Assembly: GCF_901538355.1 (NCBI RefSeq)
Contig: NZ_LR593887.1
Span: 620,001 to 684,000, forward strand
Source: Tuwongella immobilis
Lineage (GTDB): Bacteria; Planctomycetota; Planctomycetia; Gemmatales; Gemmataceae
Direction of reading: 5' to 3'
Length of the DNA stretch: 64,000 bases
The position numbers and the translations under genes are program-made. The notes under the pieces were generated by a model. The model ran no database searches, had not been told where the DNA came from, and saw nothing but the letters and a program-made list of their open reading frames with translations. Of this stretch, positions 1 to 64,000 are shown piece after piece. Position 1 is the first letter of the stretch. Each line of letters begins with the position of its first letter.

Positions 1-1888
1 GCGGCTGGTGTCCGCCCTGGCCATCGGGCACGGCCACCGCCGCGAACTGGTGTTCTTCCACCATGCCGAACTTAATGCCGGTGTCCGCTTCGATTTCCTT
101 CTGCAAGTTCTCCGCGAACTCCTCGTAGCTCTCCGTGGCGACCACCGTGAGCGTGTTTGTCTCGAAGCCCCGGATGCGGTTGCCGGTTTGATCGACGCAT
201 AGCCGAAGCCCCCGGCCGATGGTCTGCCGGCGTTCACGCTCCGTGCCCATCTCGCGGATGGCACAAATCTGGAAGACGTTCGGGTTGTCCCAGCCTTCAC
301 GAAGTGCCGAGTGGCTAAAGATGAACTTCAGCTTCGTCTCGAAGCTCAGCAACTTCTCCTTGTCGCGCATGATCAGGCTGTAGGCCCGCTCTGCGTTCTC
401 GCGGTTGCCGACGTTGTTCTCGGCCGTGTTCTGAACCACACCTTTCTTGTCGATGGAGAAATAACCGTCATGAACCTCGGTGGCCGTACTCGTCGCGTCG
501 ATTCCCTCAAAGAGAATCTTGTAGTTCGGGTGCTTCACGAGGTTCGCATATTCTTCTTCGAAGATATGGGCGTATTCTCCTTTCTGCGGGTTGCCCTCGG
601 CGTCGTACAAGCGATACTTCGCTACTTCGTCGATGAAGAAAAGGCTCAGGACCTTGATTCCCTGCGGGCGAAGCTGGAGTTCCTTGTCGAGATGCTCTTT
701 GATTGTTCTGCGAATCATCTGCCGCTTGAGAGCGGTTTGATCTACATCGCCGATGGCTTCGTGCAGTTTCAAATAGTGCTGCTCACCTGGTGCATGGACT
801 TCCACATACTCCGCGTCTTTCTTCGCGCTGATCTCGCCGATGCGGTAGTTGTTGTAAATCGCCCGGCCGGTGAGTTGCTCCAGGTCTTCGCCGCCGGACA
901 CCTGCTCGAGCTTCCGCGACACCGTTTTCCCCTGCGGTTTGTCGAGTTCCAGTGTGGCGACCGGCGGTCTACCCTTCGCGGTCTTGATTGACACCACACG
1001 TACATACGGCTTGTTGTGCCCGTCTTCCACTTCCAGCGATGCTACCTCGATCTGTTTCACCAACTTCCGCTGATACGCATCGACGGCGTCGAGCCGATAG
1101 ACCATCGCGTGCTTATCGATGTGCGTGGCGGAATAGCGGAGCGTGCAGAGCGGGTGCATACCGTCGAGCGCTTCTTTGCCGCGACCGTCGAGGCCGCCGT
1201 CCACGCTTTGCGGTTCATCGACGATGATGATGGGCCGCGTCGCTTGGATCAGGTCGATCGGCTTTTCATCGTTGATATCCTCGTGTGACTTATAGAGGTT
1301 GTTCAAGTCCTTCTTGTTGATCGCGCCGACAGTCACGACCATCACTTGCAGCTGCGGGCTTGTGGCGAAGTTCCGCACCTGGCCCAGCTTCGACGAATCG
1401 TAGATGAAGTAGTTGTTCCCCTTCGAGAACGGCACGTTCCCGTACAGGCCGCGAAAGTGGTCTTCGGTGATTTCCAGCGTCTTGAACACGCCTTCCTTGA
1501 TGGCGACGCTCGGCACGACGATGACGAACTTCGTGAAGCCGTAATCGCGGTTCAGTTGGAAGATGGTGCGGAGGTAGACGTAAGTTTTGCCAGTGCCGGT
1601 TTCCATCTCCACGGTGAAGTTGTATTTGCTCGGCTCCAGTTCCTCGGTCGGCTTGAGACCGTGGCGCAGTTGCACGTCCCGCAGGTTCGCCAGCAGTTCC
1701 GTATCGAGCAATTGCAGGCGATTGCCGATGCCGAGGTCGCTGTTGTCGTCCGCGAAAAGCGAGTTCGGGTCGCGCGGCATCGTGACCGTGAACTCCGTCC
1801 GGCAGACTTCCTGACCGCGAAACAGGTCGCAGACCGCATTGACCGCGGCGGCCTGATAATCGAGGTTGCTTTCAAAGTGGAGCTTCAT
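1..1888 (-). CDS. Type III restriction enzyme, Res (helicase/endonuclease) subunit, cut by the window edge
   Basis: The frame opens with ATG at 1888 and stays open to the left edge, so about 629 N-terminal residues are visible and the C-terminal endonuclease part is missing. An SF2 helicase core is clear: motif I TGTGKT near residue 97, a DEPQ form of motif II near residue 220, motif V region HSALREGWDNPNVFQ near 530 and motif VI RRQTIGRGLRL. The order and spelling match Res subunits of type III restriction enzymes, which translocate on or switch along DNA and cut when complexed with Mod. The gene starts 7 bp after the mod stop codon, so the two are surely co-transcribed. The visible frame is intact. 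Confidence 0.93.
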   Translation of the reverse strand, partial: MKLHFESNLDYQAAAVNAVCDLFRGQEVCRTEFTVTMPRDPNSLFADDNSDLGIGNRLQLLDTELLANLRDVQLRHGLKPTEELEPSKYNFTVEMETGTGKTYVYLRTIFQLNRDYGFTKFVIVVPSVAIKEGVFKTLEITEDHFRGLYGNVPFSKGNNYFIYDSSKLGQVRNFATSPQLQVMVVTVGAINKKDLNNLYKSHEDINDEKPIDLIQATRPIIIVDEPQSVDGGLDGRGKEALDGMHPLCTLRYSATHIDKHAMVYRLDAVDAYQRKLVKQIEVASLEVEDGHNKPYVRVVSIKTAKGRPPVATLELDKPQGKTVSRKLEQVSGGEDLEQLTGRAIYNNYRIGEISAKKDAEYVEVHAPGEQHYLKLHEAIGDVDQTALKRQMIRRTIKEHLDKELQLRPQGIKVLSLFFIDEVAKYRLYDAEGNPQKGEYAHIFEEEYANLVKHPNYKILFEGIDATSTATEVHDGYFSIDKKGVVQNTAENNVGNRENAERAYSLIMRDKEKLLSFETKLKFIFSHSALREGWDNPNVFQICAIREMGTERERRQTIGRGLRLCVDQTGNRIRGFETNTLTVVATESYEEFAENLQKEIEADTGIKFGMVEEHQFAAVAVPDGQGGHQP

Positions 1889-1895
1889 GACGACC

Positions 1896-3830
1896 TCACA
1901 GGCTGCGAACATTCGTCAGCCCGTGTTGGGCGAGAATGGCCGTCAGGTTGGTTTTTCCGATATCGTCCTCAAAGGCGCTATCTCGGAAGACGGCTTGCGA
2001 ATCACCGGCCGGAGCGAGCGCCTTGTGCCACTCCACAATACCCAGAGCCAGCTCTTCGACTTGCTTCGTGGTGATTTTCTCATCGAGGCAGACAAGTAAC
2101 ACACCACCACCGACGCTATGCACCACCTTGTCAGCGATGGTCTTCGTTTCGATGGGCACGCAAAGGTCGAGGCCGAGTTTCAGCAGCAGTTCAGTGAGGA
2201 TGTCATCAGGTGTGCGGCCATCCTTGATGTGTTCCACAGAATTCCAGACCGTCCCTTCCAGATCGTCTGGCTTAGGGTCCCACGGCCGGATGTTAGATGA
2301 ATCGAGCTTGTAGACGCGGAAGCCGATATCTCCCGCGAACATTGGGGTTTCTGCTTTCACCTTCTTCCCGGCTCGGCGGAGACGCTCTTTCGTCAGTTCT
2401 GCAATATTGAGAGGCTTGCCTAGTGTTTTGCAAAACTCCGCTGCCGTTTTTTGATCGTCGGCGCTTGGATTGAGTGGCTCTGGAAGTTGAACCAGTATAA
2501 ATCTCCTATTACCCACCTCCGCGTTTAGTGCCATCACAGCATGGCCCGTGGTTCCAGATCCCGCGAAGAAATCAAGGATAATGTCATCTCGTTCTGACGA
2601 TCCTGCTTGAACCAGTAACTCTGTGATTAAGCTCATGGGCTTTGCGTAAACGAAGATCTTTTCTCCGAACAACTCCTTGACGATCTTTGTGCCTTCTGAG
2701 GTATGACCAGAAGTAAGTGATTTTACGCTGCCATTCTGTTCGTCACGCATCGAGTTCGGATTGATCCAAGATGAGACGGGTTGAACTATGGATTTGGCTT
2801 CGTTCTTGAATCTCTTCAGTAAGGGAGTGCCATCTTTCCTTCCGGGAAATATGATGCGATTCTCGGCAATTTTCCTCGCCATCGTTTCTCGGCTATAAGG
2901 CCAGAATCGGCCTTTGGGTGGCCAATATTCAAAGCCCGTCTGTGGGTCTTTGATCGGGTAAAATGTGTCGCCACCGGGTTTGGCTGCACTCAAATTGTCG
3001 GCAATCCAATCTCCGCGAGAGTCGCCATCCGAATTACTGTATTTTTCAAACGTTCTCGCCTCTCCAGCAAGCGAGATTGATGTTCGTGAAAAGCAGACGA
3101 TATATTCGTGATCAGTACTCACATTGTTTACTGAATCCATCGCACCAGTGCGTCTCTTCCATACGAAAACTACTAACGAATTCTCTTCACCAAAGACTTC
3201 ACTCATGATTTCATGGAGTCTTGCAAACTCATGATCATCGATGCTGACCGCAATGATTCCATCTTCCCGCAGCAGATTCCTTGCTAGTTTCAAACGAGGA
3301 TACATCATGTTGAGCCAGTTCGTGTGAAAACGACCGCCCGCTTCGGAATTGGTGGTCAGACGGTTACCAGTATCGTCGATATCACCAATTGTCCGTTGGT
3401 AATTGCCAATACTGTCACGGAAATCATCCTTATACACGAAGTCGCCACCGGTGTTGTACGGTGGGTCTATGTAGATGAGCTTCACCTTGCCACTGTAGCT
3501 CTTCTGAAGCAGCTTCAGTACTTCAAGATTGTCCCCCTCAATCACGATGTTACGTGTAGTTTCCCAATCAACACTGTCGTCCAACACTGGGCGTAGGGTC
3601 CCCATGCTGGGGGTCAGTGCGAGTTGCCTGGCCGCTCGCTTGCCGTGCCAGTTGAGTCCATATTTCTCGTCCGGCTCAGCAACGCTGCCACCCAACATCT
3701 GTTTCAAGACGTCGAAGTCTACCTTCCCTTCATTGAATACTTCAGGGAACAGCTCTCGCAGGATAGCGATGTTGTTGGCCACAGAATCTTGCGATTTGCT
3801 CTGCGGGTCTGCAACAGTAAGCGGCTTCAT
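1896..3830 (-). CDS. Type III DNA-methyltransferase (adenine-specific), Mod subunit
   Basis: This 644-residue protein has the two signature motifs of a beta-class N6-adenine methyltransferase in the expected order: DPPY at about residues 122-125 inside IYIDPPYNTGGD, and the SAM-binding FFAGSGTTGH at about 421-430. The roughly 200 residues between them would include the target-recognition region. Mod provides sequence specificity and protects host DNA; with Res it forms the type III restriction complex. The ATG at 3830 is preceded by AAGG about 8 bases upstream. The gene lies directly before res and downstream of the small ORF, in a minus-strand operon. The recognition sequence cannot be read from the protein. 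Confidence 0.95.
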   Translation of the reverse strand: MKPLTVADPQSKSQDSVANNIAILRELFPEVFNEGKVDFDVLKQMLGGSVAEPDEKYGLNWHGKRAARQLALTPSMGTLRPVLDDSVDWETTRNIVIEGDNLEVLKLLQKSYSGKVKLIYIDPPYNTGGDFVYKDDFRDSIGNYQRTIGDIDDTGNRLTTNSEAGGRFHTNWLNMMYPRLKLARNLLREDGIIAVSIDDHEFARLHEIMSEVFGEENSLVVFVWKRRTGAMDSVNNVSTDHEYIVCFSRTSISLAGEARTFEKYSNSDGDSRGDWIADNLSAAKPGGDTFYPIKDPQTGFEYWPPKGRFWPYSRETMARKIAENRIIFPGRKDGTPLLKRFKNEAKSIVQPVSSWINPNSMRDEQNGSVKSLTSGHTSEGTKIVKELFGEKIFVYAKPMSLITELLVQAGSSERDDIILDFFAGSGTTGHAVMALNAEVGNRRFILVQLPEPLNPSADDQKTAAEFCKTLGKPLNIAELTKERLRRAGKKVKAETPMFAGDIGFRVYKLDSSNIRPWDPKPDDLEGTVWNSVEHIKDGRTPDDILTELLLKLGLDLCVPIETKTIADKVVHSVGGGVLLVCLDEKITTKQVEELALGIVEWHKALAPAGDSQAVFRDSAFEDDIGKTNLTAILAQHGLTNVRSL

Positions 3831-3908
3831 ATGGGTGGCCTTATCGTCGAGTATGCATGATAAACCAATAAGCCAAGCTGTGAATGCTCTGCAGGCATAG
3901 TGACTCGG

Positions 3909-4235
3909 TTACAATCGAAATCCATGGTTTACCAACACCCAAAACAGTTCGACACTATCTATACGATACGCGAATTGGTCATACAGGTAGCCAGACGTTC
4001 GTGGCCCCTGAACGTGATATCCAAGCCCTTGCAAATGTGCGACTTGTTCGGGAGTGCCATTGAAGTAGATTCTCCCTTCAAGACCAAATTTGTTTGGCTG
4101 GGTTTGGTATCTTGTTGGGGTGACTCCCGTGATCTCCTGGTATCGAGCTAAGAAGTCCTGGATCCTGGAGGCAGCCACTTCCACTTCGAGGTGAACATCC
4201 GAAGCAGCAAGGGCACTAAATACAGTCATTGGCAT
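3909..4235 (-). CDS. Small unknown protein inside the restriction-modification operon
   Basis: I do not recognise this 108-residue protein. The start at 4235 is preferred over longer in-frame starts, which would overlap the preceding DUF4391 gene, because GAGGAG lies 7 bases before this ATG. There is no signal peptide or membrane segment. The N-terminus begins MPMTVFSALAASDV, and the middle is rich in aromatic, glutamine and asparagine residues (RYQTQPNKFGLEGRIYFNG). It lies 34 bp after the DUF4391 stop and 78 bp before mod, on the same strand, so it is probably translated with the operon. A role as an accessory or specificity factor is possible but rests only on position. Confidence 0.6.
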   Translation of the reverse strand: MPMTVFSALAASDVHLEVEVAASRIQDFLARYQEITGVTPTRYQTQPNKFGLEGRIYFNGTPEQVAHLQGLGYHVQGPRTSGYLYDQFAYRIDSVELFWVLVNHGFRL

Positions 4236-4269
4236 GTTTGATCTCCTCAGTTGTAGGTAGGGCACCACA

Positions 4270-5037
4270 TCATTCACCGTCCTCATTTCCCAATCGGGCC
4301 GCGTGCCGGGTCCGTTCGGCTTGCAGCCGGCGAAGTTCAAGGTTGAACTCCACCCGGCGATTCACTTGTGTCGCCTTTTCCGCGTTCGAGCGAATCGCGG
4401 CGATTTCCCCATCGATTCGGGCGATTTCCCACAGCGATTGCCGCCGCACTTCGTTGGCTTCTCGAGATGAAGCGAGTGCAAACGTGCCGGTGTGCCGGGC
4501 CACATCGAGCGCGGTCATGCGGTCGAGCCAACCCTGATAGAGAACGAAGAGGTTCTCTTTCGGCAACCCGGCCAGCGCCAGGCTGGCAAGGAACGCGGTG
4601 CCGACCGCATCGGGTGGAACGCTGCTTGAGACAATTCTACCTTCGAGAACCATCTTCGACGAGTCATTTTCCGCTTGTCGCAGGTGCGATAATGAGAGCG
4701 TCACCCCGTCGTCATCGATAGTCATCAGCACGAGCGGGTAGGGAATCGCCCGGTGAACCAGTTCCCGCAATCGTTGAGCCTTGGCATTTCGACGCAAAGA
4801 AAGAGTTAGTACCGCAATCTCAAGATATTGTCGCGTTGAATCTTCAAACGCCGAAACGCCAACAGTCGATGGCTTCAATGCTGCGATCCAAATTAGGTCT
4901 TCAACGCCATCGGTAATGGCCTTTTTGTCTTGAGCAGTCACAGCCCCATGGTCGATCAAGTATTTCTTCGGCACCCGTTGATCGACGCGAGAATGGCTTG
5001 GTAAATCGAGTGCGGAGACTAGATCTTCGGCATTCAT
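4270..5037 (-). CDS. DUF4391 domain protein
   Basis: A 255-residue soluble protein. The N-terminal part (KYLIDHGAVTAQDKKAITDGVEDLIWIAAL) and the following VSAFEDSTRQYLEIAVLTLSL segment resemble the DUF4391 family, whose members are usually found beside helicase and methylase genes of restriction-like loci. The C-terminal third is charged and probably forms a coiled coil, ending with many Arg and Glu residues. Its ATG at 5037 overlaps the stop of the helicase gene by 4 bp, so the two are translationally coupled. Biochemical function is unknown; an adaptor between the helicase and the Mod/Res complex would fit the context. Confidence 0.75.
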   Translation of the reverse strand: MNAEDLVSALDLPSHSRVDQRVPKKYLIDHGAVTAQDKKAITDGVEDLIWIAALKPSTVGVSAFEDSTRQYLEIAVLTLSLRRNAKAQRLRELVHRAIPYPLVLMTIDDDGVTLSLSHLRQAENDSSKMVLEGRIVSSSVPPDAVGTAFLASLALAGLPKENLFVLYQGWLDRMTALDVARHTGTFALASSREANEVRRQSLWEIARIDGEIAAIRSNAEKATQVNRRVEFNLELRRLQAERTRHAARLGNEDGE

Positions 5038-8000
5038 GGGGTTTCTCCGTCATGGATGATTGCCACCCATATGACGACTTCGAAGTCGTTTATTCCAGAG
5101 AATTCTCCTTTGCGAGCATATGTGCCGCCCAAGGAAAAGAGGCTCGCGATCTTGCGTTCTTCCTTCCTGCCGATAATTGACGTAACGGCAGCCGAGAGAA
5201 GGTTCTGGTAATGTTCCATTCGCTCGCCTCGGCGTGTCGACTGATCGAATTGCTGACACTGTTTCTCGATTGGCTGCGATCGGCCAGAGCAAAGCCGCTT
5301 GAGTGAGTCAAGAATTGCTCGAGCTTGTGTGAATGGGTTTAATACCTGACCATCATCCGCAATATGTACAAGATAATAGGGTGCTAACGGATAGTTTGGC
5401 TCGGCGGATTTGTCCACAGTTTCACCGGTTGCTCTCAGACAGAAGATCGCGCCAGGGGGAACCACGCCATCGCTCGGGACGACTGCCATGGTCCCAAGTG
5501 GAAAAGTACTCAATTTTTCTCGAACCTGTTTGGGGAGTCGAGCCAAATCCATTCGGAAGTCGTTGAGTGTCAGGTCGGCAATACTAACTCCGCTCGAAAG
5601 GTCTTCAAGATCAATCACGGCGTCTTGCAGTTTCAATAGCTGTTTTCGACGGTACTCTAAATCGTTCATCTGGTTGCCAGAATGCTGCTCGATGACGTTT
5701 TCTTCTCCAGAAGCAGAAATGTCGAGGAGTACCATTCGACCGCTGACTCGTTGCTCAAGATTGATGTACTCTTCTAACTCCATATTCGGCCAAAAATTTA
5801 CGAGCTGGATCTGTTTGTTCGGCGAGCCAATTCGGTCAATCCGACCAAAACGCTGGATGATGCGAACTGGATTCCAATGGATGTCGTAGTTGACGAGAAA
5901 GTCGCAATCCTGAAGGTTTTGTCCTTCCGAGATACAATCCGTGGCAATTAAAAGGTCAATCTCTCCTTCTGAAGCCAACTCAGCGGGGCGCTCCTTCGCT
6001 CGTGGAGCGAATGCAGAAAGAATCGTCGCCATGTCGTTACGGAGCCCTGGTAGCGTTGTCCGATTGCGACCGGAACCGGTGATACTTGCGGTATAAAAAC
6101 CGAGCTCGTTCAATGCCCAATTAGAAAGATGGTGATAAAGGTAATGTACGGTATCACTGAAAGCTGAAAAAATGATTATCTTGCGATTTCCAGCATTCAA
6201 TGGTCTCGTGTGTTTTTGTTTTATGATTTTCTTTAGATCGTTGAGCTTTGCATCTCGATCTGTACTGACTCGTTGAGCCGATTGAACAAGTTCTCTGAGT
6301 CTATCACGGTCCTCAATCAAGTCTTGACGCCAACGAACTCGATCAACATCTTGCAAAAGGACCTTGACTTTCGTGCCGATAAACATGTTTTCAAAGGTTG
6401 GGTCTTCTACATCAAGGTTCTGAATATTGACTTCCTCAATAGTCTCGGCCAACGAGTCGATGCGACTGAGTACGTCTTCAACAGTGTCTAGTTGTCGCTT
6501 AATCGTTAATGCGAATGAGTGGACGGAACTTTCCATTCGTTTCAGTAAATTCACACGTAGCAGGTGTATGAGACTTTCTTCGCGATCCGCTTGACGAAAT
6601 AGTCCTTTGCCGTTTTGTACGGTCTGGCTGTACTTAAGATCGTAAGCTGCTTGTTTCTTGGGAAGTATGTAACGAAGTGGTGCATATGCCCCGAGCTTCA
6701 ATCTGCGAATCTCATCGTTTATTTCGCTAATCGGTCGAAATTCTCTTGAGACATCCACGTCTGATTTGATGTTGATTGGTCGAAGACGCTCGGGGAATTT
6801 GCCGGTCTCTTCGGCATCGTAGTATCTTTCGATATGTTTTCGAGAACGGGCAATCGTCAGCGTGTCGAGGAGATGAAAGTAATCAAAGCCGAGCATATCC
6901 ATTAGTTTTCCAGAACGCCGTTCCGATTCTTCGAGTTGCAACCATCGATTAAACTGGGTTTGAGCGAGGCGAACCGTAGCACCAATATTCGAAATACCGA
7001 TTGATACCAAAGCCTCGTCATTCCCCTCAGTCGCAAATGCGATCTGGTTTTTGAGATCCGCGAGTCGATTATTAACCGGAGTAGCTGAAAGCATCAGCAC
7101 TCTTGTTTTGACACCTTCTTTAATGATCTTCCGCATCAGTTTGTCATACCGGGTTTCCCCGCCAGCGCGAGGTGAATTCTTATTCCGGAAGTTGTGTGAT
7201 TCGTCGATCACAATAAGATCGTAATTTCCCCAGTTGATATGGGCAAGGTCGAGGTCGCCAGATGATCCATTGTCGCGGTTAAGATCAGTATGATTCAAGA
7301 TGTCATAATTAAGGCGGTCGCCTGATAGGATGTTTCTTTTGTCATTGAATTTATAGATTGACCAGTTTTCGCGTAATCGTTTTGGACAAAGAACCAAGAC
7401 GCGTTGATTTCGAAGTTCGTAGTATTTTATGACTGCTAGCGCCTCGAAGGTTTTTCCAAGTCCGACTGAATCTGCGATGATACATCCACCGAAGCGTTCA
7501 AGTTTGTCAATGGCCCCGATCACCCCATCCCGTTGAAATCTGAACAATTTTTTCCAAGTTTGTGAATTTTTGATTCCTGTATCCGATTTCACGATGCGAT
7601 CTTCATCGAGTTCGTCTTCCACTCGAGCAAAGATGTTAGCCAACACAAGATTGTAAATCGTTTCTGGCGCTCGATGCTCGCTAAGTTCACGAATACGCGA
7701 AAGAAGGTTTTGCCTTACTGTGCCGTTCGAAGTGTTCTTCCAAAGTTGCGAAAACCATCCCTCGAGTAAACCAGTTTCTTCGGGGGATTCTGTGTATTGG
7801 ATCAAGCCAAATTGATTACCTGGAGTTAATCCGAAACCGGCAGTTGTAATCGGACAAGTTCCAGTTATTGCGAATCGAATCCCGGACTTTGGCTGTTTGA
7901 CGATAATGATCGATTGTGGAAGAGGAATGATAGTTTGGTGAACTTGGCATTTTTCGGAGATCCAATTCGAGCAAATGTCGGCGAGCCAACGTGATTTGAG

Positions 8001-8231
8001 TTGATTCCTAGATGCTCGGTCTGAATCATTTCCAAGCAACTGAAATCCAGAATTCAATGGATCGGGGATGATCAATCGACATTCTGCAGACTTCGAGATG
8101 AAATCGTGAATCTCCAGGTAAGCAAATAGCGAAAGTTCACTTGAGGCGATATCGACATTCGAATCCGGGAGCAAAATAGAACGAAGGATTTCGAGAACTC
8201 GATCATTCCCACTGTTCTGAACCAGCCTCAT
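5034..8231 (-). CDS. SNF2-type DNA helicase/translocase with N-terminal PLD-like region
   Basis: The frame can begin at a TTG at 8333 (1099 residues), but the ATG at 8231 has a GGGAAT ribosome site at good spacing and is preferred (1065 residues). The N-terminal 200 residues contain KSGIRFAITGTCPITTAGFG, resembling a degenerate phospholipase-D-like fold without a clear HKD motif. The SNF2/SF2 core follows: motif I DSVGLGKT at about 254-261, DESH at about 343-346, LSATPVNN, and the C-terminal lobe with IIQRFGRIDRIG. It heads a five-gene operon with DUF4391, a small ORF, mod and res, suggesting a translocating component of an extended type III-like defence system. The gene is visibly A+T-richer than the chromosome beyond 13.5 kb, in keeping with transfer. 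Confidence 0.88.
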   Translation of the reverse strand: MRLVQNSGNDRVLEILRSILLPDSNVDIASSELSLFAYLEIHDFISKSAECRLIIPDPLNSGFQLLGNDSDRASRNQLKSRWLADICSNWISEKCQVHQTIIPLPQSIIIVKQPKSGIRFAITGTCPITTAGFGLTPGNQFGLIQYTESPEETGLLEGWFSQLWKNTSNGTVRQNLLSRIRELSEHRAPETIYNLVLANIFARVEDELDEDRIVKSDTGIKNSQTWKKLFRFQRDGVIGAIDKLERFGGCIIADSVGLGKTFEALAVIKYYELRNQRVLVLCPKRLRENWSIYKFNDKRNILSGDRLNYDILNHTDLNRDNGSSGDLDLAHINWGNYDLIVIDESHNFRNKNSPRAGGETRYDKLMRKIIKEGVKTRVLMLSATPVNNRLADLKNQIAFATEGNDEALVSIGISNIGATVRLAQTQFNRWLQLEESERRSGKLMDMLGFDYFHLLDTLTIARSRKHIERYYDAEETGKFPERLRPINIKSDVDVSREFRPISEINDEIRRLKLGAYAPLRYILPKKQAAYDLKYSQTVQNGKGLFRQADREESLIHLLRVNLLKRMESSVHSFALTIKRQLDTVEDVLSRIDSLAETIEEVNIQNLDVEDPTFENMFIGTKVKVLLQDVDRVRWRQDLIEDRDRLRELVQSAQRVSTDRDAKLNDLKKIIKQKHTRPLNAGNRKIIIFSAFSDTVHYLYHHLSNWALNELGFYTASITGSGRNRTTLPGLRNDMATILSAFAPRAKERPAELASEGEIDLLIATDCISEGQNLQDCDFLVNYDIHWNPVRIIQRFGRIDRIGSPNKQIQLVNFWPNMELEEYINLEQRVSGRMVLLDISASGEENVIEQHSGNQMNDLEYRRKQLLKLQDAVIDLEDLSSGVSIADLTLNDFRMDLARLPKQVREKLSTFPLGTMAVVPSDGVVPPGAIFCLRATGETVDKSAEPNYPLAPYYLVHIADDGQVLNPFTQARAILDSLKRLCSGRSQPIEKQCQQFDQSTRRGERMEHYQNLLSAAVTSIIGRKEERKIASLFSLGGTYARKGEFSGINDFEVVIWVAIIHDGETP

Positions 8232-8356
8232 GTTCGGATTCCCGCAACTGACATTCATTCGTAACAACAAATACAACCAAGTCTTGCCGTTTTGTTGGCA
8301 GATCCATTCGTTTGTTCTTGTCGCTAAAGTCAATCCACTATCACCAGCAATATCAG

Positions 8357-8384
8357 GTTATAAGTATATCCAGTTACTGGTCAA
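8357..8384 (-). promoter_or_regulatory. Putative promoter with embedded operator for the restriction-modification operon
   Basis: Read on the minus strand there is TTGACC at 8384-8379, a 16-base spacer and TATAAC at 8362-8357, upstream of the helicase gene. The spacer begins with the perfect palindrome CCAGT-T-ACTGG at 8370-8380, which overlaps the -35 box and is well placed for a repressor. The assignment is by eye and untested. Confidence 0.45.
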
Positions 8385-8854
8385 GTGAGTATCAATTCTG
8401 AAAATTTTTCTTTGGTTTGTGCTTCTCATTGGAACCAGGGCAAAAGATCAATCTGATTTATGAATTTAGCTCTTATGTCAATGGTGGTGAAGTGGCCCCC
8501 AATGCGTTGCCCCTCTTGTCACCTTCGACTGCCGCCAAAGCGACATTCGAATTAAACTCCGGCAAATGTCGCTGCCGTTTTTCGCAATCGATTCACCCCT
8601 CTCGGTCACCGGATTTTGTAGTTTAGCCGGTGGTCCGGTTTTCGGAGGCTATTTTAGGATCGGTCCAAGGAAGTTGAGCGGTGCGGAGATCGTCGGTGAG
8701 ATCCGCGTGAATCCAAATACCATGGTGAGCCGGAATCGGGTTGTGGTAAGACGTGGTGGCGTTTTCTGACGGGCCATCGTGAATCCACAACTTGCCGCGG
8801 GGAGGTGCTTTGGCTGGAGCATCGGACTGCGGTTACTCGACATGGGACTCGAAG
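8385..8854. other. Intergenic region without a convincing gene
   Basis: This stretch lies between the divergent restriction operon and the plus-strand genes of the element. The left part is A+T-rich and the right part more G+C-rich, giving a visible composition step near 8480. Short frames exist but none has a ribosome site plus a recognisable product. A piece at 8502-8580 could encode a broken zinc-ribbon-like fragment (RCPSCHLRLPP, then after a frame shift GKCRCRF), too short to call. It may hold a promoter for the gene at 8855, but I could not pick clear boxes. Confidence 0.5.
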
Positions 8855-9613
8855 ATGCAAGATCGGATCCAGGAGCTTCTCAATCGACCGATCCACGACC
8901 GCAACGGTGTCATTCGCTGGGCAGCCGAGGTTGCGTTCATGCTGCGAGAATTCCGCATGCTCCTTCTGGGAGAGCAATTGGAGTTGCAGAAACGCTTAAA
9001 CGACCTGGCGATTTGGTATCTGTCTCCGGCCATTGCGAAACATTGTCCGCCCGTCACGTTTGCGACAAGTGTTCCGTTTGACTTTATAAACCAGCATCCC
9101 AAACCGCCTGTCGAGCATTTGTATCACCACTACTGCGATCTGCTCGCATCGCTCGATCTTGTCGCAAATCAGCCGAAATCTGCTGCAGCCGACCCCCCAA
9201 CGGTGCCAATTCCCGCGCTGGATTCGATCCAACCGAAACGATCCAAACCCGTGCGAAATCGCTTGTCGGCGGCTGAGACCAATCAACGGGTAAGCGAGTG
9301 GCTGTGTGAGAATGCAAAAGGGAATCTTCAAGCGATCAGTTCCCAGCAAATTGCGGACGCGATTGGGGCGTCGAAGGCGGCCGTGATTGCGTCAAAAGTG
9401 TGGAAATTGTTTCATCAAGGAAGACTCTCCACTTGTCCGCCCAAAAAGCGGGAAGTACCGCTGACCGATCAGATGATGGCAACGATTCACCAGCGAGAAT
9501 CAAAGACCCCGGATGAGTTGGTCGCGGAGAAGGAATTGGAACAGCTGACGAAGCAACAAGCCGATGAGATGCGACGGGATCGCCGAACTCCACGTCGTGC
9601 GAAACACGTCTAG
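8855..9613 (+). CDS. Unknown protein of the integrative element
   Basis: The protein has 252 residues from the ATG at 8855 (MQDRIQELLNRPIHD), preceded by GGGACTCGAAG. A longer in-frame start at 8792 is a TTG with no support. The first 120 residues look helical and soluble. A proline-rich linker follows, and then NLQAISSQQIADAIGASKAAVIASKVWK, which has the pattern of a winged or simple helix-turn-helix. The C-terminus is strongly charged and ends RRDRRTPRRAKHV. It precedes the AlpA-like and RepA-like genes on the same strand. I do not recognise the family; a DNA-binding role in element maintenance is an inference from the HTH-like segment and neighbours. Confidence 0.6.
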   Translation: MQDRIQELLNRPIHDRNGVIRWAAEVAFMLREFRMLLLGEQLELQKRLNDLAIWYLSPAIAKHCPPVTFATSVPFDFINQHPKPPVEHLYHHYCDLLASLDLVANQPKSAAADPPTVPIPALDSIQPKRSKPVRNRLSAAETNQRVSEWLCENAKGNLQAISSQQIADAIGASKAAVIASKVWKLFHQGRLSTCPPKKREVPLTDQMMATIHQRESKTPDELVAEKELEQLTKQQADEMRRDRRTPRRAKHV

Positions 9614-9768
9614 CCAAACGCGGCGGTCATGACCGAGGAACCGACTGGTCATGACCGCATTGTCGTTTTTTCTTCATACTCCACAACGACTTACGACAGA
9701 TCCTTGTGACCGCTTCGGATGGTGTACGGTGCGATTGCGTCGTGCCGAACTCCACGAGGAACCGAGCG

Positions 9769-9972
9769 ATGTCGAAGCGAACCAATTCACATCCGACGAA
9801 CGAACTGGCCGAGTCGCATTTTTTCTGGTTGTCGGTCCTTCGAGCCGCTCGAGGGATTGACGATGTTTTCTTGGAAGAATTCGCCTTACGCCGATTGCGA
9901 GAACTGGGAACCCGAGTTGTCTTCGATTGCGAATCGAAGTCGGAACCTTCGAGCCACGAGGGAAATCGATGA
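9769..9972 (+). CDS. Small unknown protein coupled to the AlpA-like gene
   Basis: A 67-residue frame starts at ATG 9769 (MSKRTNSHPTNELAESHFFW), with GAGGAA 8 bases upstream. Its stop codon overlaps the next start in an ATGA arrangement at 9969-9972, the main reason for accepting it as real. The middle is a leucine- and arginine-rich helix (LRAARGIDDVFLEEFALRRLREL). No known domain is recognised. It may be a small accessory factor translated with the excisionase-like protein. Confidence 0.5.
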   Translation: MSKRTNSHPTNELAESHFFWLSVLRAARGIDDVFLEEFALRRLRELGTRVVFDCESKSEPSSHEGNR

Positions 9973-10214
9973 ATTTTCCCGACCATCATTCGACCGAGCG
10001 ACCTGAACCCGAGTTGCTGGTGGATGCGAAGCGTGTTGCGGATTTGCTCGCAGTATCCCTTCGCACCGTCCGCAAAATGGATTCTTCGGGGAAACTCCCA
10101 CGCCCGGTACGCATTAGCGGAGTCGTTCGTTGGTCCATCGAAGAACTTCGTGCCTGGATCGACGGTGGTGCGCCAAACCGAACCGAATGGGAAGCGCGAA
10201 GACGAAAAAAATAA
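9969..10214 (+). CDS. AlpA/excisionase-like helix-turn-helix protein
   Basis: An 81-residue protein whose core LLVDAKRVADLLAVSLRTVRK, followed by LPRPVRISGVVRWSIEELRAWID, is the standard pattern of the MerR-like HTH_17 family that includes AlpA and phage excisionases. The second strand-helix WSIEELRAWI is typical. The start at 9969 is supported by GAGGGAAAT upstream and by the 4-bp overlap with the preceding small gene. In integrative elements such proteins act as recombination directionality factors or regulators of the integrase. The tyrosine recombinase 1.5 kb downstream is the natural partner, though this is inferred. Confidence 0.85.
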   Translation: MNFPDHHSTERPEPELLVDAKRVADLLAVSLRTVRKMDSSGKLPRPVRISGVVRWSIEELRAWIDGGAPNRTEWEARRRKK

Positions 10215-10346
10215 CCGCGTGAAATTCCGCATCCTCGAGATTCAACGGGATGCGTTTGGGAATGAGTTGATTCGTTATTTCGCCTGGGAGTTGGAGAGTT
10301 CGACTCTCAACTCGAGAACCATCATCAGGCTTCACGAGTGACCTTC

Positions 10347-11477
10347 ATGAATTCGAACAAGCCGTTCTCTGGAAAGTCCGAGACGACGTTAGATCTCATT
10401 TGTATGGCCAATGTCGAGCCAACCGAAGTCGCTTGGTTGTGGAAGGATCGAATCCCGATGGGACGAATTACTGTCCTTTCCGGGCGACCAGGTTGTGGAA
10501 AGACATTCTTGACGATGTTTCTTGCTGCGACGGTGACCCGTGGCGGTGATTGGCCGGATGGTCGGGGGACAGCTCCGCAGGGATCCGTGTTGATTCTCAA
10601 CGCCGAGGATGATCCGAACGACACGCTTTCACCTCGACTTTTTGCAGCGAATGCGGACATGCAGAAAGTCCATCTCCTGAAAGGTGTCACGGTGAAGCAA
10701 AAGGATGGGAACAGTTCTCAGCTCGCTGTTGATCTGACGAATGTTGACAAGATTCAAGAAGCGATTCGTCAACTTGAGGATTGTCGGTTATGCGTGATTG
10801 ATCCCATTGGGAGTTATCTCGGCCACAATGTCGATTCCCATCGAGATAATGAGGTTCGGAGTGTGCTCACTCCGCTTGGAAATCTTGCCAATGAACTCGA
10901 AGTGGCGGTTCTGATGGTCTGCCATAATCGAAAGGCGGCTTCCGATTTTGCGGATGATAGTGTCCTTGGATCTCGAGGCTTTACCGGGATCGCTCGTGCC
11001 GCTTGGCATTTGTATTCCGATCAGAACGATCCATCGAAATCGAGAAAACTGCTGCTCCCTGGAAAAAATAATCTGGCCGAGAATCAATTTGGTTTAGCGT
11101 TCCGGATCGAGAAATCAGAAATTGGAACCCCAATCCTGCGATGGGAAGACGGCGATGTTCAGCAGTCTGCAGACGATTATGTCGCTGCAAAACCAACGGA
11201 CCGGAAGAAACGTGGACCGGAGCCATCCAAGCGAGTTGAGTGTATGCGTTGGCTCGCTCAGCAATTAGCGGCCGGCCCCGTCGAAGCGAAGACGATTGAG
11301 ATCCGAGCAAGTGAAGCGGGATATACTTGGAAGACGGTCAGAAATGCGTATCAATGCCTGGGAGTTCAATCGATCAAAGCGAGCGGACCAAACGGATCTT
11401 GGAGTTGGCGATTGCCCACGGTTGAAGATGAACTTGCCTCGGAACACGATGTAAGTTGCCCAAGTATCGAGGAATAA
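10347..11477 (+). CDS. RepA-like AAA ATPase (hexameric helicase type)
   Basis: About 376 residues. Motif A GRPGCGKT lies near residue 46-53 and a Walker B-type strand LCVIDPIGSYLG about 100 residues later. NAEDDPNDTLSPRLFAA and VCHNRKAASDFADDSVLGSRGFTGIAR are hallmarks of the AAA_25/RepA family of RecA-fold ATPases. Family members include replicative helicases of small plasmids and ATPases common in integrative elements. The C-terminal 100 residues look like a winged-helix segment. A GTG at 10338 is an alternative start. The gene follows the AlpA-like gene by 132 bp. The role is probably replication or maintenance of the excised element. Confidence 0.82.
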   Translation: MNSNKPFSGKSETTLDLICMANVEPTEVAWLWKDRIPMGRITVLSGRPGCGKTFLTMFLAATVTRGGDWPDGRGTAPQGSVLILNAEDDPNDTLSPRLFAANADMQKVHLLKGVTVKQKDGNSSQLAVDLTNVDKIQEAIRQLEDCRLCVIDPIGSYLGHNVDSHRDNEVRSVLTPLGNLANELEVAVLMVCHNRKAASDFADDSVLGSRGFTGIARAAWHLYSDQNDPSKSRKLLLPGKNNLAENQFGLAFRIEKSEIGTPILRWEDGDVQQSADDYVAAKPTDRKKRGPEPSKRVECMRWLAQQLAAGPVEAKTIEIRASEAGYTWKTVRNAYQCLGVQSIKASGPNGSWSWRLPTVEDELASEHDVSCPSIEE

Positions 11478-11566
11478 GGGCAACATCGGTAAATTTGCGG
11501 GAATTCGTTGCGGAAATCCCTCGGAAATCAGAAGTTGCCCCAGTTTCGAGTGACTTGGGCAACTTC
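11453..11566. repeat. Two related inverted repeats after the RepA-like gene
   Basis: Two copies of a similar imperfect palindrome lie about 80 bp apart. Copy 1 has AAGTTGCCC at 11453-11461 and GGGCAAC at 11478-11484, spanning the stop codon of the ATPase gene. Copy 2 has GAAGTTGCCC at 11531-11540 and GGGCAACTTC at 11557-11566, a 10-bp perfect stem. Both share AGT-TCGAG in the loop. They may be binding sites for an element protein (replication initiator, recombinase arm sites) or a terminator-like structure; no U-tract follows either one. Confidence 0.55.
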
Positions 11567-11603
11567 GTCGATTCAAGCGATTCAAACCAGGGCATGTTGA
11601 TGG

Positions 11604-11632
11604 TTGTCACTCTTTCTGATCTAAAATAGTAT
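11604..11632 (+). promoter_or_regulatory. Putative promoter of the integrase gene
   Basis: TTGTCA at 11604-11609 and TAGTAT at 11627-11632 are separated by exactly 17 bases and lie about 130 bp before the integrase start. This is close to the sigma-70 consensus. The identification is by eye only. Confidence 0.5.
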
Positions 11633-11759
11633 GCATTTTGCAGTCCTGTTCCAAGATCGGACCCATTTCGATTGACTGATTCGATGATTGGAGCACGGAT
11701 CCCAACCCAACTGGAATTACCAAGAGATCACTGGCAGGTTCTCAACCAGGAATTCATGG

Positions 11760-13484
<1,725 letters not shown>

Positions 13485-13531
13485 ATTTGTGGAGTTGTGT
13501 GGTCCACACATCCGTCCCTTGGATGCATTGA

Positions 13532-13560
13532 ATCTTAGGGGCTGATCGGGGGGCTGTCAA
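13532..13560 (-). promoter_or_regulatory. Promoter of the tRNA-Arg gene
   Basis: On the minus strand TTGACA (13560-13555) and TAAGAT (13537-13532) are separated by 17 bases, a near-consensus sigma-70 promoter about 60 bp before the tRNA 5' end. The same TTGACAGCCCC start is found in front of tRNA-Val at 30588. Confidence 0.75.
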
Positions 13561-13738
13561 TTGGGGCTTTGCAAAAATCCCGAAGAGTTAATTTGCGGTA
13601 TCTGGGGAAGATCTACCGATTTCAACATGCGAGGTTTTTCGAAACTGCGAAACGATTGGGTGGGTTGCTCCGTTCGATCTTGGTTTTCGGTCGATATGAG
13701 AAGTGTCGCGAGTGAAACGGTTTCAAGGAGGATCGAAC

Positions 13739-14425
13739 GTGAAGCTCCGCTCCCTGTCGCTGGTTGCCATGTCGGTTGGATGCTGGCTGGCGAATCATGC
13801 TCAAGCTCAAACGCTGCCGGTGCCATCGCTGCCGCCGGCCACCACGGTCTCGGCTCCATCGGGTAATCAGGCTTTGGCCGATCGAGTTGCCGCCCAACTG
13901 CGATCCAGTGGCGTGGCTCAAGGTGCCGATATCAATATCGTCACCAATGGTGGCAAAGTCGAGCTGCAAGGCTTTGTTCGCTCGGGCAGCCAACGCGATC
14001 AACTGATGTCGGTGGTCAAGAGCGTTCCGGGTGTCGAAGCGGTGCAGAACACCGTCTCGGTGGCGGATGTGCAAGCGGCCCCGGCGATTGCACCGCAAGG
14101 GATTCCGCAAGGCATGACCATGCAAGGCTTTGGGCCGGAACCTGCCCCCGCTCAGATGATGGGCCACGGGCACAACATCCACGACAGCAACCCGCCGAAG
14201 ATGCCGGGCTATGCGTGGCCGACCTACGCTCCGTACAACAACCTGAGCCGCGTCGCCTACCCGACGGCCTACCCGTACAACGCCTGGCCGTTCATTGGAC
14301 CGTTCTACCCCTTCCCGAAGGTTCCGCTCGGCTGGCGGAAAGTGACCCTCGAATGGGAAGATGGTCACTGGTACTATGGCCCGTCTGGCCAACCGCAAGA
14401 CTACTGGCGAGTTCGCTTCTGGTGA
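13739..14425 (+). CDS. Secreted BON-domain protein
   Basis: A 228-residue protein starting at GTG 13739, chosen because AAGGAGG stands 7 bases upstream. A signal peptide ends near AQAQ. Residues of about 45-110 form a BON domain: LADRVAAQLRSSGVAQGADI, then GGKVELQGFVRSGSQRDQL and VPGVEAVQNTVSV. The rest is rich in Pro, Tyr, Trp and Gly. BON domains are thought to bind membranes or other ligands in the envelope. The gene stands alone, outside the integrated element, and is followed by a strong terminator. The precise role is unknown. Confidence 0.85.
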   Translation: MKLRSLSLVAMSVGCWLANHAQAQTLPVPSLPPATTVSAPSGNQALADRVAAQLRSSGVAQGADINIVTNGGKVELQGFVRSGSQRDQLMSVVKSVPGVEAVQNTVSVADVQAAPAIAPQGIPQGMTMQGFGPEPAPAQMMGHGHNIHDSNPPKMPGYAWPTYAPYNNLSRVAYPTAYPYNAWPFIGPFYPFPKVPLGWRKVTLEWEDGHWYYGPSGQPQDYWRVRFW

Positions 14426-14479
14426 TCGGCCTGCGGTGGGTTACTGACCTGCCGCGGTGATTCGCCGGAAGTTCGCCAA

Positions 14480-14529
14480 GCCGCGGGTGAGAATTCCTTC
14501 GGGAGTCCTCACCCGCGGCTGTTTTTTTT
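14480..14529 (+). terminator. Rho-independent terminator after the BON gene
   Basis: A perfect 12-bp stem, GCCGCGGGTGAG at 14480-14491 with CTCACCCGCGGC at 14508-14519, is followed by TG and eight T residues. Confidence 0.92.
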
Positions 14530-14574
14530 GCTACGATGCTGTTCGGTTGGTCATGATTTCGGGACAATAGTCGT

Positions 14575-16545
14575 ATGGCACCCTCGAACATTCTCGGTCC
14601 GCGTGGTCGGATCGCCAAACATTGGTCATCATTTGAGAGCCGCCCCGAACAATTGGCGATGTCGGATGCGGTCGCGGATGCCATTCGCAACAAACATCAT
14701 TTGATGGTGGAAGCAGGCACGGGGGTTGGCAAATCGTTCGCCTATCTGGTCCCCGCGATTGAGGCCGCGCTCGCCGATCGCAATTGTCGCGTGGTCATCT
14801 CCACACACACGATTGGCCTGCAAGAACAGCTTCTGAAAAAAGATATTCCCTTCTTGCAAGATATTTTCCCGCAAGAGTTTAAGGCGGTTCTCGTCAAGGG
14901 GCGATCGAACTATCTCAGCTTGCGGCGGTTGCGGGTGGCGCAGCAGCGAGTCAACACCCTGTTGGCGGAATCCGGTGCGGTCGATCAGTTGATCCAAATC
15001 GGTCGCTGGTCGCGCAGTTCGCTCGAAGGGAGTCGCGCGGATCTTCCATTCCAGCCGATCCCGACCGTTTGGGGATTGGTCGAAAGCGATTCTGGGAATT
15101 GTCTGGGACGGAATTGTCCCGATCATTCCAATTGCTTTTATTTCCAGGCTCGCCGGGCGATGAGCGGTGCCCAACTGCTGATCGTCAATCATGCGCTGTT
15201 TTTCAGCGATTTGGCCTTACGGCGATCGGGAGCGCAACTCCTTCCAGATTATCAGGTTGCGATCTTCGATGAAGCGCATACCCTCGAAGATGTCGCCGCC
15301 GATCATCTCGGATTGCAGATTAACCAAGGCACGTTGGAATATCTGCTCAATCAACTGCTCACGCCCCGACAAAACAAGGGGCTGCTGATGGCCCACGGCA
15401 CGCCGGAAATCTATCTGCTGTTTGAGGAAACCCGTCGAACTGCCGAGAAATTCTTTCTATCGTTGCAGCAATGGCAAATCGCACAGGGCCGCTCGGGAAC
15501 GGGGCGAGTGCGCGAGTCCAACATTGTGCCGGATATTCTGTCGCCGTTGCTGCAGCAGTTGGCGAATCTGTTGGTCGATCGAGCGCAAACCATTGCCTCG
15601 GAAGAAGAAAAGATCGAAGTGCTGGCCGTCGCCAATCGCTGTGAGCAGCAATCGACCGCGATTCATGCTTGGTTGGAACAATCGCTCAAGGATCAGGTCT
15701 ATTGGGTCGAAGGGCGTGGCGAAAAGCAGATGCGCGTCGGGCTGGCCAGTGCCCCGATTGACGTCGGACCCGCACTCAAAGCGCAACTATACGACAAAGT
15801 GCCGACGGTGATTCTGACCAGTGCCACTCTCTCAACCGCGGATGGCCCCGAAGGCTTTACGCATGCCCAGCGACGACTCGGAATGACCGACTGCGAAACG
15901 CTGCAACTCGGTAGCCCATTTGACTATGCGACACAAGCGGAACTGCATCTGTTTCGCAATGACATGCCCGACCCGACCGCATCCGCCGCGTGGTTTGAAG
16001 ATGCGGTAATCGAAAAGATTCCCGAATATGTCGAACGCTCACAAGGGCGAGCATTTGTGCTGTTCACGAGTTATACCTTCCTCAGCCGAGCAGCCGAACG
16101 ATTGCGCGATTGGTTCCGCGCCCAGCGCTACACGCTCTTATGTCAAGGCGAAGGGTTGCCCCCGAATAAACTGGTGGAGCAATTCCGGACGCAACCGCGG
16201 GCCGTGTTGTTTGGCGTCGATTCGTTCTGGCAGGGGGTCGATGTCAAAGGCGAAGCATTGACCAACGTGATGATTACCAAGCTACCGTTTGCGGTGCCGG
16301 ATCGCCCTGTGACCGAAGCCCGCATGGAGCGGATTCAGGAGCGCGGCGGGGTGCCATTTCGGGATTTTCAAGTGCCCATGGCGGTCATCAAACTGAAGCA
16401 AGGATTTGGCCGATTGATTCGCACGCAAACGGATCGAGGCATGGTGGTGCTGTTCGATCCGCGCGTGCTTACCAAACCGTATGGCCGGGTGTTTCTCGAT
16501 GCGTTGCCGCCAGCGAAACGCTTCATCGACGGCAAAGCGCAATGA
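14575..16545 (+). CDS. DinG/YoaA-family ATP-dependent DNA helicase
   Basis: A 656-residue XPD-like superfamily 2 helicase. Motif I AGTGVGKS lies at about 47-54, motif Ia STHTIGLQEQL at 76-86 and the DEAH box at 232-235. C-terminal motifs include SATLS and FWQGVDVKGE, followed by QGFGRLIRTQTDRG. The Fe-S cluster region has three cysteines, 176, 181 and 187, with the same spacing as the last three ligands of DinG. Where the first cysteine is expected, in KGRSNYLS, there is Ser115, so the cluster may be absent or differently bound. It begins about 50 bp after the terminator of the BON gene and appears to be a single-gene unit. Probable role: unwinding of D-loops, R-loops or other repair intermediates. 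Confidence 0.9.
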   Translation: MAPSNILGPRGRIAKHWSSFESRPEQLAMSDAVADAIRNKHHLMVEAGTGVGKSFAYLVPAIEAALADRNCRVVISTHTIGLQEQLLKKDIPFLQDIFPQEFKAVLVKGRSNYLSLRRLRVAQQRVNTLLAESGAVDQLIQIGRWSRSSLEGSRADLPFQPIPTVWGLVESDSGNCLGRNCPDHSNCFYFQARRAMSGAQLLIVNHALFFSDLALRRSGAQLLPDYQVAIFDEAHTLEDVAADHLGLQINQGTLEYLLNQLLTPRQNKGLLMAHGTPEIYLLFEETRRTAEKFFLSLQQWQIAQGRSGTGRVRESNIVPDILSPLLQQLANLLVDRAQTIASEEEKIEVLAVANRCEQQSTAIHAWLEQSLKDQVYWVEGRGEKQMRVGLASAPIDVGPALKAQLYDKVPTVILTSATLSTADGPEGFTHAQRRLGMTDCETLQLGSPFDYATQAELHLFRNDMPDPTASAAWFEDAVIEKIPEYVERSQGRAFVLFTSYTFLSRAAERLRDWFRAQRYTLLCQGEGLPPNKLVEQFRTQPRAVLFGVDSFWQGVDVKGEALTNVMITKLPFAVPDRPVTEARMERIQERGGVPFRDFQVPMAVIKLKQGFGRLIRTQTDRGMVVLFDPRVLTKPYGRVFLDALPPAKRFIDGKAQ

Positions 16546-16554
16546 GATGATCGC

Positions 16555-17403
16555 TTAATTTTCGAGGCGATCTTCCTGATACACCATCTGATAGGTGTAC
16601 TTGGTTCCGACTCCGAGATGATTCGGAATCTCGTGCGTCGCTTTGAGCCGAGCCTTTTCGAATCGGCCGGAATCCGACGCAAAGGTAATCTCGCCTTCGG
16701 GTTGCAGCGGGCAGAGCGGGATCAGCTCCCCGGCGGTGAGCGCGGAGTTCTTCAACTTCGTGGTCATGCCCACAACGACCGAAGTGCCAGATAGTTGTTT
16801 GACGGTGTATTGTTGGGTGGCATCGTAAGATTCGCCGGTGCCTTGCGGCGGGTCCATCTTGATGGCGTAATTGCGTGCCCAAGTTGCCCCTTGCGCCAAT
16901 GCGACTTCGGGCAGAACGAGCTTGAATGGCAGATCGGCTTCGAGTCGGCTCGGGGCACCAAACTTACTTTCCTTCACCTCCACCAGTTGGCCACGGGCAT
17001 CCATGCGGATGGTGGTGATGGGCTGATTCACATACTGCATCATTTCTTTGCCTTCAACGCTGGCCGGGTCGGCCTTCGTAGAATCAAAGACACTCGTTTC
17101 GCCGTCTGGTTTTTTCGTTTCCACTTTCAATTGCGTGAGCGACATTTGCAGCGTCGCCACGCCGTTGGCATCGACATCGACCACGCTCCAGCTTTTCACC
17201 GCTTCGAAGCGGGTCGTCACTTGCAGCGTCTTAAAATTGTCCGTGTCATCGACACGCATCGTCGAGCTGGTTTGCGTGACTTGCTCAACTTTGTAGCGAT
17301 GGGTATCGCCTTTTTGCCACCGGAACCGAGTCGGGGCATCGGCAAAACTGAGACCGCAGCAGGCAAGCATCGCCGCCACGGCAATCAGGCGAGTGAACGT
17401 CAT
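16555..17403 (-). CDS. Secreted protein, DUF6263-like
   Basis: A 282-residue secreted protein. The start at 17403 (MTFTRLIAVAAMLACCGLSFAD) gives a clean signal peptide and has GGGAGGA 9 bases upstream; the longer frame is rejected. The mature part is beta-rich, with repeated short strands. Its opening (FRWQKGDTHRYKVEQVTQT) and the middle VDANGVATLQMSLTQLKVE recall the DUF6263 family, a group of planctomycete and bacteroidete exported proteins with no known function. It converges with the helicase gene, the stop codons being about 10 bp apart. It ends QMVYQEDRLEN and no motif points to catalysis. Confidence 0.7.
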   Translation of the reverse strand: MTFTRLIAVAAMLACCGLSFADAPTRFRWQKGDTHRYKVEQVTQTSSTMRVDDTDNFKTLQVTTRFEAVKSWSVVDVDANGVATLQMSLTQLKVETKKPDGETSVFDSTKADPASVEGKEMMQYVNQPITTIRMDARGQLVEVKESKFGAPSRLEADLPFKLVLPEVALAQGATWARNYAIKMDPPQGTGESYDATQQYTVKQLSGTSVVVGMTTKLKNSALTAGELIPLCPLQPEGEITFASDSGRFEKARLKATHEIPNHLGVGTKYTYQMVYQEDRLEN

Positions 17404-17517
17404 CGGGTAAGTCCTCCCTGGCAACAAGACGGTAGACCAATCCCGTCCAGACCAAAGCGGCACATACCATCGGCGGCGAATCGGAAAAAGCCCAAGTGGC
17501 AAAATCTGATGCAGAAA

Positions 17518-18015
17518 TCACTTACGTTCGGCAGGCTTCTCGGTGAACGACAGCGTCATCAGCAGCAGATCGGCGAGCGTCCCGGGATCTTTCGCCTTGG
17601 TGACGAAGTTGACCCCACGATTGCCCCGATTAGAACTGATGATGAGTGTCTGATCTTTTAGGTAAGCAATCTGAAAGGTGTGCCCCTGAATCGTCTGTTC
17701 CTTCAGCCATTGGCGGTCGTTTTCGGCGGTTCGCAGGGCGGCATTGCTGAATTCGCCGCCGACGCGGAACGGGCCTTTGGTAATCACCCCAATTTCATAG
17801 TGGACATCCACTCCGTTTTTGCCCACAATTTTGCCGACGATGCTGTCGATTCCTTGCAGTTGCTCGTGAGTGTATCCCGGAAGCAGCCGAATCTCAAACC
17901 CGCCCACAATCGGGGTTTGCGCCAATGCCGTGCCATGCAGCCCCAGCATGCCGATCATCCCCAACAGCAATCCGATTCGCATTCCGCCCAGCCGCCGCCG
18001 ATTGCCACCACGCAT
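17518..18015 (-). CDS. Secreted protein of unknown function
   Basis: A 165-residue protein starting at ATG 18015, preceded by GGGAG at 8 bases; ATG 17982 is a possible shorter start. An Arg-rich n-region is followed by a hydrophobic segment ending TALAQ, a likely signal peptide. The mature part (GFEIRLLPGYTHEQLQGIDSI ... TKAKDPGTLADLLLMTLSF) is not recognised. It lies just downstream of the small methyltransferase gene on the same strand and upstream of the DUF6263-like gene, but with a gap of over 100 bp to the latter. Confidence 0.65.
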   Translation of the reverse strand: MRGGNRRRLGGMRIGLLLGMIGMLGLHGTALAQTPIVGGFEIRLLPGYTHEQLQGIDSIVGKIVGKNGVDVHYEIGVITKGPFRVGGEFSNAALRTAENDRQWLKEQTIQGHTFQIAYLKDQTLIISSNRGNRGVNFVTKAKDPGTLADLLLMTLSFTEKPAERK

Positions 18016-18056
18016 CACGCACACTCCCGCCGAAACGTCAGAATCCCGAAATCATC

Positions 18057-18668
18057 CTATTGTCGAGACGATTCGGAGGGGGGAACGGATTCGTTCGTCT
18101 GGCTTGCCGGTTGAAATTGTGGGGGATCGTATCCCGTCCATCGCGGCAACCAACACGTCACCGATTGCCGATAATGTCGGTACGATTCTCCGAATCGTCG
18201 CTCCAAGTCGGCTTCTTCCCAGGGGCGAACCCAGTGGTTCCAAATCGGCCCGCCAACGAATGGAACCAGCATGACCGCAGGCGAACCCATCGCTAATCCG
18301 ACGGCGAATCCTTGCGTTAACCCACCAATTGCCATGGGGTTGCGAACATAGCGATATGGGCCGATGAGGACCAGTTCGCGGGCACAATCCATGGGCAACG
18401 GCGTGCCTTTACCGTGGATGGCCATGCGATAGCCGCTTGTGAGTCCGAGTGTGCCGCCGAGCGCGAAGAGAACGCAGCCCAACGGCAGATTCCATGCGGT
18501 GGAAAACCGCCAGCCCGCGAGTCCGAGATGGTCTTCTAATCGCCAGATGATCGCTGGGAGAAGTGCGAGAAAACCACTCCAGAAGATTACCGTTTGGGCG
18601 AATGTTTTGGCGAGAATCCAGGTGCGGGAGGTGGGTCGGGCTTCGCGGGCGAATCGGAATCGATCCAT
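18057..18668 (-). CDS. Isoprenylcysteine methyltransferase-like (ICMT/PEMT family) membrane protein
   Basis: The protein has 203 residues from ATG 18668, which is preceded by GAGGAG. The upstream part of the long frame is the shadow of the next gene and is left out. Three or four membrane helices are seen, and the family signature GPYRYVRNPMAIGG is followed by EEADLERRFGESYRHY, matching the SAM-binding C-terminal region of the ICMT/PEMT-type integral membrane methyltransferases. In bacteria such proteins methylate small amines, lipids or other acceptors; the substrate here is unknown. The first 82 bp overlap the 3' end of the neighbouring membrane-protein gene, so the two are probably co-expressed. 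Confidence 0.82.
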   Translation of the reverse strand: MDRFRFAREARPTSRTWILAKTFAQTVIFWSGFLALLPAIIWRLEDHLGLAGWRFSTAWNLPLGCVLFALGGTLGLTSGYRMAIHGKGTPLPMDCARELVLIGPYRYVRNPMAIGGLTQGFAVGLAMGSPAVMLVPFVGGPIWNHWVRPWEEADLERRFGESYRHYRQSVTCWLPRWTGYDPPQFQPASQTNESVPPSESSRQ

Positions 18669-19057
18669 GCGGCACACTCCTCGCCTCGCAATTGCCACAA
18701 GAACCAGCCTGGCAACACCATCGGCGGCGTCATCAGCAGCGCACCCAGCCAGGCTTCGCCGGTCATCGCCGTCAAGGTCCAGCAGGTCAGCCCGGCATAC
18801 ATGGCCGCTCCCGTATGGATTGCCAACAGCGGCCACGCCCAGCGACTGCGATGATGCAGACCGATTGCGACCCCGATCGACAGGGCGGCGAACAAGCCGA
18901 GATCGGCGACGGCAAAGGCCAACAGCGAGGAATCTGGGGCATCGGCGGCCCGAAACGCAGCCCGAGATGCTGGCCACGCCGCGAGCATGCCCCACCAGGC
19001 GACCGCGCCTAGCCCTTGCAGCAACAGATAGCCACAGGCTAACCGACGTAGTGTCAT
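18587..19057 (-). CDS. Small integral membrane protein, unknown
   Basis: A 156-residue protein with four predicted membrane segments: around residues 8-28, 45-65, 72-95 and 100-122. It ends in a proline-rich tail (DSDSPAKPDPPPAPGFSPK). No family is recognised. It overlaps the ICMT-like gene by 82 bp on the same strand, which suggests a functional pair, perhaps a membrane partner of the methyltransferase. Confidence 0.7.
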   Translation of the reverse strand: MTLRRLACGYLLLQGLGAVAWWGMLAAWPASRAAFRAADAPDSSLLAFAVADLGLFAALSIGVAIGLHHRSRWAWPLLAIHTGAAMYAGLTCWTLTAMTGEAWLGALLMTPPMVLPGWFLWQLRGEECAAWIDSDSPAKPDPPPAPGFSPKHSPKR

Positions 19058-19123
19058 CGAATCAACTCATTTTGTTCGGATGGATCGTCGATTCGCCGAT
19101 TCTGGAACGATTCACTGGCTGCG

Positions 19124-19600
19124 TCAATCAGTCGATGGTTTTCGCTTCTTGCGAATCGGCTTCGGGCGCGGCGTCTCATCGTCGTCGTCGTTGTCATCAT
19201 AATCTTCGGACCGACTGCGGGGTTTGCGAGGCCGAATCCGCACGGGTGGCTCGTGTTCGAATCGCCCCAGGAGCGCGTAAGTGAGGCAGGTTCCCCCGAC
19301 GATTCCTGCGAATGAGGATGCCCGATAATCGGATTTCTGGAACGCATAAATGCTCAACGCCCCCAGCATGGCGGCGAGGATGAACGAGGCAATGCGATAA
19401 CTCATCGGCCGACCATACGGGATCAACAGAGCGAAGGCCCAGACCCCAAACGTAATCATACAAACGACTTGTGCCAGCGTTTGTTGTGGTTTGTCGCCCG
19501 GTTTCCGATCCAATTCGGGCGGCAGATTCATGAGTAGATAGAACACCCAGACCAACGCCAGACAAATTCCGCCAATCAGAATCTGAAGTCCTCGTGGCAT
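19124..19600 (-). CDS. Membrane protein of unknown function with acidic-basic tail
   Basis: The protein has 158 residues from ATG 19600, preceded by AAGGAGAG at proper spacing. Four hydrophobic segments lie in the first 115 residues. The C-terminus is polar, with a run of Asp (SEDYDDNDDDDE) followed by a Lys/Arg/Pro stretch ending KKRKPSTD. No domain is recognised. It stands 66 bp before the membrane gene at 19057 on the same strand and may belong to the same unit. Confidence 0.68.
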   Translation of the reverse strand: MPRGLQILIGGICLALVWVFYLLMNLPPELDRKPGDKPQQTLAQVVCMITFGVWAFALLIPYGRPMSYRIASFILAAMLGALSIYAFQKSDYRASSFAGIVGGTCLTYALLGRFEHEPPVRIRPRKPRSRSEDYDDNDDDDETPRPKPIRKKRKPSTD

Positions 19601-19642
19601 GTGACTCTCCTTCTGAGAATAATCGAAACGCACAATCGACGA

Positions 19643-20005
19643 TTATTGGGGCAGCACCAGCGCATGCTGATCGAGATAAATGGTTTTCGCTCCGGTGGTG
19701 GTCTGCACGACACAGCGATAGGTCGCCGCGTGGAGTCGGGCCAAGCCGACGAGCGGGAAGAATCGCTCGGGATGGACGCGGTGCGCATCCAGTTCAATGG
19801 ATTGCACTTGCGGCTGTGCGCCGGCTTGCCAGGTGACTGCGTCCAGCACCTCGTGAGGGCGAGGCGGCGCGGCGGGCAGACGAACCGGCTTGCCGTGCCA
19901 TTGACCAATCGGCAGGCGATCTTCGGTGACAATCGGTGTGTCGGCTCCCTGGATCGAATGGATCGGCATGAAGGCGATTGCCAAAATGATCAGGCGCGGA
20001 ATCAT
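19643..20005 (-). CDS. Small secreted protein, unknown
   Basis: The protein has 120 residues from ATG 20005, with GGGAGA upstream. The N-terminus MIPRLIILAIAFMPIHSIQGAD is a good signal peptide. The mature part reads as a small beta protein (VTEDRLPIGQWHGKPVRLP ... ARLHAATYRCVVQTTTGAK). The longer in-frame extension upstream has no membrane or domain logic and is not used. It lies 42 bp before the membrane protein gene at 19600. Confidence 0.6.
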   Translation of the reverse strand: MIPRLIILAIAFMPIHSIQGADTPIVTEDRLPIGQWHGKPVRLPAAPPRPHEVLDAVTWQAGAQPQVQSIELDAHRVHPERFFPLVGLARLHAATYRCVVQTTTGAKTIYLDQHALVLPQ

Positions 20006-20305
20006 TCCGAATTCTCCCGGTTCCAAAATTCCGAATCGCGTAGCACGAATCGGACCAAACGGCATTCCTGTCGAATGACTCGATTGAACCAGCGTTGCGC
20101 ACAAAATGCAACGGAATCCATGATTGAAATGCGATTTGACAGCTTTTGGGAACGAGCGGAAGTGGATGGCCTGACTGGGGATCACATCGCAGGTGATGAC
20201 GCACGTTGTGGCGCAGCGCAGGCCAAAGCCCGCAATCCCGAGGCGGGGGAGACCCACTCCGGATTGCGGGGCAACGACCGATTTGCGGGGCGGATTCGCG
20301 GGCGA
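20006..20305. other. Intergenic region downstream of trxB, with a strong hairpin
   Basis: About 300 bp between the trxB stop codon and the small secreted gene. It holds a 10-bp perfect inverted repeat, CCCGCAATCC at 20229-20238 and GGATTGCGGG at 20261-20270, just past the trxB stop. This could act as a transcription end, although no T-run follows on the minus strand. No gene is seen in the remainder. Confidence 0.5.
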
Positions 20306-21370
20306 TTACACCAGATTATGGTGGGCCAGCCAGCGTTCGGCGTCGAGTGCGGCCATGCACCCGGTGCCGGCAGCGCTGATCGCTTGGCGATAGTAATCGT
20401 CGGCCACGTCACCGGCGGCAAACACGCCTTCCACACTGGTGTAGGTGCGGTTGCGGGTCGTCCAAACGATGTAGCCTTTGTCGGTCAGTTCCAGTTGGCC
20501 GTCCAGGAACTTGGTGTTGGGCGTGTGGCCGATGGCGCAGAACATCCCGGCGACCGGCAGTTCGCGGATGTCGTTCGACTTGACATTCTTGACGCGGATT
20601 CCGGTCACGCCGGCATCGTCGCTGCCCAGCACTTCTTCAACCACAGTTTCCCACTGAATATCGATCTTCGGATTATCGAGTGCCCGTTGTTGCATGATCT
20701 TGCTGGCGCGCAATTCATGGCGGCGGACAATCAGATAGACCTTCTCGGCGAATTTGGTCAAGTAGGTGGCCTCTTCCACGGCCGAATCCCCGCCGCCGAT
20801 CACCGCCAACGGTTTGTTGCGGAATCGCGGCAACGCGCCATCGCAAACCGCACAGGCCGAGACGCCCTGATTCTTGAAGCGGTCTTCGCTGGGCAGGCCG
20901 AGATAATTGGCGCGGGCACCCGTGGCCAAAATGATCGCATGGGCTTCCGTGGTTTCGCCGGTGTGATCGACCATCACAAACGGCTTCTTGGAGAAATCGA
21001 CCTTCACAATATCGCGGCTCAGCACTTCCGTGCCAAAATTCTTCGCTTGCTGCCGCATCAATTCCATCAACTCCGGCCCTTGGATGCCGTGGGCGGGCTG
21101 CGGTTTGTTGGCCGTCACCCAATACGGCTGCGATTCGGGAGGCAGTGCCGTTTTCAGGTACTGACGAATATCCCCCGATGGCCAACTGGCGAAGTTTTCG
21201 ACTTCGGTGGTCAGCGACAATTGGCCCAGCGGAATGGTGCCGTTCTGGCGATTGATTTCGCTCAGGCCATCGCCTTCGAACACCAACGGCTGCAGATTCG
21301 CACGCGCGGCATAAATCGCGGCCGACCAGCCGGCCGGGCCAGAGCCAATAATCACAACCTTGCGAGTCAT
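20306..21370 (-). CDS. trxB: Thioredoxin reductase
   Basis: A 354-residue flavoprotein from ATG 21370 (AGGAGA upstream). It shows the FAD fingerprint [18 protein letters not shown] at 7-24, the redox pair CAVC at 173-176, the NADPH fingerprint [15 protein letters not shown], and the C-terminal FAD motif [24 protein letters not shown]. It reduces thioredoxin with NADPH in the cytosol. Compared with E. coli TrxB there is an insertion around residues 70-95 ([18 protein letters not shown]) and a smaller one near 35-45, both before the catalytic CxxC. A near-consensus promoter lies upstream, and argA is divergent. Confidence 0.95.
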
Positions 21371-21440
21371 GGACAGATCTCCTGAGAAACTGGGATATCG
21401 CGTGTGCGTTGCCGCGCTCTCGAATTTCCTGCGTATCTGT

Positions 21441-21469
21441 AGTATAAGAACGCCAACCGGTTCTGGCAA
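21441..21469 (-). promoter_or_regulatory. Putative promoter of trxB
   Basis: On the minus strand TTGCCA (21469-21464), a 17-base spacer and TATACT (21446-21441) stand about 70 bp before the trxB start codon. Confidence 0.6.
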
Positions 21470-21495
21470 AAACCACCCCGCCTGGGGCCACTTTG

Positions 21496-22776
21496 ATGAA
21501 GCAATTGACCGATCTACGCGAAATCCTTCACTATGTGCCGCGATTTCGAGATCGTGTGTTCGTCATCGCCATTGATGGCAGCATCGTCGCCAGTGACAAC
21601 TTCACCAATTTGATGCGAGATATCGCGATTCTTCGCTCACTCTCCATCGAAGTGGTGCTGGTCCATGGCGCTGCCTGGCAAGTCACCCAATTGGCAGAAC
21701 GCTTGTCGGTGACTCCGTCGAGCGTGGATGGCATTGGCATTACCGATTCTGCGACGCTGGAAGTATCGCAGCTCGCCGCCATGCGCGTCACGCAAGAAAT
21801 TCTCGAAGGACTCGCGCAGATGGACCTTCGCGGCACCGCCAGCAATGCGGTCGTCGCTCACCCGGCGGGAATCCTGCGCGGAGTCGATCAACAGTGGACC
21901 GGCAAAGTCGAGCGGATCGATACTGGCATGCTCACGTTAATGCTCAAGCATGACATTGTGCCAGTCCTTACCCCCTTGGGCTGCGATGGCGAGGGACGCA
22001 CCTATCGGCTCAATTCCGATACCGTCGCCGTCGAAGTCGCCAAGGCGTTGAACGCCGTCAAACTCATTTTCCTTTCCAGCGAACCGGGCGTCCGTCGAAA
22101 TGGGACGCTGATTCGGCAAATGAATACTTCGGAAGCCGAGCTGCTGCTCAAGTCCGAACGGTCAGGGCTGAATGTCGATATTGCTTCCAAGCTCGAACAA
22201 GCCATTCGGGCGGCCAAACTCGGGGTGCAACGCATTCACATTATTGATGGCCAATCGCAGGAAGGGCTTCTGGCGGAAGTCTTTTCCAACGAAGGAGTTG
22301 GGACGCTCATCCACACCAATGAGTACCAATCGATTCGCCAAGCGACCAAGCGCGATCTGCTCGCGCTGTATGGTCTGTTGAAGCAGGGCATGGAAACGGA
22401 CGAACTCCTGCATCGTTCGAGGGCGGAAATCGAGCGACAGATTCAAGATTTTTTCGTTTTCGAGACGGATCACCACATCGTCGCCTGTGGCGCACTCCAC
22501 CCGTACCCGCAGGAACAGAAGGCCGAGTTGGCGTGCCTGTATGTCTCGGAACGCACCGAAAATCAGGGCATGGGCGTTAAACTGATGCAGTATGCCGAGA
22601 ATCGAGCGCGGATTCTTGGTGCGAAGACGCTCTTTTGCTTGTCTACGCAGGCGATCAACTATTTCGTTTCCAAGGGTGGCTTCACGCTGGGCACGCCGGA
22701 TGATCTCCCCCCGGCGCGTCGTGCGGTTTATGATCGAAGCGGACGCAAATCGCAAGTGTTGCTCAAATCGCTGTGA
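21496..22776 (+). CDS. argA: N-acetylglutamate synthase (amino-acid N-acetyltransferase)
   Basis: The protein has 426 residues from ATG 21496. The N-terminal 280 residues form an amino-acid-kinase fold ([53 protein letters not shown]), and the C-terminal 140 form a GNAT acetyltransferase ([20 protein letters not shown]). This two-domain layout is that of ArgA-type N-acetylglutamate synthase, which makes N-acetylglutamate from glutamate and acetyl-CoA, the first step of arginine synthesis. The conserved AcCoA loop is ENQGMG. The gene diverges from trxB and appears to be a single unit. The ribosome site is weak. Confidence 0.9.
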
Positions 22777-22813
22777 GCGACTGCGGGCGACTCCGATCCC
22801 GATCCCGACTCCA

Positions 22814-22861
22814 ATTCCCGCTCCGATGATCGTGCGGTCACGGGGCGTTGGGAGCGGGAAT
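22814..22861. terminator. Possible shared terminator of argA and the hydrolase gene
   Basis: An 11-bp perfect inverted repeat, ATTCCCGCTCC at 22814-22824 and GGAGCGGGAAT at 22851-22861, lies between the convergent stop codons and extends into the last codons of the hydrolase. There is no T-run, so this is tentative. Confidence 0.3.
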
Positions 22862-23683
22862 CGCATCCAGAAACGCACGCAGTTTCGGCAGAAAATCCGG
22901 CGGCAGCGGGTCGTTGTGGTCATCTCCCGGCAGTGGGATGAGCTGCTTCGGCTCGTTGGCGGCGGCAAACAGTCGTTCTGACAGGCGGAACGGCACGATG
23001 CGATCGTCGGTTGCCCCGACTACCAGCACGGGTTGATGCAGCGTCGGAATCTTCGCCAAACTATCAAAGCGATTCCGCATCAGCCAATGTGTCGGCACAA
23101 ACGGATAGCGGGCCTTCGCGGCATCGGGCAGGTTGGTGAACGTCTTCATCAGCACGAGCGCATGATGCGCGCGGCGGGTCGCCACTTCCACGGCCACGCC
23201 CCCGCCCAGGGATTCGCCGTACAGCGTCACCGCTTCTGCGGGAATGCCTTGCTGCGTGACCAACCAATCGAATGCGGCCGTGGCGGAATCGTAGCAGTTG
23301 GCTTCGTTCGGTTCGCCGGGCGATTGTCCGTATCCGGGATAATCAAATAGCAATACCCCGCGTTGCAATTCCTGGCCGAATCGCAGCATGGTCTGCCCCC
23401 GGAAGCTGACATTCCCGGAATTTCCATGGCAAATCAGCAGCGTTTCGCGTTTGCCTGCTGGCGGCGGATTCCACCAGGCGTGAATCTGTCCGCCGTCGGG
23501 CATGGCAATCCAGACATCTTGCAACTGTTCGCTGGGCTTGGGTTCCCAGGCTTCGCTGGCCGGCGTCACCACGAACACGAGCCGATTTTCCAGCGAAAGC
23601 AGCATGATGACAATCCCCAGATAGCCTAGCACGAATAGTCCGATGAATATCAGCATCCGCTTCTTCCACCGCGATTGCGTCAT
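22838..23683 (-). CDS. Membrane-anchored alpha/beta hydrolase
   Basis: The protein has 281 residues from ATG 23683, which overlaps the lnt stop codon as ATGA. An N-terminal membrane anchor (MLIFIGLFVLGYLGIVIMLL) precedes an alpha/beta-hydrolase fold with oxyanion motif ICHGNSGNVS, nucleophile elbow LYGESLGGG, Asp in VVGATDDRIVP and His in PGDDHND. It resembles the YqkD/BEM46-like group of unknown substrate. It is the last gene of the moeA-lnt-hydrolase operon. An envelope role (esterase, lipid turnover) is suggested by the anchor and by the coupling to lnt. Confidence 0.88.
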   Translation of the reverse strand: MTQSRWKKRMLIFIGLFVLGYLGIVIMLLSLENRLVFVVTPASEAWEPKPSEQLQDVWIAMPDGGQIHAWWNPPPAGKRETLLICHGNSGNVSFRGQTMLRFGQELQRGVLLFDYPGYGQSPGEPNEANCYDSATAAFDWLVTQQGIPAEAVTLYGESLGGGVAVEVATRRAHHALVLMKTFTNLPDAAKARYPFVPTHWLMRNRFDSLAKIPTLHQPVLVVGATDDRIVPFRLSERLFAAANEPKQLIPLPGDDHNDPLPPDFLPKLRAFLDAIPAPNAP

Positions 23684-25434
23684 CCGGTCACTCCCGATTT
23701 GGCCGCCGAGGGCGGAGTCGCAGCCGTGGGGCGATTTTCCCCCGGCCATTGGGGTTGGTCCCGCACCAGCAGCAGCGCCGCCAGCACCGCTGTCAGACAC
23801 AGAAGCGGCAGCCAGTCGCCGAACTGCCCATAAAAACTCACGCGATCGTCGATGGGCACATCCGCCACCAGCGCCGCTGGAATCGCCTTGGAGGTGGCCC
23901 AGGAATCGCCCGGCAGCGCGACAATGCGACCATCGCCGTCGATCACCGCCGAGACGCCCATATTCACCGCACGCACCAGTGCCCGCCGCGTTTCCACGGC
24001 ACGGAATCGGGCGACGGCGAGATGTTGCTCATGCTCTTCGGAGCCTTTGAACCAGCCGTCATTCGAGATATTCACGAGAAAATCGACCGGCACCCGCGAA
24101 TTGTACTGCCGGGCTAACGTCGGGTCGGAATCCTCGTAGCAGATCACGACGCCGAAGCGGTAGATTTGCCCCTTGCTGGGGAGTTCGAATTGGGTCCACT
24201 CGGTGCCCGCTTCGATGCCGTAATCGTAATCATACGGTGAGAACCACTTCAGGAACGGCAGCGAATCTTTGAAGGGAATGTATTCGCCGAATGGAACGCG
24301 GTGCATCTTGTGATAGTACGCCGTCGGTTCGCCTTCGGGGTTGATGAGCAGGGCGGTGTTGTATCGCAGGGTTTTCTTGGGATCCGTGGGGGAGAGGGTT
24401 TTGCCATTCAAGCCAATGAGCGCGTGGGTGCCCCAGCCTTTGCCCATTTCGATGAATCGCTCGCGGACGTAATTGCGGGTATAGCTGAGATCATCCCAGA
24501 GATCTTCGGCGACATCGGCGGGGCGCTCGCGGGGGAGTCGCACCCAGGGGAGCGGGTAGCTCGTCTCGGGCCAAATGATGACATCGGGCGGATTCGGGGC
24601 CGACGCCGCTTGATTGGCCAACTCGACATGGTGGTTGCTCATTTCGCGGATGGCATTGCGGGCGGCATCGGGATCGTTGGCATTTCGGGCAATGCGAACG
24701 CCTTGCTCCAGATTCCCTTGAATGAGCGCAACCCGTGGCCCCATCGGGAATTCGGGATGATTCAACTGCATCAGCCCGTAACCGAATGTCGCCAGCCAGC
24801 ACCCGACAATGGCGATGGTTGCCCGGCGGAGTGTGGCCGGGGCGGTGAACGGCGTGGGCGTTCGGGGTGTTTCGGGAATCCGCAGCCAGCGACGCACGCG
24901 ATCGGATTGCAACAGCCACGCGGCGATCAGGCCGTTGACGGCGGCGACCAAGCCGCTCACGCCCCACATGCCGACGACATCGGCGATTTGAATAATCGGC
25001 AGAAAATCATGCTGCGTTTGGCCAAGGGTGTACCAGGCGAAGCCGCCACCGATTGAGCCACGCAGAAATTCCGTCGCCAGCCAGACGATTGGCACCACCA
25101 CCGGCAGCGGCACCCCACGCGCGACGAATCGCCGCATCAACCAGAGCGATAATACAAAATAGAGCGAACAATAGAGCGACAGTCCGGCCCAGGTGAAGTG
25201 CATCATCGGGTGAGCCACGCGCAGCCATTGCAGCGCGGGCACCAGAAAGAGCAGACTCCCCAGCCAGCCGGCCAGGTAGATGTTCCAGGATCGGCGGCGG
25301 GGGCTGACGGCGGGCACCAACATCAGCCATGGAACCAGGGCAATCCAGCCGAACACGCCCCAATTGAGTGGAAAAAAGCTGACAACCAGCAATCCGGCAC
25401 TCAAACACGCGGGCAACAGCACTCGACTGCTCAT
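23680..25434 (-). CDS. lnt: Apolipoprotein N-acyltransferase
   Basis: The protein has 584 residues from ATG 25434. The N-terminal half has several membrane helices. The C-terminal half is a nitrilase-fold domain with the catalytic triad in order: Glu in IIWPETSYP, Lys in [15 protein letters not shown] and Cys in [10 protein letters not shown]. Further family marks are NISNDGWF and [12 protein letters not shown]. Lnt adds the third acyl chain to lipoproteins at the outer face of the inner membrane, in keeping with the several lipoproteins seen in this window. It is 45 bp after moeA and overlaps the hydrolase gene. Confidence 0.93.
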
Positions 25435-25479
25435 TCCATGGCACTCCGGTTGGCAATCCTGCCGCATGCCGATCGGGCA

Positions 25480-26688
25480 TCACGCATCGGTCAGAATGAC
25501 ATCGACAATCTGTCCCGCCGTCAAGGCGGTTTCCCCGGCGGGGAGTTTCAGCAGGCAGTCCGCCGCGGTGATCGCCCGCAGATCTGCCGAGCCAAACCAG
25601 GGGACCGGTCGCGCGGCAAAGCCCACCTCGGCGATTTCCAGCTTGGCGGGATAGTACAATTCCCGGTCGCTACTGGCCCGAAAATCGGCGGCCAATGGCA
25701 GTCGGGCCATCTTTGGCATGGTCGTGGGCACGCCGCGCATCGCCGCCAGGGCAGGGCGCACGAACAACTCAAAGCCCACGAACGAACTGACCGGATTTCC
25801 CGGGAGTCCGAAAATTAGTTTATGGCCCTTGGTGCCAAAGAGCAGCGGTTTCCCAGGCTTCATCGCAACTTTATGAAAGTGGATTTGCACCCCCAGGTCG
25901 GCCAGCACTTCCGGCACCAGGTCGCGCATGCCCATCGACACGCCGCCGGCCATCACCAGCACTTCGCCGCCGTCGATGCCTTCGCGAATCTGCGAGCGCA
26001 GCACATCCACCCGATCCGGGGCGATGCCCAGATAGCGTGGCAGTCCACCCGCCCGCACCGTCTGCATCACCAGCATGGGACCGTTGGAGTTGCGGATTTG
26101 GCTGCCCATCCGCTTCATGTTTGCTTCCACGACTTCATCGCCGGTGCAAAGCAGGCTGACTTTGGGCGAACGAAAGACGGGGACCGCCGTTTTGCCCACC
26201 GTGGCGAACAGGCCGTATTCCGCCGCACGCAGGATCTGCCCCGCGGGCATCACCACATCGCCGGCACGCATCTCCCGACCGCGATCCAGGATATGCTGCC
26301 GAGGTGTCACTGGGCCATTCAGCAGCGTGACATGCATGGAATCGGGTTGTTCGGTGCGTTCGACTTGCACGACGGCATCCGCACCTTCGGGGATGGGAGC
26401 GCCGGTCATGATCCGCGTCGCCTGGCCGGGGCCAACCGGAAGCATCGGCGATTTGCCAGCGGGAACCTCTTCGACAATCGTCAGCGTGACGGGGAATTGG
26501 CCACAATCGGCAGAGCGCACGGCGAATCCGTCCATCATCGCCTTATCGAACGGGGGGGAATCCATGTCGGCGGTGACGGGTTCGGCCAACACGCTCCCCA
26601 ACAGCGACGACGTGAGCGCGCCAATTTCTGGAGGCTGACGAACCACATTCGCCAAGATTTGTTCCCGAGCGGCGGCAACGCTAAGCAT
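25480..26688 (-). CDS. moeA: Molybdopterin molybdenumtransferase
   Basis: The protein has 402 residues from ATG 26688 (AGGGGAA upstream). It shows the MoeA domain series: DSPPFDKAMMDGFAVR, RIMTGAPIPEGADAVVQVE, LLCTGDEVVE, IRNSNGPMLV, AGGVSMGMRDLVPEVL and MKPGKPLLFG. MoeA inserts molybdate into adenylated molybdopterin to form molybdenum cofactor. It is first in the operon with lnt and the hydrolase. A palindrome overlaps its presumed -10 box. Confidence 0.94.
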   Translation of the reverse strand: MLSVAAAREQILANVVRQPPEIGALTSSLLGSVLAEPVTADMDSPPFDKAMMDGFAVRSADCGQFPVTLTIVEEVPAGKSPMLPVGPGQATRIMTGAPIPEGADAVVQVERTEQPDSMHVTLLNGPVTPRQHILDRGREMRAGDVVMPAGQILRAAEYGLFATVGKTAVPVFRSPKVSLLCTGDEVVEANMKRMGSQIRNSNGPMLVMQTVRAGGLPRYLGIAPDRVDVLRSQIREGIDGGEVLVMAGGVSMGMRDLVPEVLADLGVQIHFHKVAMKPGKPLLFGTKGHKLIFGLPGNPVSSFVGFELFVRPALAAMRGVPTTMPKMARLPLAADFRASSDRELYYPAKLEIAEVGFAARPVPWFGSADLRAITAADCLLKLPAGETALTAGQIVDVILTDA

Positions 26689-26729
26689 GATGGCTTCCCC
26701 TGCAATCGTGAATTCGGGCCCATTTCGGC

Positions 26730-26746
26730 ACAATTCCCGAATTGTA
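26730..26746 (-). promoter_or_regulatory. Putative operator/-10 region upstream of moeA
   Basis: The perfect palindrome ACAATTC-CC-GAATTGT at 26730-26745 overlaps TACAAT (minus strand, 26746-26741), which could be the -10 box for the moeA operon. No good -35 box is seen at the right distance, which would be consistent with activator dependence; the repressor or activator is not known. Confidence 0.35.
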
Positions 26747-26812
26747 GCACGATGCCGGGGGAAGCGGCCACTGAAACTTGGCCAAACAACTATTGCATTC
26801 TCGTTACCGCGA

Positions 26813-28579
26813 TTAAAACTCCATCTTTCGCAGATTTTTCGCCCCGTAATGCATCGGGAGCCAAGTCGCCAACGCGCAGCCGATCACGCCCAGCGGCAAC
26901 CCCAGGAACCCCCACACCGGGAGCATGCCGTTTTCCCCGCGTGAGGCCAACCGCGCGGCTTCCGCCAGGTGGTACGGCAACGCCATCACCGAGACCATCA
27001 GCACCAGGTAGCCCAGGCTGACAATCATGTTGACCGTGCCACCAAAGCCGATGACGATTTTGCTGGGGTCCGTCTCGCGGAAATTCGGCATGCACGCCCC
27101 CAGACCGACGCTCAGCCCGCTCAATCCCAAGGCCAGACAGATCACCGTGAGCACATGCACCCCAATGGCAACGAACCCGACATTCAGCATCAGATCCGAC
27201 ATTGCCGTCAGGAACACCGCGAACACGACCGTGCCCGTGAAGGCGAAGAGGAATTTCCCCCACAGCAAGCGATCGCGGGAGAGCGGCAGCAGGCCCAAAA
27301 TCCAAAACTTGCGCCCTTCCAGCGACAGCATCGGATAGATGAATCGGCCCAGATAGGCACACAGTAGCAACCCCATGGCGGAGAGGTTCAGCAGGCTAAT
27401 CCAGTTGGCGAACGGGCGGCCGAAATCGTTCTGATAAAATCGCCGCGAATTCAGCACATACAGCCCCAACAGGCCCGCGAATAGCAGCAATTGCCCCCAT
27501 TGGGAGGGGTCGCGTCGGAAGCTGCGAAAGTCCTTCAAAATGAGCTTGCGAATCTGCGGATGCAGCCACGAAACGGTGGCATCGAGCAGTCGATCCATCC
27601 AGATCGTGCCATGCTTCCGGTTGGCCGCGCCGCCGGTCGCAATGCGGTTATACCCACGACGATATAATCGCTTGGCCACCCATGCAGCAATCAGGAAGGC
27701 GAACAGCCCATTGCTCCACAGCAGTGTCAGCCGATACATCCCCAATTCCAACTCGCCCCGCGACATGGCCAGCACCCCTTGGGCCATCCAATGACTGGGC
27801 ATGAGCCAATGCTGGGTGAGCGCGAATTGATCGACGAGTGTTTGCAGGGCGTCGCGTTGGCCGCTGGTGGTGTTGACCGAGATTCCACGCAGCGAAAGCA
27901 GCGTGCGAGCCCCCCACAATGCCAGCAGCAACACGCCGACGGTAATCAGCAGTGCAATCAGCGAGCTGCGTTTCTTGGGCAGGTAATTCACCGCCAGAAT
28001 CGCCAGAATGCCACCCACCGCGCCGGGCAGAATCACGAAGCCGACGAAGTAGAACGGCAACGCTACATAGGCATACCAGGGTGATTGAAAGACGATGCCG
28101 TGCGACAGCAAAATCGGGCTACACAGCACCACAAACGCCCAACTGGCGAAGATGAGCGCGGATTGATATTTCGAGGCAAATATCTGATCCGCCCGCGCCG
28201 CCGAGCAGAGCAAAAACCGCGATTCCACCGAGCTAAACAGGCTGGCGTACAGAATCAATCCCGTGGAGAAGACGAGCATCCCCCCCAGTGCGAAAAACAG
28301 CAGATCAAAGAGGATGCCCACGATATTCCCCGCCCCGGGAATCCGTCGCACCACCAACTCATGAAATCCGAACCACGAAATCGCAAACACGAAGGCCCAC
28401 ACCATGAGCGAACTGAGAATCATGGTGATGAGCCGAATCCGCGAACCGCCAAACCATTGCGTGGTCGCGTTCCGGAACATGCGCCAACGAATCCGTTGGA
28501 ACGCTTGCCCCTGGTTGTCGTAACTTCGCTCCTCGTGAGGAGTTGCGGGAATGACGGTCGGCAGATTCGCTTGATTCAT
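26813..28579 (-). CDS. ABC-2 type transporter, membrane component
   Basis: A 588-residue membrane protein with about twelve hydrophobic segments. The first half includes ITMILSSLMVWAFVFAI and ALIFASWAFVVLCSPIL; the second half includes LLLFAGLLGLYVL and MVSVMALPYHL. The N-terminal 40 residues and the central loop are cytoplasmic and charged. It lies 3 bp after the ATPase gene, so it is surely the permease of that transporter. It has a double-length layout like ABC-2 exporters of planctomycetes annotated as membrane proteins. Substrate unknown. Confidence 0.82.
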   Translation of the reverse strand: MNQANLPTVIPATPHEERSYDNQGQAFQRIRWRMFRNATTQWFGGSRIRLITMILSSLMVWAFVFAISWFGFHELVVRRIPGAGNIVGILFDLLFFALGGMLVFSTGLILYASLFSSVESRFLLCSAARADQIFASKYQSALIFASWAFVVLCSPILLSHGIVFQSPWYAYVALPFYFVGFVILPGAVGGILAILAVNYLPKKRSSLIALLITVGVLLLALWGARTLLSLRGISVNTTSGQRDALQTLVDQFALTQHWLMPSHWMAQGVLAMSRGELELGMYRLTLLWSNGLFAFLIAAWVAKRLYRRGYNRIATGGAANRKHGTIWMDRLLDATVSWLHPQIRKLILKDFRSFRRDPSQWGQLLLFAGLLGLYVLNSRRFYQNDFGRPFANWISLLNLSAMGLLLCAYLGRFIYPMLSLEGRKFWILGLLPLSRDRLLWGKFLFAFTGTVVFAVFLTAMSDLMLNVGFVAIGVHVLTVICLALGLSGLSVGLGACMPNFRETDPSKIVIGFGGTVNMIVSLGYLVLMVSVMALPYHLAEAARLASRGENGMLPVWGFLGLPLGVIGCALATWLPMHYGAKNLRKMEF

Positions 28580-28582
28580 GGC

Positions 28583-29371
28583 TTAGACCGCCCCTGTTCC
28601 GGTGGTGGGAACGCCGCCGCCGCCGGTGACGCTCGCCGTCGATTCTTCGGCGGCCTCTTCGGTGATCTTCAGGAAGACATCTTCCAAGTTGCCATCCAGC
28701 GATGCCTGTTTGCGCAGCGATTCCAGCGTGCCGCAACTAATCAGCCGACCATGCTCGATGATGCCAATGCGATCCGCCAATTCCTGGGCAATATCCAGCG
28801 AGTGCGTGGAAAGGAACACTGTGGTTCCCTTCTTGGCCTCGTTTCGCAGAATATCCTTCAGCAGGCGAATGCTCTTGGGGTCCAACCCGACGGTCGGCTC
28901 ATCGACGATGAGAATTTTCGGCTCATGAACGAGCGCCGCCGCGAACACTGTCCGCTGTCGCATCCCGTGCGAGTAGCGTTCGGTTAACTCATCGACAAAC
29001 GCCTCCAGCGAAAACATGGCGATCATCGCCTCGATTCGCTCGCGGCTGACGGCGGGTTCCAGACCGTACAAATCGCAGATAAATTGCAGGAATTCCCGCC
29101 CGGTGAGTTTCTCGTACAGATACGGTTGATCTGGCACATAGCTAATCAGTTGCCGCGCCAAATCGCCTTGCGACTGCACATCGTACCCACCCACGCGAAC
29201 GCTGCCAGTGCTGGGAAACAGCAGCCCGCAGATCATTTTGATGGTGGTTGTCTTGCCCGCGCCGTTGGGCCCCAGAAAGGCGAACAATTCCCCCGCCGGG
29301 ATGATCAAATTCAGATCCCGCACGGCCATTTTGTCGCCATAATGCTTGTTGACACCGATGATTTCGATCAT
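28583..29371 (-). CDS. ABC transporter ATP-binding protein
   Basis: A 262-residue ABC ATPase of the DrrA/CcmA-like group. It has Walker A GPNGAGKTTT at about 34-43, Q-loop region SYVPDQPYLY, signature RYSHGMRQR in place of LSGGQ, Walker B ILIVDEP, the D-loop GLDP and the H-loop STHS. The C-terminal 30 residues are Gly/Thr-rich and probably unstructured. Its start overlaps the stop of the upstream gene by 4 bp and its permease follows after 3 bp, so the three form one operon. Confidence 0.92.
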   Translation of the reverse strand: MIEIIGVNKHYGDKMAVRDLNLIIPAGELFAFLGPNGAGKTTTIKMICGLLFPSTGSVRVGGYDVQSQGDLARQLISYVPDQPYLYEKLTGREFLQFICDLYGLEPAVSRERIEAMIAMFSLEAFVDELTERYSHGMRQRTVFAAALVHEPKILIVDEPTVGLDPKSIRLLKDILRNEAKKGTTVFLSTHSLDIAQELADRIGIIEHGRLISCGTLESLRKQASLDGNLEDVFLKITEEAAEESTASVTGGGGVPTTGTGAV

Positions 29372-30363
29372 TTTTTCAACTCGCTTCGGCTGGGGTCTTC
29401 GCGTTGCATGATCAGCGATTCACCGGCTTGAAAGGCTTCCTGACGCATCACCAAATCGTTTTCTACGGCCACCCAGGTGCGGCCAACCAACTCTTCACCC
29501 GCGGTATACTCGATAATCCGACAGCGATCCGTGACCCCTTGCCAGAGCAAATCCCGCTGTTCGCTCAGCACTCGCGCCCGGAGAATCGGCCGCGTCGCAA
29601 TCGGCAGGTCAATCTTGGGCAGTTGATTCGGCTTCACACCGGAACTTTTCGACATCTCCTGAATCAACTGCGGAACTGCCGCCTGCATCGCATCCGCAAT
29701 CGGATCAATCAACGATTGTTCCCAGCTTTGCCCCGCTCGCAAGTCCCGAATCCGATTCAACGGCTGCAAGGGATTGATGACACTCCCGGATGGCACCGCC
29801 GTGGGTGGGATCTCCGGTTGAATTTCCCACTTCCCGAATGCACCATCTTTGGATCGCACAAGGATCTTCCAGGCGATCGTTGTATCAACCACCTTGCCGT
29901 GCAGATCCGCCTCAAACTGCATCGGTGGCAGCGTCACACCGCCTAAATTGAGGGCAATCGCCATCTTGCCCTGGGCGGCCGTCTCCCGAATGATCCCCGC
30001 CCGTGTCACCCGATTGCCGGTGTTCAAATCCGGAATCTGCACCTCCAACGTGCCAAAGCCAAGCAGCGGATATTCCAATTTGACTTGGTACATCCGTCCA
30101 ATCAGGCTGAAAGTATCATCTTCGGGGAAGTATTGTAATTTGGTGGCGGCTCGCCCAATTTCCTTGAGGCTGCCATCTTTTTCGAGCCGATGCAGCGACC
30201 ATAAGGTTTCCGGCGCAGCGGTCGTCGCTTCATCGCCAATATCGGTGCTCAGACTGGGGGGTTGTTCCAGAAAGTAGCGTGCGCCAATTTCACGCCAAAA
30301 TAACCAGCCTGCCGAAGCGAGCCAGAATGTCAGAATGGCACCAACAATCCATCGTGATGGCAT
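29368..30363 (-). CDS. Membrane-anchored unknown protein of the ABC operon
   Basis: The protein has 331 residues from ATG 30363, preceded by GAGG; ATG 30375 is an alternative. One N-terminal membrane helix (WIVGAILTFWLASAGWLFW) is followed by a large beta-rich domain outside the membrane, with no recognised motif. It is first in the operon with the ABC ATPase and permease, and couples by ATGA overlap. A likely role is an extracytoplasmic accessory protein for the transporter; this is position-based inference. Confidence 0.72.
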   Translation of the reverse strand: MPSRWIVGAILTFWLASAGWLFWREIGARYFLEQPPSLSTDIGDEATTAAPETLWSLHRLEKDGSLKEIGRAATKLQYFPEDDTFSLIGRMYQVKLEYPLLGFGTLEVQIPDLNTGNRVTRAGIIRETAAQGKMAIALNLGGVTLPPMQFEADLHGKVVDTTIAWKILVRSKDGAFGKWEIQPEIPPTAVPSGSVINPLQPLNRIRDLRAGQSWEQSLIDPIADAMQAAVPQLIQEMSKSSGVKPNQLPKIDLPIATRPILRARVLSEQRDLLWQGVTDRCRIIEYTAGEELVGRTWVAVENDLVMRQEAFQAGESLIMQREDPSRSELKK

Positions 30364-30587
30364 GCGCAACCTCATTCCACGAATGTGGATCCGCCCAGAC
30401 AGGGAGCCGCACCCCCATGATAGCCCGCAACCTCCGACTCCGCCAGCAGATAGTTCGCGATCCAATCGAACCCGCCACCGCCCCGCCGCTGCCCCGCTGC
30501 CTCATTGGTCCGCTCACCCCGAGATGGCCAACCACCCGCCCACCGACCTACTCGCAACTGAGCCGCCCGATTCCCCGCAGGATGCCC

Positions 30588-30616
30588 TTGACAGCCCCGC
30601 GAATGACCTTTAAGGT
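30588..30616 (+). promoter_or_regulatory. Promoter of the tRNA-Val gene
   Basis: TTGACA at 30588-30593, a spacer of exactly 17 bases and TAAGGT at 30611-30616 lie just before the tRNA 5' end at 30630. The -35 box and the next five bases (TTGACAGCCCC) are identical to those of the tRNA-Arg promoter. Confidence 0.8.
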
Positions 30617-30629
30617 AAGGTTATTGAGC

Positions 30630-30703
30630 GGGCGATTAGCTCAGTTGGTTAGAGTACTACATTGACATTGTAGGGGTCACTGGTTCGAGTCCAGTATCGC
30701 CCA
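30630..30703 (+). tRNA. tRNA-Val (anticodon GAC)
   Basis: A 74-base cloverleaf: acceptor GGGCGAT/ATCGCCC, D arm GCTC/GAGT, anticodon stem CTACA/TGTAG with loop TTGACAT (anticodon GAC), T arm ACTGG-TTCGAGT-CCAGT and discriminator A. CCA is not encoded. Confidence 0.96.
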
Positions 30704-30731
30704 ATGGAATGAGTCGCGAGGCTCCCCGATG

Positions 30732-30761
30732 AATCGCAGGACACCCGTCCTGCGATTTTTT
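30732..30761 (+). terminator. Rho-independent terminator after tRNA-Val
   Basis: An 11-bp perfect stem, AATCGCAGGAC at 30732-30742 with GTCCTGCGATT at 30747-30757, has a four-base loop and ends in six T residues, just downstream of the tRNA. Confidence 0.9.
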
Positions 30762-30903
30762 CGTTTTCCGATGCAGGTATCATTTCCAAGACAATCCCGG
30801 CTCGACCGATCGTGGGCGGAATCGTAAAAATCGTTTGGGCAGTTTTGGCCCTCGGTGGCGGTACTCGTTTCGGATCACCAACTTGGATGTTGAGGGATGG
30901 TCA

Positions 30904-31353
30904 ATGCCTTGGATCATCTTATCGATCAGTCTGGCGGTGTTGATGGGTGGTGTGTGGCTGATCGTGCTCACCTCTCGACGATATGGATTTCAACAGGCCG
31001 GTCAGAATATCTTCTCGCGAGCCGGTGCCCTGCTCACCGCCGGTGTGATGTTCATCATGGCTGGGTTGATTGCGGGATTATTCTCGATCTTCATCCTGCT
31101 GGCGGCTGCCGATCTGCGTCAAACCTGGAACGATGAGTTAACGAAGATGTTTGGTCGACCGCCAGACCGACTTGAACTCGACGATCCATACGCGGGCAGT
31201 TTGAGCGGCAGCAAGGGCTTGGCCTGGTTCGGTTCGGACTGCTACGAAATCCAATGCAAGGGCTCCAAGCTGATCCGCCGCGACGGCAAAGATTGGCGCG
31301 AATACGATCTCACCGCCACCCCAATCCCCATCCCCGAACTCCGCCGCGAATGA
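30904..31353 (+). CDS. Small membrane protein whose 3' end is duplicated
   Basis: The protein has 149 residues from ATG 30904 (GAGGGATGGTCA before it). Two membrane helices, at about 2-22 and 38-66, are followed by a soluble tail ending DLTATPIPIPELRRE. No family is recognised. The last 23 codons, the stop codon and two further bases form one copy of a 71-bp direct repeat, whose second copy lies at 33696-33766 beyond the RT insert. The gene itself is intact, so the insert sits directly after its stop codon without destroying it. Confidence 0.72.
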   Translation: MPWIILSISLAVLMGGVWLIVLTSRRYGFQQAGQNIFSRAGALLTAGVMFIMAGLIAGLFSIFILLAAADLRQTWNDELTKMFGRPPDRLELDDPYAGSLSGSKGLAWFGSDCYEIQCKGSKLIRRDGKDWREYDLTATPIPIPELRRE

Positions 31354-31355
31354 GG
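31285..31355 (+). repeat. 71-bp perfect direct repeat, left copy
   Basis: Starts GGCAAAGATTGGCGCG and ends with GCGAATGAGG. It covers the 3' end of the membrane-protein gene including its stop codon. Base-by-base comparison with 33696-33766 shows no difference over 71 positions. The flanking bases differ on both sides. Confidence 0.97.
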
Positions 31356-31470
31356 TCTTGCGGCAGTTATCGCTGCCCATAACGAACGACTTCGCAGGCT
31401 GTCTGGTGAGTTGATCGCTTCGAGATTGCCTTCGCATGTTCGACGGTCTATGATTGTTTTTACCAATGGA

Positions 31471-31514
31471 AATAACGAACAATTTCCGATTGACGGTATT
31501 GTTTAAGCGTTGTT
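31471..31514 (+). other. Bulged hairpin near the left end of the RT insert
   Basis: AATAACGAACAAT at 31471-31483 can pair with ATTGTT (31498-31503) plus CGTTGTT (31508-31514), leaving the four bases TAAG bulged and a 14-base loop. This gives 13 pairs including one G-U. The nine bases ATAACGAAC inside the stem also occur at 31379-31387, close to the boundary of the insert. It may be a recombination site or part of an RNA. Confidence 0.45.
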
Positions 31515-31769
31515 GTTAGTCACGGCTACTTGAAACAGACATTCATTTGGAGAGAACGGTATCAATCTTGGCTTCCGGATGGGATGTTGCATTTTTAGGG
31601 TAAGTCCGCATGAATAACAGACTGTCGCAAACCCTGAAGGGGCTATGGTCCGATCGTTCGGCAAAGATCAACTAGTTCAGATGGTTATGTTTTGTATTTA
31701 GTTATACTTTAATCGTAGTGCAGTTTGTTCTGGATGCTTCAGTGAGACAACGCCAAATCGTTATCATGG

Positions 31770-31938
31770 GAAAGCTGTTGGATTTGCATCATGCTTTCAT
31801 CTTTTGTGAATCAATTACGTCATACAAATACTGCATCGAGGTTCGGCAGTTGTCTAATTCTTCGCGAAATTAGACAACTGCTATTCGCTCATCGACAATA
31901 ATGCAGAATGGAATCCCGCAACCTCGTAGAAATTGTCG
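31770..31938 (+). ncRNA. Candidate structured RNA upstream of the reverse transcriptase
   Basis: Several pairings fall in the non-coding DNA before the RT gene. GAAAGC/GCTTTC is at 31770-31775 and 31793-31798. A perfect 14-bp stem, GCAGTTGTCTAATT at 31846-31859 with its complement at 31868-31881, has loop CTTCGCGA. CGACAAT/ATTGTCG is at 31893-31899 and 31932-31938. In addition CGAGGTT at 31837-31843 can pair with AACCTCG at 31920-31926 inside the last loop, which would make a pseudoknot. A TATACT box at 31703-31708 might start the transcript. Defence RTs such as DRT2 and DRT9, and retrons, use an RNA encoded just upstream as template or cofactor. Boundaries are guesses. Confidence 0.45.
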
Positions 31939-32012
31939 GGGGGCTCTGTAACGGAAGCTGATATTCGGCGAGTTGGGAATGCTGTAACATAAGCAAATGA
32001 GAGGGGATATAA

Positions 32013-33521
32013 ATGACCGAGACGACTCAGGTGGGCGATCTAAATGCTGTAGATCGCTCGGTTCTCGAAATGAGCTCGGCCGAGGCAAGAAAGTTCTTTC
32101 TAAAATCTGAGAGCTATTGTAATATTGGGTTGCCCAGTTATATTGATTTTTGCGGTATTCTTAGTTCGGCTAATGATGCTCTCTTAGACAAGAATTCGTT
32201 TGATGTGTGTCAAAAAGCCAAAGATTGTGATGATGTGAATTATACAATTGTCTCAAATAAGGATGGTCGATATGCTTGGAGGCCTTTTCAACTAATCCAT
32301 CCCGTGATTTATATTGCTTTGGTTGATACTATTACTCGGGAAGATAACTGGTTGATGATCGGTAATCGATTTAAGCAGTTGCAGTCGAAATACATTGAGT
32401 GTCTGAGCCTGCCACGAGAAGCCGCAGGAAGAAAAAAAGACAAAGCTGCTCAGATTACATTTTGGTGGCAACAAATCGAGCAAAAATCAATTGAGCTTGC
32501 ACTTGAGTATAATTATGTGTTCTTTGCGGATATAACGGATTGTTATGCGTCGATCTATACGCATTCAATTGCCTGGGCAATGCATGGAAAACCTTTTGCA
32601 AAGAAAAATCGACGGGATAATCGGCTGATAGGAAATGCTATCGATGTTCTTCTCCAGAATATGCGGTATGGACAGACGAATGGTATTGCTCAAGGCTCAG
32701 TTTTAATGGATTTTGTATCTGAAATTGTCTTGGCATATGCAGATAATCAGTTGGAAGAGGAACTGAAAAGCAATGGAGTAGTCAAGTATAAGATACTTCG
32801 GTATAGGGATGATTATCGTTGTTTTGTCGATAATCCCCAAACTGGGGAAGTGATTCTCAAAGCATTGACAAAAGTTCTTATTGATCTTGGGCTTAAGTTA
32901 AACACGAATAAAACAACAAATTCTGAATCAATCATCTCTTCAGTGATTAAGCCTGATAAGCTCAAATGGATGCGGTCGCGTCAGTATTCTGAGGATATGC
33001 AGAAGAATCTTTTGTTAATTCATGAACATGGAGTTGAGTTTCCCAATGCAGGAAGTGTGACTAAAGCACTTGTTGATCTCCATGAACGAATTTACTCTGC
33101 GGAATCGATCACTAGCCCATTGGTTTTAATTAGTGTAGTTGTTGATATTGCTGTGACAAGTCCGCATTGTTTTCCAGTTTGTGCTGGAATATTGAGTAAA
33201 CTGCTTAGTGTTCTTGATAGAGATAGCACTCGACTGGAAGTTATGGAGAAAATTAAAAATCGAATGCGGCAGTTTCCGAATACAGGTCATATGGAGATAT
33301 GGCTGCAACGAGTTAGCTATCCGATTTGTCAAAATTCAGATTATCAGGAGTCTATTTGTCGCATTGTCAAGAAAGAGTCTGTGTGTCTGTGGGGAAATGA
33401 TTGGATTACAGATTCAAATTTGAAATCATCAATTGATCCCGCCTTGATTGTGAATCACGTAGAATTAGATGGAATGAATAGAATCATTGTTCCAAGAGAA
33501 ATTAATCTTTTCTTCTATTAA
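32013..33521 (+). CDS. Reverse transcriptase of the unknown/defence-associated group
   Basis: The protein has 502 residues, with ATG at 32013 after GAGGGG. RT motifs are in order: an N-terminal segment AWRPFQLIHPVIY at about 88-100, motif A FADITDCY with Asp173, motif B GIAQGS at 224-229, motif C YRDD at 264-267 and motif D LGLKLNTNKT at 292-301. The remaining 200 residues are a helical C-terminal region without maturase, HNH or integrase features, as in Abi/UG/DRT reverse transcriptases. It lacks the NAxxH and VTG features expected of retron RTs. It stands alone in the A+T-rich insert, after a structured non-coding region. An antiphage role is plausible; the subgroup cannot be fixed by eye. 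Confidence 0.88.
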   Translation: MTETTQVGDLNAVDRSVLEMSSAEARKFFLKSESYCNIGLPSYIDFCGILSSANDALLDKNSFDVCQKAKDCDDVNYTIVSNKDGRYAWRPFQLIHPVIYIALVDTITREDNWLMIGNRFKQLQSKYIECLSLPREAAGRKKDKAAQITFWWQQIEQKSIELALEYNYVFFADITDCYASIYTHSIAWAMHGKPFAKKNRRDNRLIGNAIDVLLQNMRYGQTNGIAQGSVLMDFVSEIVLAYADNQLEEELKSNGVVKYKILRYRDDYRCFVDNPQTGEVILKALTKVLIDLGLKLNTNKTTNSESIISSVIKPDKLKWMRSRQYSEDMQKNLLLIHEHGVEFPNAGSVTKALVDLHERIYSAESITSPLVLISVVVDIAVTSPHCFPVCAGILSKLLSVLDRDSTRLEVMEKIKNRMRQFPNTGHMEIWLQRVSYPICQNSDYQESICRIVKKESVCLWGNDWITDSNLKSSIDPALIVNHVELDGMNRIIVPREINLFFY

Positions 33522-33695
33522 ACTGAATTGGTGTCTTGGTTACTTAATTAACATGGAATGATGACAGAAACTACACTCTTTGTTTTTATCGAAGTTGTGT
33601 CTCTTGCCACACTGGAACCTCAAATCTTGGTCACCGCTTATAGACCAGCGATGCTAGGTCGGAGCCGGGGGGCTACCGCAGGGGCAATGTTGCCT
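33522..33695 (+). other. 3' flank of the RT gene with clustered hairpins
   Basis: No gene is supported here. Near the right boundary there are three adjacent stem-loops: GACC/GGTC at 33643-33660; CGGAGCC pairing with GGCT-A-CCG at 33660-33678 around a GGGG loop; and GGCA/TGCC at 33683-33694. The last ends 1 bp before the second copy of the 71-bp repeat. They are G+C-rich in contrast to the rest of the insert. Confidence 0.45.
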
Positions 33696-33766
33696 GGCAA
33701 AGATTGGCGCGAATACGATCTCACCGCCACCCCAATCCCCATCCCCGAACTCCGCCGCGAATGAGG
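33696..33766 (+). repeat. 71-bp perfect direct repeat, right copy (fragment of the membrane-protein gene)
   Basis: Identical to 31285-31355. It reads as the last 22 codons and stop of the membrane-protein gene, without the rest of the gene, so it is a duplicated 3' fragment. The short frame that runs into it from the insert is not considered a gene. After it the sequence returns to the G+C content of the chromosome. Confidence 0.97.
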
Positions 33767-34002
33767 GACTTCCTCGAAACGATTCGCCCGTTATCTCCCG
33801 CATTGGGCCTGATTTTATTTAAGTTTAATCCACCGATTGACACGTTCGTTGTACATAACGCTTTGAATCGCAAGGACTTCCGTATTTAAGCTGATTCCAT
33901 GGGGGACGACGATGCTCGCCGAATCCATCGCCTTCAAGCCAGAAATGCGGGGCGGCGTGGACCGAACCGTTCCTCGCAGGAGGCGCGGCGATGCTGGGAC
34001 CA

Positions 34003-34455
34003 TCACCGGCGGATGAGGAGGCGGTTGCTGCGTTCGGTGAAGCCGAGGGATTCGTACAGGCGGCGGGCGGCGTGGTTGCGCGGGGAGACTTCGAGCATCA
34101 GGGCGACGTGGTCCACGCGACGATTGACGGTCAGCCACTCGAAGAAGCCGCGTCCGATGCCGCGACCGCGATGCGGGGCTTCGATGTAAAGTTCGTCGAT
34201 CATCAGAATGATGCCGCCGAATTCGTTGCTCCAATATGGAATCAACAGGGCGTAGCCAATCGGGAGTTCTTCCCAGATTAGGACAATTGTGCCCAGGTGT
34301 GGCTGGGTGAGCAGGGTTTCGATGGTGACCGGGAAGCGGTCGATCGGTGCGGGCGAACTGGGCGGGTCTTCCGCGTAAAGTCCGGCCATCATGGAACATA
34401 CGTTCGGCGACCAATGTCGGTCGGCCGTGGTCATGATGCGATATTCGATGCTCAT
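34003..34455 (-). CDS. GNAT-family N-acetyltransferase
   Basis: A 150-residue protein with the GNAT fold. Strand-turn GGIILMIDELYIEAPHRGRGIGRGF carries the acetyl-CoA loop (HRGRGIGRG), and NHAARRLYESLGF is the usual C-terminal signature. The substrate cannot be told from the sequence. Its ATG at 34455 overlaps the nagA stop codon by 4 bp, so it is the last gene of that operon. The 236 bp between it and the right 71-bp repeat show no gene. Confidence 0.9.
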   Translation of the reverse strand: MSIEYRIMTTADRHWSPNVCSMMAGLYAEDPPSSPAPIDRFPVTIETLLTQPHLGTIVLIWEELPIGYALLIPYWSNEFGGIILMIDELYIEAPHRGRGIGRGFFEWLTVNRRVDHVALMLEVSPRNHAARRLYESLGFTERSNRLLIRR

Positions 34456-35591
34456 GCCGATATTCTACCCGGAGGAACCGTCACCGATAAGGGGCCACCC
34501 GGTTCCCAATTGAAACCGACCAGATCGGCGGGGTGTCCCACGGCCAACTCCGGAATCGGCAACCCGAGGAGGCGGCGCGGTTGATCGCTCGCCATGGAAA
34601 TCGCTTCGGCTAGCGAAATGCCCGTCATTCGTAGCATCGTGCCAATGCATTGATCGGTGAAGACGCCGCTACCGGCCAAAAACGGAGTGCCGGGCACACC
34701 GATTCGCCCCGTCTCGGCAATCTCGAACTCGTTGCCCCACATGGAGTAACGTCCTGCGGGGAGTCCGGCGAGGCTGCTGGCGTCGCAGGTGATGATGAGC
34801 CGTTGCGGGGTCTTCACCCGCGTGAAGATGCGAACGAGTGTTTCCGGCAGGTGGAATCCATCCGGGATGATGCTGGCGTGCAGGGCATCGGTGCCGAGTT
34901 GTTCCCAAAGATAATTGTCATGGCGTGGGAGCATGGCGTGCGAGCCATTGCCCAGGTGGGTGCTGAGCGTGGCCCCGGCGGCGACGGCGTCCCGAATTTG
35001 GGCGGGGGTGGCTGCGGTGTGCCCGATCGCCACCACGACGCCACTGGCCACCACGCGTTCGATCAGGGGAATGGCTCCGGGCTGTTCCGGGGCGAGTGTC
35101 AGCAGACGAATTCGCCCACGAGCGGCATCTTGGAGCCGACAAAATTCGTCCCAATCCGGCGGGCGAACCTGATCACGCGGATGGGCCCCACGTGGACCAT
35201 CTTCCGATGATAAGAACGGGCCTTCCTGATGGAATCCGGCGATGCGTTGGGCCAATTCCGTATCTTGGTCCATCGCTTGGGTGAGGATGCGATAGCCGTG
35301 TGCGAAGGCGGCTTCGCTCGTTGTCACCAGTGTGGGCAGCAAGGCACCGATGCCGTGTGAGCGGCAGTGATGAATCACCCGGTGCACTTGTTCGATCGTG
35401 AGATCATGGGCGTTGAACGAGATCCCCAGCGCCCCGTTGATTTGCAGATCAAACCAAGCGGGGCTGACCCATTGGGCAACGTGGTCTCCCGCTTGGGGGG
35501 AGCCGGCGTGAATCGCCGTGATCCGCCCGTTCGCGGTTTCGATGCGGATGGGGGCACCCGTGCGATAGTCGTGAGCCGCAAGTGTCGGCAT
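34452..35591 (-). CDS. nagA: N-acetylglucosamine-6-phosphate deacetylase-like amidohydrolase
   Basis: The protein has 379 residues from ATG 35591; the upstream part of the long frame overlaps the kinase gene and is a shadow. It shows an amidohydrolase barrel with SPAWFDLQINGALGISFN near the N-terminus, QEGPFLSSEDGPRGAHP, AIGHTAATPAQIRDAV, THLGNGSHAML and PDGFHLPETLVR, which are the metal and substrate elements of NagA. The first metal motif reads DLQING instead of DxHxHG, a form also compatible with single-metal NagA enzymes. NagA hydrolyses GlcNAc-6-phosphate in amino-sugar use or wall recycling. It lies between a kinase gene and the GNAT gene. Confidence 0.85.
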   Translation of the reverse strand: MPTLAAHDYRTGAPIRIETANGRITAIHAGSPQAGDHVAQWVSPAWFDLQINGALGISFNAHDLTIEQVHRVIHHCRSHGIGALLPTLVTTSEAAFAHGYRILTQAMDQDTELAQRIAGFHQEGPFLSSEDGPRGAHPRDQVRPPDWDEFCRLQDAARGRIRLLTLAPEQPGAIPLIERVVASGVVVAIGHTAATPAQIRDAVAAGATLSTHLGNGSHAMLPRHDNYLWEQLGTDALHASIIPDGFHLPETLVRIFTRVKTPQRLIITCDASSLAGLPAGRYSMWGNEFEIAETGRIGVPGTPFLAGSGVFTDQCIGTMLRMTGISLAEAISMASDQPRRLLGLPIPELAVGHPADLVGFNWEPGGPLSVTVPPGRISA

Positions 35592-35628
35592 GGCAAGACT
35601 TTCTGTCGGTAAGCGCACCCGCGTCGGC

Positions 35629-37314
35629 TTACTTGCTTTCGGCGGGTGGTTCTTTGCGACGAACCAATTGGGCGAGTGCGTAGCCGCTGAGGATGGCGAA
35701 CAGCACCCCACCGCCGCCGGCCGCGAGCATGATGATGTCACGGCGATCCAGTTCGGTGAGCGGCCGTTCCTCGCGGCTGACCGCACCTTCGGGAGGCGGA
35801 ATCGGGATCAGTTCGACATCGACATCTTCCGGACGAACCATCGCGGGCGATTCGCCGGTTCCATCGCTGGCCTTGCGGCGCGGGGTGGCACCGGAGGTCC
35901 GAACTTTCTTGGTGTCGCCCGCGAGTTTGCCCACCGGAATCCCCTCGGCATCCAGTTCGGGAATGCCTTGCATGGTCGGTGCGTTGGCTGGCGCGGGTTT
36001 GGGTACGGGCAAGCGCGTGGTTCCGGACGGCACGGGATTGGCACCCGTTGCTCCGGACGTGGTCACCGCCGCCGTTTGCCGTGAGGATCGCATGGACGTG
36101 TTGGCATCGCCCAGCGGGCCGCCAATGGCTGCCATTCGCACCGCAGGCGAGACCCCGCCGGTATGTTGGCCGGATTGCAGCGCTTGCGTGTAAAGCGTGC
36201 TGGGCATCGCGCTCATCGGAGAGGCTCCCGGCGACGACATCAAAAAGATTTGCAGAGCTTGCGCGGCCCGTTCCGGGGTCGGGTAGCGCTGGTTGGGATC
36301 TTTCGCCATCATCCAGTTCAGCACTTGCTGCAAGCCGTCTGGCACTGGATTGATGAAGTCGCTGAGCGGACGCAACGGTTCGGTGGCATGCCGCAGCATT
36401 TGCGACATGATATTCGTATCCGGGAACGGCGGTTGGCCGGTGAGCAGATGGAATAGCACCCCGCCCAGCGAATAAATGTCCGCACGAATGTCAACAGCCG
36501 AGGCATTGCGGGCCTGTTCCGGGGCGAGATAGTCTGGCGTGCCGAGAATCACCCCTTCGGTGGTCAGCGGGTTCTCGTCGTTGGCGGCGTTCTCGTCGAA
36601 AATCTGTCGCCCCAGGCCAATATCGAGAATTTTGACCGTGCAATTCAGCGTCGTATCTGCTGTGGGTGTCGGCACTTGCGGATTGGGAATCAGCATCAAG
36701 TTGGATGGCTTGAGATCGCGGTGAATGATGCCGCGCTCGTGGACCTGCTGCAACCCCTGCAACACTTGGTAGACAATCCGCACCGCTTCGCCGACTGGCA
36801 AGCGCTTGCGACGATCAAGCACATCTTGGAGTGTCTCGCCTTCGAGATATTCCATGACGATGTAGTGCAGGCCGTCGGCTTCGCCAAGCTGGTACGCTCG
36901 CACAATGTTGGGATGATTCAGTTGCGTGGCAAATTTCGCCTCGCGCTGGAAGCGGGCGAACAGATTCGGATCGCGGGATTTTGACGGCGGCAGCACCTTG
37001 ATGGCGACAATTTGCCCGGTGGCATGCACCGCTCGATAGACTCCCGCCATGCGACCTTTGCCAACGCGGTCGAGCAGGCAGTAATCGTTCAGGAAGAAGC
37101 CTTCGGTGTGCCCCCGCGACAGCAGCGCAGCTTGATAATCCGTCAGGATCTTTTGTTGGATGAGATACTTCCGAAACGGATCGACTTCTTCGGTATCGCC
37201 GGCTTCGTTGCGATAGCGCGAGTAAATCGCCCGGGTTTCATCGGTATCCACAAGCCGGCTTTGAACGAGCAGCTTGCACATCTCCCGCACATTCGCGGGG
37301 GCGGCAGGGGGCAT
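35629..37314 (-). CDS. Membrane-anchored Ser/Thr protein kinase (first of a pair)
   Basis: The protein has 561 residues from ATG 37314 (GAGGAT upstream). Kinase motifs are GKGRMAGVYRA (glycine loop), VAIKVLPP, IIHRDLKPSNL and, for the DFG position, ILDIGLGRQ. DIG for DFG is common in planctomycete kinases and keeps the metal-binding Asp. YLAPEQARNASAVDIRADIYSLG completes the C-lobe. A Pro/Thr/Ala-rich linker follows, and a C-terminal membrane helix (IIMLAAGGGGVLFAILSGYAL). The catalytic domain would be cytoplasmic. It is 37 bp before nagA and 83 bp after the second kinase gene. Confidence 0.92.
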   Translation of the reverse strand: MPPAAPANVREMCKLLVQSRLVDTDETRAIYSRYRNEAGDTEEVDPFRKYLIQQKILTDYQAALLSRGHTEGFFLNDYCLLDRVGKGRMAGVYRAVHATGQIVAIKVLPPSKSRDPNLFARFQREAKFATQLNHPNIVRAYQLGEADGLHYIVMEYLEGETLQDVLDRRKRLPVGEAVRIVYQVLQGLQQVHERGIIHRDLKPSNLMLIPNPQVPTPTADTTLNCTVKILDIGLGRQIFDENAANDENPLTTEGVILGTPDYLAPEQARNASAVDIRADIYSLGGVLFHLLTGQPPFPDTNIMSQMLRHATEPLRPLSDFINPVPDGLQQVLNWMMAKDPNQRYPTPERAAQALQIFLMSSPGASPMSAMPSTLYTQALQSGQHTGGVSPAVRMAAIGGPLGDANTSMRSSRQTAAVTTSGATGANPVPSGTTRLPVPKPAPANAPTMQGIPELDAEGIPVGKLAGDTKKVRTSGATPRRKASDGTGESPAMVRPEDVDVELIPIPPPEGAVSREERPLTELDRRDIIMLAAGGGGVLFAILSGYALAQLVRRKEPPAESK

Positions 37315-37397
37315 CGGGGTATCCTCGAAGAGTGGGCAGATTATCCCAGTCAACCCGTGACGGTTCTCGGGTATTGTCGAAAATTCGATCGCGGACT

Positions 37398-39044
37398 TCA
37401 ACGGTTTGGTTGCGATTTCTCGCCAGGTTGCTCGAAATCCAACGCTTGTAACGCGATTGGGTCATCGGCATACAGCACCCGCAATGCTTGGGCCATTGCG
37501 CGGGCGGCGTCGATCTGGCCAGTCGCTCGCAACTGCGCCAATCGGGCGCGGGCCGCTTGCAAGGCGATGTCATTGCCAGCGGCGGATTCGGGATCGCGAC
37601 GCGGTCGTTCGTTCCGCAGCGTTTTCACTTCGGCGATGCCGTTGGTGGCCTGTTCCACCCAGCGGGCCGCTTCCGGGACATCCGCAAAGGCAATGGCCAC
37701 ATGCTCCCATTGACGCTGAGCCGCCGCCAGTTCGCCGGTCGCAAGCAGTGACAGGCCACGACGATAGAGCCGTTCCGCTTCGGTGGTGCTGGGAGTGTTC
37801 AGCCGATAGGAGGCGATGGCGCGTCGAATGGCCGCACGATCATCGAGTCGTTCGCGCACTTGCCGCACTTCCTGCAAATAGCGATCGGGAAATCGACTGG
37901 CGATTTCGCTTAGTCCTTCGTCCCAGGCTTTTTGCCAATCATCAGGCGAATCCGATTGCAAGAGCGGTTCCACTTTGGCGAACAGCATTTCGGCGGAGGG
38001 GCGGCGGTTGATGCCCCAGAGGATCAGCAGAAACACGGTCGCGGCCATGGGAATGACCACAATGGGGCGGCGCATTAGCGGCACCGGCATTTCGGGTGGG
38101 GGCGGGAGCGGGCGAAAGCTGTCGATTTCGGCATCTTCGGAATCGTCATCGTCGAGATCATCGGTCTCGTGGGCGGCGACTGCGGAGCGGGCCGTTCGAT
38201 TGGGATCGAGTTGGCCACGACGTTCGAGTTCGGCACGAATTTGTTCCAATTGTTTGAGCAACACACTGCCATCGCCAGGCCGCTGGGCGGGGTCTTTGGC
38301 CAGCAGTCGGCAGATGAGATCGTCCAATTCGCGGGGTAATCCGGGGACCAAATGTTCGGGTCGCTCCGGTTGCACAAAGCAATGTTTGTGCATGACTTCG
38401 ACGACGTTGTTGCCGGAAAACGGCGGCCGACCCGTGAGCAGCGTATACAGCACGCCACCGAAGGCGTAGAAATCGCTGCGTTTGGTGATCGGTTTGCCCA
38501 ACGCCTGTTCGGGTGCGGTGTAGGCAATAGCGCCGACCACACTGTTGAGCAGTTGCGGTGACGGTTGGATGAGCATTTTGGCCAAGCCAAAGTCGCTGAG
38601 TTTGACCCGACCATCGAGACAACGCAGCAAGTTGGACGGCTTCAAATCCCGATGTAGAAAGCCTTTGCGGTGCGCATGTCGCAGCGCGGGCACCACTTGC
38701 AAGGCCAAGTCGAGCACCTCTTGCCAGGGCAGTCGGCCCCGCTCGCCGCGTTTGCCCAGCGATTCGTAATCCGGTCCATCGATCCATTCCATCACCAGGA
38801 ATGGAATCCCCTCGTGAATGCCATGATCCTGATAGCTGACGATGTTGGGATGTCGCAATTTGCGGAGGGTTTCAATCTCCGCTTGGAAGCGCATCAGAAA
38901 GACCGGCTCGCGTGCCAGTTCCGCCATCAGGAATTTTACCGCGACGAATTCCCCGCGATCATCCACCGCGCGGTAGACTTCGCCCATTGCCCCTTGGCCG
39001 ATCCGGGATTCGATGCGGTAGCGTCCGATTTGCTGACCAATCAT
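37398..39044 (-). CDS. Membrane-spanning Ser/Thr protein kinase (second of a pair)
   Basis: The protein has 548 residues from ATG 39044 (MIGQQIGRYRIESRIGQG). The kinase domain covers about residues 8-270: GQGAMGEVYRA, VAVKFL, FLHRDLKPSNLL, KLSDFGLAK and AYTAPEQALGKPIT, with a standard DFG. A linker rich in Asp and Pro is followed by one membrane helix at about 328-347 (VVIPMAATVFLLILWGI). The roughly 200-residue outer part has TPR-like helical repeats (TEAERLYRRGLSLLATGELAAAQRQW). The outer part may be a sensor. Same operon as the other kinase. Confidence 0.93.
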   Translation of the reverse strand: MIGQQIGRYRIESRIGQGAMGEVYRAVDDRGEFVAVKFLMAELAREPVFLMRFQAEIETLRKLRHPNIVSYQDHGIHEGIPFLVMEWIDGPDYESLGKRGERGRLPWQEVLDLALQVVPALRHAHRKGFLHRDLKPSNLLRCLDGRVKLSDFGLAKMLIQPSPQLLNSVVGAIAYTAPEQALGKPITKRSDFYAFGGVLYTLLTGRPPFSGNNVVEVMHKHCFVQPERPEHLVPGLPRELDDLICRLLAKDPAQRPGDGSVLLKQLEQIRAELERRGQLDPNRTARSAVAAHETDDLDDDDSEDAEIDSFRPLPPPPEMPVPLMRRPIVVIPMAATVFLLILWGINRRPSAEMLFAKVEPLLQSDSPDDWQKAWDEGLSEIASRFPDRYLQEVRQVRERLDDRAAIRRAIASYRLNTPSTTEAERLYRRGLSLLATGELAAAQRQWEHVAIAFADVPEAARWVEQATNGIAEVKTLRNERPRRDPESAAGNDIALQAARARLAQLRATGQIDAARAMAQALRVLYADDPIALQALDFEQPGEKSQPNR

Positions 39045-39076
39045 GGCATTTCTCAGGCTGGGGGTGCGAACCGGGC

Positions 39077-39751
39077 TTAGCGAAGCGGCGTGAGTTGGAT
39101 GTTGCGGAAATGAATCTCCGCTCCTTCGGATTGGAGCAGAATTTTCCCGCGATTGCTCTCCAATTTCGTCGCCTGGTTCACGAGTTTGCCATTCACCGTG
39201 AGCGTGATCGTCTGGTTCTTGCAGGTGATTTCGTAGACATTCCATTCGCCAATTGGCTTCTCAATGTCGTTCTCACTCCGGAAATACCGTCGTCCGGTCT
39301 TGGGGTCTTTGCGGCTCAGTTCGCCTTCGAGCTGGTATCCCGAGACGGCCCACAAATCGCCGGCCTTGCCCGCGGCTACTTGCGCTTCAATCGAGCGTGG
39401 CCAAACCGCATCCGGCCCGCTGACATGCAGCAGAATCCCCGAATTACGAGATTTCGTAATTTTTTCCCCCCAGCGATACTCCAACCGCAGTGTGTAGTTC
39501 GAGTATTCATCGATGGTTTCGATGGCTCCCATCGTTTCGCCAGGCAGAATCATGACGCCGTCCCGAATTTGCACAAAATTCTCGGGCACCTTCGCCAATT
39601 TCAATTTCGGATCGGGATAGGTTCGCCAGCCGGTGAGATCTTTGCCGTTGAATAACGCGATCGGCTTTTCGGCGGCTTGCACCGTCGACAGCGTCATCCC
39701 CAGCATTCCCAGCCCAAAAAGCAGCACACCAACCACGCGGGAGCGAACCAT
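39077..39751 (-). CDS. Secreted DUF1080 (3-keto-disaccharide hydrolase-like) protein
   Basis: The protein has 224 residues from ATG 39751, which has GGAG 8 bases upstream. The signal peptide ends near STVQAAE. The mature part is a concanavalin-like beta fold with DUF1080 marks: IALFNGKDLTGWRTY, YSNYTLRLEYRWG, RNSGILLHV, WNVYEITCKNQTITLTVNGK and GKILLQSEGAEIHFRNIQLTPL. The family is greatly expanded in planctomycetes and binds or cleaves carbohydrates. It is the first gene of the probable operon with the two kinases. Confidence 0.9.
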   Translation of the reverse strand: MVRSRVVGVLLFGLGMLGMTLSTVQAAEKPIALFNGKDLTGWRTYPDPKLKLAKVPENFVQIRDGVMILPGETMGAIETIDEYSNYTLRLEYRWGEKITKSRNSGILLHVSGPDAVWPRSIEAQVAAGKAGDLWAVSGYQLEGELSRKDPKTGRRYFRSENDIEKPIGEWNVYEITCKNQTITLTVNGKLVNQATKLESNRGKILLQSEGAEIHFRNIQLTPLR

Positions 39752-39897
39752 CGGAGAGACTCCAAATCGCAAAAGGGTGTCGTCGGCTTGCCCGGATTCC
39801 GGTCTGGCTATTGTATCGACTGGTCCGCTGCGGTGCAGATGCTGCTATCATGCAGATAGTTCCCGATTGGTGCCGATTTTCGAGAAAGGCCCGGTTC

Positions 39898-40290
39898 ATG
39901 ACTGCGACGAATGCCATTTTGCTGATTGCCCACGGAAGTCGGCGGGCCGAAGCAAATGCCGATTTGAATCATCTGGCCGAACAGATTCGGCAACGGGGCC
40001 GCTACGCGATCGTGGAGACGGCCTACCTGGAACTGGCCGAGCCGGACATCGAAACCGGCGGGGTGCGCTGCGTCGAGCGTGGCGCATCGCAAGTGACGTT
40101 GCTGCCGTACTTTCTGTCGCCCGGCGTGCATGTTCGGGAAGATCTGATCGAAGCCCGTGAGACACTGTCGAAGCGATTCCCCGAAGTCGCATTCCGCGTG
40201 GCGGAACCATTGGGCCGCCATCCGCTGCTCATCGACATCGTGGAACAGCGCGCTCAGGAATGCGAAGCCGTGGAACCCGCCCATTCGTGA
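39898..40290 (+). CDS. Sirohydrochlorin chelatase, short CbiX/SirB type
   Basis: The protein has 130 residues from ATG 39898 (GAGAAAGG before it). This is the half-length form of CbiX, which works as a dimer. The two metal-site histidines are His12 in LLIAHGSRR and His78 in LSPGVHVREDL. TLLPYFLSPGVHV and AEPLGRHPLLIDIV are family hallmarks. It inserts cobalt or iron into sirohydrochlorin on the way to cobalamin or siroheme. No other tetrapyrrole gene is adjacent in the window. Confidence 0.9.
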   Translation: MTATNAILLIAHGSRRAEANADLNHLAEQIRQRGRYAIVETAYLELAEPDIETGGVRCVERGASQVTLLPYFLSPGVHVREDLIEARETLSKRFPEVAFRVAEPLGRHPLLIDIVEQRAQECEAVEPAHS

Positions 40291-40320
40291 TGCCAACGCA
40301 ACGACTTGGCATGGAATGGG

Positions 40321-41328
40321 TTACGATTTGCGGGTGGGAATCCAGCCCACCTCGCGGAACCAGGCCAAGGCATCGTCGAGGGATTCGGTTGCGGGGCGGG
40401 CCTGCCATGCGAGTGCGGCTTGCGTGGTCTGCGGATCGAAGTGCATGCGACGGCGGGTGAGGCGGACGCCGGTGATGCTGGCGGCGGGAATGCGGTGCGT
40501 CACCCAATCGGCGATGCACTCGCTTACCACCGCCGCAATTAACGCAACTGCATACGGCACCGGGAATTGCGGCCCAACCGCCCCTGTCCGACTGGCCACC
40601 GCTTCAAACACGCGGCGAATCGACCAATTTTCGCCCGCCAGCAAATAGCGTCGCCTGGGCACGCCTCGCTCCATCGCCGCGATCATGCCCGAAGCGACAT
40701 CCCGCACATCGACCAAATTCAGGTCGGCGTCTAAATATGCCGAGCGCTGGCCCATCGCACAATCCAGCAGCATTTGCGTCGGCGGCGATCGGCCCCAGTC
40801 GCCCGGTCCAACTGGTAACGTCGGATTGACGATGATAATCTCCGCACCTTCGCGGGCCATTCGCAGGGCGATTTGTTCCGCCCGAAATTTCGACCGGCAA
40901 TACGGGCCGATCACATCGCGCAGGGTGATGGGTTGATCTTCGGCAATTGCAGTTGTCTGTTTGGCGCGGGTGAGAATGCTCTCGGTCGAGGTGTGCAACG
41001 TCCGCCGCACTCCCGCTCGCACGGCGGCTTCCAGCACATTCCGCGTGCCCAGCGTGTTCACCTGATGGAAATGACTGCGCCGCAGCGTCCACAATTGCGG
41101 ATTGGCGGCGAGGTGGTAAACCGCATCGCACCCGGCGACGGCACGCGCCACCGCCGACGCATCCCGAATATCCGCCGCGAGATAGTCCAGATCGGCCAGT
41201 GGCAGATGCGTGGTCCGCGCGCCGGGCCGATCCAGCACTCGCACCGAATGCCCTAATTGCAGCAGTTGTTGCACGAGATGCTGGCCGATAAAGCCTGCGC
41301 CACCGGTCACCAGAATGCGTTCGCCCAT
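40321..41328 (-). CDS. NAD-dependent epimerase/dehydratase
   Basis: A 335-residue extended short-chain dehydrogenase. It has the Rossmann motif TGGAGFIGQHLVQ at the N-terminus, HLAANPQLW, and the catalytic pair YCRSK for YxxxK, with TSTESIL supplying the Ser/Thr. The overall pattern resembles hopanoid-associated sugar epimerases (HpnA group), but no hopanoid genes are close. It starts 2 bp after the stop of the flavoprotein gene, so these two are an operon. The substrate is unknown. Confidence 0.85.
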   Translation of the reverse strand: MGERILVTGGAGFIGQHLVQQLLQLGHSVRVLDRPGARTTHLPLADLDYLAADIRDASAVARAVAGCDAVYHLAANPQLWTLRRSHFHQVNTLGTRNVLEAAVRAGVRRTLHTSTESILTRAKQTTAIAEDQPITLRDVIGPYCRSKFRAEQIALRMAREGAEIIIVNPTLPVGPGDWGRSPPTQMLLDCAMGQRSAYLDADLNLVDVRDVASGMIAAMERGVPRRRYLLAGENWSIRRVFEAVASRTGAVGPQFPVPYAVALIAAVVSECIADWVTHRIPAASITGVRLTRRRMHFDPQTTQAALAWQARPATESLDDALAWFREVGWIPTRKS

Positions 41329-41330
41329 GC

Positions 41331-42497
41331 TCAGCCCTTTACCGAATTCATTTCCAAGACGGGCCTGCCCGCGATTTGTGCGAAGACTGCTTTGATTTGG
41401 TCGTAGCCTTGTTTGAGCAGGAATCGGGAATCGCGTCCGTAGCTTTTGATGCCCAGGCGGAAAAATCCCGGCTCATCGGTCATGGGCGAGGGCGGGGCAG
41501 GCGGGCCAACGTGGAGTTCGCGGCTGATGCCGTCATCGCCTCGGTAGCCAATGTTGGCGATAATCTGCTCGACTTCCCAGATGCTCGTCTCACCGTCGCA
41601 GTTTGTCTCGACTCGAAATCCCTTGTCGGGTCCATGCGAGAGAATCGATTCGATGCCGGTCTGATTGTGATATTCGACATTGCCATTGCCGCGCGTGGCC
41701 CAACCGTTGGCTTGGGCGGCAAGACGGTCCCGCTCTTTGAGCGGATCTTGCGGAATGCGGGGCAGCGGCTGCGAGCGACCATTGCGGGCCAGCCAGATAA
41801 TCCACGTCGCGGGGTTATCCTCCGCCACACGAGCGAGGCTACAGACCGAATGCGCCGCGGAATATCCCGACCCGACGACGAGAATCGATTTCCCGGCAAA
41901 GCGTTTCCGGGACGCCCCGAGAATGTCTTCCAAACCGTAGACAATCTGCGGTCGCACGGCTGTCTCGCCAATCGCCGGAATGCCACCATCGCCCAGCCAG
42001 TTGGCGTGACTATAGACGCCGGAACAATCCAGCACGACATCCGCTTCTTCGATGCACTGGGTCTGGTCGGGCTGTTGCACCAGCAGCCGAAACGGGGCGA
42101 ATGCCCGTTTGGGATCGCGGGCATCGTCTTTGAGCCACCCCTTGCGGGCGACATGGAGGATGCGGGTGCCGGTGCGGATGCAATTGGCGAGTCGGTCGCT
42201 TTGGGCAATGGGCAACAGATAGCGGGTGCGGTAATCGTGCCCGGTGATGTGAGCGTTGGCGTCGGGTAACTCGCGGGCCAATCCCAGCGTATCCAGCAAT
42301 CGCATCCCCAACGCGGAGCGATTCCAGGAAAAGGGGGTGAACAGTTTCACGTGCCCCCAATGTTGCAGATGCTGGGCAATTTCGCCGGCTTCGTAGATGG
42401 TCGTCGGCCAATCGAGGGTGCGCGCCGCAAGGCCGGCTTCGAGCCCAATCGGCCCGGCCCCGATAATCGCCACCCGCGGACGATCCATCCGCCGCAT
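41331..42497 (-). CDS. FAD-dependent NAD(P)-binding oxidoreductase
   Basis: The protein has 388 residues from ATG 42497, with a strong AGGAGGGA site. The FAD fingerprint VAIIGAGPIGLEAGLAA lies at the N-terminus and a second nucleotide-binding motif, ILVVGSGYSAAHSV, in the middle, as in flavin-containing monooxygenases and related reductases. HWGHVKLFTPFSWNRSALG near residue 47 is typical of this group. It may act with the epimerase encoded 2 bp downstream; the reaction is not known. Confidence 0.82.
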   Translation of the reverse strand: MRRMDRPRVAIIGAGPIGLEAGLAARTLDWPTTIYEAGEIAQHLQHWGHVKLFTPFSWNRSALGMRLLDTLGLARELPDANAHITGHDYRTRYLLPIAQSDRLANCIRTGTRILHVARKGWLKDDARDPKRAFAPFRLLVQQPDQTQCIEEADVVLDCSGVYSHANWLGDGGIPAIGETAVRPQIVYGLEDILGASRKRFAGKSILVVGSGYSAAHSVCSLARVAEDNPATWIIWLARNGRSQPLPRIPQDPLKERDRLAAQANGWATRGNGNVEYHNQTGIESILSHGPDKGFRVETNCDGETSIWEVEQIIANIGYRGDDGISRELHVGPPAPPSPMTDEPGFFRLGIKSYGRDSRFLLKQGYDQIKAVFAQIAGRPVLEMNSVKG

Positions 42498-42598
42498 CGT
42501 ATCCCTCCTGGACAGGTTGACTCTTCATCCTACCGGATGGCGTATCCCATCGAGAAGGGCAATCAGGATTCCGCTGCACGGAACCGATTTGCGAATCG

Positions 42599-44221
42599 TC
42601 AGTTGACCGAACGGGGATAGCGAAGCCGATCACTCCGCGGTGTCTGCGACGCAGGCCGAGGCGGTTGTTCGCGGCGTAAATCACTCCCCAACAATCGAAT
42701 CGGAAGAAAATAGGCGCCGCCATCATCCGTTTCATCCGGCCCGACGCTGAAACAGCGATACCCCCACCGTGTGCGCTGATACTTCAGTGGTGCCCCCGTA
42801 AAGCGATCGCTCGGCACACGCGGCAAAATCGTCGGAACCATCGCGGCCAGCGAGTCCGGGTAACTCCCGTGCTCCGCACGGTAGATCGCCAGCGCCAATG
42901 CGAGCTGGTCCAACTCGAACTGCTGTTCGGCACGATCGGCAGCGTCGAACAATTCGTTCACGAATTCCAATCCGCCGAACCATTTGATTTTCATGAATTG
43001 TTCAGCGGCCACCTTGGAATTGCGGGAATAATTCGGTATCGGCTCATGAATGGTTGGCGTCAGCATCCAATCGATGATGCTTCGCGGCTGTCGAAGCGTT
43101 GCGTTGAGTTGATTCCAAATGGCGTTGCGACGGCTGCAATCCGGAATCGTCGCGGCGAGCTCGTAACGGGACATCCAGGTTTCCGAGAATCGGAACATTG
43201 TTTCCCAATGCAATCGATCGATGGGGATCGGGTTCCGAATCGGCACGAAGTGGGGATACGATCGGCCTTGGGCGGAGTAAGCATGCCAGGACTGAATTTC
43301 GTCCCAATTCCACAGGCGAAACACGGTACGAAAATTCTCGCGGACTTGTGGATTGGGCCGCAATGTTCGCAGTTCAATCGCCATTTCTCGCAAGTGTGGC
43401 CAATCGGCGGGGAGTGCGCCCAGGAAAAATTCCAGCGATTGAGATGCCAGATCCCCCATTTGCATCGCGTGCTTGATCTCGGACAGGGTGGCCGATCGAT
43501 GCAGATGCCGCGCTGCCGCGAAGGTGGTCTTGAGATCTTGCCAGGCCTGCGTGTAATTTCCACGTGTACACGACTGCCCGACCCGAAGTGCGGTGGCATG
43601 ACCGAGCGTGCGGATGTCGAAATCCAGTGTCGGGTGCCTGTAAAATCGACTCGGTTCGTCGAGATCGAGATACCGCTCCGGAATCGACGGATTGAAGTAA
43701 TGCGGTCGCCGCATCGCTTGACCGAAATAATCGAGAATGTCGCGTTGGGCATCCAGCCAATTCCAAAGTTCGGAATTCGGTGCCGCATGCCAACCCGCTG
43801 CGCAATCCGGCAATCTGCTGAAGCTCAGCGATTTGTCGTCGGCAGCCTCGGAATCGACTTGCAGCGATTTCCCAAATCGTTGGAGTGCGGGAATTTCCTG
43901 CGGCCCATGCGGGATACCCAGTGCCTGGAGATAAGCCGGATCCCAGGTCAGCAAATCCATTTTGGACGGGGGATAGAGCGACAGCAGCGGAATGAGCGCA
44001 TTCGTTTCCGGCGTCGTCTCGCCACGAAGGTGATCGTGAATTCGCGTCGTGAAATCGAAATAGCCGTCAGGTCGTTTGGGAATCGGTTGGCCATCGAATT
44101 CTAACGAGAATGGAAAGATGGGGCCGCTAGCGACGGGGCGTGAGCGCGGGAGCCGATCGCACGAATTCGCCAGGCCAACAACCAGGAACAGCAGCAGGAG
44201 CCGGAGGCGTGTTGGGTGCAT
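42599..44221 (-). CDS. Secreted or lipid-anchored unknown protein
   Basis: A 540-residue protein. The N-terminus LRLLLLFLVVGLANSCDR has a hydrophobic segment followed by Cys; ANSC is only a loose lipobox. The main body is helical and not recognised. The C-terminal part ALALAIYRAEHGSYPDSLA, followed by DRFTGAPLKYQRTRWGYRCFSVG, resembles the end of type II secretion pseudopilin-like proteins that are frequent in planctomycetes. The gene lies alone, about 100 bp from both neighbours. Function unknown. Confidence 0.7.
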   Translation of the reverse strand: MHPTRLRLLLLFLVVGLANSCDRLPRSRPVASGPIFPFSLEFDGQPIPKRPDGYFDFTTRIHDHLRGETTPETNALIPLLSLYPPSKMDLLTWDPAYLQALGIPHGPQEIPALQRFGKSLQVDSEAADDKSLSFSRLPDCAAGWHAAPNSELWNWLDAQRDILDYFGQAMRRPHYFNPSIPERYLDLDEPSRFYRHPTLDFDIRTLGHATALRVGQSCTRGNYTQAWQDLKTTFAAARHLHRSATLSEIKHAMQMGDLASQSLEFFLGALPADWPHLREMAIELRTLRPNPQVRENFRTVFRLWNWDEIQSWHAYSAQGRSYPHFVPIRNPIPIDRLHWETMFRFSETWMSRYELAATIPDCSRRNAIWNQLNATLRQPRSIIDWMLTPTIHEPIPNYSRNSKVAAEQFMKIKWFGGLEFVNELFDAADRAEQQFELDQLALALAIYRAEHGSYPDSLAAMVPTILPRVPSDRFTGAPLKYQRTRWGYRCFSVGPDETDDGGAYFLPIRLLGSDLRREQPPRPASQTPRSDRLRYPRSVN

Positions 44222-44324
44222 GGTGCGTCCTTGGGGCTGCCATTTGGGTGCGCCGTTCGGGTTCGTTTGTGGTTCGTGGGCTTCTCGGCAGATCGCCGCC
44301 GATGATTCGCAATCCTGCTGCGGT

Positions 44325-45155
44325 TCAACTTGCGGATTGGGTCGCGATCAGGAGTTCGCCTTTTCCGAAGAGGAGTCGGTCGCCGCTGAAGCGAGCGAAG
44401 CGTCGGAACGGTTCGCGCTGCGCGGCTGGGAATCCGAGTTGCCGCAAGTGCAATTGCAAGAGGACAGGATAAACGGGTTCGCCAAGACAGTCAAATGGAA
44501 AGGTACTGATTCGTTCGGGAGACTCGCCGAGTGCCAGAATGGTGCCCCGCTTGACCCCCGCGCCGCATCGGCTGCCAAACGCCCCATAGCCGACGAGCGT
44601 GCCAGCAATCATGTCGCAACCGGCGAAATCACCGACACTTCCGCCGATGGCGAGGATGCCGCGCCGCATGATCGCGCCGACTTCGTGACCGGCGTTTCCG
44701 TCGATGAGCATGACCCCGCCGCGCATGCCTTTGCGACTGCCGCGATAGGCACCGGCGGCGTTGTTCCCGGCGTTTCCGCGAATGTGCAGGTGCCCGCCGC
44801 GCATCTCCGCCCCGGCCCAATCGCCGACATGGCCGCGCACCTCGATGGTGCCGCCTGCGAGCATCGCGCCCAGGTGCATGCCGGCATCGCCTTCGAGCGT
44901 GAGTGTGCCGCGCGTCATTCCTTCGCCAATTCGCTTGATGCGGGCACAATTGCCGACAATCACCAAGTGGTCGCTGGCCGGATCGCCGGTGATGGTAAAC
45001 CACTCGCCCAGAGGGACGGTGCGATTGCCCAGCAGCAGCGGAATGGCGGCGATTTCGGCATGCGATTGCCCCTGGAGCCGTTCGGGGGCGAGTTGCGGAG
45101 CTTCCAGCGGCAGGGGCGGTTCGGTTCGCAGCGTCAGGGTTCGCATGGCAATCAT
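44325..45155 (-). CDS. fhcC: Formylmethanofuran dehydrogenase subunit C (FhcC)
   Basis: A 276-residue protein with many GxxGxxxG repeats (GNAGNNAAGAYRGSRKGMRG, GNAGHEVGAIMRRGILAIGG), the right-handed helix of the FwdC/FhcC family, shared with the glutamate synthase alpha C-domain. FhcC is part of the formyltransferase/hydrolase complex of the tetrahydromethanopterin C1 pathway, which planctomycetes share with methylotrophs. It follows ftr/fhcD by 12 bp. The catalytic subunits fhcA and fhcB are not in this window. Confidence 0.88.
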   Translation of the reverse strand: MIAMRTLTLRTEPPLPLEAPQLAPERLQGQSHAEIAAIPLLLGNRTVPLGEWFTITGDPASDHLVIVGNCARIKRIGEGMTRGTLTLEGDAGMHLGAMLAGGTIEVRGHVGDWAGAEMRGGHLHIRGNAGNNAAGAYRGSRKGMRGGVMLIDGNAGHEVGAIMRRGILAIGGSVGDFAGCDMIAGTLVGYGAFGSRCGAGVKRGTILALGESPERISTFPFDCLGEPVYPVLLQLHLRQLGFPAAQREPFRRFARFSGDRLLFGKGELLIATQSAS

Positions 45156-45167
45156 CCGAGTGCGAGG

Positions 45168-46061
45168 TTAATCGGCAAGCAGCTTGCGCAGATGCAGGTG
45201 ATATGGCCCCAGTTTCCCGCCGTAATTGCCCGCGCTGATGCGGGCGATGCCCGGCCCAATGGCCGCGCGCACGCCGATTCGGGTGGCGGTTTCCACAGTG
45301 GGGAGATCGACGCCGTCAAAGACGAGTTCGTAGACGGCGTTGACCCCTTCGGGCAGTGCCGTGTTGGTGACGCCGCGAAGGGTGGGGCAATAGGCGTCGT
45401 TGGTGCTGGCCCGCAGTCCCTTGTAGCGGCTGCCGACTTTGCTGCCCGAGCGAACCACGCCACCGGGGAACGGCAGAATCACCCCCGACATGCGGCGGAT
45501 GGCGGTGACGGCTCGCTCGGCGGCCAGCAAGGTGGTGCGTTGATCGGTTCCAAGGATCAAAAAGTTCCCGCCGGCGACGCCTTTGACTGTGCCGAAAATG
45601 TCCTCGCAAAGGAATTCGCCATCCATCACGGGAATGCGCCAATAGCGTCGCCCGGCAAGGACTTTCGACATCTGCCAGCCATCGCCGAAGAAGCGCAGAT
45701 TGCCACCGATGCGAATGGTTTTGTCGGTCACTTCCGGCAGGCCGTTGTAGCACGCCGTGGTGGGGCAGGTGAGCACACATTGGCCGATGCGGTTGACCAG
45801 GGCTTTTTGCAGGGCATCGCGGCTGAAGGCGAAGAAGAGCAGCGACACGCCGGGGCGGCCATCGGGGGATTGCTCGGCGGGAATCTCGGCTTCGATGGAT
45901 GCCTCGGTATCGCAGCCGATGACGCTGGCCGCGTAGCCAGTGACGACTTGCGCGGCCGTGCGGGCCCATTCGGTGGTGAGCGCGGTGAGGATGAGGCGAG
46001 TCCCGGTCATCGGGAACGCCTCGGCGAAGGTATCTTCGATTTCGGTACCGGCCAGAATCAC
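45168..46061 (-). CDS. fhcD: Formylmethanofuran:tetrahydromethanopterin formyltransferase (FhcD/Ftr)
   Basis: A 297-residue protein starting at GTG 46061, with GGGAG 7 bases upstream. It shows Ftr marks: GTEIEDTFAEAFPM at the N-terminus, TCPTTACYNGL, IRIGGNLRFFGDG, IPVMDGEFLCEDIFG, FPGGVVRSGSKVGS and YCPTLRG. It transfers a formyl group between methanofuran and tetrahydromethanopterin. It is first in a two-gene unit with fhcC. The next gene upstream on the same strand, a glycosyltransferase, is unrelated. Confidence 0.93.
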   Translation of the reverse strand: MILAGTEIEDTFAEAFPMTGTRLILTALTTEWARTAAQVVTGYAASVIGCDTEASIEAEIPAEQSPDGRPGVSLLFFAFSRDALQKALVNRIGQCVLTCPTTACYNGLPEVTDKTIRIGGNLRFFGDGWQMSKVLAGRRYWRIPVMDGEFLCEDIFGTVKGVAGGNFLILGTDQRTTLLAAERAVTAIRRMSGVILPFPGGVVRSGSKVGSRYKGLRASTNDAYCPTLRGVTNTALPEGVNAVYELVFDGVDLPTVETATRIGVRAAIGPGIARISAGNYGGKLGPYHLHLRKLLAD

Positions 46062-46148
46062 GGACTTGCTCCCGCTGCGGTCCTGTTCATTCGCCCACTG
46101 ATGCGGTGATCTTACCAGGTGGAGCGATGTTTGGATAGTGGCGGGTGG

Positions 46149-48170
46149 CTATTCCATGCGTGGCAGGCAATCCGTGCGATCCAACCGCAGATTCGGATTG
46201 AAGTACGGATCGCCCTTGGCCAGGAATTCGCCCCACTTCAGATGGAACAGGTTGAATTCGCGTTGGAATCGGGCGACCTTTTCTTCGGTATCTTCCGGGC
46301 CGCGGGTCTTGGATTCAAAATGGTACAGTTCGACATCGGGCGTCCAGACGATGCGGAAGTGATGTTCGATGACCTGAACGCACAGATCGACATCGTTGAA
46401 TGCGAGAATGTATCCCTCATCGAATCCGCCCACTTTCTCGAACACTTGGCGGGGCATCATCAGACAGGCGGCGGTGACGCAGCCATAATTTTGGGCGTAC
46501 CATAATCGATTGGCGTAGCCGGGAGCTTGTCGGGGGAAATGCACATGGGTGTGCCCCGCGAGTCCGCCGATGCCCAGCACCACCCCGGCGTGCTGGATCG
46601 TGTCATCCTCGAAATAGAGTTTCGCACCCACCGCACCAATACCCGGCTGAATCGCTTGCTTGACCAGATTTTCCAGCCAAGTCGGGCTGATACTGCGGAC
46701 ATCGTTATTGAGAAACAGCAGCAATTCGCCACGGGCATGCGTGACGGCAAAATTGTTGACCGCCGCGTAATTGAACGGCTTATCCCACTTCAAAATGCGG
46801 ATATGCGGTTCGCGTTCGAGCGTGGCATAATAGTCCCAGGTGGCGGGGTCTTTGCTGCCATTCTCGACGATAATCACTTCGTAATTCGCGTAGGTCGCCT
46901 CAAACAGTGACGCCATCGCACCACGGAGAAAATGTACCTGGTCTTTGTTGGGAATAATCACCGTTACCAGCGGCCGTTGCACCAGCGCGTAATCGATGTG
47001 ATACAAGCCCGGCAGCGGCCCATCCAGCACAGTTCCCGCCACTTTCAGCCGATGCAGATGATCGGCCAGCGCTCGCTTGCCCGCTTCAAAGGCGTATTGC
47101 TTGCTTTCGGGATTTTGCGCCGTGGAATTCGAATGCATCCGCCAATGGTACAGCACTTTGGGAATGTGAATGATCCGCTTGGCTTTTTCCGTCGCCCGCA
47201 AAATCAGGTCGTAATCTTGGGCCCCGTTGAAGGCCGACCGGAAGCCACCCAGTTGCAGCAGCAGCGACCGCTTGAGCACAAACAAATGACAGATGTAATT
47301 CAGACTGCGGAGCGTTTCCGGGGACCAATCCGGCTTGAACAGCGGCTCGCAGCGATCGCCCTCGGAATCGAGCTTATCCTCGTCGCTGTACAAGACATCC
47401 GCATCGGGCACCTGATTGATGGCCGAGACGATTTCGTAGAGCGCAAACGGTGCGAGCGTGTCATCGTGATCGAGCATGGCGACGAATTCGCCCGTGGCTT
47501 GCCCGATGGCCGCATTGGAATTGCCGACAATCCCGGCGTTCTTTTCCAGCAGCATCACCTTGATGCGGGGATCGTGATTGGCTAGCTCCGTGAGGCGTTC
47601 CCGCAGGCCCGGCAGCGTACTGCCCCCATCTGCCAGACAGAGTTCCCAGTTGCTGTAGGTTTGCTGCCGAACCGAATCGACCATCGCTTCCAGGTAGGTC
47701 AGCGGCGTGTTGTAGGTCGGAACGACGATGGAAATGAGCGGCGACACGGCAAAGGTCGCATGGCGCTGGCGATCGAGTTCGGCCCGTTTCGGCTCGAAGC
47801 GGTCGATCCAGAGATGGTACGGCTTCTTCTCGATGGTGGCGGCAAAGTCTTGCCAATCTCGCAGTGGGGGCATCGGGCGACCGGCCAGATAGCATGCGCT
47901 GCGAATGGCGACCCGCAGCAGCCGCTTGGCGATGGCTCGACGACGGGTGCGGGGCGGCATCAGTTTGTCGCGGAGTTTCAGCAGCAATCGCTTGTGCAGC
48001 GCCACCGTCATGCGGCGATTCAGGGTCATCAGCCGATGATGCGTTTGGTGCAGTTGCTCGCTGCGCTTGGCCAACGCATGTTCCAATTGGGCGATGCGTC
48101 GCTGTGCGGCGATCAGTGCATGTGCGGAATCATCTGCCGAAGATTGCGCTGCTTCCGAAACCGAGGCCAT
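46149..48170 (-). CDS. Two-domain family-2 glycosyltransferase
   Basis: A 673-residue protein. An N-terminal coiled coil (RRIAQLEHALAKRSEQLH) is followed by two GT2 domains. The first has ISIVVPTYNTPLTYLEAMVD, DHDDTLAP and VLYSDEDKLD. The second has VTVIIPNKDQVHFLRGAM, ELLLFLNNDVRSISPTWLE and FDEGYILAFNDVDLCVQV. Such double GT2 proteins make rhamnan-like or O-antigen-type polymers. It is cytoplasmic or membrane-associated, with no strong membrane helix. Divergent from the MBL gene, with about 280 bp between. Confidence 0.9.
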   Translation of the reverse strand: MASVSEAAQSSADDSAHALIAAQRRIAQLEHALAKRSEQLHQTHHRLMTLNRRMTVALHKRLLLKLRDKLMPPRTRRRAIAKRLLRVAIRSACYLAGRPMPPLRDWQDFAATIEKKPYHLWIDRFEPKRAELDRQRHATFAVSPLISIVVPTYNTPLTYLEAMVDSVRQQTYSNWELCLADGGSTLPGLRERLTELANHDPRIKVMLLEKNAGIVGNSNAAIGQATGEFVAMLDHDDTLAPFALYEIVSAINQVPDADVLYSDEDKLDSEGDRCEPLFKPDWSPETLRSLNYICHLFVLKRSLLLQLGGFRSAFNGAQDYDLILRATEKAKRIIHIPKVLYHWRMHSNSTAQNPESKQYAFEAGKRALADHLHRLKVAGTVLDGPLPGLYHIDYALVQRPLVTVIIPNKDQVHFLRGAMASLFEATYANYEVIIVENGSKDPATWDYYATLEREPHIRILKWDKPFNYAAVNNFAVTHARGELLLFLNNDVRSISPTWLENLVKQAIQPGIGAVGAKLYFEDDTIQHAGVVLGIGGLAGHTHVHFPRQAPGYANRLWYAQNYGCVTAACLMMPRQVFEKVGGFDEGYILAFNDVDLCVQVIEHHFRIVWTPDVELYHFESKTRGPEDTEEKVARFQREFNLFHLKWGEFLAKGDPYFNPNLRLDRTDCLPRME

Positions 48171-48447
48171 GCCGTTCCCCTTTCCCGCTCCACAATCGGG
48201 GTGTTTCCCCAGGCATCAGGGCTTATGCCACGATCCCGAATTTGCGACAAGGCGAATTCGCCGATCCGGACGAGGAAGTGGCGATATTCGTGAGAGTGTG
48301 CCGATGCGGAAGCCCCCACAAGCCGTCTTGGAGGGATCGAATCTCGAAGATTTTGCCGAGCGATGCATTTTGCCGCATTCGTTGGGCGTGGAAATCGGGT
48401 AAACTGTCCTAGCGGTCCGACGGTCGCGTTTGCCCAGGAACGATCGT

Positions 48448-49221
48448 ATGCGCATTGCCTATCATCCGTCGTCCAATCTTCCCCGCACGTTGCACTATCT
48501 GACAACGCTGTGCTTCAACGATTCCATCGCACTGGATGCCGGGCCAATTGGCCTGTTGGGATTGCCCGAAGAACAAGCCGCGATTCATGATGTGGTGCTC
48601 ACGCATGCCCATATCGACCACCTGGCAACGCTGCCGATTTTCCTGGAGAATGTCTATCGGCTCACGCCTCGGCCCATCGCCATTCATGCGACACGGGAGA
48701 CGATCGCCGCGCTGCATGCGCACGTCTTCAACGATTGTCTGTTCCCCACGTTGGAACTACTCAACGGGTTGAATCCGCCGTTTTGCACGCTGCACGAAAT
48801 CCGCCCTCGTGTGCCGTTCTTCGTTGGCGGGCTGCAATGGGAGGCGGTGCCGTTGATGCATCCCACCCCATGCGTCGGCTATCGGGTGCGGGATGAGCGC
48901 GGGGCGATTGTCGTGGCCACCGATACCGACGATTGCCCCGGCTTGCACGAATTGCTGTTCGATACCCCGCGATTGCGAGCCGTCTTTCTGGAAGCATCGT
49001 TCCCGAATAGTCAGACGCCCTTGGCCCGCGCTTCGCAGCATCTCACGGTTGGGCAGTTTCTCGATTTCGCATTCCGATTGCCGGAATCGGTGTCGATTTT
49101 CGCCATTCACACCAAGGCACGATTTCGCAAAGAGATCAGCGACGCCATTCGCAAAGCCAAGCGGAAGAACGTCAGCGTCTTTCAGGCCGGACAATCGATT
49201 GATCTGGCACAATTCGATTAA
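48448..49221 (+). CDS. MBL-fold metallo-hydrolase, phosphodiesterase-like
   Basis: The protein has 257 residues from ATG 48448 (AGGA upstream). Metal ligands of the metallo-beta-lactamase fold are seen: THAHIDH (His53, His55, Asp57, His58), PLMHPTPCVGY, VVATDTDDCPG and FAIHTKARF. The order and the QSCGLDAG-type start (ALDAGPIGLLGLP) resemble class II cAMP phosphodiesterases and RNase Z-like proteins. The substrate is not certain. Single gene with its own intergenic upstream region. Confidence 0.82.
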   Translation: MRIAYHPSSNLPRTLHYLTTLCFNDSIALDAGPIGLLGLPEEQAAIHDVVLTHAHIDHLATLPIFLENVYRLTPRPIAIHATRETIAALHAHVFNDCLFPTLELLNGLNPPFCTLHEIRPRVPFFVGGLQWEAVPLMHPTPCVGYRVRDERGAIVVATDTDDCPGLHELLFDTPRLRAVFLEASFPNSQTPLARASQHLTVGQFLDFAFRLPESVSIFAIHTKARFRKEISDAIRKAKRKNVSVFQAGQSIDLAQFD

Positions 49222-49311
49222 TCGCTGAATTTCGTCTTTCCGATTAAGTTCCCCCGATCTTTCGTTCGATGTCTTTACCAGTGAAATTGGGACATTGAGG
49301 GAGATGGGGCC

Positions 49312-50598
49312 ATGGGACGAACTCAAAACTGGCTGATGGCGGGCTTCGTGGGCCTCACCGGGGTGACCGGGTGCGTGCATACGGCCAAGCCATCGGCGAA
49401 TTGTGCGAGTGACCCCAGCGTGGCACTGGCCAGTCTGCCGATGGTGTCGCGGCCCGACCTGGAACCGTCGCTCGACATGCTGCAAACGCTCAAGCCCGGC
49501 GTGATGCCGATGCAGCCGTTGCCTGGAAGCTATCGCGGACTGACCGAAGCGATGGCCCAAACCATGGCGGTGCAATCCTGCGGGTTGGCGAATTCGCTGG
49601 AGCGGGAAGGGCACGTGGGCAGCGATGGTCCCTCGAAATGGCGGCATCATGCCTATCGCAAGCATCAAGAATCTGAGCAGTTTCGCCGCACGATTCTGCA
49701 TCTTACGGCCCAGGATCTTCGCAATCGGCAAGCCGGTGCCGCGCTCGCCGCGTACTACGGATTGGCCGAGGCGGAAGTGAGTCTGGAACGGCTCGGCGAA
49801 AGTGCCGCCCAGATGCAACGCACGTTGACGATGGCCAAAGATACCCGCGATCGTGGGTTGCCATTGCCCGTGAAATACGAAGAACTACTGCGGCGCGAAT
49901 TGGATCTGGAATCGAATCGCGCCAAATCGCTGCATGCCATCGAAGATCTCAACGGCAAACTGCGGTCGCTCGTCGGCATCGTCGGGGAATCCGAACGGCT
50001 GATGCCCATGGAATTGCCGATGTTCAACCCCGCGCCCGTGAATGTCGATCAGGCGATTCACACGGCCATGACCTATCGACCCGATTTGCAGTTATTCCGC
50101 TACCTGGAATCGGAGTTGTCCACCAGTAATCTGGGGCTGACCCGCGAGTTGCTGGGGTCCGTGAATGCCCTGCTGGGCAGTGCCGGTGCCGAAGATTGGA
50201 AATTACTGCTGCTGCGGCTGAGTGAAATTTGTTTCGGTGATGAGCCGGCGGAAGTGCAGCAGCGGCGCAATCAGATTCGCAGTGTGCGCCAGGAACGCGA
50301 ACGGCAAGCGATTGCCGAGGTGCGTACCGCGGTGTTGGATTTGGAATTGGCGATGAAACGGCTGGCGATCAGCCGCGATAAGTTGCTCAATCAGCAATCG
50401 CAGGAAGCGGACATCCGCAAACGCAGTGCCCAGGGATTGGCGTCGTTCCTGGAAGAGGCCAATATCCGTCAGGAAGTCATTCAGACGCGGCTGGAACTCA
50501 GCCAAGCGATGATGGCCTGGCAGCGTGCCCGAATTGCCCTCAAGCAGTCGCAAGGGCTGCTGGTGCACGAGGTTCCGATTCCCGTACTGCCTCGCTGA
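49312..50598 (+). CDS. TolC-like outer-membrane lipoprotein
   Basis: A 428-residue protein with signal peptide and lipobox GVTGC, then two TolC-type helical halves (AAYYGLAEAEVSLERLG ... ANIRQEVIQTRLELSQAMMAW). The start has GGGAGATGGGG before it. TolC-family proteins form the outer-membrane channel of exporters. Here the N-terminal half includes a stretch (REGHVGSDGPSKWRHHAYRKH) not usual for the family. It converges on the ATPase gene of the export cluster, stop codons 16 bp apart, so it is close to but not in the same operon. Confidence 0.8.
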   Translation: MGRTQNWLMAGFVGLTGVTGCVHTAKPSANCASDPSVALASLPMVSRPDLEPSLDMLQTLKPGVMPMQPLPGSYRGLTEAMAQTMAVQSCGLANSLEREGHVGSDGPSKWRHHAYRKHQESEQFRRTILHLTAQDLRNRQAGAALAAYYGLAEAEVSLERLGESAAQMQRTLTMAKDTRDRGLPLPVKYEELLRRELDLESNRAKSLHAIEDLNGKLRSLVGIVGESERLMPMELPMFNPAPVNVDQAIHTAMTYRPDLQLFRYLESELSTSNLGLTRELLGSVNALLGSAGAEDWKLLLLRLSEICFGDEPAEVQQRRNQIRSVRQERERQAIAEVRTAVLDLELAMKRLAISRDKLLNQQSQEADIRKRSAQGLASFLEEANIRQEVIQTRLELSQAMMAWQRARIALKQSQGLLVHEVPIPVLPR

Positions 50599-50614
50599 AT
50601 GCGGCCATCCGTCG

Positions 50615-51730
50615 TCAGGTCTGCGAATAGATGCGGCGAATCTGCTCGATGAACGGGGTGCTGGATTGCAACGCGGCCTGAAATTCGGCGTTGCCCAGGG
50701 AGTAGACTTCGACCGGGGAGTTGGCGCGGACGGTGGCGTTGCGAGGCTCGCCGGTCATGAGTGCCCGTTCGCCAAAGTAGCGGCCTTCGCCCAATCGGGC
50801 GACCTCGTTGGCGGGGCCGCCGCCTTGCGAAATCAGAATCGAAACTTCCCCGCTCCAGACGATGTAGAATTTATCCCCCGCGTCGCCCTGATGGAAAATC
50901 GTGGTGCCGACGGGGTAGCGTTCCAGCCGCATATTGCCCGCCACGCGAGAAATTGCATCCGGCGTCAGCGTGCTAAACACGGCACATTCCCGCAGATATT
51001 CGCACAATTTCAGCGATTCCCGCACCGGCACGTTCGAGGCGATGCGGCCCTTCTCCATGGTGATGATCCGATCTGCCATGTCCCGAATGCGGGTATCGTG
51101 CGTGACCACCAAGCTGGTCGCCCCATCTTCGACGGCCAATCGCTTGAGCATGTGGATGACCTTGTCGGACGATTTTTCGTCCAATGCCGCCGTCGGCTCA
51201 TCCGCAAGAATCAATTTCGGCTTATTGATGAGTGCCCGTGCAATCGCCACCCGTTGTTTCTGCCCACCGGAAAGGCCATCGGGTTTGTAATTGACGCGGT
51301 GGCCTAGATCGAGCGCGGTGAGAATCTCCACGGCTTTCTGATAGCGATCCGCAGGCATATTCGGATGCACTTCCAACCCCATGCAGACATTCTGCGCCGC
51401 GGTCAGCGATTCAAACAGATTGTGCGCCTGGAAGATGAATCCGAGCCGTCGCCGGGCTGCAACGAGTGCGCCGCCGCTAAGCCCGAGCATTTCTTGGCCC
51501 AGCACGTTGACGCTGCCGGTCTGCACGGAGCGCAACCCGCCCACGAGCGTCAGCAGCGTCGTTTTGCCGCAGCCGGATGCCCCCAGCAGCATGACAATTT
51601 CGCCTGGGAAAATGTCCAATTCGATGTCGTGCAGCACCGTCGTGGCGGTTTCGCCACTGCCGTAAACATGCTTGAGTCCCCGAATGGAAATCGTGGGTTG
51701 TTGGTGATCGTGCGACGAAAAATCGGTCAT
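50615..51730 (-). CDS. ABC exporter ATPase (DevA-like) fused to a cyclic-nucleotide-binding domain
   Basis: The protein has 371 residues from ATG 51730. The N-terminal 230 residues are a LolD/DevA-type ABC ATPase: GASGCGKTTLLTL, YKPDGLSGGQKQRVAIARAL, LILADEPTAALD and VVTHD. The C-terminal 120 residues form a cNMP-binding beta-roll (LRECAVFSTLTPDAISRVAG, GTTIFHQGDAGDKFYIVWSGEV, LGEGRYFGERALMTGEPRNATVRA). The fusion suggests control of transport by a cyclic nucleotide or similar ligand. It lies 14 bp after the permease gene. Confidence 0.92.
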   Translation of the reverse strand: MTDFSSHDHQQPTISIRGLKHVYGSGETATTVLHDIELDIFPGEIVMLLGASGCGKTTLLTLVGGLRSVQTGSVNVLGQEMLGLSGGALVAARRRLGFIFQAHNLFESLTAAQNVCMGLEVHPNMPADRYQKAVEILTALDLGHRVNYKPDGLSGGQKQRVAIARALINKPKLILADEPTAALDEKSSDKVIHMLKRLAVEDGATSLVVTHDTRIRDMADRIITMEKGRIASNVPVRESLKLCEYLRECAVFSTLTPDAISRVAGNMRLERYPVGTTIFHQGDAGDKFYIVWSGEVSILISQGGGPANEVARLGEGRYFGERALMTGEPRNATVRANSPVEVYSLGNAEFQAALQSSTPFIEQIRRIYSQT

Positions 51731-51744
51731 CCCTATGCCATCCG

Positions 51745-52917
51745 TTAGAACACTTCGGCTGGATCGACCAGCAATGCCTTGCGTAACGCCAACAAGCCAG
51801 AAATCACACACATGCCCACGGTGAGCAGCAGCAGAAAACTCACCCGCCCCAGCGACAATTCCATGGGCAACCCGGTCATGCCCGCCAGCAGTTGATACAG
51901 CCCCCACGAGGCGATCAGCCCTGGCACAAACCCCATCAACGCCAGCAACACGGCCTGCTGCAGCACCACGCCGGTGAGGTAGAAATTCGAGTATCCCATC
52001 GCCTTCAGCGTGGCATATTCCGGCAGGTGATCCGCGACATCAGACGACAGAATCTGGAAGCAAATCACCACGCCTACAATAAAGCCCATGACCATGCCAA
52101 AGCCGAACGCAAAGCCAATGGGCGTCGCATCTTGCCAAAATTGCATCTCCCGCTGGATGAGCGTTTCGCGGGGCATGGCGAGGGTATCCTCGGGCAAGTG
52201 CTGATTGATGCGATCGGCGATGATTTGCGGATCTTCCCCCGCCGCAATTTTGACCACGCCCAAATCCATGGTGGCCAATGGCGAGCCGGGATTCCACGGC
52301 ACGGAAAATCGCCTGGCGAATTCCGGCACCGACAGTACCAAATTGCCGTCCGCCGTGAAATCCGTCCCCAATTGGAAGGTGCCGACAATCTGCGTATCGG
52401 TCCCAGCAAGTTCGGCCTCGGTGCCCGGTTCGATGCGACCGTACACCGCTTTGGAATAGCGATCAAACAGCACGCCCATGGTGTGGATGCGGGCCGCCTG
52501 TTGGCGGACTTCCGGAAGCAAGAGCGGCGCCCCATCCGACTCCACCGCAATCGCCCGAATCGTGCGGACAGCCGTGAGATCGTCGCCCGCCGCCAGATTT
52601 CGCCAGCGTGCCAAATTCGTTTCGGTGTACAGTGGAGTGGCCCGTTCGACCCCCGCTGCGCTCAACGCCTGAGCCAGCCGCGCTCGCGGGATATTCAGCG
52701 GTAAACTCAATGCCTTGCGGGATTTGCTGATGAGAATGACTTCGCCGTCGAGTTGTCGCAACAGGGCGACCGTGGAATCGAACAGCGCATTGCGGAATCC
52801 GAATTGCACAAACATGAGAAAGACGGCGAATCCGACCCCCGCCGAGGCCAAAATCAACCGCAAGCGATTATGAGTCAGATTGCGCCACGCCAATGGCACC
52901 CGCTGCAGCCACGCCAT
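51745..52917 (-). CDS. ABC exporter permease, DevC/MacB-like
   Basis: The protein has 390 residues from ATG 52917. A first membrane helix (LRLILASAGVGFAVFLMFVQFG) is followed by a large extracytoplasmic domain and three C-terminal helices (IGFAFGFGMVMGFIVGVVICF, VVLQQAVLLALMGFVPGLIAS, VSFLLLLTVGMCVISGLLALRKA), the FtsX/MacB topology. ATLKAMGYSNFYL is typical of DevC. No DevB/HlyD-type adaptor gene is found next to it. Same operon as the ATPase. Confidence 0.9.
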   Translation of the reverse strand: MAWLQRVPLAWRNLTHNRLRLILASAGVGFAVFLMFVQFGFRNALFDSTVALLRQLDGEVILISKSRKALSLPLNIPRARLAQALSAAGVERATPLYTETNLARWRNLAAGDDLTAVRTIRAIAVESDGAPLLLPEVRQQAARIHTMGVLFDRYSKAVYGRIEPGTEAELAGTDTQIVGTFQLGTDFTADGNLVLSVPEFARRFSVPWNPGSPLATMDLGVVKIAAGEDPQIIADRINQHLPEDTLAMPRETLIQREMQFWQDATPIGFAFGFGMVMGFIVGVVICFQILSSDVADHLPEYATLKAMGYSNFYLTGVVLQQAVLLALMGFVPGLIASWGLYQLLAGMTGLPMELSLGRVSFLLLLTVGMCVISGLLALRKALLVDPAEVF

Positions 52918-53081
52918 CGCATCGCCATCCTTCCGCAGTTCGATTATTCGACGGGCGATTATACCATGGCGGTGGCGAATGCCAAGCGGGAATGTCGAAT
53001 GCGAGCGGAATGCCAATCGACCCACCGAATCCTCGCCCAGGAACCGGCGGATTCGGTGAGTCGGGAATGCAACGGCATCAA

Positions 53082-54494
53082 TTAGCGTGCTTGGCCCGGA
53101 GCGGCGGCTGGTGGCAATGGCCATTCATCTTCGAGCATGAACCCGGCGATTTCGGCGGCGAATTGCCACATCTCCCCAAGCGATTGAATCGCTTTGAGGC
53201 GGGCTTCGGCCACCGCACGTTGGGCTTGCAATACCCGCAAATATTCAAACTGGCCACCCTGATACGCCTTCAACGACAATTGGTAGGTTTCTTCGGCCTT
53301 CGGTACGATCGACGTGAGATAGCGTTCCGCGCGCTTGCGAGAAGCGGTGTACTGCGCGAATGCGGTCGAGAGTTGCCCCACGAGTGCGTTTTGCACCCGG
53401 CCCACTTCGTTGATCGCTTCGCCGAGTTGGGCCTGGGCCGCGCGAATTTCGCCTTGATTGCGGTTCCACAACGGCACGGGCAACCCCACGCCAATGCTCC
53501 AATCGTCCGATCGGTTTTGGCTTTGTCGGGTGTACCCTGCGCCGACTGTCACGTTGGGAATCGGCTCGACTTTCGCCCGTTTCAACGCGACTTGCGCCCG
53601 TTCGACACCGAGTTGTGCCGAGCGAATATCCGGATGAATGCTCAACACATATTGACGTGTCGATTCCAACTGATAATCCGGCAAGGTGAGATCCACTGTG
53701 CCCAAGACCGTGGTTTCGGGCAAATCTTGTAGCCCCACGCTGGCGGCGAGTCGGCGAAAGGCGGCGGGCAATTCCCGTTTCGTGGCTTCGAGTTCTGCCC
53801 GGTACGATTCCAAATCGACTTCCAATTGCACCACATCCAGCCGACTACCTTCTTTGGCGGTCAGCAATTTGTTGGCGTTTTCCACCGATTTTTCCGCCAG
53901 TTGGATCAACTCCGCCAGAATCTCCGCGCGGCGTTGTAGCGTCACCAACGCATAGTACCGTTGGCGAACATCGGTGAAGACGCGATATCGTTCCGAAATG
54001 ACCGCAAGTGCCGCCCGATCCACATCTTTGAGCGCGGCGGCTCGAGATAATCCGAGTTTGTGGGCGGTGACAATTTCCTGGCTGAACATCGGCGTCCAGA
54101 TTCCGCCTGGCCCGGTGCGGTCGCCGAGTTCGTCTCCGGTGACGGTCAACACCGGATTCGGGTACAACCCAGCCTGAATCGCTCGCCCGCGTGCCGTTTC
54201 CACCGCCCAAGCGACCTGGGCCAAGCGGGGGTTGCGTTCCACGGTCATCGCCAGCAGTTGCGACAACGTCAGCCCGCTTCCCGGCATTGCCGATGCGGGC
54301 AGCGCCATTCCCGATGAATCGACGATCGTGGATTCACCGACTGCGCCTGAATAGGCGGTTTGGACCAACGGCGACATCGTCACCATCGGTTGCGGCGGGG
54401 GCAAATCCGGCGAGCTGGAGCGTGGCAAGACGCAGCCGGTCATCAACGCCGTAGGCAGACAAATGGAGACGATTTTGTAGGCAATGAACCGCAT
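53082..54494 (-). CDS. TolC/CzcC-family outer-membrane efflux lipoprotein
   Basis: The protein has 470 residues from ATG 54494 (GGGAGC upstream). Signal peptide and lipobox LMTGC. Two TolC halves carry the conserved helix pairs (SQEIVTAHKLGLSRAAAL, LQVDVVQLEVDLESYRAEL type, then VPLWNRNQGEIRAAQAQLGEA and GGQFEYLRVLQAQRAVAEARL). This is the CusC/CzcC branch used by metal and drug efflux. It is upstream of the DevC-like permease on the same strand, about 165 bp away, so the three are probably one export system. Confidence 0.9.
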   Translation of the reverse strand: MRFIAYKIVSICLPTALMTGCVLPRSSSPDLPPPQPMVTMSPLVQTAYSGAVGESTIVDSSGMALPASAMPGSGLTLSQLLAMTVERNPRLAQVAWAVETARGRAIQAGLYPNPVLTVTGDELGDRTGPGGIWTPMFSQEIVTAHKLGLSRAAALKDVDRAALAVISERYRVFTDVRQRYYALVTLQRRAEILAELIQLAEKSVENANKLLTAKEGSRLDVVQLEVDLESYRAELEATKRELPAAFRRLAASVGLQDLPETTVLGTVDLTLPDYQLESTRQYVLSIHPDIRSAQLGVERAQVALKRAKVEPIPNVTVGAGYTRQSQNRSDDWSIGVGLPVPLWNRNQGEIRAAQAQLGEAINEVGRVQNALVGQLSTAFAQYTASRKRAERYLTSIVPKAEETYQLSLKAYQGGQFEYLRVLQAQRAVAEARLKAIQSLGEMWQFAAEIAGFMLEDEWPLPPAAAPGQAR

Positions 54495-54602
54495 GATTCG
54501 GCTCCCAGATTCGAGGATATCACCCAATCCACATCGCAATTTCCCGTCAGAAATCGCTCGAAACAACCTGGAAATCCTGTCACCAGGATTGGGAACCTGA
54601 CA

Positions 54603-55043
54603 TCATTGCAAAATCCGTAGCAGCTTCAAATAAAGTGGTTGGGTTGACCTGTGAATTGTGTATTGTTGAATCGTCGGAATGAAATGTCGCTTGAAACTAC
54701 AATCTGTCCACGCGAAGAATCGATTCATCCCGGATGTTTGCCCCCATGAATCGGTGGCGAGATCGGCTTCGCGTGTCGGCGATTCAAGCGCGGTCAGCAC
54801 CAGTTCGCAGTCCCACAATGGCGAGGAGGTCGGCGTCCATGCCAGCGGAAATGGTCCGGATTTCCGTTCCTCGGTGGGGGCATGCGGGAGTGGCTCATGG
54901 TCGGCGTGATGGTCCCCGAGCAGTTCGTGCAAATGCACATGCGGCCGTGAATCGTGCCCACGCTGATGACAGCGATACGCCGCCATCCCCTGCGAAAGCA
55001 GGATCGCCATCATCACAACCAGCGATAGCAGAAATTTCCCCAT
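54603..55043 (-). CDS. His-rich small secreted protein
   Basis: A 146-residue protein with a signal peptide (LLSLVVMMAILLSQGMAAY) followed by a His-rich part (RPHVHLHELLGDHHADHEPLPH) that could bind metal ions. The rest is not recognised. It lies 108 bp before the CzcC-like gene, on the same strand. The pairing of a His-rich exported protein with an efflux channel gene is often seen in metal-resistance loci, but the metal is unknown. Confidence 0.65.
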   Translation of the reverse strand: MGKFLLSLVVMMAILLSQGMAAYRCHQRGHDSRPHVHLHELLGDHHADHEPLPHAPTEERKSGPFPLAWTPTSSPLWDCELVLTALESPTREADLATDSWGQTSGMNRFFAWTDCSFKRHFIPTIQQYTIHRSTQPLYLKLLRILQ

Positions 55044-55305
55044 GTCGCGTGTATCGGCACAATCTGCGTGATGCCTCCAATCCTGTCGCCGAGAATTCTT
55101 GCGAGAATTGCCAGAATCGCGACATCACGCGCTGCTTCCCGAATTTGCCACGCTCTCCTGGATCGGAGCGACGCCGGGATTATCACGGGGACGCCGTTCC
55201 CTTGGCCAAGGCCCACCGGCAACGCCCCTGACACCCCATCAACAGCGTCTCACAACCCCATCACCGGCGTTCCATGTCATCATCCGCCTGTGATGGGGGA
55301 GGGGG

Positions 55306-55866
55306 TTAGTCGCTGTGGCGTTGGCGGAGTCGGGGGGAGAGGCGGAGAATCCATTGGACGCGTTCGACTTCGTTGAGCCAGTCTTGGGTGACTTGGGCGA
55401 GCATGGGGTCGTTGGCGGGGACGATGCCGGTAGCGCAGGAGGCACCGACTTGTTGGCGGACGAGTTCGCGGTATTTGCTCAGGGTTCGTTCGCCGTAGCG
55501 GGCGACTTCGAAGCCGTCTTCGCTGAAGAAGACGGCGACGGGGACGCGATTGCCGCCGTTGATGGTCAGGGCGTGTTGCACGTCCATATGCTCATCGCGA
55601 TCGAGATAGCGCGGCTCGATCAGGGGATTGAGTCGGGCGAGTCGTTCGAAGATGGGGCATTGGGACGCACAATCGCCGCACCACGCGCCGGCGAGGATGA
55701 GAATGGGCATGCGGCGCGTAAAGCCTTGGACCATTTCGGTTTGGCTGGGGGGGAGTTGCACCTGTTCCAGCACGCCGTTCCAGCGGTGGCGTTGGCTTTC
55801 GGTCCCGTAGCGGTGGAGGAAGCCATCGTAGGGGAGAGCGGATTCGTAATGATGGAACAGGTTCAT
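55306..55866 (-). CDS. Thioredoxin-family protein
   Basis: The protein has 186 residues from ATG 55866, with GGAG 8 bases upstream (the ATG two codons earlier is too close to it). Active-site region AGAWCGDCASQCP holds CGDC; a further Cys follows, and GNRVPVAVFFSEDG supplies the cis-Pro. The fold is the thioredoxin_9 type. It has no signal peptide, so it is probably cytosolic. It follows the PPC protein gene by 13 bp. Confidence 0.85.
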   Translation of the reverse strand: MNLFHHYESALPYDGFLHRYGTESQRHRWNGVLEQVQLPPSQTEMVQGFTRRMPILILAGAWCGDCASQCPIFERLARLNPLIEPRYLDRDEHMDVQHALTINGGNRVPVAVFFSEDGFEVARYGERTLSKYRELVRQQVGASCATGIVPANDPMLAQVTQDWLNEVERVQWILRLSPRLRQRHSD

Positions 55867-55879
55867 GGGCATTTCTCCG

Positions 55880-58213
55880 TTATTTGACGACTTTCAACGT
55901 CCAATTCGGCGAGTTGGCGACCTGATTTCCGGCACCAGTGGCGGTGGCCGAAAGTTGCACATCGCCTTTGTCGCCGGGCATGGCGTTGCCAGCGGCGGTG
56001 AGTTCCAGGGTGACTTCCGCTTGATCCGGGGCGGCGGTCACTCTCGCAGCGGTCACATTCGCTGGGAGGTTCTTTACTTCGATGGCGACGGGGCCAGCGT
56101 AGGTTCCCAAGCGAGCGATTTTCGCTTTGATATTGGTTTTCTGTCCAATTTTTAGACTGACTGGGCCGGCTGGTTCCAGGGTGACCGTTGCTGGCAGGGT
56201 CACACGCGGCGAAATCGGTGCAGTGAGCATCGCTTCGTCTCGATTATTGACTTTGATTTGTCCGCGAATGATCAGCGGCAGAATCGTTTCCGGAACGGCG
56301 ATGGCGGCGGTCAGCGGAATCACCACTTCGTTCATGCCTTTGGGAATGGGCTTGAGGGCGAGGGTGACATTCGGCGGCACTCCGAAGGCGGTCAGCGCGA
56401 TTTCGCCATCCACCCCGGCGGCTCGCTCCGCCCGGATCGTGAGGTTCAGCGGCACGGTTTTGGCGGCTTCGTTGGCGGCCAATGTTGCGGAGAGTTTCAC
56501 ACTGGCGGGAGCCGTAACTGCCAAGGTGGTTTCGGTTTGCAGCACGCGAGGCGGAAACGGCAGGCCGGAAAATCGACTGGCGATCACATCGCTGGCGACG
56601 GCTTCACGTCGAATGACGGTGGTGCCCACGGTCGATTTCGCTTCAATTTGCAGCGGATAACTCCCCATGGCCACGTTGGGGGCGACCGTGATGGGCAGCC
56701 ACATCAGCGGCAGATTCGGGGCAAGTGGAGCGCGACCCGGCTCGATGACCACGCTGCCGGTGACGCCCGCGATGCCGGTGATGCTCACTTCGATGGGGCC
56801 GGGCAGATCGGTCCGCGTTTGGGCGAGAATTGGAATCGCCGAGGTGGTGCCCGGTGCCAGCGACACGCGATCCACACCGAGTTTGACGGCGAAATCGGCG
56901 GCACCATGCGACAATTGTAAGAAATAGACTTCGTTCGGACCCGAGACGAAATTCAACTGCTCGACTTGAAGCGTGTAGACGCCATCGGCGGGAGCCGTGA
57001 AGTCGATCGTCGCGGCCTGTTGGGGGTTACTCTTGGCCACTTCGCCGCCCATCGCATTTTTGAGCGTCAGATACAATTCGCTGGGCGAAAGCACTTCGTA
57101 GGTTTGTCCCACAACTTTGAGACGTTGGCCTTTGGTGAGCGTGATCGCGTAGCAATCGACATCGCCTTTGTCCAAAAATCGACCGGTGACATTGACCGGC
57201 AGTGTCAACTTTTGGGCCTTTGCGGCATCGTTATTCGGTTCGATATCCGTGAGATTGGGGGCATCGGTGACGAAGAGATCGACCGGCCAGCCACTCGCGC
57301 CGCCTTGCGCGTAGCGGGGGGCAGCCGAAACATGACTACGCAGATCAGGAATGGCAGGAATCGCTGCTGGGGCGAGGGGATCGGGAGTGGTTCCGGCGAA
57401 ATTCACCGTCGCGGCTTGCCCACGCTGCACGCCCATGGGGTAGGCGGCAATCGCAATCGGGAAATCGCCGATTCGCAGGCGATAGAAGAAATTCGGGCCA
57501 CCGCGATATTGTTGGTCATGGACGGAAATCAGATAGTTGCCTGCGTCTTTGAACGTGTAGGTCAGTCGGCTATCGGTTTGAGCACCGGGGGCATCGTCGC
57601 TGTAAATTCCGGGCAGTTCTCGACCCGTGGCTTGCGAGTAGATGCGGATGACCGGGTCGATGGGGGAGCCAAGTCGGTGGCCGATGACCTCGAAGCTGAG
57701 CCGTTGATTGGCGGTGACGGCGAATTGGAACCAATCGGTGACTTCGCCATCGGCACGAGCGGCCACAACTGCTGGAATGGCTAGCACTTGTGGCGTAGTC
57801 TTGGCGCGGTTGGTATCGACTTCGATGACCTGCGGCAGATCATCCACACAGAAATTGGTGGCGTTGGAAATGCCGCGTTTGGTGACAATCGCCAGCGATT
57901 GCATGCCGATCGGGGCATCGGCGGGGACGGTGAGTTTGACGCGAAGTTTGCCGGGATCGTTGCCATTGTTGGCATCGGTGGGAAATTCCGCTTGCACCGG
58001 AAAACTGGCACGCACGCCAATGGGCTGATCGAGATTGCTCCCCGAGACGGCCAATTCCAGAGTGGTGCCGCGCGTCATGCCCGATGGCGTGATCGGGTTG
58101 AGTGTGGGGACTTGGGGAAAGGTGGGTAAGGTGACGGCAGGCGGTTGGGCGGAGGCGACCGCAACGAACCCCCAGGCGATGGCGAGGGGCCAAAAGCAGC
58201 GACGAAATAGCAT
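55880..58213 (-). CDS. Large secreted protein with PPC (pre-peptidase C-terminal) domains
   Basis: A 777-residue protein with a signal peptide ending VASAQ. The body is beta-rich. Two PPC-type domains are seen: ADGEVTDWFQFAVTANQRLSFEV, then GNYLISVHDQQYRGGPNFFYRLRIGDFPI; and a second around LDKGDVDCYAITLTKGQRLKVV, then DGVYTLQVEQLNF. No protease domain is present. Such proteins are numerous in planctomycetes and of unknown function, probably attached to the cell surface. First gene of a unit with the thioredoxin-like gene. Confidence 0.82.
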   Translation of the reverse strand: MLFRRCFWPLAIAWGFVAVASAQPPAVTLPTFPQVPTLNPITPSGMTRGTTLELAVSGSNLDQPIGVRASFPVQAEFPTDANNGNDPGKLRVKLTVPADAPIGMQSLAIVTKRGISNATNFCVDDLPQVIEVDTNRAKTTPQVLAIPAVVAARADGEVTDWFQFAVTANQRLSFEVIGHRLGSPIDPVIRIYSQATGRELPGIYSDDAPGAQTDSRLTYTFKDAGNYLISVHDQQYRGGPNFFYRLRIGDFPIAIAAYPMGVQRGQAATVNFAGTTPDPLAPAAIPAIPDLRSHVSAAPRYAQGGASGWPVDLFVTDAPNLTDIEPNNDAAKAQKLTLPVNVTGRFLDKGDVDCYAITLTKGQRLKVVGQTYEVLSPSELYLTLKNAMGGEVAKSNPQQAATIDFTAPADGVYTLQVEQLNFVSGPNEVYFLQLSHGAADFAVKLGVDRVSLAPGTTSAIPILAQTRTDLPGPIEVSITGIAGVTGSVVIEPGRAPLAPNLPLMWLPITVAPNVAMGSYPLQIEAKSTVGTTVIRREAVASDVIASRFSGLPFPPRVLQTETTLAVTAPASVKLSATLAANEAAKTVPLNLTIRAERAAGVDGEIALTAFGVPPNVTLALKPIPKGMNEVVIPLTAAIAVPETILPLIIRGQIKVNNRDEAMLTAPISPRVTLPATVTLEPAGPVSLKIGQKTNIKAKIARLGTYAGPVAIEVKNLPANVTAARVTAAPDQAEVTLELTAAGNAMPGDKGDVQLSATATGAGNQVANSPNWTLKVVK

Positions 58214-58550
58214 AGGTAGGACTCAATCATGCGGTGGGGAAACTTCCAATTGTCGAATCAGCTCGCCGATCGTAGCCAGAATTCAGGGGGAACGCAAGAA
58301 TTGAACATGGAGTGTCGAGAAAGTCCGAAGAAAGCGCAGTTTCAGGGTTGCATCTGCTTGCAAATGGGGTTGAGTCGGGGTACTCTAATTCTCAGATTGG
58401 TGAAATTCCCCACGATCTGATCAGGACTCCCCCGATCCCCATGTTCGTGGCGAGGCGGTTTCGCCAGCCTCCGCGTCCCGCTCGCATTCCGATTCTTGGA
58501 CCTGTCCCAAGTTTCCGGATGGAGTACGGTCCTTCAGAAGTTCTTGCGCT
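58214..58550. other. Intergenic region between divergent genes
   Basis: About 340 bp with no gene seen. A possible plus-strand promoter for the HD-GYP gene is TTGCAA at 58358-58363 and TACTCT at 58381-58386, 17 bases apart. The -10 is weak. No terminator or riboswitch-like structure is obvious. Confidence 0.4.
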
Positions 58551-60149
58551 ATGGACCAGCAACTGCCACACTCCAGCCGAGCCTCGGATCTCTTGCTGCG
58601 GAGAGCCATTGCCAAGCCTCTCATTCGCTTGCGCGGAATTAGCGGCGACCTCAAAGGCAAAGTCTGGGAAGCCGACGGCCTGCTTCGCGCTGGTCGGCTC
58701 AGCACCCTCGAAATTGTCCTCGATGACAATTCCGTTAGCCGAAAACATGCCGAAATCGCCTTCGTCGCCGATACCTGGTGCGTCCGCGATCTCAACAGCA
58801 CCAACGGCACCTACATCAACGGCATTCGCATCGGTTCGGAAGAACGGGTAGTCAACGCCCGCGACATTGTCCAGTTCGGCAAAGTCGCCATGATGGTCGA
58901 ATTCCCCGAACCAAGCAATGCCCCCAACGGCCCCTCATCCGATCAGATTTTGGTGGAAGCGACCACCTCGTCGTCCTGGGAAGATGGCCTGGAACGACTC
59001 GCATTCGATCGCAATAACTGCCCACGCCCCAACGAGTTAATGCTGGCCCTGCTGCGGGCCGGGCATCACTTCGTCAGCCTCGAATCCGAAGATGCGCTGC
59101 TGCATTCGATTTTGAACGATGCCGTCTCGGTACTGGATGCCCAGCGCGGCGCGATTGTGCTGGCGGAAGGTTCCGACGAGAATTTGCAGTTGCGGGCGCT
59201 GGCCACCGGGCGGCACGAAACCGTTGGCCGATTTCACTTTAGCAAAAAACTGGCCCAGCGCTGCTTCGCCCGTGGGGAATCGATTCTCTGCTGTTCCGTC
59301 GAAGAAGACGATGAACTGAAGATGGCTCAATCGATTGCCGATGGGGCCATGGCCAGCGTGCTGTGCGTGCTGATTCGCACGCCGCGAAGCCGACTGGGAG
59401 TGCTGCACCTCGATCGCAGTTATTTCCAGAAACCGTTTACGGAAGACGACTTGCATCTGGCCGATGCCTTGGCAGCGCACGTCTCCGCGGGCATCGAATG
59501 TGCCCAACTGCTGCGAAAATCTCGCGATCTGTTCATCAACACCATCACCGCCTTGGCCCAAGCGGTGGAAATGCGCGACGAGTACACTGGCGGCCACACC
59601 GCCCGCGTCACCAATTATGCGACCCTGCTGGGCGAACAATTGCAGTTGTCCCACCGGGAATTGGAATTGATTCGCATTGGCACACCGTTGCACGATATTG
59701 GGAAGATTGGGATTGATGATGCGATTCTTCGCAAGCCGGCGAAATTGACCGACGAAGAATTTGCCATCATGCAGACGCATACCTCCAAAGGTGCGGCGAT
59801 CATTCAGACAATCCCCGATTTGCATCCCATCTTACCGATCGTTCGTTCCCATCATGAATGGTGGAACGGCACGGGGTACCCCGATCGGCTGTTGGGGGAG
59901 GGGATTCCGCTGCTGGCCCGGATTGTCTCCGTCTGCGATGCGTTTGATGCGATGACTTCCAACCGCCCTTACCACCTCGACCGCAAAGCCCGCCCGCCCG
60001 AAGTCGCCTTCGATGAACTTCAACGCATGTCCGGCACCCAATTCGATCCTCGCTGCGTCGAAGCATTCCTGGCGATTCGCGGCCCGGTGCTCGAAACCAT
60101 GACCGCATCCCGAGTGACGATGAGTCTCAAGAGTGCTTCCGCATCGTGA
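58551..60149 (+). CDS. FHA-GAF-HD-GYP regulatory protein
   Basis: A 532-residue cytosolic protein. The FHA domain spans about residues 22-115 (GLLRAGRLSTLEIVLDDNSV, SRKHAEIAFV, DLNSTNGTYING), a GAF domain about 180-320 (ILNDAVSVLDAQRGAIVLAE, SVLCVLIRTPRSRLGVLHLD), and the HD-GYP domain the rest (GTPLHDIGKIGIDDAIL, SHHEWWNGTGYPDRL). HD-GYP proteins hydrolyse cyclic di-GMP; the metal ligands HD and HHE and the GYP motif are all present. The FHA domain binds phosphothreonine, so a link to the Ser/Thr kinases of this organism is plausible. Confidence 0.93.
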   Translation: MDQQLPHSSRASDLLLRRAIAKPLIRLRGISGDLKGKVWEADGLLRAGRLSTLEIVLDDNSVSRKHAEIAFVADTWCVRDLNSTNGTYINGIRIGSEERVVNARDIVQFGKVAMMVEFPEPSNAPNGPSSDQILVEATTSSSWEDGLERLAFDRNNCPRPNELMLALLRAGHHFVSLESEDALLHSILNDAVSVLDAQRGAIVLAEGSDENLQLRALATGRHETVGRFHFSKKLAQRCFARGESILCCSVEEDDELKMAQSIADGAMASVLCVLIRTPRSRLGVLHLDRSYFQKPFTEDDLHLADALAAHVSAGIECAQLLRKSRDLFINTITALAQAVEMRDEYTGGHTARVTNYATLLGEQLQLSHRELELIRIGTPLHDIGKIGIDDAILRKPAKLTDEEFAIMQTHTSKGAAIIQTIPDLHPILPIVRSHHEWWNGTGYPDRLLGEGIPLLARIVSVCDAFDAMTSNRPYHLDRKARPPEVAFDELQRMSGTQFDPRCVEAFLAIRGPVLETMTASRVTMSLKSASAS

Positions 60150-60206
60150 AATTCACATGCGGGGGCGAGTGATAATGCCGGGCGAATTTGGCGAAGGAAT
60201 GACCGT

Positions 60207-60746
60207 ATGCGGGCGACGGTGTTGAATCGCAAAGTCCATTACTGGTTGTCGTTAGGGATTGCGCTGCCGGTGTTGTTGGTGCTGCTCACGGGGCTATTGC
60301 TGCAAGTCAAAAAGCAAGTTCCCTGGGTACAGCCGATCGAGAATCGCGGCACGGGGAAATCGCCGACTGTCGAAATGGCCCAAATTTTGGCCATTTGTCA
60401 GAGCAATCCCGAGACCGGCATTCAATCCTGGGCTGATATTAATCGCTTGGATATTCGACCCAGCAAGGGGTTGATTAAGGTCGCCACCGAAGCCAATCTC
60501 GAAGTGCAAATCGATGCGGGGACCGGGGCGATTCTGCAAATTGCCGTCCGTCGCTCGGATTGGATCGAAGCCTTGCACGATGGTTCATTCTTCTCCAATG
60601 CCGTCAAATATGGAATCTTTCTGCCTTCGGGGATTCTCCTGTTGGTAATGTGGTTGACGGGAATGATTCTGTTTGTGCAGCCGATGTGGATTCGCTGGCG
60701 GCGAAAGCGGCAAGCGGGGCAATCTGGAAAATCCGTGGAGCGTTAG
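60207..60746 (+). CDS. PepSY-associated membrane protein
   Basis: A 179-residue protein with N- and C-terminal membrane helices (IALPVLLVLLTGLLLQV and IFLPSGILLLVMWLTGMILF). The part between them, with LIKVATEANLEVQIDAGTGAIL, resembles a PepSY domain. HYWLSLGIALPVLLVLLTGL and the end WLTGMILFVQPMWIRWRRK match the PepSY-TM family, often linked to iron or metal reduction. It lies 6 bp before marC and is probably co-transcribed with it. Confidence 0.8.
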   Translation: MRATVLNRKVHYWLSLGIALPVLLVLLTGLLLQVKKQVPWVQPIENRGTGKSPTVEMAQILAICQSNPETGIQSWADINRLDIRPSKGLIKVATEANLEVQIDAGTGAILQIAVRRSDWIEALHDGSFFSNAVKYGIFLPSGILLLVMWLTGMILFVQPMWIRWRRKRQAGQSGKSVER

Positions 60747-60752
60747 ACCGAT

Positions 60753-61358
60753 ATGGAGGCGACACTCCGCGATGCGACGACGTTGTTTGTGGTCATCGAT
60801 CCGATCGGGCAAGTGCCGTTGTTTCTGGCGCTGACTCGCAACTCGACCGATACGGAACGCCGCCGCGTGGCGTTCCGCTGTATCGTGATTGCCTCCATCG
60901 TGTTAGGGCTATTCATTCTCGGCGGACAATTCCTGCTGGGCAAGCTGGGCATCTCCCTGCCGTCGTTCCAAATCGCGGGCGGAATCGTCTTGTTTCTCTT
61001 CGGACTTCGCATGATTTTCGAGGAAGAAGGCAAACGCGAGCCGCACCAACTCGATCTCAAGCCCGATGTCGCGGTCTTTCCGTTGGGCATTCCGAGCATT
61101 GCCGGGCCGGGATCGATGATGGCGGTCGTGTTGATGACCGATCGGACCCGAACGGGATTGCTGGAAAATCTCGCATCGACGATGGTGCTTGCGGTGATCC
61201 TCGGGATGACGTATGTCTGTTTGCGCCTTGCGGTTCCGATTCAGCGACTCATCGGCGACACGGGCGCGAACGTCGTCAGTCGGGTGCTGGGCCTGATCCT
61301 TGCGGCGCTGGCGGTGGAAAAAATTCTGGAAGGCATTAAATTGTTTTGGAATGCCTGA
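60753..61358 (+). CDS. MarC-family integral membrane protein
   Basis: A 201-residue protein with about six membrane helices. VVIDPIGQVPLFLALT at the N-terminus, GISLPSFQIAGGIVLFLFGL and AVFPLGIPSIAGPGSMM in the middle are MarC/YhgN marks. The family's transport function is not established. It is encoded 6 bp after the PepSY protein gene. Confidence 0.9.
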   Translation: MEATLRDATTLFVVIDPIGQVPLFLALTRNSTDTERRRVAFRCIVIASIVLGLFILGGQFLLGKLGISLPSFQIAGGIVLFLFGLRMIFEEEGKREPHQLDLKPDVAVFPLGIPSIAGPGSMMAVVLMTDRTRTGLLENLASTMVLAVILGMTYVCLRLAVPIQRLIGDTGANVVSRVLGLILAALAVEKILEGIKLFWNA

Positions 61359-61484
61359 GCCTCGCCGGGCACGCGGATTGGGCAAACTGCGCCAATGCCG
61401 AAAAATATCCCTCTCGCAACGGGCTTCGAATTGTGGTTTCATATCGGAAACCCACGGATTCGGGGACGCTTGAGAGGGACTTCA

Positions 61485-62762
61485 ATGCAACGGCTCCATA
61501 TTGCGATGCTCGATGAGGAGTTACCATATCCGCTCACGTCCGGCAAGCGCATTCGCAGCTTTAACCTGTTGCGCCGCTTAGCGATGCGGCATCGCCTGAC
61601 CTGGGTGGCACACCGCAATGCCGACGCCAGCGAAGTGGACGATGCGGCGCGGGTGATGCAGCAATATGGGATTCGCACGATCGTTGTGGATCGAGTCGTT
61701 CCGCCGAAATCGGGCCTGGGCTTCTATGCTCGGCTGGCCTGGAATCTCACCTCGCCGTTTCCGTACTCCGTGACCTCCCATCGCTCGCCGCAACTGGTGG
61801 CGGCCATGCAACAATTAGCGTCGGAAGATCCGGTTGACCTGTGGCAGTGCGAATGGACACCGTATCTGGCATCGATTCGGGATGCCTTTGGCGAGCAGTT
61901 GCCGCCGACGGTGGTGATGGCGCAGAATGTAGAATCGTTGATCTGGAAACGGATGGCGGAGGCGGAATCAAATCCCGCGAAGCGTTGGTATATCCGCGAA
62001 CAGTATCGGAAGTTTGATCGATTTGAAAAATGGGCGTATTCGCAAGCGGCCATGAGTGTGGCGGTGAGCGATGAAGATGCGACGCTGATGCGAACGCGAT
62101 ATGCGGGGCGACAGGTTGCGGTGGTGGATAACGGCGTGGATGTGGCGTTCTTTCAGCCGGGGCCGCTGACGGAACGCGATCCATATCGGCTGTTGTTTCT
62201 GGGGAGTTTGGATTGGCGTCCGAACGTGGATGCGATCCAAGTCCTTTTGGAGCAAGTCTTTCCGGCGGTGCTGGCTCAGGAACCCCGGGCGCGGCTGGAG
62301 ATTGTCGGTCGGCAGCCATCGCCGCAATTGCGCCAGCAGGTCGCGGGGATGGCGGGCGTGAGTCTGTTCGCCGATGTCGCCGATGTTCGGCCGTATTTGG
62401 CGCGAGCCGGTCGGCTGGTGGTGCCGTTGCGAATCGGTGGCGGGTCGCGGCTCAAAATTCTCGAATCGCTGGCAACCAGCACGCCGGTGGTCACCACCAA
62501 AGTCGGCGTGGAAGGATTGCATCTGGAAGACCAGCAACATGTTACGGTGGCGGACACGCCGCAAGCGATGGCCACGGCGATTGTCGCGGGAATGCGATCG
62601 ACCAAAGCCTTGCAGTTGCAGGCGGCACGCGGACGCCAACGGGTGCTGGAACGCTACGATTGGGACCCGCTCGCCCAGCGATTGGAACAGATTTGGTTCC
62701 AGACATTGGGGATTTCGGCTGGCGGAACGAATGCGCCGCCTGTCTTGGCGGAAGTCGCGTAA
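61485..62762 (+). CDS. Glycosyltransferase, GT4-like
   Basis: The protein has 425 residues from ATG 61485 (GAGAGGGA upstream); the longer frame is not used. The N-terminal Rossmann half opens MLDEELPYPLTSGKRIRS. The C-terminal half has RLLFLGSLDWRPNVDAIQVLL, RLEIVGRQPSPQLRQ, and the donor-site segment VPLRIGGGSRLKILESLATSTPVV, matching the PLRxGGGxRxKxLE pattern of GT4-type sugar transferases of cell-surface polymers. It is followed by a strong terminator. Acceptor unknown. Confidence 0.88.
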   Translation: MQRLHIAMLDEELPYPLTSGKRIRSFNLLRRLAMRHRLTWVAHRNADASEVDDAARVMQQYGIRTIVVDRVVPPKSGLGFYARLAWNLTSPFPYSVTSHRSPQLVAAMQQLASEDPVDLWQCEWTPYLASIRDAFGEQLPPTVVMAQNVESLIWKRMAEAESNPAKRWYIREQYRKFDRFEKWAYSQAAMSVAVSDEDATLMRTRYAGRQVAVVDNGVDVAFFQPGPLTERDPYRLLFLGSLDWRPNVDAIQVLLEQVFPAVLAQEPRARLEIVGRQPSPQLRQQVAGMAGVSLFADVADVRPYLARAGRLVVPLRIGGGSRLKILESLATSTPVVTTKVGVEGLHLEDQQHVTVADTPQAMATAIVAGMRSTKALQLQAARGRQRVLERYDWDPLAQRLEQIWFQTLGISAGGTNAPPVLAEVA

Positions 62763-62784
62763 GCAGAACGGCCCATCGTTCAGG

Positions 62785-62810
62785 AACCCCGGGAAAATTT
62801 CCGGGGTTCT
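62785..62810 (+). terminator. Terminator after the glycosyltransferase gene
   Basis: A perfect 9-bp stem, GAACCCCGG at 62785-62793 with CCGGGGTTC at 62802-62810, is followed by TTCCATTTTTC. Confidence 0.82.
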
Positions 62811-62933
62811 TCCATTTTTCAATCCAATTGCTCAACCACCTCGTCACAATGGGTAGCACGCATCTGCTCGGCAACGCGAATCAATCACTTGGAAGACGGT
62901 TCGCGGAGTCATTGCGACGAGGGCACCCATCAT

Positions 62934-64000
62934 GTCATTTGTTCGCCGCCTTCTGTGGCTCACTCCGGTTCTTGGGGCAGCCACCGCCGCTGTTCTGCTT
63001 TCCGGCAATTCGGGCATTTCCGCCCCCGCAACCGCTCCCAAAACCGAACTGAAGACGGCAGTGGGACTCCCCATCAGCCGAGTAGCGCTCTTCAGTAGCG
63101 GCGTGGGCTACTTTGCCCGCTCGGGGGATGTGGACGGGAATGTGCGAGTTGATTTGACGTTCCCGGAACGGGACATCAACGACCTGCTGAAGTCGATGAC
63201 GCTGGAAGATTTCGGCGATGGCCAAGTGTCTGCGGTGAGCTATGACAGCCGCGAGCCGATCGACCGGACGCTGGCATCGTTTGCGATCAATCTGAATAAC
63301 AACCCGACGTTGGGTCAGATTCTGACGCAAGCGCGTGGCGAACAAGTGGAAGTGGTGCTGCAACAGAACGTGGTGGGTCAGCCTGGCACGATCAGCGGCA
63401 AGATTGTCGGGTTGGAAACGCACAAGAGCACCAGCGACAAAGGCGCGACGACGGATTCCGAGGTGCTGAATCTGTGGTGTGCGGATGGGATGCGCGCGGT
63501 GAAACTGAGCGATGTTCAGCGTCTTCGCTTCGTGAATCCGACGATCGAAGCGGAAGTCCGTCGCGCGTTGGAAGTACTGTCGCTGAATCACGATCAGCAA
63601 AAGAAAGCGGTGAGCCTGCACTTTACGGGGCAGGGTCGTCGGAAAGTGCAAGTGGGTTACGTGGTTGAGAATCCGATTTGGAAGACAAGCTATCGGTTGG
63701 TGTTGGACAAAGACGGCAAGGAAGTGCCGAAAGTCCAAGGTTGGGCGATTGTGGAGAATCCGACGGATGAAGACTGGAACGGCGTGGAAATGTCGCTGAT
63801 TTCGGGTCGTCCGATCTCGTTCAAGATGGACTTGTACAATCCGCTGTACGTGAATCGTCCGACGGTGGAACCGGAATTGTTCGCGTCGCTGCGTCCGCCC
63901 ACGTATGCCGGTGATCTGAAGAAGTTTGCGAAGGCGATCGATCCGATGGCGGCCATGATGGATGGGCTGTCCGCGCCAAAGCCGACGGCCGCAGCGGAGC
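62934..64000 (+). CDS. Secreted DUF4139 (MuiA-like) protein, cut by the right edge
   Basis: The frame from ATG 62934 stays open to the end, so 355 residues are visible. The signal peptide is LWLTPVLGAATAAVLLSGNSG. Early on it has VALFSSGVGYFARSG and LTFPERDINDLLKSMTLED, and later VGYVVENPIWKTSYRLVL and GWAIVENPTDEDWNGVEMSL, the marks of DUF4139 as found in MuiA-like proteins. The region resembles surface-associated proteins common in planctomycetes. The visible part ends LSAPKPTAAAE. Function unknown. Confidence 0.85.

What the first reader, a model, noticed from the sequence alone, without database searches (positions are those of the whole stretch)
31356..33695. Reverse transcriptase with a structured non-coding RNA candidate: possible undescribed defence system
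A lone RT of the UG/DRT type (YRDD at motif C, helical C-terminus, no maturase) is preceded by about 650 bp of non-coding DNA. This holds a 14-bp perfect hairpin (31846-31881), a 7-bp stem (31893-31938), a 6-bp stem (31770-31798) and a possible pseudoknot (31837-31843 with 31920-31926). Known defence RTs such as DRT2 and DRT9, and retrons, use an RNA encoded just upstream. The RT here does not show retron marks, so the subgroup is open. The protein and hairpins are seen directly; the RNA role is inferred.
Basis: partly seen in the sequence, partly recalled or inferred. Interest (0 to 1): 0.85.

Follow-up and report, generated by a model that had tools for sequence, protein, structure and literature searches.

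The report
Solo AbiP2 phage-defence polymerase, recently inserted
The gene is a lone AbiP2 abortive-infection polymerase, a known family that makes DNA without an RNA template, sitting in a short foreign insert bounded by a perfect 71-bp repeat; the proposed RNA partner is not supported, because part of that stretch looks like the decayed end of a restriction-system gene.

Summary
The RT is real and intact (32013-33521, 502 aa), but its subgroup is not open. It matches AbiP2 over its full length (PADLOC E 8e-194), its model superposes on solved Abi-P2 7r08 (TM 0.83-0.89), and it keeps YRDD and the tyrosine that primes DNA synthesis in Abi-P2. AbiP2 is described as protein-primed and template-independent, with no RNA partner. 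The 14-bp hairpin is real, but the other stems are at chance level and the whole region folds no better than shuffles. No relative of the upstream DNA was found; 43 of 92 AbiP2 loci have an ORF ending within 100 nt of the RT. In the window's clade that gene is often hsdS of a type I restriction operon, and 31911-31975 here looks like a decayed hsdS 3' end. In seven other loci AbiP2 has an hsdS 3' end upstream and a second one downstream, which hints at a cassette that inserts at gene 3' ends. That reading is unproven; a matched control was not significant.

The parts
30835..31353 (+). resident gene (172 aa, no family, no homologue in 58 relatives) whose 3' end is duplicated around the insert
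31285..31355 (+). left copy of the perfect 71-bp direct repeat: last 66 nt plus stop codon of the resident gene plus 2 nt
   Evidence: only two copies in the genome
31356..33695 (+). inserted AT-rich segment (41% GC against 57% for the window) whose only gene is the RT
31846..31881 (.). 14-bp perfect hairpin / near-palindrome, role unknown (no T run after it, not conserved)
31911..31975 (+). probable decayed 3' end of an hsdS gene (ESRNLVEI / frameshift / RGAL*RKLIFGEL, against QSRTLAALRDTLLPKLISGEL)
   Evidence: the genome has no intact HsdS
32013..33521 (+). AbiP2 abortive-infection polymerase (502 aa)
32139..32141 (+). codon of Tyr43, aligned with the DNA-priming Tyr61 of Abi-P2; Tyr in all 122 loci with that region
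32802..32813 (+). codons of the YRDD catalytic motif (residues 264-267)
33696..33766 (+). right copy of the 71-bp direct repeat (gene remnant without a start)

Best explanation
The locus is a stand-alone AbiP2 gene in a 2.34-kb horizontally acquired insert at the 3' end of a resident gene. By homology, the protein forms an oligomer and, on phage infection, attaches the first nucleotide to its own Tyr43 and polymerises single-stranded DNA without template or RNA partner, leading to abortive infection. The 659 nt upstream is not a conserved RNA partner. It holds what looks like a decayed hsdS 3' end, because this AbiP2 lineage often sits right behind hsdS in type I restriction operons and this copy seems to have left such an operon. 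Shown by sequence: family, residues, predicted fold, insert borders. Strongly suggested: hsdS relic. Inferred from the family: biochemical mechanism and anti-phage role. Unknown: what made the 71-bp duplication, and what the 14-bp hairpin does.
For: PADLOC AbiP2 E 8.4e-194 over 4-484/489, next family Drt6 E 2.5e-51. Best PDB sequence match 7r08 E 1.9e-80. Model pLDDT 91, top six Foldseek hits all Abi-P2 7r08, TM 0.83-0.89. RDD of motif C conserved in 123/123 loci and Tyr43 in 122/122 that cover it; Tyr61 priming from PMC9508834. The RT lies in a supported 23-row AbiP2 clade, 9 of whose loci have hsdS directly upstream; hsdS/hsdR identities by Pfam. hsdS 3'-end profile: best hit in the whole window at 31946-31982, correct strand and spacing; frameshift-tolerant score 21.9, 0 of 1500 shuffles, above every locus without hsdS and below clear relics, three of them in the window's own clade. 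Genome holds no HsdS or HsdR. Perfect 71-bp repeats and GC step.
Against: No expression or phage data. The hsdS relic is short and frameshifted, and its margin over the best controls is small (21.9 against 20.8-21.6). An hsdR relic was sought downstream and not found (12.6, 196 of 500 shuffles as good). About 550 nt of the left flank stays unexplained. The empty site could not be found in relatives.
Confidence: 0.85

Rival explanations
1. RT plus upstream structured ncRNA works as in DRT2/DRT9/DRT10: the RNA binds the RT and templates or regulates DNA synthesis.
For: A strong 14-bp hairpin and 659 nt of DNA without a large same-strand ORF in front of the RT.
Against: The RT is AbiP2, whose family is reported to synthesise DNA without an RNA template. 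36 of 92 loci have a same-strand ORF of at least 200 aa ending within 60 nt, and 43 within 100 nt. No homologue of the upstream region was found. Region z -0.73. The 3' part looks like an hsdS relic.
Confidence: 0.04
2. On how the insert arose: the 71-bp repeats are attL/attR of a site-specific integrative element whose integrase acts in trans or was lost (a cis-mobilizable or remnant island), with AbiP2 as cargo.
For: Perfect repeats at a gene 3' end that leave the gene intact, a classical integration pattern; foreign GC; the genome codes several integrases.
Against: No integrase in the insert; the repeat has no third copy in the genome; no dyad typical of a core site was seen by eye.
Confidence: 0.4
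3. On how the insert arose: AbiP2 travels as a small cassette that recombines into gene 3' ends, mostly the conserved hsdS 3' end, duplicating 50-78 bp of the target; the window is one such event at another gene.
For: Second hsdS 3' end directly behind abiP2 in L035, L036, L047, L053, L082, L088 and L004. hsdS-side breakpoints lie within about 12 codons, and hsdR-start/hsdS-end fusions in L036, L082, L088 and, permuted, in L034 fit a circle closed between hsdR and hsdS.
Against: In a non-redundant set, repeats flank 5 of 91 AbiP2 genes against 1 of 79 other ORFs (Fisher p 0.22). Several contigs are MAG fragments. The window insert has no hsdR relic and its repeat is not hsdS. Decay of tandem hsdS genes could leave similar scraps.
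Confidence: 0.3
4. The gene is a silent relic: an intact ORF in decaying foreign DNA, no longer expressed.
For: The upstream flank looks decayed; promoter-like matches are at chance.
Against: 502 codons without a lesion and the family-conserved residues kept; perfect repeats point to a recent event.
Confidence: 0.15

Closest known systems
Abi-P2 of prophage P2-EC30 (ORF570, PDB 7r08)
   Same: Full-length homologue (33% identity), same predicted two-domain fold, YRDD, priming tyrosine in LPxY.
   Different: Carried by a P2-like prophage, not by a 2.34-kb insert; the stretch conserved upstream of the P2-type genes is unrelated to the window's.
AbiP2 genes inside type I restriction operons (e.g. 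L030, L031, L036, L037, L039-L041)
   Same: Closest relatives by sequence (about 52-57%) and clade.
   Different: Those follow an intact hsdS by 18-51 nt and several precede hsdR; here hsdS is a relic and hsdR is absent.
AbiK and AbiA (Lactococcus)
   Same: Same mechanistic class: protein-primed, template-independent polymerases.
   Different: Much weaker similarity (AbiK E 1e-30; TM about 0.53); AbiA has a C-terminal HEPN domain.
DRT2, DRT9, DRT10 (class 2 UG RTs)
   Same: Defence RTs of the wider UG family.
   Different: They work with an ncRNA encoded next to the RT; no such RNA is supported here.
Cis-mobilizable and remnant integrative elements
   Same: Direct repeats at a gene 3' end, cargo only, no integrase.
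   Different: Very small (2.34 kb); no related integrase or att site known.

Membership tests
AbiP2 (UG/Abi class 1 RT) | Full-length match to the family profile, far above sister families | tested here: met
   E 8.4e-194, 4-484/489; next family 2.5e-51
AbiP2 (UG/Abi class 1 RT) | RT-like domain plus family-specific helical domain | tested here: met
   AF2 model pLDDT 91; 7r08 TM 0.83-0.89
AbiP2 (UG/Abi class 1 RT) | YxDD active site and N-terminal priming tyrosine (Tyr61) | tested here: met
   Y264-D267; Tyr43 aligns with Tyr61
AbiP2 (UG/Abi class 1 RT) | Trimer; [quoted passage not shown] phage exclusion | not testable with these tools
   reported for Abi-P2 in PMC9508834 and PMC11077055; inferred here
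DRT2/DRT9-type ncRNA system | Conserved structured ncRNA next to the RT | tested here: not met
   no homologous upstream DNA; region z -0.73; many relatives have no room
DRT2/DRT9-type ncRNA system | RT of that subfamily | tested here: not met
   Drt2 NCBIfam 27 bits against cut-off 390
Retron | Retron RT | tested here: not met
   the one retron model that matched scores 25 bits against cut-off 235
Retron | msr/msd RNA | tested here: inconclusive
   no Rfam match, but Rfam may lack most retron RNAs
Group II intron | Maturase RT and intron RNA | tested here: not met
   48 bits against cut-off 300; no Rfam match
Integrative (cis-mobilizable) element | Direct repeats at a gene 3' end around foreign DNA | tested here: met
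   71/71 bp, GC 41%
Integrative (cis-mobilizable) element | Integrase recognising these sites; excised circle; empty site | tested here: inconclusive
   no integrase inside, no third att copy; no empty site in relatives

The most novel reading that the evidence does not exclude
AbiP2 genes move as tiny cassettes without a dedicated integrase: they leave type I restriction operons, perhaps as circles closed between the hsdR 5' and hsdS 3' ends, and insert at gene 3' ends (mostly hsdS) with a 50-78 bp duplication; the window shows a recent insertion at a non-hsdS gene.
Probability: 0.3. Interest if true: 0.65.

Novelty: new member of a known kind. Interest (0 to 1): 0.36.

Why it matters
It settles the subgroup and removes a false ncRNA lead. 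It also warns that 'non-coding DNA in front of a defence RT' can be the scar of a neighbouring gene. The recurring hsdS scars and duplicated gene ends around AbiP2 make a testable case for how a one-gene defence system spreads between restriction loci and out of them; I found no description of this in the papers that could be searched.

Tried and rejected
(1) Covariance model for 31700-32012: not possible, no homologous upstream sequence. (2) hsdR relic behind the RT: read by eye in 33627-33698, tested and rejected (196 of 500 shuffles as good). (3) DGR (variable/template repeat): rejected because the two 71-bp copies are identical and the RT is not a DGR RT. (4) Integron attC at the left edge: looked for by eye, no matching arm pair. 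(5) Hairpin as intrinsic terminator: no T run, not listed by the scan. (6) Hairpin as a dispersed repeat: unique in the genome, absent from viral contigs. (7) Empty site by synteny: the resident gene and the GNAT gene beyond the insert have no clear orthologues in 58 relatives. (8) Enrichment of flanking repeats around AbiP2 against other ORFs: not significant (p 0.22).

Full report
Observation. The RT ORF 32013-33521 (502 aa) is intact, single-copy in the 6.69-Mb genome and preceded by 659 nt without a large same-strand ORF. The 14-bp hairpin 31846-31881 is exact, folds far better than shuffles (z -6.0) and is the longest perfect hairpin in the window. The other stems do not exceed chance and the region 31700-32012 as a whole has z -0.73. 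Rfam finds only two tRNAs in the window.

What the RT is. PADLOC assigns it to AbiP2 over its full length (E 8.4e-194; next Drt6 at 2.5e-51). The best solved sequence is Abi-P2 7r08 (E 1.9e-80) and the predicted structure (pLDDT 91) matches the six 7r08 chains first (TM 0.83-0.89). Retron, group II and Drt2 models score far below their cut-offs. In Abi-P2, Tyr61 primes DNA synthesis (PMC9508834); the alignment places Tyr43 there, and it is tyrosine in all 122 loci that cover it, while the RDD of motif C is kept in 123 of 123. Abi RTs are reported to make DNA by protein priming without an RNA template (PMC11077055, PMC12632851, PMC12483538).

Is there an RNA partner? I collected 80 AbiP2 loci from genomes and 32 from viral contigs, plus plasmid, phage and phylum hits. 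In a non-redundant set of 92 loci, 36 have a same-strand ORF of at least 200 aa ending within 60 nt of the RT match and 43 within 100 nt; these are mechanical ORFs, but among those checked Pfam names five of eight upstream ones as HsdS, one as a glycosyltransferase and one as an enolase-like enzyme. The window's upstream DNA has no significant relative among these loci, in plasmids or phages or in 391 other genomes of the phylum. Outside the P2-type loci, most of the upstream similarity between AbiP2 loci lies in the hsdS gene, above all its 3' end.

The hsdS relic. nhmmer gave one weak hit of the window's upstream DNA, in L062, exactly at its hsdS 3' end. A profile of 23 hsdS 3' ends finds its best hit in the entire window at 31946-31982 (E 0.024 for both strands of 64 kb), on the right strand and at the expected distance from the RT. 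A frameshift-tolerant protein profile scores 21.9 (ESRNLVEI, frameshift, RGAL*RKLIFGEL), reached by 0 of 150, 0 of 122 and 0 of 1500 controls, though the best controls come close. It forms the low end of a series: intact hsdS 50-90, detached or broken copies in L004, L060, L044, L057 and L034, then the window, then everything else at or below 17.9. L044, L057 and L034 are in the window's own 23-row clade. The genome has no HsdS or HsdR of its own, so the relic most likely came with the insert. The second arm of the proposed pseudoknot and part of the 7-bp stem lie in this relic.

The insert. The segment 31356-33695 (41% GC, window 57%) lies between perfect 71-bp repeats: the last 66 nt and stop codon of ORF 30835-31353 plus 2 nt, and a second copy at 33696-33766. 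The repeat has no third copy. There is no integrase inside. The resident gene has no homologue in 58 relatives, so no empty site could be shown.

A wider pattern, suggestive only. In L036, L047, L053, L082, L088, L035 and L004 a second hsdS 3' end follows abiP2. The hsdS-side breakpoints fall in one short zone (SRTLxxLRDTLLPKL). In L036, L082 and L088 the second copy is fused behind an hsdR start; in L034 an hsdR start is fused to the hsdS end in front of abiP2 and another hsdR start follows further downstream. Sister locus L081 has intact hsdR where L082 has the fusion. This is what insertion of a circle closed between hsdR and hsdS would leave, but a matched control for flanking repeats was not significant (5 of 91 against 1 of 79, p 0.22), so I hold it as a hypothesis. 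Whether the window's 71-bp repeat arose in the same way is open.

Verdict. A new member of the known AbiP2 family in a small recent insert; the ncRNA reading is not supported. The interest lies in the insert and the hsdS scars, not in a new RNA-guided system.

Noticed in passing
window 1-13484 (island begins about 1.5 kb before the window): A roughly 15-kb genomic island seems to end in tRNA-Arg 13398-13472: integrase 11688-13484 (+), type III methyltransferase 1896-3830 (-), DUF4391 protein 4270-5037 (-), helicase 5034-8333 (-); a 46-bp, 96% copy of part of the tRNA lies at genome position 618472-618517.
   Followed up: partly
L036, L082, L088, L034: Fusions between the start of hsdR and the end of hsdS next to abiP2, in two permuted orders.
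   Followed up: partly
L028:3968-5600: The AbiP2 closest to the window by sequence sits about 30 nt behind a glycosyltransferase gene and is followed by a 23-residue scrap of an hsdR start.
   Followed up: partly
L006 and L051, upstream of the RT: Two divergent AbiP2 genes (46% identical) follow the same gene 3' end (79% identical DNA over 259 nt), as if that gene end were a repeated target.
   Followed up: no
L119-L132, L139, about 230 nt upstream of the RT: P2-type prophage AbiP2 genes share a conserved stretch of about 200 nt upstream (around 75% or more), unrelated to the window; part may be coding. An RNA there was not tested.
   Followed up: no
L106:13-139 and 2645-2770: A 127-bp repeat (79% identical) with attC-like ends (TAACA.GCGC ... 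AACGTTA) brackets AbiP2 and neighbours; perhaps an integron cassette.
   Followed up: no
window 14479-14520, 9623-9658, 30732-30757: Other perfect hairpins of 11-13 bp in the window, so strong hairpins are not peculiar to the RT locus.
   Followed up: no
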